Source of the DNA: Nitrospirales bacterium
Lineage (GTDB): Bacteria > Nitrospirota > Nitrospiria > Nitrospirales > UBA8639
Reading direction: 5' to 3'
Assembly: GCA_021604105.1 (NCBI GenBank)
Contig: BQIW01000049.1
Coordinates: 1 to 33,314, forward strand
DNA length: 33,314 nt
Shown: positions 1 to 33,314 of the stretch, piece after piece
Layout of the letters: every line of letters begins with the position of its first letter
Position numbering within the stretch: position 1 is the first letter of the stretch
The notes under the pieces: model-generated
Told to the model about the DNA's origin: nothing
Databases searched by the model: none
The model's input: only the letters and a program-made list of their open reading frames with translations
Position numbers and translations under genes: made by a program

Positions 1-58
1 AAGAGGAAGAACCAGGCTAAAGAGTTTGGGGCTGGATTGAGGATGTCACGCCTTGGCG

Positions 59-89
59 AGATCCTTCGCCGCTGGCTCAGGATGACACC
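59..89. repeat. Short palindromic repeat, ATCCTTCGC / CAGGAT family, copy 1
   Basis: An imperfect inverted repeat: ATCCTTCGC is followed after a few bases by GGCTCAGGAT. A closely similar unit lies at 3203-3231 and a half-degenerate one at 1662-1690. It resembles the widely dispersed hairpin repeat of the TCATCCTGAGCGAAGC type seen in many bacterial genomes. No coding function is visible. The rest of 1-339 contains no gene I can support. Confidence 0.5.
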
Positions 90-339
90 TTCTTCCAGGA
101 CGTGCTCCATGTAATCCCCTGCGGGATTCATAGGGCATCACGAAAAAAATGATGGAGGTCTGGCGTTGGGTGGCGCCATGCCAAAGCAGAGAAAGATTAT
201 TCTTCCCGCTTCTTGAATAGTTTTTTTCTTTGCATGCGTACGCTATGATGGGCGTATGTCTTTCCCCCTTTACCGGTACGGATTTGATTCAATGAAGGAT
301 TTCTGTTCCATCTTGATGCCGCGCTGATTCAATTTCGCA

Positions 340-438
340 ATGGGTTTCCTTTCCACCAAAGAGGATTATCTAGGGGTGATTACCGCCTATCTCCCCCAAC
401 CCGATCAGTGGTCGCCCGACTATCGAAGGAGGCGTTAG
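340..438 (+). pseudogene. C-terminal remnant of a DUF4258 (RelE/HigB-like) toxin
   Basis: The 32 codons ending at the TAG at 436-438 read like the last third of DUF4258 proteins: KEDYLGVITAYLPQPDQW followed by a terminal run of arginines (SPDYRRRR). Proteins of this family are usually about 90 residues and are commonly encoded just upstream of a YgiT-type zinc-finger antitoxin, which is what follows here. The reading frame is closed by a TGA at 325-327 and I could not find the missing N-terminal part in another frame, so this is a truncated gene rather than a single frameshift. The match is by motif memory only. Confidence 0.55.
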
Positions 439-674
439 TTATAGAATGTGTCCATTGCAAAGGCCGGATGGTCCGAGGGACCGCCCCATTCAGTTTGGAT
501 CGAAATGGTTATCATGTGTCCTGGGATGCTGTTCCTACGTGGGTCTGCTCCCAATGCGACGAGCCCTACTTCGAAACACGTGAAGTTGAACTAATACAGA
601 AGGCTTTGTCTGGCCTCGACCGTGAAAGCTCGGCGTTGGCTGCGTCCGGCTCCTCTCCATCACAGTCGAAGTGA
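408..674 (+). CDS. YgiT-type zinc-finger protein (MqsA N-terminal-like antitoxin)
   Basis: A small protein of about 88 residues. Two CxxC pairs, CVHC near residue 14 and CSQC near residue 47, are separated by about 30 residues with the typical FSLDRNGYHVSWDAVPTWVC spacing of the YgiT/MqsA zinc-binding domain. Members usually act as antitoxins for DUF4258 or MqsR-like mRNA-interferase toxins and may bind DNA to repress their own operon. The GTG start at 408 lies inside the end of the DUF4258 remnant, an overlap normal for these pairs. Because the partner toxin is truncated, this gene is probably an orphan antitoxin. Start choice is uncertain because no good ATG exists upstream of the first CxxC. 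Confidence 0.7.
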   Translation: MVARLSKEALVIECVHCKGRMVRGTAPFSLDRNGYHVSWDAVPTWVCSQCDEPYFETREVELIQKALSGLDRESSALAASGSSPSQSK

Positions 675-737
675 AAGACCATTGCGCGTGAAACCTCGGT
701 TGGTGACGGCCTATCCACGAGAACAGGAGTCTTGACC

Positions 738-968
738 ATGATCAAAGAACATGACCGGGTTGTTTTAGCTGTTGACGTTCCCTCTGAAGGCCTTGTGGCG
801 GGAGATGTCGGAGCGATCGTTCATGTCTATCGGGACAAGCAGGCCTATGAGGTGGAATTTACTACCCTGGAAGGAAAAACCGCTGCAGTGGTGACATTGC
901 AGGTTTTGCAGATTCGTCCGGTGGGTAAACGCGAGATCACTCACGCTCGTGAGTTGGCTTCTCGATAA
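738..968 (+). CDS. DUF4926 domain-containing protein (probable orphan antitoxin-like gene)
   Basis: A 76-residue protein beginning MIKEHDRVVL. Its segment GLVAGDVGAIVHVY and its late LQVLQIRPV are the hallmarks of DUF4926, a small SH3/KOW-like beta-barrel. The ATG at 738 is preferred over the TTG at 732 because AGGAG at 725-729 sits at a good distance from it. DUF4926 genes often sit beside a small nuclease-like toxin gene (DUF6883 type), but no such partner is visible on either side. I infer that it is an orphan half of a two-gene module. The function is not established. Confidence 0.7.
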   Translation: MIKEHDRVVLAVDVPSEGLVAGDVGAIVHVYRDKQAYEVEFTTLEGKTAAVVTLQVLQIRPVGKREITHARELASR

Positions 969-1092
969 AATCCTCAAGCTGCGTCACCGATCTGCCCCTC
1001 GGAACGTTGTGTTTCGCTTATCTCTCTTTTTACAGGCGAACAGTCGCAAGATGGATTTCACAGAAGTCGGCTGGAAAAAGTAGGAGAACCGT

Positions 1093-1301
1093 ATGCGATA
1101 TGCCATTGTAATTGAAAAATCGCCTGCAAACTTTGCAGCGTATGTGCCTGATTTACCTGGGTGTGTGGCAACCGGGGCCACCCTGGATGAAACGGAAGAA
1201 TACGAGAAGCGATTGCATTTCATCTCGAAGGACTACAGGCCGATGGCCAACCCCTCCCACCTCCGAGTTGCCTGGTCGAATACGTCGAGGTTTCAGTCTA
1301 A
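1093..1301 (+). pseudogene. hicB: hicB-like antitoxin gene with a one-base frameshift
   Basis: The start MRYAIVIEKSPANFAAYVPD, followed by LPGCVATGATLDETE, is a textbook HicB N-terminus, behind the Shine-Dalgarno sequence AGGAG. Near 1200 the frame slips: the next frame reads IREAIAFHLEGLQADGQPLP and ends LVEYVEVSV at the TAA 1299-1301, the normal HicB C-terminus. The total of 209 bases is one short of 70 codons, so a single base has been lost (or misread) around 1198-1203. HicB normally neutralises the HicA mRNA interferase, but I find no HicA gene upstream or downstream. Either this is a decayed orphan antitoxin or the base is a sequencing error. Confidence 0.8.
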
Positions 1302-1329
1302 CTCCGCTTCCCACTGTGTCCCTTCCATA

Positions 1330-1520
1330 CCGGGGTTTCGACCCCGGACGACGAGCCACTTTTGTTTCGGCAAAAGTGGCCAAAACCATTGACGCCCCGT
1401 CTGGCTTTATTGAGGAGGAGGGACGCGAACTCTTTGAAGAGCGGCCCAACTCGCCTGGCTCAAACAAGGTCCGCTAGCGGATAAGAGCGTCCCTCCGGGA
1501 GCCAGCCTGCAGGCGTCGGA
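1330..1520 (+). repeat. Structured dispersed repeat, copy A
   Basis: First of eight same-direction copies. The order of stems is: I, CCGGGG/CCCCGG with a TTTCGA loop; II, GCCACTTTTG/CAAAAGTGGC with a TTTCGG loop; III, an outer arm GACGCC..CTGGCT paired with AGCCAG..GGCGTC; IV, GGAGGGACGC paired with GCGTCCCTCC; and a tip with CTCTTTGAAGAG. It begins 29 bases after the hicB stop. Confidence 0.9.
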
Positions 1521-1661
1521 TCAATGTGCCGCTGATTGGCACGCCGCCGCACTTGGCCGACCTGAAGGTGATGGGAAGGATGCGAAGATAGATGCTCAAT
1601 GACGAATGTCTGGAGGGCCGGAGGGGCGTCGCGTTTGGATGTTTGGAGTTGGGAGGGGCAC

Positions 1662-1690
1662 AGATCCTTCGCTTGGCCTCTGCCCTGAGC
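1662..1690. repeat. Degenerate copy of the ATCCTTCGC palindromic repeat
   Basis: It shares GGGCACAGATCCTTCGCT with the copy at 3203-3231, but its right arm (CTGCCCTGAGC) has drifted. It lies between repeat copy A and the end of the Fic gene. Confidence 0.4.
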
Positions 1691-1735
1691 GTCGCCGATA
1701 CACTTCCCGTGTTTCCCTTTTTTTATTCTTCTTCC

Positions 1736-2845
1736 TTATTGGCCGAGATTGATCTCATACCGTGTGCTGCGGCCGCCACCTACCGGAATGAGTGCGCCTT
1801 GTTCCACCAGGTTCTGTAAATCCCGTGTGGCTGTCGCTTTGGAGGTGTGGGCGATGGCCATATATTTTTTGGCATTCATCCCGCCTGTGAATCCGCTTGG
1901 GCCTTCTTCCAGGATCCGGCGCACCACCTCCATCTGTCGTGAATTGAGTTGGTCTTTGAGGCGATCGAAAAATTTCGTTTTTCGCAAGGTGAATTCAATC
2001 TGCTCTTCTGCCTGATGTTGCGCAGCCAGTGCCATGTGTACAAACCAGCTGATCCAGGGTGTGATGTGGTTGGATTGTTGGGCATTCTGCAAGGCTTCAT
2101 AATAGTGTGAGCGGTTCGCCTCAATGGCACGAGAGAGGCTGAGCAAAGCCGGCCGCCCGAGACCTTGCGATAATGCTTTTTCCGACAGGGCGCGCCCGAT
2201 GCGGCCGTTTCCGTCCTCAAATGGGTGGATGGATTCAAAATATATATGGGCGATGGCGGAGCGGATCAGGGGTTTTTTGATGTCCTTGGTGCCCTGTGGG
2301 CCGGTTTCATTAAACCAGGTGATGAACCGTGACATTTCTTTGGATACCCGGGTTGAGGGCGGGGCTTCAAAATGAATGCGGGGTTTGCCGATCGGGCCGG
2401 ATACCACCTGCATGGGTTCCGCATGGCTTCGCCATTTCCCGACGGTGATGCCACGACTCCCTTGCATGATCATGCGGTGCCAGGAACAGAGGGTGTCTTT
2501 GGTCAGCGCACCGGCATACCTGTTGCGTACATCCGTCATGAGCGCGGCAGCTCCTTGCGCCCGTTGATCCCGCACCTGTTCGCCGGGCTGTCCCAGTCCA
2601 AGATTTTTACGGATGGAGGAGAGGACATCCTGACGACTCAAATATTCACCTTCAATTTCTGATGTCTTGAGCGCTTCCACGACCATCATCTCGATGATGG
2701 CTTCCGTCTGCGTCTCTTCCGGTAATCCGCTCAATAGGCCGCTGGCTCTTCCTGTTTTTTCGGCGAATGCCAGTAAGGCGTCCTCAACGGTGGTGAGTTC
2801 GTATTGGAAGTCCGGCCAGTCCGGTTGTTGCCAGTTATAGGTCAT
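1736..2845 (-). CDS. Fic family protein with DUF4172 N-terminus and winged-helix C-terminus
   Basis: A Fic-domain enzyme of 369 residues, expected to transfer AMP (or another nucleotide part) from ATP to a protein hydroxyl group. The catalytic motif HPFEDGNGRIGR is intact near residue 205. An N-terminal inhibitory motif of the S/TxxxE-G/N type, TSEIEG, is present near residue 65, which makes it a self-inhibited class II Fic. The N-terminus (TYNWQQPDWPDF) matches DUF4172. The C-terminus (KYMAIAHTSKATATRDLQNL, then GGGRSTRYEI) is a winged-helix DNA-binding domain. The ATG at 2845 was chosen because the family N-terminus begins there; the open frame runs on upstream into repeat copy B but is not conserved. 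There is no Shine-Dalgarno sequence, and a -10 box lies only 6 bases upstream. Two palindromes sit directly in front of the gene, which suggests self-regulation through the winged helix (inference). Confidence 0.9.
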   Translation of the reverse strand: MTYNWQQPDWPDFQYELTTVEDALLAFAEKTGRASGLLSGLPEETQTEAIIEMMVVEALKTSEIEGEYLSRQDVLSSIRKNLGLGQPGEQVRDQRAQGAAALMTDVRNRYAGALTKDTLCSWHRMIMQGSRGITVGKWRSHAEPMQVVSGPIGKPRIHFEAPPSTRVSKEMSRFITWFNETGPQGTKDIKKPLIRSAIAHIYFESIHPFEDGNGRIGRALSEKALSQGLGRPALLSLSRAIEANRSHYYEALQNAQQSNHITPWISWFVHMALAAQHQAEEQIEFTLRKTKFFDRLKDQLNSRQMEVVRRILEEGPSGFTGGMNAKKYMAIAHTSKATATRDLQNLVEQGALIPVGGGRSTRYEINLGQ

Positions 2846-2917
2846 GAGCCGATTGTACCATACATTCGGCTCAATAGAGTGGAATAAAGTGAGCTGAATA
2901 GACCTTTTATTCGGCTC
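2846..2917 (-). promoter_or_regulatory. Twin palindromic operator and leaderless promoter of the Fic gene
   Basis: Two 27-bp palindromes of the same design lie here. At 2846-2872, GAGCCGATT and ATTCGGCTC are separated by 9 bases. At 2891-2917, GAGCTGAAT and ATTCGGCTC are separated by 9 bases. The first ends at the base before the ATG and covers an extended -10 box (minus strand TGGTACAAT; hexamer 2857-2852). With 6 bases between the -10 box and the ATG, transcription probably starts at or next to the start codon. A protein bound here would block the promoter. Confidence 0.65.
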
Positions 2918-2947
2918 AGCCCGTGCCGGGACATTTTTCAGTGCATG

Positions 2948-3140
2948 CCGGGGTTTCGCCCCCGGACGACGAGGTTCTTTTGTTTCGGCAAAAGGACCCA
3001 AATCCATTGACGCCCCGTCTGGCCTCATTGAAGAGGAGGGGCGCGAACTTTTTGCAGAGCGGCCCAACTCGCAAGGCTCACACAAGGGCCGCCGGATGCG
3101 AAGAGCGTCCCTCCTGGGAGCCAGCCGGCAGGCGTCGGAA
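2948..3140 (+). repeat. Structured dispersed repeat, copy B
   Basis: Same architecture as copy A. Stem I has TTTCGC in its loop. Stem II is slightly damaged (GTTCTTTTG against CAAAAGGAC), and stem III has one mismatch. It lies about 100 bases upstream of the Fic start codon. Confidence 0.9.
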
Positions 3141-3202
3141 CAAAAGGTGCTGTGTAGGGTGTGAAGGCGTGTTGTGAAACTGGCGTGAAGTGGTTAGGGC
3201 AC

Positions 3203-3231
3203 AGATCCTTCGCTGCCGCTCAGGATGACAA
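3203..3231. repeat. ATCCTTCGC / CAGGAT palindromic repeat, copy 2
   Basis: A hairpin-forming unit: ATCCTTCGC, a short loop, then CGCTCAGGATGAC. It is closely similar to the unit at 59-89 and shares 18 bases with the degenerate copy at 1662-1690. No gene is visible in 3141-3350 beyond this. Confidence 0.5.
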
Positions 3232-3350
3232 CCTGGAGAGAAAGGTTTGCCAACAACATGCGGGGATAGCGGAGCGGGAGAAGATAGAGGATCGATTGCG
3301 TATAGGGGCAATGACGCTTCAAGATTGCTGATCAGGCGGAGGCGGGATGT

Positions 3351-4289
3351 TTACCTTCTATTTTGTGAGACCGTCTGTCGGGTGGTGCGGCTCCTTCCCT
3401 GTGGTTTCCTCCGGTGTTTGTTGCCTCGTAGTATTTTGTTGTTGACCCATTCCTGTAATGCTATCCATACGGTATCCTCCCCGCTGCCGTCTCGCCTTGC
3501 CCCTTGCGCACACGTCAGAATCTCTTGATACGATCGCACATGGAACGGGACCTGATCCTGTCTGACCGTCCGGGTGAATGCGCTCCATTCAGGGGCTTTG
3601 ACCTTTTGGGCCATGGGCAGATCGGCGCTGTCCGCATAGACGATGACCACCGCCGGTTGCTTATTTTTTTGCCGGGCCAGCTTATAGGCCACGACGAGAG
3701 TGCGCATCCATTGGTAGGCCGGTCCCGCGAATGGACAGGGGTGGTAATCGGTTTGGGCATCGAGATGAAAGACTTTTGGAATGATGTCCCAATACTGAAT
3801 GTCTTTTTCGCTTAAGGCGCAACGACTGGTGATGTCGATTTCTCGCGTGGCTTGCTGCACATAGTTTCCGTTGCACGGGGCGGAGCCATTGCGCCGCACC
3901 GTTTGCGAGCACGCCCCTCCATCCTGCTCCGTAAATTTACATTCAAAAAAGATCACGGAATGGGGATTTTCCGCATAGACATCCACTTGGGTCGGGCGCG
4001 GTTCATTGAGCAATGACGGGCGCGCGCGCCATTCCAAGGTGATCTCCCAGGGACCGCCGGCCGGTACCCCCAGATTGGTTGCCAGGGCATCGAGAATCGC
4101 ATCGCAATCCGATGAAGTTTTGATGGTGCCGAAGACATCGATCGCTAAGGCTTGGGATGAATGCCTCACATGCGTATCGATAGCCCCTCCCCGGCCTTTG
4201 TGCCACGGAAATGTTTCCCATGGTTCACAGGCTCGTTGCGCAGGAGGGAAGATATTGCGTTCAAGGCGTGTTCTGGTGGCGTGGTCCAT
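3351..4289 (-). CDS. PD-(D/E)XK nuclease-like protein, PGN_0703-type putative restriction endonuclease
   Basis: A 312-residue protein with a recognisable PD-(D/E)XK core: QVDVYAENPHSVIFFECKFT gives Asp103, then Glu116 and Lys118. The cysteine segment that follows (GGACSQT and PCNGNYVQQ) matches my memory of the PGN_0703 family of putative restriction endonucleases, so I assign it there tentatively. Such enzymes are expected to cut DNA in the cytoplasm using Mg2+. No methyltransferase or specificity gene is next to it, so it may be a solitary nuclease. The C-terminus is very basic (HRRKPQGRSRTTRQ), which may bind nucleic acid. A GAAGG sequence lies about 9 bases upstream of the ATG. The gene sits alone between repeat copies B and C. 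Confidence 0.65.
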   Translation of the reverse strand: MDHATRTRLERNIFPPAQRACEPWETFPWHKGRGGAIDTHVRHSSQALAIDVFGTIKTSSDCDAILDALATNLGVPAGGPWEITLEWRARPSLLNEPRPTQVDVYAENPHSVIFFECKFTEQDGGACSQTVRRNGSAPCNGNYVQQATREIDITSRCALSEKDIQYWDIIPKVFHLDAQTDYHPCPFAGPAYQWMRTLVVAYKLARQKNKQPAVVIVYADSADLPMAQKVKAPEWSAFTRTVRQDQVPFHVRSYQEILTCAQGARRDGSGEDTVWIALQEWVNNKILRGNKHRRKPQGRSRTTRQTVSQNRR

Positions 4290-4549
4290 TGGTGTTGGCC
4301 TTCAGAGTAAACATAGAAATTGGAATGTGGTGTTTATTGTCTTTATCGGTGAATGGGAGATGAAGCTGAATGAGGGAGGGAAATGTTGGATGGATTTAGG
4401 GATGGGGGGGTTCATGTTGAATACGTGGATGCATTGGAAGATTGGCTGGGGCTTGGGCATGGCTGGGGTGATCGAATGAACTCTCCGAATGGGGAGACGA
4501 TAGGTGCCCGGTGATAAATGTCGTGAGGGATGCGAGCGTGCTATTAAGA

Positions 4550-4740
4550 CCGGGGTTTCGACCCCGGACGCCGAGGTCCTTTTCTTTCGGGAAAAGGACC
4601 CAAAACCATTGACGCCCCGTCTGGTCTCATTGAAGAGGAGGGACACGAACTCTTGAAGAGCGGCCCAACTCGCGGGGCTCAAACAAGGGCCGCTAGCTGC
4701 GAAGAGCGTCCCTCCTCGGGACCAGCCGGCAGGCGTCGGA
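4550..4740 (+). repeat. Structured dispersed repeat, copy C
   Basis: Stem II reads GGTCCTTTTC/GAAAAGGACC, with the closing G-C pair of other copies swapped to C-G. Stem III reads CTGGTC/GACCAG where copy A has CTGGCT/AGCCAG. Both changes keep the pairing. The preceding 4290-4549 holds no gene I can support. Confidence 0.9.
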
Positions 4741-4847
4741 TCAACAAGCTGCTTGGTGTTTGGCGCGATGTCCCAGGAAGTCGACTTACAGCTGATGCGA
4801 TAGAAGTTTGATTAATATTGTCGGAAAGATGGGAAGGTTTTTAGAGA

Positions 4848-5038
4848 CCGGGGTTTCGACCCCGGACGCCGAGGTCCTTTTCTTTCGGGAAAAGGACCCA
4901 AAACCATTGACGCCCCGTCTGGCCTCATTGAAGAGGAGGGACGCGAACTCTTGAAGAGCGGCCCAACTCGCGGGGCTCAAACAAGGGCCGCTAGCTGCGA
5001 AGAGCGTCCCTCCTTAGCGCCAGCCGCCGGGCGTCGGA
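4848..5038 (+). repeat. Structured dispersed repeat, copy D
   Basis: Nearly identical to copy C through stems I, II and IV, only about 110 bases downstream of it, so probably a recent tandem duplication. The upstream flank TCGGAAAGATGGGAAGG also resembles the flank of copy H (7966-7982), so the duplicated unit may be longer than the repeat itself. Confidence 0.9.
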
Positions 5039-5238
5039 TTCACTGCCCGCATGCTGATTGGTGCGGCGGCCCGGGTGATTGACCTGCAGGTGGCTTGGAT
5101 GACAGAGAAAAGCAACAAAACAAAACGGTGAAGGATAGCAGAGGGGTTGTGATGCTCGTCCCACAGGGAATGACGAACAGGGAGAGCGACTGCTCAATGA
5201 CAACTTTCGCCAGTAGCTACTGCCAATACGATCTTTTT

Positions 5239-5631
5239 TTAAGAGATTTTTTCTTCCGAATCTTCACTGGACTCACCAAGACGAACCTGGCGAAAATGTC
5301 CGGGACTCGCGACCGTGAAAAAGCCTTGTAGCTTCGGCTGAGATGAAAAGAAGATCTGCAAAAACGACATCTGCTCAATAGGAGATTGTCCGCCCAGACG
5401 AAACAAGACAATGCCGGGAGCAGACTGTTGCCGACAACGAAACACCAGTTCGCCAAAATCACGATCGAAAGTCAGCAACACACGAGATTGAGTTACGGCT
5501 TCGCGTAACACCTCCTCATCGGAAGCCGCCATTAGTGACTCCGCTGCATACAGGACATCGTGGCCGTGCGTTCGAAGTAATTTGACGATTGAGGCAGGAA
5601 AATTTTCGTCGGCAAGATACCGTTCACTCAT
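5239..5631 (-). CDS. DUF5615 PIN-like toxin
   Basis: A 130-residue protein of the DUF5615 (Mut7-C/PIN-like) family. It starts with the acidic signature YLADENFP and has a second acidic cluster, LLTFDRDFGELV, near residue 55; together these form the expected metal-binding site of a PIN-type RNase. The following segments (APGIVLFRL and the stretch after it) fit the family. It overlaps the upstream DUF433 gene by four bases (ATGA at 5631-5628), so the pair is translationally coupled in the order antitoxin, toxin. The last 15 residues are acidic and serine-rich and not conserved. RNase activity is inferred from the family. Confidence 0.85.
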   Translation of the reverse strand: MSERYLADENFPASIVKLLRTHGHDVLYAAESLMAASDEEVLREAVTQSRVLLTFDRDFGELVFRCRQQSAPGIVLFRLGGQSPIEQMSFLQIFFSSQPKLQGFFTVASPGHFRQVRLGESSEDSEEKIS

Positions 5632-5882
5632 GCGGACGTTCCGGTCGGCGGCAGCAAATAGAACCGTTCCTCCCGGAAGATTTCCGCAGCATACGCCAGC
5701 ACAGCACGAATGCGATCCTCAGTCAGGTTGGGGTAATTGTCACATAACGCAGTTTGGTCCCATCCTGCCGCCAGCAAATCAAGCACGAACTCTACAGACA
5801 GACGAGTTCCCTTGAGAGCTGGTTTTCCACCCAAAATTGCTGGATCGGACACGATGTAGTCTCGCCAATTAATGGCGGGCAT
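5628..5882 (-). CDS. DUF433 antitoxin
   Basis: An 84-residue protein with the DUF433 core: IVSDPAILGGKPALKGTRLS, then a helix-turn-helix-like stretch (EFVLDLLAAGWDQTALCDNY followed by PNLTEDRIRAVLAYA). DUF433 proteins are the usual partners of DUF5615 toxins and probably bind the operon promoter. The start is well fixed by AAGGAGG seven bases before the ATG. This pair is the one complete toxin-antitoxin module in the accessory region. Repeat copy E lies about 170 bases upstream. Confidence 0.88.
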   Translation of the reverse strand: MPAINWRDYIVSDPAILGGKPALKGTRLSVEFVLDLLAAGWDQTALCDNYPNLTEDRIRAVLAYAAEIFREERFYLLPPTGTSA

Positions 5883-6051
5883 GATGCTCCTCCTTAACCT
5901 AATCTTTCGGCAATAGGATGCGTGAGATTAAAAGTATAGCCAAGACCCTATGAGAAGTCACCAATCCAATTCCTTCCACCCCAGGCTCCCGTCTTTAATT
6001 GTAGCCATAAATCCGGGTTGCAAGATTGAGGGTGAAGAGAGAGTGTTATTT

Positions 6052-6242
6052 CCGGGGTTTCGGCCCCGGACGACGAGCCACTTTTGTTTCGGCAAAAGTG
6101 GCCAAAACCAGTAACGCCCCGTCTGGCTTTATTGCAGAGGAGGGACGCCAACCCGAAACAGAGCGGCCCAACTCGCCAGGCTCAAACAAGGGCCGCCAGA
6201 TGCGAAGAGCGTCCCTCCTGTGAGCCAGCCGGAAGGCGTCGG
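6052..6242 (+). repeat. Structured dispersed repeat, copy E
   Basis: It has a GCCACTTTTG/CAAAAGTGGC stem II and CTGGCT/AGCCAG in stem III, like copy A. The tip region differs (CAACCCGAAACAGAG in place of GAACTCTTTGAAGAG), so the small apical hairpin is lost in this copy. Confidence 0.9.
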
Positions 6243-6352
6243 AAGACAGAATGTTGATCATGAAAGAGGAAGGAGTGCAGACCTGACTAAAAATTAGAAA
6301 GATTTGTTATGGGAAGAAGGGAGGCTCTATCCGCTTTTCTTTTCAAGCCCAC

Positions 6353-7063
6353 TCACCACATGACCTCAAGCACTTCATGGTTTTGGTGGGGTTCCCCAAT
6401 GGCGGCCAGCCCCTGCCCGTCTGAGCTTTGGCCGTCGCGCACACACCACGCGAGACCTTTGCCCTCCAACTTGATGACGAACACCCCGCCCAGGAAATAA
6501 TTCACGAGCCAGGCGAACGTGGGAGTCCCCCCGGTTGTCGACGCCGACCAATAGTTGGCCGACTGCACGTTTTGAAACGGATTCCCATCCGGCAAACAGA
6601 GTCCCCCGCCTACGCACAGGATCGAATTGATATCCATGAGACTCGATAGTTGTTCCCGCATCGGCAGTGCCCAGCCTTTCCGTCCTCCCACCTCGCGGGT
6701 GGTGCAATGGCTGATGGCCCCGGCCCAGTTAAAGAAGGTCACCGCCGGGGAGGTTTCCCACACGACGCCCGTTTCCCGGTCACAGTAGGCAACGCCATAG
6801 AGGACAGGGACAAATCGATCTGCAGCAGAGAATGTCTGTCCCCCCATCTTCGAGACACCACACGGACCGATCGGACCCGGTGCCGAGGTGGCCGACCTGG
6901 TGTCGTTCAGGGTATCGATGTGCGCGTGCATGTCCGGCATCAGTTGGCTTGGCGTGTTCTCTGATGGTCCATGTTTGGCCCAGACCACTCCTGACAGAGC
7001 CAGACACATCGACAGCATCGCCGCCACCCCGACACCCGCAATGATTGCTTGCTGACCAAACAC
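6353..7063 (-). CDS. Secreted DUF1566 (Lcl C-terminal-like) protein
   Basis: A predicted exported protein of 236 residues. A signal peptide (FGQQAIIAGVGVAAMLSMCL then ALSGVVWA) precedes a mature region with the DUF1566 pattern: a tryptophan/proline motif WALPMREQLSSLMD, then NYWSAST, AWLVNYFLGG and the closing AWCVRDG. DUF1566 domains occur in surface or secreted proteins, often many per genome, and their function is unknown. The GTG at 7063 is preferred because AGGGGG lies just upstream and the signal peptide then starts properly; longer versions would run into repeat copy F. Five cysteines fall in the mature part and could form disulfides. The gene stands alone between copies E and F. Confidence 0.72.
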   Translation of the reverse strand: MFGQQAIIAGVGVAAMLSMCLALSGVVWAKHGPSENTPSQLMPDMHAHIDTLNDTRSATSAPGPIGPCGVSKMGGQTFSAADRFVPVLYGVAYCDRETGVVWETSPAVTFFNWAGAISHCTTREVGGRKGWALPMREQLSSLMDINSILCVGGGLCLPDGNPFQNVQSANYWSASTTGGTPTFAWLVNYFLGGVFVIKLEGKGLAWCVRDGQSSDGQGLAAIGEPHQNHEVLEVMW

Positions 7064-7486
7064 TCCGTACCCCCTGACATACAACCGACCATCCTCCTCA
7101 TGTTCAATCGTCCCCTGAGTTTGGAACGGGAACGCCGGAGGTTCTTTCTTAATATACTGGAGGAGCCATACGAATGCTATCATGTTCAACCGGCACGCGA
7201 TTACGGTAACAATGAAATGTGGCGAGCAGCCAGACCGAGGATGGAACCGGACAGTCTGAACTTTTTTGCTTTGGAATAAAAGGGGCACAAAAAAGGAGAG
7301 GTCGTACTCTGATGTGCAGGGAGCTTGGATGAGTGTATGAGATGAGGAGTGACTTTCTTTTTTGACGTTTGTTGATATCGAGCAATGGAGAGAATTTTTG
7401 TGATCCGGCTTTTTCGCAGGTATGTATGCCGGGTTTCGGCCGGGGAGTTGAGCGCTTGGGTGAGGCGTCTTTTTTTTTGAGGTCTT

Positions 7487-7680
7487 CCGGGGTTTCGTCC
7501 CCGGACGACGAGGTCCTTTTGTTTCGGCAAAAGGACCCAAAACCATTGACGCCCCGGCTGGCCTTATTGAAGAGGAGGGACGCTAATCCTGAGAGAAGAG
7601 CGGCCCAACTCGCCTGGCTCAAACAAGGTCCGCCAGATGCGCAGAGCGTCCCTCCTTTGGGCCAGCCGGCAGGCGTCGGA
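7487..7680 (+). repeat. Structured dispersed repeat, copy F
   Basis: It has GGTCCTTTTG/CAAAAGGACC in stem II and CTGGCC/GGCCAG in stem III. A short broken start of a further copy (GCCGGGTTTCGGCCGGGGA) lies just upstream at 7429-7447. Confidence 0.9.
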
Positions 7681-7759
7681 CAACGTAGAAGAGGAATTTT
7701 TAAGGGATTTCCATGAAAGTGGGAGAAGCGCAGGGAGGATAGAGAGGGGAAGAACGAGG

Positions 7760-7950
7760 CCGGGGTTTCGGCCAGGCAGCCGAGCCACTTTGGTTTCGGT
7801 CAAAGTGGCCAAACCCATTGACGCCCCGGCTGGCCTCATTGGAGGGGAGGGACGCGAACTCTTTGAAGAGCGGCCCAACTCGCCGGGCTCAAACAAGGGC
7901 CGCCAGATGCGCAGAGCGTCTCTCCCTGGGGCCAGCCGGCAGGCGTCGGA
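7760..7950 (+). repeat. Structured dispersed repeat, copy G
   Basis: Stem I is broken (CCGGGG against CCAGGC). Stem II is GCCACTTTGG/TCAAAGTGGC, where a T-A pair of copy A is a G-C pair. Stem III is CTGGCC/GGCCAG. Copies F, G and H are packed within 700 bases with no gene between them. Confidence 0.9.
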
Positions 7951-7993
7951 TGTCTACCAAACAATGTCGGAATGATGGGAAGGTTTTTAGATC

Positions 7994-8182
7994 CCGGGGT
8001 TTCGTCCCCGGACGCCGAGGTCCTTTTGTTTCGACAAAAGGACCCAAAACCATTGACGCCCCGGCTGGCCTTATTGAAGCGGAGGGACGCGAACTCTTTG
8101 AAGAGCGGCCCAACTCGCCGGGCTCAGACAAGGTCCGCTAAATATTAAGAGCGTCCCTCCCTGGGGCCAGCCGGCAGGCGTC
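7994..8182 (+). repeat. Structured dispersed repeat, copy H
   Basis: The last copy in the window. It has a perfect stem I with a TTTCGT loop, a perfect 10-bp stem II with a TTTCGA loop, a perfect stem III arm (CCGGCTGGCC/GGCCAGCCGG) and a perfect stem IV (GGAGGGACGC/GCGTCCCTCC). Confidence 0.9.
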
Positions 8183-8742
8183 CAACCATAACGAACCTTT
8201 CAGGGACTTCCATGAGAAAGGGTTTCCCCGGTCACACAAACAATTGCACCTCTTCCTATCCCACCCAGAGGCACGGGCAGCGTCAACAAATCTTTCCCGG
8301 TTTTCATGATTCATTCCTGGATGAGTGTGAATCAGGGTGCGCAATCAAAGCCCAGATCGTACATTAGGTCCCCCGATCCAACCATGAGTCCGGTGGCAGA
8401 TAAACCTGAGATACGCTGTAAATAGTCAGGCCCACCTTTCGAGGTGGGCCGCTGACCGCAAGCATCGCATGTTGATCGTCGATCGCGGTTGGGATTGATA
8501 CTCTATGAGTTTGTGTACCGGATGGAGCAGCCTTGAGCACCAAATACTCTGGCGGAAGGTGGCTGCACGGACAAGCGGGAACGTCGATGAACAGACAGGT
8601 GAGCGAAAACAGGGACCACTCAGGAGGCGAGTCAGCAGATCGACGGCAAACGATCCCTTCACACCACGTAGGCAGAACAAGAGAACCGGAGGATCTCCCT
8701 CAATTCCCGGTTGACGACCGGTTTTCTGTTCTTCACCACGTT
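8183..8742. other. Intergenic stretch, no gene supported
   Basis: No recognisable protein in any frame. It contains a perfect 9-bp stem with a TTCG tetraloop (GGCCCACCT/AGGTGGGCC, 8429-8450) without a T-run, and a small CCGGT/ACCGG hairpin followed by TTTTCTG at 8707-8726. It forms the border between the repeat-rich accessory region and more ordinary genes. Confidence 0.5.
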
Positions 8743-9264
8743 TTATGATTTGACCGAGGCTTCGTCCGAGGTGGCAATATCTTCTGCCCCCTCATTTTTG
8801 AAAATGGTTATGGCACGATCCGTCGTATCCGGATCATCTGAATGCACCGAAATCAGAATTTTGCCTTCTTTTATTTTTCCTTCATAGAGCCGGGCTTCAT
8901 ACTCCGGGATGCCCATGCCGACAAGCCCGCCGGCCAGGCCTCCCACGGTGGCGCCGACTGCCGCACCGCTTAACGCGGCCAAAACCGGACCGGCAGCTAC
9001 GAACGGACCAATGCCGGGAATCGCCAATGCTCCGATTCCCACCAACCAGCCCAGGGCTCCACCCAACACCCCACCTGCTCCGGCACCGGTGACGGCCCCC
9101 TCCGGCGCCTTCGTATGCTTTTCATGTGCTAAATCTTTGGCCCCATGAGTATCAGGAAAGAGCACCGAGATATCATCACTGGAGAAGCCGGCAATCTTGA
9201 GATTGTCAACGATTTTTTCAGCCTGCAAAAACGTTGTCGCAATACAAAAAACGGCTTTAGCCAT
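8743..9264 (-). CDS. General stress protein 17M/YflT-like protein with glycine-zipper core
   Basis: A 173-residue protein. The N-terminal 50 residues (FCIATTFLQAEKIVDNLKIA then GFSSDDISVLFPD) form the ferredoxin-like fold of the YflT/17M stress domain. Residues 58-118 are an extremely Gly/Ala-rich hydrophobic stretch (GAVTGAGAGGVLGGALGWLV onward) that looks like a membrane-associating glycine zipper. The C-terminus (EGKILISVHSDDPDTTDRAI) repeats the beta-alpha element. Proteins of this form are common in environmental bacteria; their role in stress is inferred from the family name only. AAGGAG precedes the ATG by 7 bases. The BON gene lies 34 bases upstream on the same strand, so the two may be cotranscribed. 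Confidence 0.72.
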   Translation of the reverse strand: MAKAVFCIATTFLQAEKIVDNLKIAGFSSDDISVLFPDTHGAKDLAHEKHTKAPEGAVTGAGAGGVLGGALGWLVGIGALAIPGIGPFVAAGPVLAALSGAAVGATVGGLAGGLVGMGIPEYEARLYEGKIKEGKILISVHSDDPDTTDRAITIFKNEGAEDIATSDEASVKS

Positions 9265-9298
9265 CTGATGCTCCTTTTCCGGGGGATGACGATGGTAT

Positions 9299-9715
9299 TT
9301 AGTCCTGTATCACTTCAAGCAGGTTGATGACATTGTTCAGGCCAACAATTAACGTGGCCATTTTCAAAATCCGCCTTCGCTCATCATGTGTCTCTACCGG
9401 TCCCCGTAAGGTGGCTTTTCCATCCAGCGTCACAATCTTTATGTTATGGGCATTCATCGATAAGGTTTTATCGGCCATCAGTGATTGCCGTATACGCCGG
9501 GTCAATTCCACATCCTCCTCACTGCCTTTGGACTGGTCGAAAGGGGTCAGTGTGGTGCCATCATTGTCACGAAGGTTTTTTTCAGAATTGGCCACTTCGG
9601 CTGAGGCGAGATCGAATGTGCCCGGAAGTGTTTGAGCAGAGACGAAGGGGGTATTCAGAAACCCTGCCAGAGCCAGACAGACCCACACGATCAAACGACC
9701 TGTTACGTGCTTCAT
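9299..9715 (-). CDS. Periplasmic BON-domain protein
   Basis: A 138-residue exported protein. Its signal peptide (HVTGRLIVWVCLALAGFL, then NTPFVSA before QT) is followed by a linker and a single BON domain at about residues 70-138: ELTRRIRQSLMADKTLSMNA, then the core IKIVTLDGKATLRGPVET and the closing VINLLEVIQD. BON domains (as in OsmY) bind phospholipid or stabilise membranes in the periplasm. The ATG at 9715 is chosen because GGG then lies at a workable distance; an ATG two codons upstream is possible. It is likely cotranscribed with the stress-protein gene 34 bases downstream, fitting an envelope-stress role (inference). Confidence 0.78.
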   Translation of the reverse strand: MKHVTGRLIVWVCLALAGFLNTPFVSAQTLPGTFDLASAEVANSEKNLRDNDGTTLTPFDQSKGSEEDVELTRRIRQSLMADKTLSMNAHNIKIVTLDGKATLRGPVETHDERRRILKMATLIVGLNNVINLLEVIQD

Positions 9716-10057
9716 AATCATCCCGTCATGAGGTGAAGAAAGTGTCCACCAACGGTCGGTGAACCTGGTCACATCCTGTTAATGGAAAAAATCGTCGTTT
9801 TCCCCCGCTCATTCGGCCTAGATTACCCGACCTCCGCCAAAAATGTCACCATGCCGGCGGTAGGAAAATACCCCAGTGTTGAGGGAGGAAAATTTCGAAA
9901 AAACAGCCATTTCAGGATGGGGAATTTGACGACATTCACGAGAACAGGAACCTTCTGACGATCTTCCCATCGACTCTCTCAACATTATGGGAATGTTGAA
10001 TAATAATAATTTCTAAGGGCCTATTCACCCACAGGCACGTTGCATATGATAGGCCTC

Positions 10058-10178
10058 GGGGCTGTTCAACAAAGTTGTCCAGCAAGGCCGCAGTCATTTT
10101 TGCACGCAGAGCGTACTTCTAGTACGGGAGCACGGAAAAATGGCGAGAACGCCGCTGGCGGCTTTTTTCAACAGCCCC
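10058..10178. repeat. 121-bp MITE-like palindromic repeat
   Basis: The element opens with GGGGCTGTT and closes with the exact complement AACAGCCCC. It stays imperfectly palindromic along its whole length: CATTTTTGC against GGAAAAATGG, GGCCGC against GCGGC-type bases, and a centre of CGTAC-TTCTA-GTACG. Elements with this GCTGTTCAACA start and CGGCGTTCTCGCC-type arm are dispersed in many bacterial genomes. It encodes nothing and would need a transposase supplied elsewhere, if it moves at all. Confidence 0.7.
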
Positions 10179-10348
10179 ATTATCGTTGACGTACCCGCCA
10201 TCCGGGTCCAAAGACACGATGACCGATGGAGCGGGCACGGCCCTGCATCGAGTTGTTATTGCCGCGTTCATGGGTGGATCGGAAAGCGGCTGTATTTGGT
10301 CCGCTAGCTGTGAAAATCATCCCTATCGGAGATTTTCCATTCCTCGAT

Positions 10349-10364
10349 TGTTATAATTCCAGCC
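10349..10364 (+). promoter_or_regulatory. Extended -10 promoter of the kelch gene, probably leaderless
   Basis: TGTTATAAT (10349-10357) is a perfect extended -10 element. Only seven bases separate it from the ATG at 10365, and there is no Shine-Dalgarno sequence, so the mRNA probably begins at or next to the start codon. A -35 box is not evident, as is usual for extended -10 promoters. Confidence 0.6.
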
Positions 10365-11435
10365 ATGCGATTCCGGTTCTTCTCCTCAATCCTGCGCCAT
10401 GTTTCCAGGGGAACTTCTCCGGTCGCCCTCCTGCCGTTCCTCACTACACTCTGCCTCATCGTGCCGCCGGTATCTGCGCAATCGATGCAGCCGGTCGCGG
10501 ATCAGGGGACCTGGCACACGGCAAAGTCTGCACCGACGAAGCGGACTGAGGTGGCAGTCGCAACCCTGAACGGAAAGATTTATGTCGTGGGCGGGTTTGA
10601 GCAGCCCGGCCTGAGCAATTTCCTCAATCGTGGGATCACGCCTTTCCTTCAGGAATACGATCCGGCCACCGACCGATGGCGGTCCAGAGCGCCCATGCCG
10701 GTGGCACTGCACCACATGGGTATCGGGGTGATTGACGGCAAACTGTTTATCATCGGTGGATACAAGCAGTCGGGATTCAGCATCTGGCATGCCGTTGCCA
10801 CCGTGTATGCCTATGATCCAGCCATGGACACCTGGGCCGAGCGCGCACGCATGCCGACTCCTCGCGGGGCTTTGTCGGTGGCCCAGCACGACGGGAAGCT
10901 CTATGCCATCGGCGGCTACAACGGGGAGACCAATAGCGCGGCCGTTGAAGCGTATGATCCTGAGCGCGATGCCTGGACTGTCCGGGCACAACTCCCGACC
11001 CCTCGAGATCATCTTGCGGCCGCAACCATGTCGGGGAACATTTACGCCATCGGCGGACGCCTGAACGGCGACTATCGCCGGAATCTCGCGGTCATGGAAG
11101 TCTACGACCCCGTCACCGACCGCTGGTCTCGGGCCGCCGATCTTCCGACGGCCCGCAGCGGAATCACCGCCTCCGGAGTTGGCAATCGGATATATGTGTT
11201 CGGCGGCGAACAGGAGGAAGGGACCTTTCGTGAAAACGAGGCCTATGATCCGGCGCGTGACGCCTGGCAGGCTATGGCACCGATGCCGACAGGACGCCAC
11301 GGCCTGGGATCGGCGGTCGTCAATGACCGTATATACGTGATCAGTGGCGGGCCGACTCCGGGAGGCTCCTTTAGTGACAGGAACGAAGTGTTTACACCGC
11401 CGGAATCGGTACACTCTACAATCCCCAACCAATGA
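10365..11435 (+). CDS. Exported kelch-repeat beta-propeller protein
   Basis: A 356-residue protein. A signal peptide (LLPFLTTLCLIVPPVSA, cleaved near residue 38) precedes six kelch units. Each has the form K-I/L-Y-V-I-G-G, then a tyrosine-aspartate turn (YDPATDRW, YDPAMDTW, YDPERDAW, YDPVTDRW, YDPARDAW) and a MPTPR-like end. Six units fit a closed six-bladed propeller in the periplasm or outside the cell. Kelch propellers bind proteins or sugars, or form oxidase-like folds; nothing here points to a specific ligand. The ATG is fixed by the extended -10 box seven bases upstream. It is a single-gene transcript ended by the hairpin at 11471-11491. Confidence 0.85.
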   Translation: MRFRFFSSILRHVSRGTSPVALLPFLTTLCLIVPPVSAQSMQPVADQGTWHTAKSAPTKRTEVAVATLNGKIYVVGGFEQPGLSNFLNRGITPFLQEYDPATDRWRSRAPMPVALHHMGIGVIDGKLFIIGGYKQSGFSIWHAVATVYAYDPAMDTWAERARMPTPRGALSVAQHDGKLYAIGGYNGETNSAAVEAYDPERDAWTVRAQLPTPRDHLAAATMSGNIYAIGGRLNGDYRRNLAVMEVYDPVTDRWSRAADLPTARSGITASGVGNRIYVFGGEQEEGTFRENEAYDPARDAWQAMAPMPTGRHGLGSAVVNDRIYVISGGPTPGGSFSDRNEVFTPPESVHSTIPNQ

Positions 11436-11470
11436 GACCGGGGCGCATAACGGGCCCATAGGTCGGAGCG

Positions 11471-11498
11471 GTCATCATATTCGATGATGACATTTTTT
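11471..11498 (+). terminator. Rho-independent terminator of the kelch gene
   Basis: A perfect 8-bp stem GTCATCAT/ATGATGAC with an ATTCG loop, followed directly by ATTTTTTC. It lies 36 bases after the kelch stop codon. Confidence 0.75.
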
Positions 11499-11581
11499 CA
11501 CCGCGCATCATATAATTTATCCCTCACAAGAGAAGCAGGTATGTGTATCGGATGGTGATGACGGGTTTGAAAGGAGCACGT

Positions 11582-11860
11582 ATGGAGTGGAGAGCAAGTC
11601 ATATTCTCGTAAAGGAAAAAGGGTTGGCCGAGGACCTGAGGAAACGTCTGAAAACCGGCGCGAAATTTGCCGACCTGGCCAAGGAGTTTTCAACCTGTCC
11701 CAGCGGTTCGAAAAGTGGTGACCTGGGGTGGTTTGGTCCCGGCAAAATGGTCAAAGCCTTTGAAGATGCAGTCAAACGCCTGGGCCATGGCAGTTTGAGC
11801 CCGGTCGTCAAAACTCAATTCGGGTATCACATCATTAAAAAAACCGGTCAGAAGGAATAA
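11582..11860 (+). CDS. Small parvulin-type peptidyl-prolyl isomerase
   Basis: A 92-residue single-domain PpiC/rotamase (parvulin) protein. Its hallmarks are RASHILVKEKGLAEDLRKRL, FADLAKEFSTCPSGSKSGDL, GWFGPGKMVKAFEDA and the closing TQFGYHIIK. It catalyses cis-trans isomerisation of peptide bonds before proline. It has no signal peptide or membrane segment, so it is cytoplasmic, like E. coli PpiC. AAGGAG six bases upstream fixes the ATG at 11582 rather than an earlier start. The conserved histidines (SHI and GYHI) and the cysteine at STCPSG are present, so it should be active. Confidence 0.92.
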   Translation: MEWRASHILVKEKGLAEDLRKRLKTGAKFADLAKEFSTCPSGSKSGDLGWFGPGKMVKAFEDAVKRLGHGSLSPVVKTQFGYHIIKKTGQKE

Positions 11861-11969
11861 CGCTCCTGACAGAGACATCTTCCGCGATCCTCAACGATTC
11901 GTTCAAACAGTTTTCCTGGAAATGTTTCTGCCGTCCATTGTCGAAAGTCACGACCGGCAAGGAGGCGAG

Positions 11970-12620
11970 ATGAAACAGAGACTTTGTGCGCGAGTGATCA
12001 TAGCGATTCTCCTTTCCGGCATGGCACCGGTCCACGCGTGGGCCGAGGCCATCGTCATTGGGACGGTCAGTAACAGTCCATTGTCAGGCTCGGCTCCCGG
12101 CGGAACACGCACGCTCGATGTTAAAACGCTCGCACCCGATGCCTTCGCGACGACATCCAAAGATCAGTGGGCGCTGGGCGGCCTCGTCTTTTATGAGCGG
12201 AGCGACGAGGCGTGCTATATCGGCACGCTACGCACCAGTTTAAATGGTCGTCATACGGCGGAAAGCACGTCGAACAAGATCACCAGGCCGCCGTGCACGG
12301 GTAAAAATGTTCACGACAAACAGACGATTAAATTCGACAAGGCCGATCATGTGGTCCAGTCCATTCAGGTCTGCACAACCGACAAAAAAAAGAAAGACGA
12401 CAAGATTAAAGGGGCGGAGATCTGGGCCGTACGAGTGGGTCAGAATGGAACCCTCTTCGAAGCCAACCTCAGTGACAAGTTCAGGCGCCCGAACTGTAAA
12501 CGTTGGCACGAGAAGGTTTCCTGCCCGAGCAACCAGATCGCCATTGGCTTCGAGGCTACCTATGGCGATGGCGGGTTTGCCGGATTGAGGCTGCGTTGTA
12601 AAGCCGTCGGGCCGAAATAG
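11970..12620 (+). CDS. Secreted six-cysteine protein of unknown function
   Basis: A 216-residue protein I do not recognise. A signal peptide (CARVIIAILLSGMAPVHAWA, cleavage probably after AEA) precedes a mature region with six cysteines (EACY, PPCTG, QVCTT, PNCKR, VSCPS, LRCKA), an even number that suits three disulfide bonds outside the cytoplasm. A lysine-rich turn (TTDKKKKDDKIKGAE) is followed by a beta-rich part ending IAIGFEATYGDGGFAGLRLR. That last segment vaguely resembles lectin-like or jacalin-like repeats that bind carbohydrate, but this is not enough to assign a function. AAGGAGG five bases upstream fixes the start at 11970. Confidence 0.7.
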   Translation: MKQRLCARVIIAILLSGMAPVHAWAEAIVIGTVSNSPLSGSAPGGTRTLDVKTLAPDAFATTSKDQWALGGLVFYERSDEACYIGTLRTSLNGRHTAESTSNKITRPPCTGKNVHDKQTIKFDKADHVVQSIQVCTTDKKKKDDKIKGAEIWAVRVGQNGTLFEANLSDKFRRPNCKRWHEKVSCPSNQIAIGFEATYGDGGFAGLRLRCKAVGPK

Positions 12621-13173
12621 CCAACGGCCGACGCGACGTGTCGGTAAAGCCTGCGCCTGGCCATTGTTGAAAATGAATCGCCGTGATGTCGAATCTGTTC
12701 GGCGATGCCATCCCAGACACACCATTCTTCAATCCGCACACATTGGAGATGTTCCCCCCGGGGTCTTTTGGGCTCCTTACCAACATGCTCTCTCTGAACA
12801 TGACGGAAGTCCCGTCCTTCAACACATGACAGGACCACGTGTCTGATTGGATACAGGGTCGTATCTGATCGGATACGCCATCGACCACTCAACACCTCTA
12901 CGATTGTCCATCGGCGTTCCTTTTCTTTCCTTCTTCTTCTATAATGCCGCGGGTTTGTCATGGGTTCCCTCAGTGAGGAGAAGGTTTTTCGTGGCGCTCG
13001 CATGAATCTTGAGTCTCCTGTGAGTGATGAACGGCATAGTCTCGGGCGTCATGGATTGTTAATCGTCTTGAATGGTTCAACCACATGCATTCCCTTATCC
13101 ATCAGCAATGAGATGAAGCAACCAAACCGCTTCCAGACGTTGTCTGATTCCGTGGAAAGCTCGCGAGTGACTC
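12621..13173. other. Intergenic stretch upstream of the large membrane protein
   Basis: No gene is supported. Notable items are a direct repeat CTGATTGGATAC / CTGATCGGATAC at 12843-12854 and 12865-12876, offset by 22 bases (two helical turns), and a TATAAT box at 12940-12945 with a weak TTCCTT 17 bases upstream. The promoter and repeat could serve the gene at 13174, although the leader would be over 200 bases. Confidence 0.45.
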
Positions 13174-16100
13174 ATGTCCCCTGAAAAAAGCGACGATTTT
13201 AAAATTCCCGTGACGGGGTTATTGATTCTGCTCACCGTGCTGGGTGGATTTCTGTACTACCAACAACCCTTTAAAAGTGATCGGCCCGTCAAGGAAGTAC
13301 AAAGCAAGCCGGTGCTCGTTGGTGACAAACGGGTTCAAAGCCGTCTGTGGCAGGACCCTTTCGCATCGGTGAAGGCTCATAAACATGCCGAACCCAAGGC
13401 CGGCCCATCTCAGCCTGGGGCTCAGTCACCCCACGCTGCTCTCAATGACTCCGAGACACAAGACCACCATAATTTACGCCTTCAATTCCGTGAGATCACG
13501 AAGCCCATAGGGGAGGATCAACCCACATTCAAAGTGTTGATCGTCGTGACCGAAGGCACTCCCTTTGCTTCCGGAACAGAATACCGGTTACGACATCGCT
13601 ACGCGGTGGTATCCGCCCTCGGAGAGGCCGGGTATATCCCTGAGGAAGGGGAGTTTTTCAGATATTTCTCATGGCACCGCACCAATCTGCAAGGCAGAAA
13701 TATTTGCTGGAATGAGAGGTGTCCCACCCTGGATGTGCCTCTGGAATGGTTTAAACCGGACACCACGGAAAAAGAACACGTGCTGGTCCTTTGGGTCAAG
13801 GATCAAGACCTGGAGAAAAATCCATTGGCGTCCCTGGAAGGCCTCGTCGCCTTTGTGAACGATGCGGTACCCGGCTCTCAAAAGAACCGGAGCAATGACC
13901 CAGTGGATTCCATGCTGTCATTTACGGTGTTAGGGCCATTTCATTCCGGTACGTTACGCGCCATGATCAGTGAAGTTCTGGAAAGACAGAGACTGGCATC
14001 TCCCTCAACCACATCCCCAGAGGATTCACCAGCCATTCAGTACCTTTCCTATTCGGCCACCGCTTCTGAGGCGGTTCTTTTTGAAGGCCTCAATATTGAT
14101 AAAAACCAGTGTTCCAGTGAAGCTGAGTGCTGGGAGTCTATGAAGTCCCTGGGTTTTGATGTGCATCGTGTCATAGGAACCGACGAGGAGCTGGCCAGGA
14201 AACTGGTAGAGGAATTGCGCAAACGAGACGTGGATTTTACCAGCGAACAAGACCATATTGCCTTGATCGGGGAATGGGATACGCTCTATGGGCGGAAACT
14301 GCCACTGACCTTTCTTGAGGTGAGTCATCGTACTCCGGATCTTGATCTGTTAGCCAAGATCAGGAATTTGGAAGACGTCGACTGGCCTGATTGGGCCCAT
14401 CGCTTTAGCTACCTTCGTGGAATTGACGGTGAGCTTCCTCAGAGTTCGGATGCCTCCGGAGGAAAATCCGAGGGTGACGGAACCCTTTCCCAGAACGTTT
14501 TTAAAATTAATAAAAGTCTTGAGCGACCGGAAGGCCCGGCCCAATTCGATTACCTGAGACGCTTGGCGTTGCAAATACGAGTTGAGGATCAAAGGATTCG
14601 AGAAGAGTGTGTGAACAAGGTGGGAGAAGGCGCATGGCCAACCTGTCCCGGCTTTAAGGCCATGGGCATTTTGGCTGGAGATGTCTACGACAAACTCCTC
14701 CTCCTCCAAGCCTTACGAAAGGAATTTCCCGGGGTCATTTTCTTTACCACCGATCTTGATGCCCGCCTCTTACATCCGAGCCAATACCAATGGACTCGCA
14801 ACCTGCTCATTGCCTCCCATTTCGGCCTTCGTCTTCATGACACGGTTCAAGGTTCGATTCCCCCATTCCGCGATGCCTACCAAACCTCGTTGTTCCTGTC
14901 CGTGTTACTCGCAATTGACCCCGACCCCGTTTGTCACAAGGCTTCCGGATTATTGGCTCCTGGGATATGCGACAACGCACCCGACCAACAGGCCTCTCAG
15001 AGAACACCAAGGGTCTTCGAGGTTGGACTCACGGGTGCGTACGACCTGAGTGACGACGCCCCTTCCATCCATGCTGCACGGCCGGACTTCGAAAACGGCG
15101 AGCCGGCGCCCCCCATAGGTTTACGGACCTTCTTCCTGCTGGGATGTATTCTTTTGAGTAGTTGGCTTATTTATGCGGCCATGAGCCGGAAGGCGGTGTT
15201 TCTTGCCAAAGCGGCGAGCACCTCCCTCATGTTCTGGGTCTTCTTGTTCGCAGTCCTCGGTAGCTATTCCTGGCTGTATGTGTCCATCGCCAATCAACTC
15301 GAGCATGGAGAACCGTTTGTGTGGCTGGAAGGCATCAGCGTCTGGCCCACTGAATTACTCCGGTTAGGGGCGTTTTTTTTGAGTCTCTGGTTTCTTTGTC
15401 GTGGATATAGGACGCTCCAGGCCAAATTTCGTCAGCTTGAAGCAGAGTTCGGTCTCTCTCCGGGAGAATGTACCGGATGCTTCGAATGGAAAAAATGGAT
15501 GGAATTCGGTCCTGATTTTTCAAGGGGCAGCGCACCACCCAAACATACGGTGCGTGAAACCTGGCGCATTTATACATCATTAATGGGTCTACGGTGTGCC
15601 GGATCTCGAGTGGTCGCCCAGACGGCTGTCTACCTGGTGCTGTTTGCCTTCCCCATCTTTTTGCTCATCGGATTTCCCGCCACCCCCTGCCGGGGAGAGA
15701 CGTGTTTCTATTGGGATAAGGCGATCCTTATTTTGAGCGTGCTCACCATGTGGCTTTTGGTGTTTTTTGTGGTGTATGTCACGCGGCTTTGTGCCAGGAT
15801 GGTGGATTGGGTGTTACAACCAGACGTTGAATGGCCACCTCGGAATACGGCACGCGAACCATGGTTCCATAGTTCAAGGAAGGATGCGCTCGCCAACATT
15901 CAACACAGTCTGTGGTTTTGTGGCCAGCTCACAGAAGTGGTGGGGACCTTAATCTATTATCCCTTTATCATTGTCCTGGTCATGATTGTGTCACGCTCCT
16001 CATTTTTTGATGACTGGGATCTTCCGATCAGCCTTCTGATCGTGATAGGGAGCAACATCGGATTGGCCATTTTTTCAGCCTTCCATTTCCGGCAAACGGC

Positions 16101-16320
16101 TGAACACGCACGGGGACGCGTGCTCAATAACCTGTCATCCATGTTAAGCACGAATTCGGGCTCTGTAGGAAAGGCTCAGGTGCAGAAAGTCATTAGCGGG
16201 GTCCAGAACTTTAGGAAAGGGGCGTTTTGCCCGTTTGCCGAACAACCCATTTTGAAGGCTTTTGCTATTCCTTCGGGTGGGTATTTCCTCATGCTGTTCA
16301 TGGAATATCTTGGCAAATGA
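13174..16320 (+). CDS. Large polytopic membrane protein of unknown function with periplasmic N-terminal region
   Basis: A 1048-residue protein I cannot place in a named family. A membrane anchor lies at about residues 12-30 (PVTGLLILLTVLGGFLYY). About 620 residues predicted to be periplasmic follow, with alternating alpha/beta segments such as FKVLIVVTEGTPFASGTEYR, HVLVLWVKDQDL and GVIFFTTDLDARLLHPSQYQ, which suggest a two-lobed, sensor-like fold. Seven membrane helices follow at about 650-672, 683-706, 728-746, 815-835, 851-872, 924-943 and 950-971, and the C-terminus is cytoplasmic. Close cysteine pairs (ICWNERC, QCSSEAEC, ECVNKVGEGAWPTC, VCHKASGLLAPGIC and, in a short outside loop, PCRGETC) all fall on the predicted periplasmic side, as disulfides would. 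A cytoplasmic loop carries ECTGC. It resembles a receptor with a large outer domain and seven helices. It stands alone, converging on clpB. Confidence 0.75.
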   Translation: MSPEKSDDFKIPVTGLLILLTVLGGFLYYQQPFKSDRPVKEVQSKPVLVGDKRVQSRLWQDPFASVKAHKHAEPKAGPSQPGAQSPHAALNDSETQDHHNLRLQFREITKPIGEDQPTFKVLIVVTEGTPFASGTEYRLRHRYAVVSALGEAGYIPEEGEFFRYFSWHRTNLQGRNICWNERCPTLDVPLEWFKPDTTEKEHVLVLWVKDQDLEKNPLASLEGLVAFVNDAVPGSQKNRSNDPVDSMLSFTVLGPFHSGTLRAMISEVLERQRLASPSTTSPEDSPAIQYLSYSATASEAVLFEGLNIDKNQCSSEAECWESMKSLGFDVHRVIGTDEELARKLVEELRKRDVDFTSEQDHIALIGEWDTLYGRKLPLTFLEVSHRTPDLDLLAKIRNLEDVDWPDWAHRFSYLRGIDGELPQSSDASGGKSEGDGTLSQNVFKINKSLERPEGPAQFDYLRRLALQIRVEDQRIREECVNKVGEGAWPTCPGFKAMGILAGDVYDKLLLLQALRKEFPGVIFFTTDLDARLLHPSQYQWTRNLLIASHFGLRLHDTVQGSIPPFRDAYQTSLFLSVLLAIDPDPVCHKASGLLAPGICDNAPDQQASQRTPRVFEVGLTGAYDLSDDAPSIHAARPDFENGEPAPPIGLRTFFLLGCILLSSWLIYAAMSRKAVFLAKAASTSLMFWVFLFAVLGSYSWLYVSIANQLEHGEPFVWLEGISVWPTELLRLGAFFLSLWFLCRGYRTLQAKFRQLEAEFGLSPGECTGCFEWKKWMEFGPDFSRGSAPPKHTVRETWRIYTSLMGLRCAGSRVVAQTAVYLVLFAFPIFLLIGFPATPCRGETCFYWDKAILILSVLTMWLLVFFVVYVTRLCARMVDWVLQPDVEWPPRNTAREPWFHSSRKDALANIQHSLWFCGQLTEVVGTLIYYPFIIVLVMIVSRSSFFDDWDLPISLLIVIGSNIGLAIFSAFHFRQTAEHARGRVLNNLSSMLSTNSGSVGKAQVQKVISGVQNFRKGAFCPFAEQPILKAFAIPSGGYFLMLFMEYLGK

Positions 16321-16344
16321 TAGGACGGGAATCTGTTGAGGAGG

Positions 16345-16389
16345 GCAATCCAACGGGGAGTCCCACGAGTATTCTTCCCGTTGGATTGC
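16345..16389. terminator. Bidirectional hairpin between the large membrane protein gene and clpB
   Basis: A perfect 13-bp stem GCAATCCAACGGG/CCCGTTGGATTGC with a 19-base loop lies in the 79-bp gap between two converging genes. It has no long T-run on either side, so it may act as an mRNA-end stabiliser or weak terminator for both. Confidence 0.55.
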
Positions 16390-16399
16390 AAGCCTGAGG

Positions 16400-19000
16400 T
16401 CAGGCCTCCACTTTGTCCTGGGCGGTAAGGACGAATTTGCCGTCAACCAGATCGCCCGTAATTCGTTGGCCATCCACCGCTTTGCCCTGAATGATGAGCC
16501 GAGAGAGTGGCGTTTCGATTTCCTGTTGAAGCAGACGTTTCAACGGCCGTGCTCCATAGACCTGGTCGTAGCCCCGCGCGGCCAAATCGGCCACGGCCTC
16601 CGGGGAGAGCTCCAAGGACATCCGCCGGTCCGCCAATCTGACCCTCAGCCGTTCCAATTGAATTTCGACGATTTGCGCCAATTCCTCCCGTGTTAAGGGA
16701 TGGAAGACCACAATTTCATCGACCCGGTTTAAGAATTCGGGACGGAAGTGCTGTTGAATTTCTTTGAGCACTAAGGCGCGGATGGCTTCGTAGTCCATAT
16801 TCCGTTGCTGAGCTTCCAAAATATCCTGACTGCCCAGGTTCGAGGTCATAATGAGCACCGTGTTTTTGAAGTCCACGGTTCGGCCTTGTGAATCGGTCAA
16901 CCGCCCGTCGTCCAGGACTTGCAGGAGAGTGTTAAAGACATCATGATGCGCCTTTTCGATTTCATCGAAGAGGATGACCGAGAAGGGTCTGCGCCGCACC
17001 GCTTCGGTTAACTGCCCGCCTTCTTCATAGCCCACATATCCTGGCGGGGCGCCGATCAATCGGGCCACGGTATGTTTTTCCATATATTCCGACATATCGA
17101 TACGGACCATGTTGGCTTCGTTATCGAAAAGGGTATGCGCCAGCGCCCGTGCCAACTCGGTTTTACCCACGCCGGTCGGTCCCAGAAAGAGGAACGAACC
17201 GATGGGCCGATTGGGATCTTTGATGCCGGACCGGGCACGCAACACGGCTTCGGCCACCGCTTTGACGGCTTCATCCTGTCCGATCACGCGTTTGTGTAAC
17301 CATTCATCGAGGTGTAGCAGTTTCTCCACTTCGCCTTGGAGTAACCGGCTCACGGGAATGCCTGTCCACCGGCTCACCACCTCGGCGATGTCATCTTCAT
17401 CGACCTCTTCTTTGAGCAGACGGCTGGTGCCTTGCTGATTGGCGAGACGCTCTTCCTCGTCCTTCATGGATTTTTCCAGTTTGGGCAAGGTGCCGTAGCG
17501 CAACTCCGCCACACGATTCAGGTCATACTGCCGCTCGGCCTGCTCGATTTGTTGCTTGACGCCTTCGATCTCCTGCCGGATCGTTTGTAAGGTTCCAACA
17601 GATGATTTCTCCGCATCCCATTGGGCTTTCAAGTCATTCAAGGCTTCCTGTTTGCTCGTCAACTCCTGCTCGATGGTGGATAACCGTGTGCGGCTGCCCT
17701 CATCGGTTTCTTTCTTTAAGGCTTCCCGTTCAATTTCCAATTGGAGAACTTTTCGGGAGATCTCATCCATTTCGGCGGGCATGCTGTCAATTTCGGTTCG
17801 CAACCGCGCACTGGCTTCGTCAATGAGGTCAATCGCTTTATCGGGCAGAAACCGGTCACCGATGTAGCGATTGGACAGGCGTGAAGCTGCCACTAATGCC
17901 GAGTCTTTGATGCGCACGCCATGATGGACTTCATACCGTTCCTTTAACCCGCGCAGAATGGAAATGGTATCTTCCACCGACGGCTGATCGACCACCACCG
18001 GCTGGAACCGCCGCTCCAAGGCCGCATCTTTTTCAATATGTTTCCGGTATTCATCCAGCGTGGTCGCACCAATCATATGGAGCTCACCTCTGGCCAGCAT
18101 CGGCTTCAGCAAATTGGCGGCATCCATGGATCCCTCCGCCGCTCCGGCCCCCACGACCGTGTGCAATTCATCGATAAACAACAGGATCTGTCCCTGGGAA
18201 GACTGAATCTCTTTCAACACCGCTTTTAACCGCTCTTCAAATTCCCCGCGAAATTTGGCACCCGCAACCAGGGCACCCATATCAAGCACGATCAAACGTT
18301 TATTTTTAAGTCCTTCCGGCACATCCCCTTTGATGATGCGTTGTGCCAGTCCTTCGACAATGGCTGTTTTCCCCACTCCCGGTTCTCCAATCAGGACCGG
18401 GTTGTTCTTGGTACGGCGGGACAGGATCTGCACCACACGACGAATTTCTTCATCCCGGCCGATCACCGGATCCAGTTTTCCCTGGCTGGCCAACCGGGTC
18501 AGATCCCGACCATATTTTTCTAATGCCTGATACGTGCCCTCGGGATCCTGGCTGGTCACGCGTTGATTGCCCCGCACTTCCTGAAGGCCGGCGAGCACTT
18601 TATCCCGCTTGAGTCCCATGGAGGCAAATACACCCCCTTCGACCACCATGGCCAGAATGACGTGCTCGACACTCAGGAATTCATCCCGTAATTCCTTCAT
18701 CTCCGTTTCCGCCTGGTTGAGCACCTTTGCCAGACGCGGAGAGAGATGGACCTGCCCCGGAGGCGCCCCACTCCCCTGAACCTGAGGCACCTTCTGCAGC
18801 GCTTGCTCTGCGGCATTTTTGACGGCGGTCGGAGAGACTCCCGTATGCTCTAAAAGGGGGTGCGCCAATCCACCGGATTGCTCCAATAACGCCAGGAGGA
18901 GATGCTCCACATCAATCCCTTGATGGCTCCGTCGCATCGCGATCCCCGAGGCAGCCTGCAGGGCTTCCTGTAATTTGATCGTCATCCGGTTAAGGTCCAT
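16400..19000 (-). CDS. clpB: ATP-dependent disaggregase ClpB
   Basis: An 866-residue Hsp100 chaperone that extracts and refolds aggregated proteins together with DnaK. The order is: an N-terminal double-repeat domain (from [20 protein letters not shown]); first AAA+ module with Walker [16 protein letters not shown] and Walker [11 protein letters not shown]; a long coiled-coil middle domain ([13 protein letters not shown] through [20 protein letters not shown]) that distinguishes ClpB from ClpA and ClpC; second AAA+ module with [15 protein letters not shown] and [11 protein letters not shown]. Length and order match the family. AGGAGG six bases before the ATG at 19000 fixes the start; a start five codons upstream is less likely. 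The 189 bases upstream are A/T-rich, but I see no clear CIRCE element or sigma-32 promoter. Confidence 0.98.
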
Positions 19001-19189
19001 TGGCTTCCTCCTCAAAAATAAAGGACGTATCGGTATAAATTTTGTCTCTTAGTATAAAGATAATAATCCCCGGCTGGAATTCAACCCCTCAGGCCTGATT
19101 CACAGTCGACATTCTTCCCATCCCCCCTGTCACGCGACAGTCAAACGGAGGGCGAAAACAAGAATACCGTCAGAACAAGGCGTCGAGCG

Positions 19190-20824
19190 TTAGGACGATG
19201 ACGAACCCAGGATACGTTCGTACAACCGATGCACGGTGGTGGTATGCCGGCGATAGTCGTTCAGAAATGTTTCCGTGGCCTGGGCCACGCTTGCGTGTTT
19301 GCGATATCCCATTCTGACGGCACATTTGGCAATTTCTTTCGCCTTACTCGGGAGCAGATGCGTTTGAAATTCATGGACCATTTGAAGCTTGTGTTCGAGA
19401 TTTCTCAAAAACACATAAGACTCTTTGAGCAGGCGCGCCTCTTGTGCCGTCAGTTTCTCAATGTGCATCAACTTCACCAATGCTTTGAGCGTTTGCCGAT
19501 CACGGATTTTAGGATACGCCTGTCCCCAACGCAGTTGAAGGGCTTGCACAATAAATTCTATTTCCCGAATGCCTCCGATGCCCAGTTTGACATGTCGGTC
19601 GACTTCCCCTCGTCGAATCATCTTGGACAGAATTTGTGCCCGGAGTGATTGAATGGCTGGAAATACCTGACCTTCGTCTTCTTCATTCCCATAAACAAAA
19701 TTGGTCAGCCCTTTGATTAATGCTTGTCCCACACGAGGATTGCCGGCAATGGGCTTGGCTTTGAGAAAGGCCAGGCGTTCCCAGGTTCGTCCACGACCCG
19801 CATAATAATGAAGCGCATCTTCAAGGGACGAGGCCAAGGGCCCGACCATCCCTTCCGGACGGAGACGAAGATCGACTCGAAATAAGGCGCCTTCCGATGT
19901 GGGGGCCGTTAAGACCGCCGTAAGTTCCCTGGCCAAAGTCTCACAATACAGCACCCGTGCAATACTGGTTTGTCCCTTCCCCGCTTTCGTCTTTCCTTCG
20001 GGAGCATGGTACACATAAATCAGATCGACATCCGAGCTATAATTGAGCTCCCAGCCTCCGAGTTTCCCCATGGCCAGCACGGAGAATCCGTCCACCTGTT
20101 TTCGGCTCGATAGCCCCTCCCCAAAATCGCCAAATCGCCGGGCTAACTCCTGGTTCACCAGTTCATAAGCCGCCTGTATCACAGCCGAAGCAAGTTCCGA
20201 TAATACCGTATAGGTCTCTATAGGGGTGGCGATGCCCAATAAGTCCCGAATCCCGATTCGGAGCATTTCGCGACGCTTCATCCGGCGTAACGCTTCACAT
20301 TTCGCCTCAAAACTCGTCACCGTACTGAGGGCAGCCTGCACGTTGGCCTCAAGAGCACTCCGCGTCATCCGTCGTCGCAGAACCCCATCATCTTCAATCC
20401 AATACACGAGTAACGGATCGCGAATAAAGGTTTGCGCCATGGCCGGACTATTCCCGAACGCCGCTCCCAACACCTCGACCACATGCGGAACCATCGCTAA
20501 ATATTGAAACAATTGAAGCCGTTGGATCCCGGAGTCGACATACCGTTCCCATTCATTGATGGCCTGATCCGGATCGGCTGTTCGCGTCACGCTGTTTAAT
20601 ACCCCGGGCAGAATGGTTGCCAGAGCTTTCCGGGTGACCGGTTCCCCGGCCATGGCTTGCAGGTTCTGGTCGGCCCGTTTCCAATCCTGCAGGCCATACG
20701 CCTCAAGTATGTGGGCAACATCTTGGGAGGGAAGTCCTGAGGCCAGGAGTAAAGGCGTCGGATCAGGAAGGGAAACAGCCGGAGGATCACCCTCAGAAGC
20801 TGTGTGTGGTTTGAAAGCCGTCAT
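19190..20824 (-). CDS. glnE: GlnE half-protein resembling the adenylyl-removing domain
   Basis: A 544-residue protein corresponding to one half of GlnE (normally about 950 residues with two nucleotidyltransferase domains). It carries AMGKLGGWELNYSSDVDLIY near residue 250, with the intact D-x-D metal pair, then VDLRLRPEGMVGPLASSLED and, near residue 410, the helical signature KLGIGGIREIEFIVQALQL. Sequence details (LNYSSDVDL, GGIREIEFIVQ, NLEHKLQ) match the N-terminal, adenylyl-removing half of E. coli GlnE, which deadenylylates glutamine synthetase when PII-UMP is high. The matching other half is a separate gene transcribed away from this one, only 72 bases apart. The ATG at 20824 is preferred to a TTG two codons upstream. 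Confidence 0.87.
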   Translation of the reverse strand: MTAFKPHTASEGDPPAVSLPDPTPLLLASGLPSQDVAHILEAYGLQDWKRADQNLQAMAGEPVTRKALATILPGVLNSVTRTADPDQAINEWERYVDSGIQRLQLFQYLAMVPHVVEVLGAAFGNSPAMAQTFIRDPLLVYWIEDDGVLRRRMTRSALEANVQAALSTVTSFEAKCEALRRMKRREMLRIGIRDLLGIATPIETYTVLSELASAVIQAAYELVNQELARRFGDFGEGLSSRKQVDGFSVLAMGKLGGWELNYSSDVDLIYVYHAPEGKTKAGKGQTSIARVLYCETLARELTAVLTAPTSEGALFRVDLRLRPEGMVGPLASSLEDALHYYAGRGRTWERLAFLKAKPIAGNPRVGQALIKGLTNFVYGNEEDEGQVFPAIQSLRAQILSKMIRRGEVDRHVKLGIGGIREIEFIVQALQLRWGQAYPKIRDRQTLKALVKLMHIEKLTAQEARLLKESYVFLRNLEHKLQMVHEFQTHLLPSKAKEIAKCAVRMGYRKHASVAQATETFLNDYRRHTTTVHRLYERILGSSSS

Positions 20825-20837
20825 CGTCAAAAGGAAA

Positions 20838-20888
20838 ATTATACGGGAGCACGGCAGACCTTACAATGCAACAATTTTTCAGTATACT
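20838..20888. promoter_or_regulatory. Divergent promoters of the two glnE halves sharing one -35 hexamer
   Basis: On the minus strand, TTGTAA (20866-20861), a 17-base spacer and TATAAT (20843-20838) face the 544-residue gene. On the plus strand the same six bases read TTACAA (20861-20866), followed after 16 bases by TATACT (20883-20888), eight bases before the ATG at 20897. RNA polymerase cannot occupy both promoters at once if both use this hexamer. The -10 boxes are strong matches; the -35 matches are only 4/6 and 3/6. Confidence 0.5.
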
Positions 20889-20896
20889 CGGACACC

Positions 20897-23143
20897 ATGA
20901 ACGAAGCCGAGCGAATCCAGTCGTATCAAACCCAGTGCCCTGATCTTCGTCCGGCCTTGATCCGAGATTTTGTCCGGCAGATGGACCCGGACTATTTTGA
21001 TAGTTTTCCTCCCTCGGCAATTCTGGAACATTTAGCTCTGGCGAATCAGCTCACCTTTGAACGACCCTGTGCCATCTCGATCCGGACTCTCCCCGGCCGA
21101 CAATATCAATTGACTCTGGTGGGGTACGACTATTTTTCAGAATTTGCCACGTTCTGTGGGGTTTTATCGTCCTTTGGGCTGGATATTCGCGAGGCGACAA
21201 TTTTCACCTCGCTGGAGACCACGTCCCCCACTTCCCATTCCACGAAATCTTCTCCGGGACACATGCCCATGGGTGTATCTTCACAGGCAACCCGGGGGTT
21301 GACCAGAAAAATTGTGGTGGATGTCTTTCATGTGCAGGCTCTTGAAGAGCTGAAATTTGACGAACCCGAACAACGTGAGTTTCAAGAGATGGTGACGGTC
21401 CTCCTCGTTCTTCTTCAAAAGAATCAGATCCGGCAAGCCCGTCGCCAGGTGAATCGCCGGCTCATTGAGAATTTAGAGAATATGCGACAGAAACAGACGG
21501 ACATGGTCCATCCGGTGCACATTACCTTTTCCAACCCGCGCAGCGGCCATGAAACCATTCTGGATATCAGCTCAACCGATACGCCCGCATTTTTGTACAC
21601 GTTTGCCAATGCCCTGGCCATGCGCGGGATCTATATTGTGAAAGCCAAGATTGAAGTTGCGAACCATCGCGTCCGCAACCGTCTCTATGTCCGCGGGCGG
21701 CAGGGCGGCAAAATTCAGGGGAAATCTGAACAACAGGAACTGCGAACGGCCGCCACCCTACTCAAAGAATTCACCCATTACCTGAGGTGGGCACCGGACC
21801 CCGGGAAAGCGCTCGACCATTTCGACCAATTCCTGGATCAATGGTTAGAGCAGGCGAATACTCCATCCCATCTCACCAAGCTGAGCCAGGCTTCCACTCT
21901 GGAGCGACTGGCGCAACTCTTTGGCAGCAGTGATTACCTGTGGGAGGACCTCCTTCGCCGGCAGCATGACAATTTGTTGCCCATGATGAATCAGTACCAA
22001 AAAGGTCCCCTGATCCGGTCAAAATCTCTGCTCGGTAAGGCCATAGAACCGTTATTGCTCAAAGCCAAAACTCCCGCCGATAAAAAACAGCGTTTGAATC
22101 GATGGAAGGATGAAGAACTGTTTCGAATCGACATGCGGCATCTCCTGGAGAATAGTCCGCTCCCACAGTTTTCCCAAGCTCTGACCAATCTCGCTGACGT
22201 CATTCTCAATCAGGCCCTCCTGCATTCTCAACAGGCGATCAATCCGAAAGCCTCCCTTACCGCTCAACCCTCGATGGCGATCTTTGGGTTAGGGAAACTC
22301 GGCGGCGGGGAATTAGGGTATGCTTCCGATATCGAGATTCTGTTCGTCTATCATCTGCCGGGTAAACCACCGCGCGGGCAGACCGCGCGGATATCACCAG
22401 ATTATTTTGAACGCTGGGCGCAGGAATTTCTCCAATGGATTGAAGCCAAACAGGAAGGCATTTTTCACCTGGATACCAGGCTTCGGCCGCATGGAGAGAA
22501 AGGGCTCCTCGCCAATCCCCTCGAAGAAATTCAGCAATATTATACTTCAGAGGGCGGAGCCGCCCCCTTTGAACGACAAGCCCTCATCAAGCTCCGGTTT
22601 CTTGCCGGCAATCGTGTGGTCGGAAAAGCCGTTGAACAACATCGCGACCAATTTGTCTATGCTCCCGACCCATGGGATGTACAGACCGCCCTCCATCTCC
22701 GTGACCGTCAGATCAAAGAATTAGTCCGGCCGGGAACCACGCATGTCAAATACGGAGCGGGTGGCCTTCTTGATGTGGAGTATACCGTGCAATATCTTCA
22801 ACTCATGCATGGGCACGACCATCCCTCCATCCGGACGCCCAATACACTTGAGGCCATCGATCACCTGAGCGGGGAAGGCCTCTTCAGTCTTGAGGATGGA
22901 GCACAACTCAAAGACCACTATCTGTATTTCCGACAACTCATTGATGGCCTCAGAATTGTCCGTGGCCATGCCCAGGACCTTGTCCTGCCCCCATCCGGTT
23001 CCGATGAAATGGTGTTTCTCGCTCGCCGGCTCGGGATGCTCACCACAAACTGGCTTCAGGGAGCCGACGAACTGGAACATGCCATCCATACCAGGATGAG
23101 AAAAGTACGCGAACAATTCCTTAAACGGTTTCCCAAACTCTAA
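20897..23143 (+). CDS. ACT-domain GlnE-like protein resembling the adenylyltransferase half
   Basis: A 748-residue protein. Two ACT-like segments lie at the N-terminus, near residues 60-105 (YQLTLVGYDYFSEFATFCGV then LSSFGLDIREATI) and 203-270 (HITFSNPRSGHETILDIS, then FLYTFANALAMRGIYIVKAK). A GlnE-type nucleotidyltransferase core follows: IFGLGKLGGGELGYASDIEI near residue 460, LDTRLRPHGEKGLLANPLEE, then the helical segment KYGAGGLLDVEYTVQYLQLM. The late motifs match the C-terminal adenylyltransferase half of E. coli GlnE, which adenylylates glutamine synthetase when glutamine is high. ACT domains often sense amino acids, so they may replace or add to PII as the glutamine sensor (inference). 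The usual second metal Asp is Glu here (SDIEI instead of SDxDL). No Shine-Dalgarno sequence is present, and a -10 box ends 8 bases before the ATG, so translation may be leaderless. Confidence 0.82.
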   Translation: MNEAERIQSYQTQCPDLRPALIRDFVRQMDPDYFDSFPPSAILEHLALANQLTFERPCAISIRTLPGRQYQLTLVGYDYFSEFATFCGVLSSFGLDIREATIFTSLETTSPTSHSTKSSPGHMPMGVSSQATRGLTRKIVVDVFHVQALEELKFDEPEQREFQEMVTVLLVLLQKNQIRQARRQVNRRLIENLENMRQKQTDMVHPVHITFSNPRSGHETILDISSTDTPAFLYTFANALAMRGIYIVKAKIEVANHRVRNRLYVRGRQGGKIQGKSEQQELRTAATLLKEFTHYLRWAPDPGKALDHFDQFLDQWLEQANTPSHLTKLSQASTLERLAQLFGSSDYLWEDLLRRQHDNLLPMMNQYQKGPLIRSKSLLGKAIEPLLLKAKTPADKKQRLNRWKDEELFRIDMRHLLENSPLPQFSQALTNLADVILNQALLHSQQAINPKASLTAQPSMAIFGLGKLGGGELGYASDIEILFVYHLPGKPPRGQTARISPDYFERWAQEFLQWIEAKQEGIFHLDTRLRPHGEKGLLANPLEEIQQYYTSEGGAAPFERQALIKLRFLAGNRVVGKAVEQHRDQFVYAPDPWDVQTALHLRDRQIKELVRPGTTHVKYGAGGLLDVEYTVQYLQLMHGHDHPSIRTPNTLEAIDHLSGEGLFSLEDGAQLKDHYLYFRQLIDGLRIVRGHAQDLVLPPSGSDEMVFLARRLGMLTTNWLQGADELEHAIHTRMRKVREQFLKRFPKL

Positions 23144-23212
23144 CGCCCGGGCATCACACGGAGTGTCAGACCACCTCCAGTAAAACACCCGGGCATCAGG
23201 ATAATGCGTGGC

Positions 23213-23233
23213 TTCCCCGCGGGATGAGGGGAA
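23213..23233. other. Small hairpin between convergent genes
   Basis: A TTCCCC/GGGGAA stem with a 9-base loop lies between the ACT-GlnE gene and glnA, which converge. The same gap holds an 11-base direct repeat CCCGGGCATCA at 23146-23156 and 23188-23198. There is no T-run, so termination is only possible, not shown. Confidence 0.35.
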
Positions 23234-23247
23234 CAGGTCCTCACGGT

Positions 23248-24657
23248 TTAGACATCGTAGTACATAAAGTATTCATACGGGTGTGGCCTGACTCGAATGG
23301 CATCGATTTCATTGGACCGTTTATAAGCAATCCAGGCTTCAATCAGATCCTCGGAAAACACGCCGCCTTTCAAAAGAAATTCATAATCCTCCTCAAGAGC
23401 CTTGAGGGCCTGTTCCAGACTTGAGGGTAATGAGGGAATATTCCCTAATTCCTCCGGCTCTAAATCATAAAGATTTTTATCCATGGCTTCCCCTGGATGG
23501 ATTTTATTTTGAATCCCGTCCAATCCGGCCATGAGCATGGCACTGAAGGCCAAATACATGTTGCAGGAAGGATCAGGGAATCGAACCTCAATGCGCTTGG
23601 CCTTGGGACTCGGTGAATACATGGGGATGCGGATGCCGGCCGATCGATTCCGGCTGGAATAGGCCAGCAATACCGGTGCTTCAAAGCCCGGCGTCAGCCG
23701 TTTGTACGAATTCGTAATCGGATTGGTGAGCGCCGCCAAAGCCGGACCATGCTTGAGAATTCCGCCGATATAATACAGGCACAACTGCGAGACACCCGCA
23801 TATTCCTTCCCGGCAAACAGCGGCTTCCCGTCTTTCCAGATACTCTGATGCGTATGCATTCCCGTGCCATTATCCCCGTAGAGCGGCTTGGGCATGAAGG
23901 TCACGGTTTTGTTATGCCGACGTGCGACATTGCGTACGATATATTTGTACATCATCATCTGATCGGCCATCTTGACCAGGGTATCGAATCGAAGGTCGAT
24001 TTCGGCTTGGCCCCCTGTGGCCACTTCATGATGATGCTTCTCCACCTTGATCCCGGCTTTTTCCATTTCCCGGCACATCTCCGACCGAAGATCCTGTTGG
24101 GAGTCAACAGGAGCCACGGGGAAATATCCCTCCTTGTGTCGCGGGCGGGACCCGAGGTTGACCCCATCTTTTCCGGAATTCCAAATACCCTCTTCCGAGT
24201 CGACGAAGTAGTAACCGGAGTGGCTGTTTTGATCAAACGACACATGGTCAAAAATAAAGAATTCCGCTTCAGGGCCCCAATAGGAAATATCCCCGATTTT
24301 GGTGCTCTTGAGATATTGTTCGGCGCGAAGGGCCACACCGCGAGGATCCCGCTCGTAGATGGTACGGGTAATCGGATCTTGCACATCCCCCACGATGCTT
24401 AACGTCGGAATGTCCGTAAAGGGATCCAGGCAGGCGGTATTCGGATCAGGCACGATCAACATGTCGCTATTTTGAATCATGCGCCAGCCACGGATAGACG
24501 ATCCATCAAATCCTGAGCCATCTTTAAATAGATCCAACGTCAATTCTGAAGTCGGAATCGAAAAATGCTGCCAGCTCCCCATGAGATCGACAAACTTGAC
24601 GTCCACCATTTCCACCTTGTTCTTTTTTGCAAAATCCAACACTTCTTTCGCGGTCAT
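23248..24657 (-). CDS. glnA: Glutamine synthetase, type I, adenylylatable
   Basis: A 469-residue GSI that makes glutamine from glutamate, ammonia and ATP; the functional form is a dodecamer. Diagnostic motifs are FDGSSIRGW, the [10 protein letters not shown] metal ligand region, [39 protein letters not shown] and the Glu-flap region. Residue 397 is a tyrosine in [12 protein letters not shown], the same position and context as the adenylylated Tyr397 of the E. coli enzyme, which fits the presence of GlnE in this window. GGAGG seven bases before the ATG fixes the start. It is the last gene of a minus-strand nitrogen cluster; 142 bases separate it from the amt gene upstream, enough for an extra promoter. 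Confidence 0.98.
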
Positions 24658-24691
24658 TCAATACCTCCTTCGCAAACACATCTGTTTATAA

Positions 24692-24719
24692 ATGATAATC
24701 CCACACCTTACCTCCTCAA
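24692..24719 (-). promoter_or_regulatory. Possible internal promoter of glnA
   Basis: On the minus strand, TTGAGG (24719-24714), a 16-base spacer and TATCAT (24697-24692) stand 35 bases upstream of the glnA ATG. Both boxes are only moderate matches. A CCATGTG/CACATGG hairpin (24726-24746) just upstream could limit read-through from amt. Confidence 0.35.
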
Positions 24720-24799
24720 CTGTTTCCATGTGCGCATCCCACATGGATCAGAACCCATGCCCGGTTCCCCCGCATCATGCTCAACCACAAACCTTCCGG

Positions 24800-26113
24800 T
24801 TAAGAATAGGCCCGTTCGTTGTGCTGACTGAGGTCCAACCCCATTTCCTCGTCCTGGGCGGAGACTCTGAGCCCCACCGTCACATCCACTATTTTAAGAA
24901 TGAGATAGGTCCCGATGACAGAAAACGCCAAGGTTACCAAAGCCAATACCACTTGTATACCAAACTGTCCGGGGTTCCCGAAAAAGAGACCCTGAGCTCC
25001 GATTGAGGCAAACAACCCGGTTGCTAAGATGCCCATAAACCCGCCGACGCCATGAATGCCCACGACATCAAGCGAATCATCATAGCCTAGTCGCATTTTC
25101 CACACGACCGCGATATAACAGACGGTGCCGGCAACCAGGCCAATCAAAAGGGCTGACATGGGCCCGATAAATCCTGCAGCGGGAGTCACTGTGGCCAAGC
25201 CCGAAACCACTCCACTGGCGACCCCTAACACGGTTGGTTTTCCCCTATGGACCCATTCAGCCACCATCCAACTGAGTCCCCCTGCCGAGGCAGCCGTGTG
25301 CGTGGCAAGAAATGCGGCCCCGGCCACCTCGTTGGCTCCGAGTGCGCTCCCCGCGTTAAAGCCGAACCACCCGAACCAGAGAAGTCCCGCACCCAGGACG
25401 GTCATAGGCAAATCATGTGGAGGCATCGGTTCTGAACCAAATCCCTTGCGCTTCCCCAGCATCACGGCACAGACCAACGCCCCGAACCCGGAAGAGATAT
25501 GGACGACTGCACCGCCGGCAAAATCCAGGGCTCCAAGCTTGGCCAACCACCCTCCACCCCACACCCAATGCGCCAATGGGGCATAGATCAGGAGAGACCA
25601 TAAGACCGCAAACAACAGTAAGGCTTTAAATTTCATTCGCTCGGCCACACTGCCGGTAATCAGCGCAACGGTGATGGCAGCAAACATGAGCTGGAAGAAC
25701 ATAAAGACTTGATGGGGCACCGTCGACGCATACACCGGACTCGGATCCAATCCCACACCATTCAGTCCCACCCAGGCTAGGCCGCCAATGACCCCGCCAA
25801 CATCCGGACCGAAGGCTAAACTGTATCCGCACAGCACCCAAAGCAGGCTAATGACACACAGAATCACCATCGTATGCATGATGGTCCCCAGCACATTTTT
25901 TTTGCGCACCAGCCCCCCGTAAAATAAGGCCAGGCCGGGAAGCGTCATACACAACACCAGCGCGGAAGACATTAAGAGCCAGGCCGTATCCCCCGTATCA
26001 ATTTTCAGCAAACCCTGTTCACCTGCCCAAACAGCCAATGGCTGAATCAAACTCAGGCCAAGCACCAGTCCGGTCAACCTTGCCAACATAGAGCGTGGAC
26101 TCAACAGATTCAT
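24800..26113 (-). CDS. amt: Ammonium transporter, Amt family (downstream copy)
   Basis: A 437-residue Amt protein with a cleavable-looking N-terminal segment (LVLGLSLIQPLAVWA) and about eleven membrane helices. Conserved features are DTAWLLMSSALVLCMTLPGL, ALFYGGLVRKKN, the twin pore histidines (in GGAVVHISSG and VVGIHGVGG), HWVWGGGWL, GFNAGSALG and the C-terminal tail DLSQHNERAY. It should conduct NH4+/NH3 inward and form a trimer blocked by PII when nitrogen is plentiful. GGAGGGG just upstream of the ATG at 26113 fixes the start. The glnB/glnK gene ends 44 bases upstream, so the two are surely cotranscribed. The two Amt copies differ enough to be old duplicates or separate acquisitions. Confidence 0.96.
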   Translation of the reverse strand: MNLLSPRSMLARLTGLVLGLSLIQPLAVWAGEQGLLKIDTGDTAWLLMSSALVLCMTLPGLALFYGGLVRKKNVLGTIMHTMVILCVISLLWVLCGYSLAFGPDVGGVIGGLAWVGLNGVGLDPSPVYASTVPHQVFMFFQLMFAAITVALITGSVAERMKFKALLLFAVLWSLLIYAPLAHWVWGGGWLAKLGALDFAGGAVVHISSGFGALVCAVMLGKRKGFGSEPMPPHDLPMTVLGAGLLWFGWFGFNAGSALGANEVAGAAFLATHTAASAGGLSWMVAEWVHRGKPTVLGVASGVVSGLATVTPAAGFIGPMSALLIGLVAGTVCYIAVVWKMRLGYDDSLDVVGIHGVGGFMGILATGLFASIGAQGLFFGNPGQFGIQVVLALVTLAFSVIGTYLILKIVDVTVGLRVSAQDEEMGLDLSQHNERAYS

Positions 26114-26157
26114 TTCCCCTCCTCGAGTAAACACGTGGTGTAGCCGGGTATCAATAG

Positions 26158-26517
<360 letters not shown>

Positions 26518-26611
26518 TTAAGACACTCTGAATACGGCTTTCAGTCGTCCAAGGCACCTGACTCTCCCGACTCATCCTTGCTCTCGAAACATCCACCTCT
26601 CTAAGTATGAA

Positions 26612-27925
26612 TTAGCCATACGCCCGTTCCCGGTGCTGGGTCAGATCACATCCGAGCACCTCATCTTCTCGATTGACGCGTAACCCGATCGTCCCGTCAA
26701 CGAGTTTAAGAATAAGGAAGGTGCCGACAAATGAGAACACCCAGGTCGCGCCAACACCAATGACTTGAATGACGACCTGCCCGGGATTCCCGAAAAAGAG
26801 ACCGGTGCCTCCTCCCATGCTGGCAAATAATCCGGTCGCCACAGCTCCCCAGGTGCCTCCGATTCCATGGATGCCAAGCACGTCCAACGCATCATCATAG
26901 CTCAGTTTATGCTTTAAAAATACGCCGAGATAACACACCACGCCTCCTCCAAAACCAATCACAATGGCCGCTATGGGTCCCACATAGCCGGCGGCCGGTG
27001 TGATGGACACCAGCCCAGCCACGGCGCCGCTGGCCGCACCCAACACCGTCGGCCTTCCCCGGTAGAGTCCCTCCACTCCGACCCAGGCTAACGCCCCGGC
27101 GGCCGTCGCCACATGAGTGGCCACAAAGGCACTCGCCGCAACCCCATTGGCTGCCAAAGCGCTGCCCGCGTTAAATCCAAACCATCCGATCCACAACAAA
27201 CTGGCCCCGATGACAGTAAACGGCAGATTATGGGGGCTCATATTGTCGGTACCATATCCGTGGCGTTTTCCTAAGACAAGCGCGCAGGCTAACGCCGCCA
27301 CACCCGAACTAATATGGACGACCGTCCCACCGGCAAAATCTAAATCGCCCAATTCCGCCAGCCAGCCACCTCCCCACACCCAATGAGCCAGAGGCGCATA
27401 CACGAACGTAACCCATAACACGGCAAATAACGCAAAGGCACTAAATTTCATTCGTTCGGCAATGGCTCCGCTAATGAGCGCCACCGTAATCGCGGCGAAC
27501 ATTAACTGAAACACCATGAAGGCCAAATGGGGAATCGTCGAACCTTCAAGCGGTTCGGGTCCCACCTCTGACAATCCCAACCACTTGAGTCCCCCAACAA
27601 CGCCCCCCACATCGGGAGCAAACGCGAGACTATAGCCCCAAAACACCCACACCACACTGACGAGACACACCGCAATAAAGCTATGCATCATCGTACTTAA
27701 CACGTTTTTACTGCGGACCATTCCGCCATAAAATAAGGCCAACCCGGGTATGATCATGGCCAATACCAAGGCCGAGGACATCAATACCCAAGCCGTGTCG
27801 CCGGCATTGAGTTGCGACGCTCCTCCATCCTCAGCCCACACGAACGAGCTCAAGCCGCTCAATACCAGGACAGACATGAATCCCGACAAAATGGCTTTAC
27901 CGGCTTTGTGATTATAGGCGTTCAT
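26612..27925 (-). CDS. amt: Ammonium transporter, Amt family (upstream copy)
   Basis: A 437-residue Amt transporter with a signal-like N-terminus (SVLVLSGLSSFVWA, then EDGG). Its motifs are DTAWVLMSSALVLAMIIPGL, ALFYGGMVRSKN, APLAHWVWGGGWLAEL, the two pore histidines (GGTVVHISSG and LGIHGIGG), GFNAGSALA and the C-terminal tail CDLTQHRERAYG. The tail is the part that couples subunits and PII in trimeric Amt channels. AAGGAG lies eight bases before the ATG. It follows the outer-membrane barrel gene by 24 bases and precedes glnK by 115 bases, so it is in the middle of one transcription unit. A long charged linker in place of one loop is not visible; length is normal. Confidence 0.96.
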   Translation of the reverse strand: MNAYNHKAGKAILSGFMSVLVLSGLSSFVWAEDGGASQLNAGDTAWVLMSSALVLAMIIPGLALFYGGMVRSKNVLSTMMHSFIAVCLVSVVWVFWGYSLAFAPDVGGVVGGLKWLGLSEVGPEPLEGSTIPHLAFMVFQLMFAAITVALISGAIAERMKFSAFALFAVLWVTFVYAPLAHWVWGGGWLAELGDLDFAGGTVVHISSGVAALACALVLGKRHGYGTDNMSPHNLPFTVIGASLLWIGWFGFNAGSALAANGVAASAFVATHVATAAGALAWVGVEGLYRGRPTVLGAASGAVAGLVSITPAAGYVGPIAAIVIGFGGGVVCYLGVFLKHKLSYDDALDVLGIHGIGGTWGAVATGLFASMGGGTGLFFGNPGQVVIQVIGVGATWVFSFVGTFLILKLVDGTIGLRVNREDEVLGCDLTQHRERAYG

Positions 27926-27949
27926 CGTCTTTGCTCCTTCGACCTCTTC

Positions 27950-29173
27950 CTAAAAGAGGAAAATGGCTTCCACCGCCAGTGTCTGCTGGTTATTGGTCAG
28001 ATTATTTCTTCCATCTAAAAAAACATTTTGATTTGATTTGTCATATCGAAATTCCAATCGCGTGATCAGCGATGGAGCCGGCTTATATTGAAGGGTCAAC
28101 GTGTTCTCCCAAAGGGTTTGTGCGATAGGAGCTGATACGGCACAGACATTCGAATTTCCACCGGATCCGGCTGTCCCCAAACAACTTTGATCGCCTCCGG
28201 CGTCCTCCCAAATTTCTCCACGAAACCGGAGACCCCATTGTTCATTAAAATCATAAATGGCATACCCCGCTATCCCATCCCAACGGGCATTGCGACCCGA
28301 GCTGATGGCACTCCCATTTTCCTGATTGGCATAATACCCTTCCACCACAAAGCCTAATTGATCCGTGGCCTGGTAGGTCGCATAGCCGCCGATAAGGACC
28401 CGTGTGCCAGAACCCGATCGCGTATTCGAACTCTCTTTTCCCACAATTCCATACATATTCAATCCGAGCTCGTCCGTGGGGCGATAGGACACTAACCCTT
28501 CCACAGATTTCGACTTATTATTATCTTCCGTCAGGCCGGTATACGAATTGAGGACACTCACCAATAAGGAAAGCCTTTCGTTCACGGCATATGCCAAACG
28601 AAGACCGGTAATCGTAAAGGGCTGCCCCAAACCAAATAACCAGGATCGAGAAAAATTGTTATTGTAGGGACTCTCAATGACTTCATATCCCACCAAGGAA
28701 TTCATTCGTCCAATCCGAATATCTATTCCATTGCCAACCGGCGCGACATACTGGACATACATTTCCTGGAAATCCACATCATCCCCGGTTCGCCCTCCCG
28801 TAAATTGCACATCCTCACCAACATCTAATTTCAGTCGAAAGCCGGCACGATCGATGGCATTGCTCCCGTTGGTCCCTTCCTTTTCAAAGACCAATTGAGC
28901 CATATTGGGTCTGAAAGAATTAGAATCCCCGTCAAAGATCCGTAAATCATTGGCATTGGCCCCGGAATTTTTGGGAGAGTTGAAATTCTGAGTATAGGAC
29001 GCTTCCACATACCCATAGAGCTTGAAATCCTCCTTGGTTAACACCGCCGCCTCACTCCCGCTCGTTCCGCCAGCCACCACAAGCAGCACAAGCCCAAGGC
29101 TCAACAGCCCTCCGCACCTACGAATTTTCGGTGAGTGGTGAAAGGTGATTCCAGCCATTCGATCTCCAATCAT
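27950..29173 (-). CDS. Outer-membrane beta-barrel protein (putative porin, BBP2-like)
   Basis: A 407-residue exported protein. Its N-terminal signal peptide (GGLLSLGLVLLVVAGGTSGS, cleaved after EAA) is followed by a mature start KLYGYVEASYTQNFN typical of beta-barrel outer-membrane proteins of the BBP2/DUF1597 kind, then alternating aromatic/polar strands and a C-terminal strand ending in phenylalanine (VEAIFLF), the signal for outer-membrane assembly. A disulfide is possible in the extracellular loop with SCLGTAGSGGNSNVC. As the first gene of the amt-glnK-amt-glnA cluster it may let ammonium or another nitrogen compound pass the outer membrane (inference from position). GGAGG six bases before the ATG at 29173 fixes the start, although another good Shine-Dalgarno precedes the ATG at 29158. 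Confidence 0.8.
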   Translation of the reverse strand: MIGDRMAGITFHHSPKIRRCGGLLSLGLVLLVVAGGTSGSEAAVLTKEDFKLYGYVEASYTQNFNSPKNSGANANDLRIFDGDSNSFRPNMAQLVFEKEGTNGSNAIDRAGFRLKLDVGEDVQFTGGRTGDDVDFQEMYVQYVAPVGNGIDIRIGRMNSLVGYEVIESPYNNNFSRSWLFGLGQPFTITGLRLAYAVNERLSLLVSVLNSYTGLTEDNNKSKSVEGLVSYRPTDELGLNMYGIVGKESSNTRSGSGTRVLIGGYATYQATDQLGFVVEGYYANQENGSAISSGRNARWDGIAGYAIYDFNEQWGLRFRGEIWEDAGGDQSCLGTAGSGGNSNVCAVSAPIAQTLWENTLTLQYKPAPSLITRLEFRYDKSNQNVFLDGRNNLTNNQQTLAVEAIFLF

Positions 29174-29197
29174 GTAGCCCTCCGTGTTTTTGAGGTC

Positions 29198-29212
29198 GCA
29201 CCCGCCATACCA
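29198..29212 (-). promoter_or_regulatory. Candidate sigma-54 promoter of the nitrogen cluster
   Basis: On the minus strand TGGTATGGCGGGTGCGA has the invariant GG and GC of a -24/-12 promoter separated by exactly 10 bases (GG at 29211-29210, GC at 29199-29198) and shares TGG-A and TGC with the TGGCAC-N5-TTGCA consensus. A start about 12 bases downstream leaves a short leader with the GGAGG of the barrel gene. Sigma-54 control is what would be expected of an amt-glnK-glnA cluster. Confidence 0.4.
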
Positions 29213-29664
29213 TGACCAGGAATTCTCCGAGCTATCTTGCCCCGAAAATGTTCAGCGACGCTTCACAAACGCGAATGTCGTGGAATTCCTTCAGTACAAC
29301 GAGCGGGCATGGGTTCAAAAGGCAAAAAAAAATCCCCAACCAATTTTTTGGCTGAGGACTTCATTGTCCGCGTTCAATTGTATAGGCGGTCGACGATGGG
29401 ACGTCGTTGTCCCTCACGACCTATTCTGGATTGTTTACCACCCAAGACATCATGTGTCAAGGGAGCGACCCCAAAAAAAAAGGTCTAGATCCAATCCGTG
29501 AAGAAGAATCGCTTCGTAAAAACTCTATCGCTGCCTTCTTTCAAAATTTTTCAGTCCGGATATGGGAAACTTAGCCAACGCTCTCCCTTCCGTGCTTGCC
29601 AATGCTCCAATCCCTTGAAAGAATAGGCATTCTAATCGGGCTCAGCTCCTTTATCCGCCTGGCG

Positions 29665-29693
29665 TTGACACAGGCTTCAAAGGAACTGATTTT
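29665..29693 (+). promoter_or_regulatory. Candidate promoter of the mscS-like gene
   Basis: A perfect -35 box TTGACA (29665-29670) is followed after 17 bases by GATTTT (29688-29693), a weak -10. It leads into the Shine-Dalgarno GGAGG of the gene at 29720. Confidence 0.4.
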
Positions 29694-29719
29694 TCTTTTT
29701 CTCTTTAAGGAGGTCATAA

Positions 29720-30649
29720 ATGGAATCTTTTGGTTTTGAAAAGCTTACTCCCTTCCTCGCAGCCAAGTCGGTGGTCATAATGGAAGCCAGCTTGCGGCTT
29801 CTTCTTATCGGAGTTGTTGCATACATCGGAATACGAGCCGTTCGTTTCGGCCTCCACAAACTTGAAAGCATGTTACTCACCGTGGGGGAAAACGATGAGA
29901 ATAACCGGTTAGCCGCTGAAAAACGGGTTAAAACTCTCATCGGCTTGCTTCTGACCATTTGCCTCACTTTGGTCTGGGTCGTTGCCGTGGTAATGGGATT
30001 GGGTCAGATAGGTTTGGATATCACACCCATTATCGCCAGTGCGGGCATCGTGGGACTGGCTGTTGGCTTTGGCGCCCAAAATCTGGTTCGGGACGTCATC
30101 AATGGATTTTTTATGATCTTAGAAAACCAGGTCCGGGTTGGAGATGTGGCCGTGGTGAATGGAACCGGTGGCTTAGTCGAAGCCATCAGTTTCCGGACCA
30201 TTACCCTACGCGACCTGTCAGGAACCGTGCATATTTTTCCAAATGGCACCGTCACGACCCTCGCCAACATGAGCAAAGACTGGTCATTCTATGTCATGAA
30301 TATCGGTGTAGCCTATAAAGAAGATACCGATCGGGTCTCTTCCGTCATGAAGGAGGTAGGCAGGGATTTACAAGCGGACCCGGAGATAGGACCAAACATT
30401 CTCGAACCCATTGAAATACTGGGAGTCGACGATTTCGGCGAATCGGAAGTCGTCATTAAAGCCAGATTGAAAACGCTACCCATCAAGCAATGGATGGTAG
30501 GGAGAGAATATCGGCGACGCCTGAAAAAAGCCTTCGACCAAAATGGAATTGAAATTCCCTTTCCCCATCGCACGCTCTATATGGGAGAGGCCAGTCCACC
30601 GTTTATCGTCCAAAACACTTCGTCCCAGGTGGAGAGACCAACGCCTTAA
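29720..30649 (+). CDS. MscS-family mechanosensitive channel
   Basis: A 309-residue small-conductance mechanosensitive channel. Three membrane helices are followed by the conserved pore-to-beta-domain segment near residues 95-145: GLAVGFGAQNLVRDVINGFF, then MILENQVRVGDVAVVNG. The mature beta domain (FRTITLRDLSGTVHIFPNG) and the alpha/beta C-terminal domain (RRRLKKAFDQNGIEIPFPHR) follow the MscS order. It opens under membrane tension to release solutes during osmotic downshock. TAAGGAGG fixes the ATG, with a seven-base spacer. The window gives no sign of what it is co-regulated with; the gene on its far side converges on it. Confidence 0.95.
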   Translation: MESFGFEKLTPFLAAKSVVIMEASLRLLLIGVVAYIGIRAVRFGLHKLESMLLTVGENDENNRLAAEKRVKTLIGLLLTICLTLVWVVAVVMGLGQIGLDITPIIASAGIVGLAVGFGAQNLVRDVINGFFMILENQVRVGDVAVVNGTGGLVEAISFRTITLRDLSGTVHIFPNGTVTTLANMSKDWSFYVMNIGVAYKEDTDRVSSVMKEVGRDLQADPEIGPNILEPIEILGVDDFGESEVVIKARLKTLPIKQWMVGREYRRRLKKAFDQNGIEIPFPHRTLYMGEASPPFIVQNTSSQVERPTP

Positions 30650-30655
30650 CCGACA

Positions 30656-31078
30656 TCAGATCATCGACTCTCTACTCTCTGGCGGAGAGGAAGGTGTATT
30701 GGGAGAGGGAAAGGCTTTCCAATAGCCTCGTGCCAACAGGCCCCATCCCACAAGAAAACACAGTCCTCCAAAAGGAGTGAGCATCCCCAATCCCCGGGCC
30801 CCCGATATGGACATGACGTAGAGGCTTCCTGAAAACAACACGATGCCCAGGGTAAAGGCCCAACCGGCCCATTTGAACTGGCGGAGGGGAACAGAGAGCA
30901 AACTCAAGCCCGCACTGAGCATGCCCAGGGCATGGATCAAATGATACCGTACGCCGGTTTCAAAGACCGCCAACATCTGATCAGAAAGAAATGGCTTGAG
31001 TCCATGTGCGCCAAAGGCGCCAATCGCGACACCAAGAAAAGCCATCACCGCCCCACTCATTAGTATGTGCCGTGCCAT
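30656..31078 (-). CDS. DUF423 inner-membrane protein
   Basis: A 140-residue membrane protein of the DUF423 family (YgdD-like) with four predicted helices. Signatures are GVAIGAFGAHGLKPFLSD, the histidine motif YHLIHALGMLSAGL, GIVLFSGSLYVMSISGARGL and LTPFGGLCFLVGWGLLARGY. Its function is unknown. The proline- and serine-rich tail (SPNTPSSPPESRES) is cytoplasmic and not conserved. A start at 31078 is supported by AAGGAT upstream. It is 34 bases from the DUF2061 gene and may share its transcript. Confidence 0.92.
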   Translation of the reverse strand: MARHILMSGAVMAFLGVAIGAFGAHGLKPFLSDQMLAVFETGVRYHLIHALGMLSAGLSLLSVPLRQFKWAGWAFTLGIVLFSGSLYVMSISGARGLGMLTPFGGLCFLVGWGLLARGYWKAFPSPNTPSSPPESRESMI

Positions 31079-31112
31079 ATTTTTTATCCTTGTATGGTGA
31101 AATGGACGTCAT

Positions 31113-31334
31113 TCATGGTGAACTGGTTGTCGGATAGATCCGTCCCCATTGAATTTTTTGCCAGACTCGCTCATGGGCCCAATATAAAAAGATTTTCGTG
31201 ACCAATTCCGTCAATCCTACCGAGGCCGCTAGAAGGAGTTCACCCGAAAAAATAAAAACCAAAAGGGTGGTATCCAACGTCCCGACGGCCCGCCAACTCA
31301 CACCCTTCACCACACTACGCCAATGAGTTTCCAT
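31113..31334 (-). CDS. DUF2061 membrane protein
   Basis: A 73-residue protein with two predicted membrane helices and the DUF2061 motifs SVVKGVSWRAVGTLDTTLLV and TELVTKIFLYWAHERVWQKI. Members are small predicted membrane proteins of unknown function, sometimes next to sulfur-assimilation or Rrf2-type regulator genes. AGGAA lies six bases before the ATG. The Rrf2 regulator upstream ends 52 bases before it on the same strand, so the two may be transcribed together. Confidence 0.9.
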   Translation of the reverse strand: METHWRSVVKGVSWRAVGTLDTTLLVFIFSGELLLAASVGLTELVTKIFLYWAHERVWQKIQWGRIYPTTSSP

Positions 31335-31386
31335 AGATTCCTCTTATCGTTGACCATGCTGCATGAAGACAGCAAAAAAAGACTCA

Positions 31387-31896
31387 CTACGATGAATGAT
31401 CCGAAGACTTTTTTTTCTTTTGCGTTGCACTTGGTACCGGTTGTGTTTTCATATTGAAGACTCCCCCTCCCTGCTGGGTGAAGACGAAATCTTCAAGAGT
31501 GTAATGATCAAGAACCGATGCAATGGCGTTCCGTACATCCAGCATGATGCGCTGAATCGGACATGTCGTTGTTCCCGCATGAGGACAATCCTGGCATTTC
31601 TGATACGCCGTTTGACTCACACAGGCAATCGGAGCAAGTGGGCCATCCAGGAGCCGAATAATCTGCCCCAAGGTGACTTCACGGGGCGACTTAATTAAAA
31701 ACACCCCGCCATGGGTGCCCCGACGACTCCCAATCAGTCCCGCGTTTTTTAAGGACAACAAAATCATTTCCAGAAAACCCAATGGAATATTCTGCCGCTC
31801 CGCCAGGGATTTTCTTTGCACCAGTCCGTGCCCGAACTCCTGAGTCAGTTCAATCATGGCCCGCAAGGCGTACTCACTTTTTTTAGAAAATCGCAT
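31387..31896 (-). CDS. Rrf2-family transcriptional regulator with four clustered cysteines
   Basis: A 169-residue regulator. Its winged-helix DNA-binding domain (MRFSKKSEYALRAMIELT through RRGTHGGVFLIKSPREVTLG) is followed by a dimerisation helix. Between them lie Cys92, Cys101, Cys104 and Cys112 in ACVSQTAYQKCQDCP and TTTC, where related proteins such as IscR, NsrR and CymR hold or have lost an iron-sulfur cluster. It therefore probably senses iron-sulfur status, NO or sulfur supply; the exact signal cannot be told. The C-terminal 20 residues are lysine- and serine-rich and disordered. The 52-base gap to DUF2061 suggests a small operon. The start is the usual MRFSKKSEYA; its Shine-Dalgarno is weak. 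Confidence 0.9.
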   Translation of the reverse strand: MRFSKKSEYALRAMIELTQEFGHGLVQRKSLAERQNIPLGFLEMILLSLKNAGLIGSRRGTHGGVFLIKSPREVTLGQIIRLLDGPLAPIACVSQTAYQKCQDCPHAGTTTCPIQRIMLDVRNAIASVLDHYTLEDFVFTQQGGGVFNMKTQPVPSATQKKKKSSDHSS

Positions 31897-31942
31897 AATA
31901 CTTCACAATGTTAACTAAAATCATGCACATTAGAACATAATG

Positions 31943-31968
31943 CCTTTTCGATTTCTATCTCGAAAAGG
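31943..31968. other. Hairpin upstream of the Rrf2 gene
   Basis: A perfect 9-bp stem CCTTTTCGA/TCGAAAAGG with an 8-base loop. It may be a terminator, an operator or a remnant of mobile DNA; the sequence alone does not say. Confidence 0.4.
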
Positions 31969-32184
31969 AATCAGCCGCGTTTCGTGGGTATTGTTCTTTC
32001 AGCCAACCCACCCCAGTCCTGGTGGGATTCACTCTTTCTCATTTTATATTTCGAAAGCCCAGCATCAGGCTCTTAAGAACGTAACACCCGATTCGGTCTG
32101 TGTTGAGAATCCGCCGAGAAAGTGGGTTGCCAGAATGGTATGCAGAACATTCACGTATCGAGCTGTCCAAAAATCGGGGACCAC

Positions 32185-32598
32185 TTCTCTTGGTTCGGAC
32201 CTCTCGCGCATCCTGAAAAACGCCTCCCCCAAGCATATCGACATGCTTCAGTTTCCTCGAGGCGAAGGCACTATCCCGCGCTCCGGTCAGGAGCGTGAAG
32301 GCAATTAGCGCACGATTCCGTTGTTCAATATCAGAGTTGAATGGCATTCCCGCAATGACGTGGTGGATTTGTTCCACCGTCGGCACCGGTTTCTCTCGGC
32401 GGGCATTGGCAACCCGTGCGTCCTTCCCGGACAGGTTGAAATATTCGGCGTCAGAATAACGTAAACGCGACTTATTGCCGGCTCGCCCGCCAACCATTGA
32501 AAGAATCACTTGAGGTTCGCCAAGGTGGCATGCAGTGTCGCGTTCCGGACCAACAAGAAGCGTCTCTTATCATGGATGGCAAACGGATTCCCTTCCCC
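32185..32598 (-). pseudogene. Tyrosine recombinase (integrase) pseudogene
   Basis: Reading the minus strand in two frames gives a continuous match to the N-terminal and early catalytic part of phage-type tyrosine recombinases: FLLVRNATLHATLANLK, a TGA stop (32508-32506), FFQWLAGEP, a one-base deletion near 32478, then NKSRLRYSDAEYFNLS, RREKPVPTVEQIHHVI and ALIAFTLLTGARDSAFASRK with the first catalytic arginine (GAR), ending VFQDAREVRTK. The rest of the catalytic domain (HxxR and the active tyrosine) is missing. The gene therefore carries a stop, a frameshift and a C-terminal truncation and cannot be active. The family is recognised by motif memory. Confidence 0.75.
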
Positions 32599-32643
32599 TC
32601 ATTCACCATACCATTCTACAATTTTGGGAGATTATCAAGAGCC

Positions 32644-32670
32644 TTGACAGAAATTCGAAATGAGTAGAAT
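32644..32670 (+). promoter_or_regulatory. Possible promoter upstream of the TIR remnant
   Basis: A perfect TTGACA (32644-32649) is followed after 15 bases by TAGAAT (32665-32670). The spacer is short by two bases, so this is only a weak candidate. Confidence 0.25.
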
Positions 32671-32773
32671 CTAACTAATTCCGGGTTGCGATATTACTAT
32701 CAAATGATAATTTCAATCGGAAATGGCATCAGAAAAACGGATCTCTTTTTTTAAAGAGCGGCGAGGGATCCTC

Positions 32774-32935
32774 ATGAACAGTGGCCAGCAAACACCGTTG
32801 AAAGTGTTCTATTCCTATGCCCATGAGGATGAATACTCAAAAACAAACTGGCAACACACCTAACAATTCTCAAACGAGGCGGGCACATTTCTTCCTGGCA
32901 CGATCGAGAGCCATCACAGAATTGACTATATTTCA
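32774..32935 (+). pseudogene. Frameshifted, truncated TIR-domain protein
   Basis: Behind an AGGGAT Shine-Dalgarno, the ATG at 32774 opens MNSGQQTPLKVFYSYAHEDE, the start of a bacterial TIR domain. The frame then breaks around 32840, and the next frame continues KLATHLTILKRGGHISSWHD followed by REPSQN and a TGA at 32933-32935. The combination FYSYAHEDE plus SWHDR is typical of bacterial TIR proteins, many of which act in antiphage defence as NAD+-consuming effectors. The remainder of the TIR domain, and whatever domain followed it, is gone. This is a degraded remnant, not a functional effector. Confidence 0.72.
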
Positions 32936-32984
32936 CACCGATCTTTTTGCTGAGAATTCAACTCAGTATTAGAGAGAGGGCTTC

Positions 32985-33248
32985 ATGAACAAAGCATTTT
33001 TTATTGTCGGAGTTACTTGTCTATTTGTGGGATGTATTGGAGGCCATTGGGTCAAAGAAGGGACATCTCCCGAAACTGTCCAACAAGACTACCGCGAATG
33101 CCAAATGATGGGAGTGGTTCAAGAACCACAACCGGCGACACTGGGCGATAAAATTGGCGCCAATCCCGACATGAGCGGCCGGGCTATTGAACAATGCATG
33201 CGAGGGAAAGGGTATCGGTGGGTAACCGAAAAGACGACTAGCCCATAG
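32985..33248 (+). CDS. Small putative lipoprotein
   Basis: An 87-residue protein. A signal peptide ends in the lipobox-like LFVGC with the lipidated cysteine at residue 17 (residue 14 is F rather than L, a mild deviation). The mature part holds two further cysteines (RECQM and EQCMRGKGYRWV); such QCMRGKGY tails recur in small lipoproteins of unknown function. It is presumably anchored to the inner leaflet of the outer membrane. AGAGAGGG lies about six bases before the ATG. It appears single-gene; its neighbour upstream is the TIR remnant. Confidence 0.7.
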   Translation: MNKAFFIVGVTCLFVGCIGGHWVKEGTSPETVQQDYRECQMMGVVQEPQPATLGDKIGANPDMSGRAIEQCMRGKGYRWVTEKTTSP

Positions 33249-33314
33249 GAGAGGGAAACAACCTGGGTCTCCCTCTTCTACGGTTTTATCTTATTGCCAA
33301 ATTGTCCGGATGGT

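Follow-up and report, generated by a model that had tools for sequence, protein, structure and literature searches.

Direction-coherent palindromic repeats between defence gene units of a Nitrospirales island: a candidate mobile element with a putative role as recombination seam

Introduction

To our knowledge, defence islands turn over fast, and the entry and exit of their genes are mostly unexplained. The 33,314-nt stretch of DNA analysed here (the window) contains the arm of such an island, in which a folded repeat of about 190 bp recurs in a single direction between the genes. The locus thus raises the question of what kind of element this repeat is and whether it takes part in the exchange of the genes around it.

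Results

Repeat copies in the window and their fold

Eight copies of the repeat were located, every one on the + strand and in one direction, in agreement with an earlier note on this DNA which had reported the same eight copies in the same places.

1330..1521, + strand: copy A, consisting of hairpin A, hairpin B and a long compound hairpin C with the tip motif
2948..3139, + strand: copy B, palindromic repeat
4550..4740, + strand: copy C, palindromic repeat
4848..5038, + strand: copy D, 96% identical to copy C and separated from it by 107 bp
6052..6243, + strand: copy E, palindromic repeat
7427..7486, + strand: additional hairpin-A-like module directly before copy F
7487..7680, + strand: copy F, palindromic repeat
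7759..7950, + strand: copy G, with an altered hairpin A and G-C in place of T-A in stem II
7994..8184, + strand: copy H, furthest out in the arm and adjoining the right border of the island

The pairwise identity among the eight copies ranges from 0.81 to 0.96, with C and D as the closest pair; no genes were called in the spacer between these two. The module preceding copy F belongs to a 5'-flank class of 12 members found at 5 places.

The consensus fold comprises 51 pairs, and a standard pair is present in 397 of the 408 cells given by the eight copies. Two-sided changes occur at 8 of the pairs and include the exchange of GCCAC/GTGGC for GGTCC/GGACC in stem II. The other pair changes described in the earlier note were likewise found, namely the closing pair G-C, which is C-G in copies C and D, the G-C pair of copy G, and the stem III variants CTGGCT/AGCCAG, CTGGTC/GACCAG and CTGGCC/GGCCAG. 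As a single-stranded DNA, copy F folds much better than its shuffled versions on both strands (z = -6.63 for + and -6.05 for -). Stem III is incompletely closed in copies B (C-A) and D (C-C), and stem II of copy B retains one T-G pair, details which the earlier note did not contain.

Compensatory change

In a tree of 115 copies, double changes from one Watson-Crick pair to another were detected at stem pairs on 68 branches versus 0-7 in slid controls. An R-scape-like test, which combined a G-test with a tree-preserving null, assigned E<0.05 to 1 of 53 structure pairs only (columns 27/50). The covariation check proposed in the earlier note was thus positive at the level of branches and mostly negative for individual pairs, while its interpretation that the compensatory changes reflect selection on, or copying through, a folded form is supported by the branch double changes and the two-sided pairs.

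In the same tree, pairs had decayed to G-T on 69 branches and to A-C on 76, counted without a positive control. Since both mispairs are equally frequent, nothing in the decay favours an RNA, and the result is at odds with the expectation for selection on a one-stranded RNA. At the gathering score no Rfam family matched the window, and among 18 related loci only T-box and tRNA were found, thus no relevant family. Permissive Rfam searches returned only weak matches to mir-188, ncS025 and cyano_tmRNA, that to ncS025 reaching 18.9 bits versus a gathering score of 46. We infer that the fold acts at the DNA level, either as a cruciform or as a hairpin in single-stranded DNA, and that it serves the spread of the element itself rather than functioning as RNA.

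A discrete insertion in a sister genus

One copy in a sister genus (g4) forms a discrete insertion of 238 bp with a 9-bp target duplication. Among the 14 genomes of this genus the site is empty in 8 and filled in 2 (G113 and G178), with 4 not judgeable, and in every one of the 8 empty-site genomes exactly 9 bp are common to the two flank matches. No terminal inverted repeat was seen by eye at the two ends of the 238-bp unit. Another insertion shows a 4-base overlap and a composite insert of 342 bp, and the G183 insertion has at its flanks a duplicated gene end of about 45 bp whose two versions have diverged. Because the outlines of these three insertions differ, a uniform mechanism is not established.

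Direct repeats of 9 bp at the ends (8/9 positions) were not enriched in 123 copies from the window's genus (0.236 versus 0.209 in mismatched flank pairs) or in 22 entries from g4, in which at least two copies are present twice (0.136 versus 0.139). The clean target duplication is a single event outside the window's own clade. A lone copy on C2 of the window's own genome was also considered as an insertion test and was rejected, since the homology of the relatives stops at the neighbouring gene and no empty site is available.

The earlier note had suggested a structured RNA or a single-stranded-DNA mobile unit. The mobile unit is supported by the clean insertion in g4 and by a patchy presence beyond the genus, whereas the Rfam searches and the similar frequency of G-T and A-C speak against the structured RNA. 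The layout of the arrays, the cassette-like units and the relatives in other phyla lay outside what that note could cover.

Distribution of the repeat

The genome of the window contains 49 repeat matches, and a match was detected in all 20 of the 20 genomes of its genus, so that the copies in related genomes which the earlier note had named as support do exist. For 39 of the 78 full-length copies from seven arrays in four genomes the closest relative lies in another genome; one recent duplication, named there as a refutation, fails to account for them.

The family combines a small hairpin (CTTTTG..CAAAAG), the link CAAAA and a long hairpin whose conserved tip reads, on the reversed strand, as a GC-GNA-GC mini-hairpin flanked by conserved TGTTTGA and GAGTT. 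This tip is common to Pseudomonadota, Bacteroidota, Bacillota, Nitrospirota and others. The tip pattern lies within a long hairpin, defined by at least 15 spanning pairs, in 100 of 120 genome matches, versus 15% for shuffled flanks. A looser criterion of at least 7 spanning pairs (111/120) was discarded as lax, given that 40% of shuffled flanks and 7 of 21 viral matches also pass. The window repeat is a local clade of a palindrome family that crosses phyla.

A blastn search with a window copy gave no match in plasmids or phages; a Variovorax copy as query matched 2 plasmid records and no phage, and a Parabacteroides copy 3 plasmid records. Between species the copies vary by presence or absence, in intergenic stretches that hold other repeats as well. 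In the pattern-matched genomes 71 copies have a neighbour on each side; only 5 of these are placed between divergent genes, and tandem neighbours reveal no clear strand preference (23 versus 17). Among the matches listed from the open-access literature, no title or abstract described the repeat.

Island genes and borders

Between and beyond the copies of the window the following genes were found.

1736..2845, - strand: Fic/DOC protein with DUF4172, unit gene; homologous unit in the left arm of an island in G014
3351..4289, - strand: REase-ARP nuclease, unit gene; homologous unit in G018
5239..5631, - strand: DUF5615 unit gene (domain match)
5628..5882, - strand: DUF433 unit gene (domain match)
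6353..7546, - strand: Lcl C-terminal domain protein, unit gene; longest frame, overlapping copy F
8743..9772, - strand: YflT-domain and BON-domain genes (domain matches), right border of the island
10365..11435, + strand: Kelch-repeat protein, right border, which borders the G018 island as well

The defence content of the window arm consists of the Fic, REase-ARP and DUF5615/DUF433 genes, the latter two presumably representing a PIN-like, toxin-type protein and its antitoxin-type partner. The homology of the Fic/DOC unit to G014 stops no more than 3 bases short of the upstream copy. The right arms of G010 and G014 contain frames that match the REase-ARP gene in size (312 aa), and frames similar in size to the YflT/BON border genes occur at the array edges of G010 and G018. 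Due to its overlap with copy F, the Lcl C-terminal frame probably has its true start further in. Further defence content of the islands comprises GmrSD and genes that we take to be DISARM-like, as well as type I restriction, PtuA and Dsr1.

Arrays, shared units and mosaic copies

In the window's genus, defence genes are surrounded by two-armed arrays of copies. In seven arrays with 117 copies the direction changes 9 times in 110 steps, whereas ORFs of at least 75 aa in the same arrays change direction 47 times in 131; within an arm, coherent runs comprise up to 14 copies. An orientation set by the direction of replication was rejected, as two G018 islands each run minus and then plus. In 35 of 43 intervals the reversed copy is co-directional with the longest ORF.

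Different genomes share gene units bordered by copies, with outer flanks that are mostly unlike. Over 25 shared-interval pairs, which are not independent because some units recur in several, the outer 80 bp remain within background upstream in 23 (95th percentile 0.62) and downstream in 20 (95th percentile 0.59). The breaks of the units fall inside the copies or at most about 60 bp from them, not at one fixed base.

All four combinations were observed at 1680 of 2211 site pairs of the copies, and linkage falls from 0.153 at 1-4 bases to 0.028 beyond 120, which together indicate that copies recombine. Identity is only slightly higher within arrays (0.82) than between them (0.79-0.80).

Search for a mobilising enzyme

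None of the four enzyme families searched, namely tyrosine recombinases, Y1 transposases, reverse transcriptases and serine recombinases, tracks the repeat carriers. Matches to PF00589 were obtained in seven carriers (G010 3, G018 5, G000 7, G014 5, G008 6, G021 11, G022 3). G010 and G018 have two strong matches each, presumably XerC/D, the remainder being short frames or stop-containing. An integron-type integrase was not found in these two genomes using PF00589, which is a general tyrosine recombinase model and not integron-specific. The Y1 transposase (PF01797) is absent in the carriers G018 and G022 and present in the non-carriers G020 and G023, and no reverse transcriptase or serine recombinase common to carriers was found. 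RYYYAAC/GTTRRRY boxes of the attC type close the fold in none of 123 copies; shuffled copies also gave none.

Discussion

Probably, though with considerable room for doubt, the repeat is a mobile element, palindromic and non-autonomous, with copies that act as recombination seams for defence cassettes. Copies would first have been seeded by transposition with an enzyme supplied in trans. Later, homologous recombination between copies, to which their mosaicism and the geometry of the arrays point, may have deleted, duplicated, inverted or imported the intervening gene units, and copy-to-copy exchanges would preserve one direction per arm. The island could thereby have become an integrase-free store of cassettes with defence genes, those for restriction and toxin-antitoxin systems among them. 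A wider version, in which the hairpins form a cross-phylum DNA class with a tip recognised by a widely shared factor and this lineage turned them into an integrase-free platform for defence-island cassettes, is speculative and rather unlikely.

A genuine cassette system, in which the folded repeat is an attC-like site that a trans-acting recombinase cuts in its folded, single-stranded DNA form, and each unit comprises a promoter, a gene, a 3' region and a copy in reverse direction, would explain the copy-bounded units, the shared direction of ORF and reversed copy, the single direction within each arm and the strong fold of both strands. We nevertheless consider it doubtful: attC-type R boxes are absent across the fold, the strong tyrosine recombinases of G010 and G018 are read as XerC/D, none of the other enzymes is common to carriers, the breaks are spread within and around the copies, and the copies are mosaic.

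A structured RNA that lies in 3' untranslated regions and terminates or stabilises defence-gene transcripts appears less probable still. Reversed copies do sit downstream of genes in the arms, copies are rare between divergent genes and compensatory changes occur, all as such an RNA would have it. However, G-T and A-C decay alike, no Rfam family was found, copies are more uniform in direction along an arm than genes, and the tandem neighbours elsewhere lack a clear strand bias. Terminator-like sites number 15 versus 10.1 (sd 3.2) in shuffled sequences, a weak excess upon which an intrinsic terminator was rejected. Least probable to us are plain REP-type intergenic repeats in variable regions, the cassette look resulting from neutral insertion and selection against genic insertion: the presence or absence at species level in intergenic stretches with other repeats and the preference for 3' ends agree with it, but it leaves unexplained both the arm-wide direction over up to 14 copies and the shared units with mostly differing outer flanks.

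If the copies are recombination seams, the consequences are accessible to experiment, as a small folded repeat that marks the seams and holds its direction over dozens of copies makes the seam hypothesis directly testable, in carriers that include complete genomes with no integron-type integrase found. Furthermore, a tip common to several phyla for which no Rfam entry was found suggests that a large class of intergenic elements may so far lack a description.

Comparison with known systems

A 2008 survey that covered 40 bacterial genomes (PMC2267715) described stem-loop repeat families with a shared predicted fold, of which the structured ones are mostly intergenic and some are double hairpins; by description, the only basis of comparison, the present repeat is similar in fold and intergenic habit. 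The families are named by species, and in the survey passages compared none is described as crossing phylum boundaries or as bordering defence units.

With integrons and CALIN the repeat shares tandem, same-direction folded sites between small units in which toxin-antitoxin and defence genes abound, the position of the site after the gene, and units of gene and site in differing surroundings across genomes (23 of 25 pairs upstream, 20 downstream). It differs by lacking attC R boxes and an integron-type integrase in G010 and G018, and by the mirrored two-arm layout and the mosaic, three-hairpin copies of about 190 bp. Similar to REP/BIME and REPIN (RAYT) sequences, dozens of palindromic intergenic copies occur per genome, rarely between divergent genes and in mosaics with other modules. 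Unlike these, the repeat measures 190-240 bp, has three domains, is not accompanied by a Y1 transposase in G018 and G022, and has a tip conserved in several phyla, REP families being lineage-bound as far as is known. It resembles MITEs in being short, non-coding and palindromic and in the single discrete insertion at which 9 bp of the target were duplicated, but the delimited unit is without a terminal inverted repeat, target duplications are not generally in excess, and conservation resides at the centre of the repeat and not at its ends.

Structure and covariation of the repeat

The repeat of about 190 bp is best read as a palindromic, non-autonomous mobile element whose core is conserved in many phyla and which in the genus of the window forms the seam of shuffling defence islands that keep their direction. 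No description of it was found in the titles and abstracts returned by searches of the open literature. Its eight copies in the window, every one on the plus strand, span positions 1330-8184 with an inter-copy identity of 0.81-0.96 and share the following fold.

Stems of the shared fold
Hairpin A: CGGGG..CCCCG
Hairpin B: GGTCCTTTTG..CAAAAGGACC
Long compound hairpin C: GACGCC/GGCGTC, CTGGCC/GGCCAG, GGAGGGACGC/GCGTCCCTCC, GCGGCCC/GGTCCGC
Tip, the conserved motif at the apex of hairpin C: AACTCGC-NNN-GCTCAAACA

Standard pairs occupy 397 of the 408 stem cells in these eight copies, and two-sided changes occur at 8 pairs. The earlier note had described eight same-direction copies with covarying stems, which was borne out, and the stem examples it cited are all correct; in stem III, however, copies B and D each break one pair, which had gone unmentioned. 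The observation is correct and understated.

As a side observation, positions 8005-8077 gave a weak full-length match to the Burkholderia sRNA ncS025 (18.9 bits vs a gathering score of 46), which likewise has two hairpins followed by CAAACC. Elsewhere in the window the adjacent minus-strand genes at 24800-26134 and 26612-27925 have repeated stretches in common (1.8 kb apart, 71-83% identity) and are probably tandem paralogues.

Covariation was assessed on 115 full-length copies from the genome of the window and three further genomes of its genus, G010, G014 and G018 (181 hits, 123 of them near full length, 115 with 175-205 bases and no N), by scoring the 53 pairs of the consensus fold with parsimony states on a FastTree tree. 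Double changes from one Watson-Crick pair to another were found on 68 branches, against 0 to 7 when the 3' partner was slid by 1 to 6 or 8 columns; 40 of the 68 fell into hairpin B and none into hairpin A. The proposed covariation is supported by this excess, but only one pair (columns 27/50) reached E<0.05 once a stricter G-test was applied with a null that preserves substitutions.

A fold acting as RNA of one strand would favour G-T pairs on that strand. With 69 branches showing decay to G-T and 76 to A-C, no such preference was apparent. Within hairpin C the decay leans towards the minus strand in the inner part and towards the plus strand in the outer part, and given these opposite leans the summed counts, compared without a positive control, may mask structure.

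Distribution and island architecture

One copy used as query gave 49 matches in the genome of the window (40 of 87 first-look candidates scored). Including this genome, 22 of 40 genomes matched: 20/20 in the genus, 2/4 in other genera of the family and 0/16 in other families of the order. Since in addition the exact tip pattern occurred in only 5 of 148 genomes sampled across the phylum, four of them from the family of the window, the distribution is patchy. Copies in the same layout were also present in three records titled Nitrospirales (L083, L092, L104). In another genus of the family (G157, four places picked out of the list of exact-tip matches: L234, L235, L236 and L237) inverted copy pairs 1.0-1.7 kb apart were seen instead of direct arrays.

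In G010, G014, G018 and C58, a contig of the genome of the window, a left arm of minus-strand copies is followed by a copy-free stretch and a right arm of plus-strand copies. The window is one arm of such an island, all plus. Across seven arrays, the window included, the 110 steps between the 117 copies (counted after merging fragments) include 9 changes of direction, compared with 47 in 131 for the ORFs of 75 aa or longer in these stretches.

The outer edge of the window arm adjoins genes for YflT, BON and Kelch proteins; the edges in G010 and G018 have frames of similar size in matching order, Kelch being confirmed only for G018. The left edge in G010 adjoins an HD-like gene (below the cut-off), UPF0047 and trypsin-PDZ genes. 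The stretches between the arms carry defence systems: C58 has GmrSD together with genes interpreted as DISARM-like (NERD helicase, Eco57I methylase, SNF2 and DEAD/MZB), G010 has type I restriction and PtuA, and G018 has Dsr1. The copies in the window are separated by Fic, REase-ARP, DUF5615/DUF433 and Lcl-domain genes, all on the minus strand. Among the 48 intervals bounded by full copies in the same direction, 43 contain an ORF of 80 aa or more, and in 35 of those 43 the longest ORF is co-oriented with the reversed copy. In both G010 and G018 (L063, 13203-13676; L066, 6018-6560) a cytidine-deaminase-like gene is found just ahead of the plus copy that opens the right arm.

Probable exchange of units and recombination among copies

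Homologous intervals between copies formed 25 pairs, which are not independent as some units recur. Flanks were compared for 17 pairs at first and afterwards for all 25, taking the 95th percentile of random pairs as background (0.62 upstream, 0.59 downstream). The 80 bp outside the upstream copy lay within background in 23/25 pairs (exceptions 0.72 and 0.68), and those outside the downstream copy in 20/25 (exceptions 0.60, 0.62, 0.79, 0.80 and 0.90). For the Fic unit of the window and its counterpart on the opposite arm of a different island, homology starts 3 bases past the upstream copy and ends about 60 bases short of the downstream copy. From these sequence comparisons it appears that gene units move as blocks bounded by copies. 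Within the interval, the outermost 60 bases on each side exceeded background in only around half of the initial 17 pairs, owing to several interchangeable 40-60 bp modules next to the copies, and the upstream and downstream copies of shared units were about as similar as random copies; the break therefore lies within or near the copies and not at a single base.

All four combinations of states were found at 1680 of 2211 pairs of variable columns, and mean r2 over five distance classes, from 1-4 to more than 120 bases, was 0.153, 0.096, 0.044, 0.056 and 0.028. Of 78 copies, 39 had their nearest relative in a different genome, 33 within their own array and 6 in some other part of their own genome. 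These patterns indicate, at the level of sequence, that copies recombine with one another. Judging from the geometry, deletion, duplication and inversion between copies would each preserve the left-minus/right-plus layout, which would account for its persistence.

Mobility

The earlier note had considered a mobile unit, and one insertion in the sister genus g4 supports this. Among 14 g4 genomes, four of which could not be judged, the site of locus L231 holds a copy in G113 and G178 and lacks one in G183, G185, G180, G182, G186, G187, G022 and G181. The overlap between the flank matches is exactly 9 bp in all eight empty-site genomes, and in the filled site CGACATCTT and CGACTTCTT flank a unit of 238 bp. 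However, 9-bp direct repeats showed no excess over 123 copies of the genus of the window and 22 g4 entries. As the clean 9-bp overlap was found at one g4 site only, transposition is documented for one event and we infer it for the family.

Other g4 sites are less clear-cut. Locus L233 compared with G180 has a 4-base overlap around a composite of 342 bp. In G183 (L283, 4683-5016) a copy is flanked on either side by diverged versions of some 45 bp from the 3' end of a gene, which resembles a duplication of the gene end upon insertion. One intergenic site has 18-33 bp between the flank matches in four genomes and 313 bp in G113; G022 retains only the first bases of a copy. Another observation concerns an intergenic g4 site (L299, L300, L301, L303) with different repeats per species, e.g. 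of the TGTCATTCCCGC type; the site may be a hotspot shared by several families of repeats.

Candidate enzymes

No enzyme for the repeat was found among tyrosine recombinases, Y1 transposases, reverse transcriptases and serine recombinases. G010 and G018 each have two strong tyrosine recombinase matches, taken as XerC and XerD, and most other carriers of the repeat have more matches. Among the carriers, Y1 transposases were absent from G018 and G022, reverse transcriptases from G000, G010, G018, G008, G021 and G113, and serine recombinases from G008, G021, G022 and G113.

Wider family and comparison with known systems

A scan of the genome collection with the tip pattern CNAACTCGCNNNGCTCAAACA returned at least 116 stretches. 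Among 120 listed matches with enough flank, 100 had a hairpin of at least 15 pairs spanning the motif (15% for shuffled flanks) and 75 one of at least 20 pairs (5%). The triloop was TNC in 93 of the 111 listed matches passing a laxer 7-pair cut, which reads as GNA from the reversed strand; DNA mini-hairpins of the GC-GNA-GC type are unusually stable. By title, the matches listed cover eleven phyla, several through one or two matches, and include Variovorax, Rhodoferax, Luteimonas, Parabacteroides, Flavobacterium, Clostridia, Gastranaerophilales, Treponema, Magasanikbacteria and others. On viral contigs 7 of 21 tip matches passed the lax 7-pair cut, not above shuffled flanks.

Of 99 listed matches with flanks, 38 have an upstream hairpin with CAAAA or CAAAG after it, against 1 in the downstream control.

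Upstream hairpin with CAAAA or CAAAG among the listed matches, grouped by title (unassigned loci excluded)
Burkholderiales: 11/22
Nitrospirota: 17/23
Bacteroidota: 5/7
Gammaproteobacteria: 4/11
Cyanobacteriota: 1/4
Bacillota: 0/23
Remaining groups: 0/9

The neighbouring genes of the 71 listed copies with both neighbours were convergent in 26, tandem in 40 and divergent in 5 cases.

By eye, the tip was seen inside attC-looking sites in Treponema (L101, 6807-6827, outer ends GTCTAAC and GTTAGGC) and Aliivibrio (L099, 2331-2351, TAACAA..GGCGTTAG), and may therefore also belong to integron sites; a simple attC scan confirmed neither, and L099 is also below the hairpin cut. The repeat works in the manner of a cassette array, but judged by the features tested it is not an integron.

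What the first reader, a model, noticed from the sequence alone, without database searches (positions are those of the whole stretch)
2846..2917. Paired 27-bp palindromes in front of a Fic gene
Two palindromes of identical design (9-bp arms, 9-bp spacer, centres 45 bp apart) end exactly at the start codon and overlap the -10 box. The protein has a C-terminal winged helix. Together they suggest a Fic enzyme that represses its own promoter, perhaps controlled by its catalytic state. Self-regulation would link nucleotide transfer with transcription in one protein.
Basis: partly seen in the sequence, partly recalled or inferred. Interest (0 to 1): 0.68.

Follow-up and report, generated by a model that had tools for sequence, protein, structure and literature searches.

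The report
Fic enzyme's paired self-operator palindromes
Two matching DNA palindromes sit on the promoter of a gene for a protein-modifying (Fic) enzyme, and comparison of about 130 related genes shows that the enzyme's own DNA-binding tail almost certainly recognises them and switches its own gene down, with the DNA signal and the reading residues changing together through evolution.

Summary
Two 27-bp palindromes (GAGCCGAWT-N9-AWTCGGCTC; 2846-2872 and 2891-2917; centres 45 bp apart) lie in front of a minus-strand DUF4172-Fic-winged-helix gene; the proximal one abuts the ATG and contains the -10 hexamer. They are not chance. A search by palindrome led to Fic genes in several phyla. A search by protein led back to palindromes: one with at least 9 of 10 pairs lies upstream of 84% of 68 homologues, against 2-3.5% in controls. 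In 14 relatives carrying the gene, near-perfect sites occur only at this promoter. The design is constant but the arm sequence comes in four classes (GAGCCGAAT, GAGTTATAG, GATGCGAAT, GCGGAGATT), each matching a particular recognition helix and wing. Class A is shared by two separate clades with the same helix (SKATATR). Pair spacings differ by about one DNA turn. Best reading: a self-repressing class II Fic enzyme binding as dimers at two phased operators. In the window's clade the -10 lies at -12 to -7 of the ATG without a Shine-Dalgarno, predicting a leaderless mRNA. Autorepression by a Fic is known (CccR); this operator family and its apparent specificity code I found in no paper searched. 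Coupling of catalysis to DNA binding remains untested.

The parts
1736..2845 (-). Fic gene, 369 aa: DUF4172 (aa 3-84) with inhibitory motif TSEIEG (aa 61-66), Fic domain with HPFEDGNGRIGR (aa 207-218), C-terminal wHTH (aa 302-365; recognition helix about aa 335-348, wing GGGRSTRY)
   Evidence: Pfam PF13776, PF02661, PF22168; closest solved structure Coxiella CbFic2 8CIL by sequence and fold, 36% identity; AF2 model pLDDT 92.8
2846..2872 (-). Proximal operator palindrome O1 (GAGCCGAATGTATGGTACAATCGGCTC), abuts the ATG, covers the -10 and adjoins the predicted transcription start
2891..2917 (-). Distal operator palindrome O2 (GAGCCGAATAAAAGGTCTATTCAGCTC), centre 45 bp upstream of O1
2852..2857 (-). 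-10 hexamer TACAAT inside O1, at -12..-7 relative to the A of the ATG
   Evidence: sequence; TATAAT-like at the same position in 22 of 33 relatives of this clade
2859..2860 (-). TG of an extended -10 (TGnTACAAT)
   Evidence: sequence; 'tg' conserved in at least half of 18 Nitrospirota homologues
2843..2845 (-). ATG start codon; predicted transcription start = A at 2845, i.e. leaderless mRNA
   Evidence: position of the -10; no Shine-Dalgarno-like motif in 33 of 33 genes of this clade; inference

Best explanation
The palindromes are the self-operators of a class II (DUF4172) Fic adenylyltransferase that is its own transcription repressor. Two wHTH domains of a dimer read the two 9-bp arms of one palindrome. 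A second dimer sits on the upstream palindrome, on the same face of the helix. The proximal dimer covers the extended -10 and the start region and so blocks RNA polymerase when enough protein is present. In this clade the mRNA is predicted to be leaderless, which explains why the palindrome ends exactly at the ATG. Shown by computation: the sites, their conservation, their uniqueness in the genome and their matching to the wHTH sequence. Inferred: binding, dimers, repression, leaderless start. By analogy only: DNA occupancy also shifts the enzyme between AMPylating and inhibited or de-AMPylating states, as reported for CbFic2.
For: Searching by palindrome leads to Fic: 68 of 118 exact-pattern loci have a homologous Fic gene within 250 bp, and the others are lost-Fic scars, terminator-like hairpins or unassigned. 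Searching by protein leads to palindromes: 84% versus 2-3.5% in controls, second palindrome at least 8/10 in 75% versus 2%. Near-perfect (0-1 mismatch) sites in 14 Fic-bearing Nitrospirota genomes lie only at the Fic promoter. Four operator classes match four wHTH types: A SKATATR/GGGRSTRY, B SRATATR/GELKHTRY, C SMPTAQR/GGSKNTSY, D S(Q/P)DTALR/GGGRSTSY. On a tree without the wHTH, class A is two separate groups (AU p 0.005) that share operator and helix. Typical pair spacings 34, 44-45 and 54-55 share one helical phase. Catalytic motif, inhibitory Glu and key wHTH residues are invariant together. Precedents: CccR (PMC9755527) and CbFic2 (PMC10628234).
Against: No binding or expression data. 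Most class A members outside Nitrospirota were collected by the motif itself. Operator-class changes are few, so a sign test on independent pairs has no power. No canonical -35. In the gamma clade the palindromes lie further upstream of the ATG, so the overlap with the start codon is not universal. Some homologues (for example L166) show no clear pair.
Confidence: 0.87

Rival explanations
1. The palindromes bind some other host regulator that controls the Fic gene.
For: Palindromes alone do not name their reader.
Against: The site occurs with Fic homologues across Nitrospirota, Bacteroidota, Verrucomicrobiota, Planctomycetota and Pseudomonadota and, near-perfect, nowhere else in the Nitrospirota genomes that carry the gene. 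The arm sequence changes with the Fic protein's own recognition helix and wing.
Confidence: 0.06
2. The palindromes act as RNA hairpins (attenuator, terminator or ribosome-site lock).
For: Inverted repeats next to a start codon; identical arms do occur as terminator-like hairpins elsewhere (15 loci).
Against: No T-run or terminator here. O1 covers the -10, so it is not transcribed if the predicted start is right. Two phased copies and fixed arm sequence with variable spacer fit protein binding. In the gamma clade both copies usually lie upstream of a separate leader.
Confidence: 0.03
3. The protein activates rather than represses, or the palindromes are mainly an allosteric switch: operator-bound dimer is inhibited or de-AMPylating, free protein AMPylates.
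For: CbFic2 dimerises on DNA of 20 bp or longer and is proposed to switch to de-AMPylation (PMC10628234); catalytic motif, inhibitory Glu and wHTH are conserved together.
Against: A site over the -10 and start codon is a repressor position. In CccR, regulation and toxicity were reported as independent (PMC9755527). Two sites per chromosome could hold only a few molecules.
Confidence: 0.25
4. Chance or compositional artefact.
For: Short palindromes are common.
Confidence: 0.005

Closest known systems
CccR of Yersinia pseudotuberculosis (PMC9755527)
   Same: Class II Fic with a C-terminal HTH that represses its own promoter through an inverted repeat near the -35 and -10 boxes; dimer needed for repression.
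   Different: Operator AGATAATCAT-N26-ATGATAATCT, one widely spaced palindrome, against two copies of GAGCCGAAT-N9-ATTCGGCTC. CccR is also a secreted toxin; secretion was not examined here.
CbFic2 of Coxiella burnetii (PMC10628234, PDB 8CIL)
   Same: Closest solved structure: DUF4172-Fic-wHTH, TSxIEG and HPFxDGNGRIGR motifs, about 36% identity over the whole length. DNA of 20 bp or more promotes dimerisation.
   Different: Random DNA was used there and no operator was identified. Recognition helix (SRTTAYR) differs from class A, so another operator sequence is expected. CbFic2 is described as acting on host histones.
SoFic of Shewanella oneidensis (3EQX, 3ZCN)
   Same: Fic with inhibitory helix and C-terminal winged helix.
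   Different: About 20% identity; the window protein fails the NCBIfam SoFic equivalog cut-off (67 of 550 bits). DNA binding not demonstrated for SoFic (PMC10628234).
Type II toxin-antitoxin autoregulation (phd-doc) and type IV abiE
   Same: Toxin-like enzyme with operator palindromes at its promoter.
   Different: Here inhibitor, enzyme and DNA-binding parts are in one chain.

Membership tests
Class II Fic of the DUF4172 / CbFic2 type | DUF4172 and Fic/DOC domains above Pfam cut-offs | tested here: met
   (85 and 67.8 bits)
Class II Fic of the DUF4172 / CbFic2 type | Active-site motif HPFx[D/E]GN[G/K]RxxR | tested here: met
   HPFEDGNGRIGR, core invariant in alignment A2
Class II Fic of the DUF4172 / CbFic2 type | N-terminal inhibitory helix [S/T]xxxE[G/N] | tested here: met
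   TSEIEG, aa 61-66; E65 invariant
Class II Fic of the DUF4172 / CbFic2 type | C-terminal wHTH, full-length fold like 8CIL | tested here: met
   PF22168; Foldseek E 3.6e-24, TM 0.86
Class II Fic of the DUF4172 / CbFic2 type | AMPylation and de-AMPylation activity | not testable with these tools
   -
CccR-type Fic autorepressor | Palindromic operator at its own promoter near -10/-35 | tested here: met
CccR-type Fic autorepressor | Operator AGATAATCAT-N26-ATGATAATCT | tested here: not met
   different arms, spacer and copy number
CccR-type Fic autorepressor | Repression by the protein itself | not testable with these tools
   needs reporter or gel-shift assays
SoFic equivalog (NF046030) | Score above 550 bits | tested here: not met
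   67.2 bits
Two-gene type II toxin-antitoxin module | Adjacent antitoxin gene in the same operon | tested here: inconclusive
   No recurrent partner seen next to the Fic gene in the window or annotated loci; small ORFs were not tested systematically

The most novel reading that the evidence does not exclude
The operator is also an allosteric ligand: on its own promoter the Fic dimer is held inhibited or de-AMPylating, and loss of the operator-bound state (excess protein, damaged, replicating or missing DNA) both frees AMPylating enzyme and derepresses the gene, so that one protein measures its own DNA. The helix/wing to operator code would then define orthogonal, non-cross-talking Fic circuits across bacteria.
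Probability: 0.25. Interest if true: 0.78.

Novelty: new variant of a known kind. Interest (0 to 1): 0.6.

Why it matters
For CbFic2, the closest relative with a solved structure, it was left open whether DNA binding is specific and what it is for. This work supplies specific predicted operators for a family spread over several phyla, shows that they track the DNA-reading residues, and so makes it directly testable whether operator DNA, rather than any DNA, controls AMPylation and de-AMPylation. It also gives four naturally matched repressor/operator pairs of one fold for studying wHTH specificity.

Tried and rejected
Viral contigs and phage records gave no relatives, so a phage origin is not supported. 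A sign test of helix/operator covariation on independent pairs has no power. Motif sites without Fic were examined: seven in Pseudomonas lie at the xseB-esterase locus where other Pseudomonas carry the Fic gene, three precede hsdM (one Pseudomonas has operator-Fic-hsdM), 15 look like terminators, one precedes a Fic fragment (L116), and about 20 remain unassigned. A literature search for the operator letters listed only unrelated papers among the 15 shown. The regulon idea was rejected: no further near-perfect sites.

Full report
What is there. The window gene at 1736-2845 (minus strand) encodes a 369-aa protein with DUF4172, Fic/DOC and DIP2311-like C-terminal domains. Its AlphaFold2 model is confident throughout (mean pLDDT 92.8) and its best structural match over the full length is Coxiella CbFic2 (8CIL, E 3.6e-24, 36% identity). 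Motifs TSEIEG and HPFEDGNGRIGR mark a class II Fic with its inhibitory helix and active site intact; the key residues of both are kept in all 35 aligned relatives. A mechanical ORF runs further upstream from a TTG through the palindromes, but homologues begin at MxYNWQ, i.e. at 2845.

The palindromes. They are as described: 2846-2872 and 2891-2917, 9-nt arms, 9-nt spacers, one arm mismatch each, centres 45 bp apart. The orthologue in another genome of the genus (93% identical protein) keeps all 40 arm bases, including the odd CAGCTC arm, while 5 of 18 spacer and 5 of 16 linker bases differ.

Two-way association. An exact search for GAGCCGAAT-N8-10-ATTCGGCTC in 84,980 genomes stopped at 118 loci; my rough estimate of chance matches in that collection is about 11. 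68 loci have a homologous Fic gene within 250 bp, most with two copies. To avoid circularity I then sampled by protein only: 97 relatives, about 300 genomes of the phylum and a spread of 20 of the 445 plasmids with a match. In 68 full-length homologues a palindrome finder that knows no sequence found a palindrome of at least 9/10 pairs in 84% (2.2% in shuffles) and a second of at least 8/10 in 75% (2.0%); random stretches of the same loci gave 3.5%.

Operator classes and the reading residues. The design is fixed but the arm is not. Class A GAGCCGAAT (window), B GAGTTATAG, C GATGCGAAT, D GCGGAGATT. The start of the recognition helix and the wing go with the class: A SKATATR (73 of 80) and mostly GGGRSTRY; B SRATATR and GE(L/R)(K/R)(H/Y)TRY; C SMPTAQR and GGSKNTSY (6 of 7); D S(Q/P/A)DTAxR and mostly xGGRSTSY. 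Class B proteins are closer to the window protein overall (about 48%) than the gamma class A proteins (37-39%), yet carry another operator. A tree of residues 1-290, without the wHTH, splits class A into groups, the main ones lying next to B and next to C/D; keeping class A together is rejected (AU p 0.005). Operator type therefore follows the DNA-reading part rather than the enzyme as a whole. Caveats: few independent changes, and many class A members outside Nitrospirota were found by motif.

Geometry. Typical centre spacings are 44-45 (A in Nitrospirota, Bacteroidota and others), 34 (A in gamma), 45 (B), 54 (C), 34 and 54-55 (D): the same phase of a 10-10.5 bp repeat (Rayleigh p about 0.004 on six class modes that I chose, so indicative only). 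This suits dimers on one face of the DNA. Arm centres 18 bp apart fit the report that 20-bp DNA could span a CbFic2 dimer (PMC10628234).

Promoter and start. In the window's clade a TATAAT-like hexamer lies at exactly -12..-7 from the A of the ATG in 22 of 33 genes, often as TGnTATAAT, and none of the 33 has a Shine-Dalgarno-like motif. Those are the usual coordinates of a -10 relative to a transcription start at the ATG (established knowledge of sigma-70 promoters), so I predict a leaderless mRNA. In the gamma clade the pair lies further upstream with a leader.

Targets. In the own genome and 14 relatives with the gene sites with 0-1 mismatch lie only at the Fic promoter; among the eight control genomes without a close homologue, two had one such site each. 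Orphan operators in Pseudomonas sit where relatives carry the Fic gene, as expected for promoters left behind after gene loss.

Comparison with what is known. CccR is a Fic that represses its own promoter through AGATAATCAT-N26-ATGATAATCT (PMC9755527). CbFic2 binds DNA through its wHTH and changes activity, but random DNA was used and specificity was left open (PMC10628234). The present system works like CccR in logic, belongs to the CbFic2 domain type, and differs from both in operator. I found no paper on this operator family, within an open-access library only.

What remains open: direct binding, direction of regulation, start site, and any link between catalysis and DNA. I did not fetch the upstream DNA of the Coxiella effector gene as a yardstick.

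Noticed in passing
window 2943-3138 (also 1326-1519, 4550-4739, 4848-5037, 6052-6242, 7487-7679, 7759-7949, 7991-8182): A dispersed repeat of about 190 bp with some 44 near-full-length copies (76-90% identity) in this genome, clustered on a few contigs and around the Fic and toxin-antitoxin-like genes; it creates spurious ORFs in several frames.
   Followed up: partly
window 5239-5882 (-): DUF433 plus DUF5615 (Mut7-C-like) gene pair, a probable toxin-antitoxin module; REase-ARP nuclease at 3351-4289 (-).
   Followed up: no
L108 1076-2731; L037 336, L048 7406, L105 5676: In one Pseudomonas the order is operator-Fic-hsdM (type I restriction-modification); in three other genomes the same operator directly precedes hsdM with no Fic gene found nearby, so the operator may drive restriction genes.
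   Followed up: partly
L008, L012, L059, L085, L095, L106, L006: Orphan class A palindromes at the xseB-esterase locus of Pseudomonas, where related strains carry the Fic gene: probable scars of gene loss.
   Followed up: yes
L002 (G000:C10 about 52.5-53.3 kb), L145: Distant, SoFic-like Fic genes of this and a related genome have their own perfect palindromes of similar design upstream (CCTAAAATAA-N9-TTATTTTAGG; TTGAAAGAAT-N8-ATTCTTTCAA), hinting that self-operators extend to that branch.
   Followed up: partly
L146 (G058:C6 about 825 kb): Fic remnant: both operators kept, catalytic domain lost, wHTH-coding part remaining.
   Followed up: no
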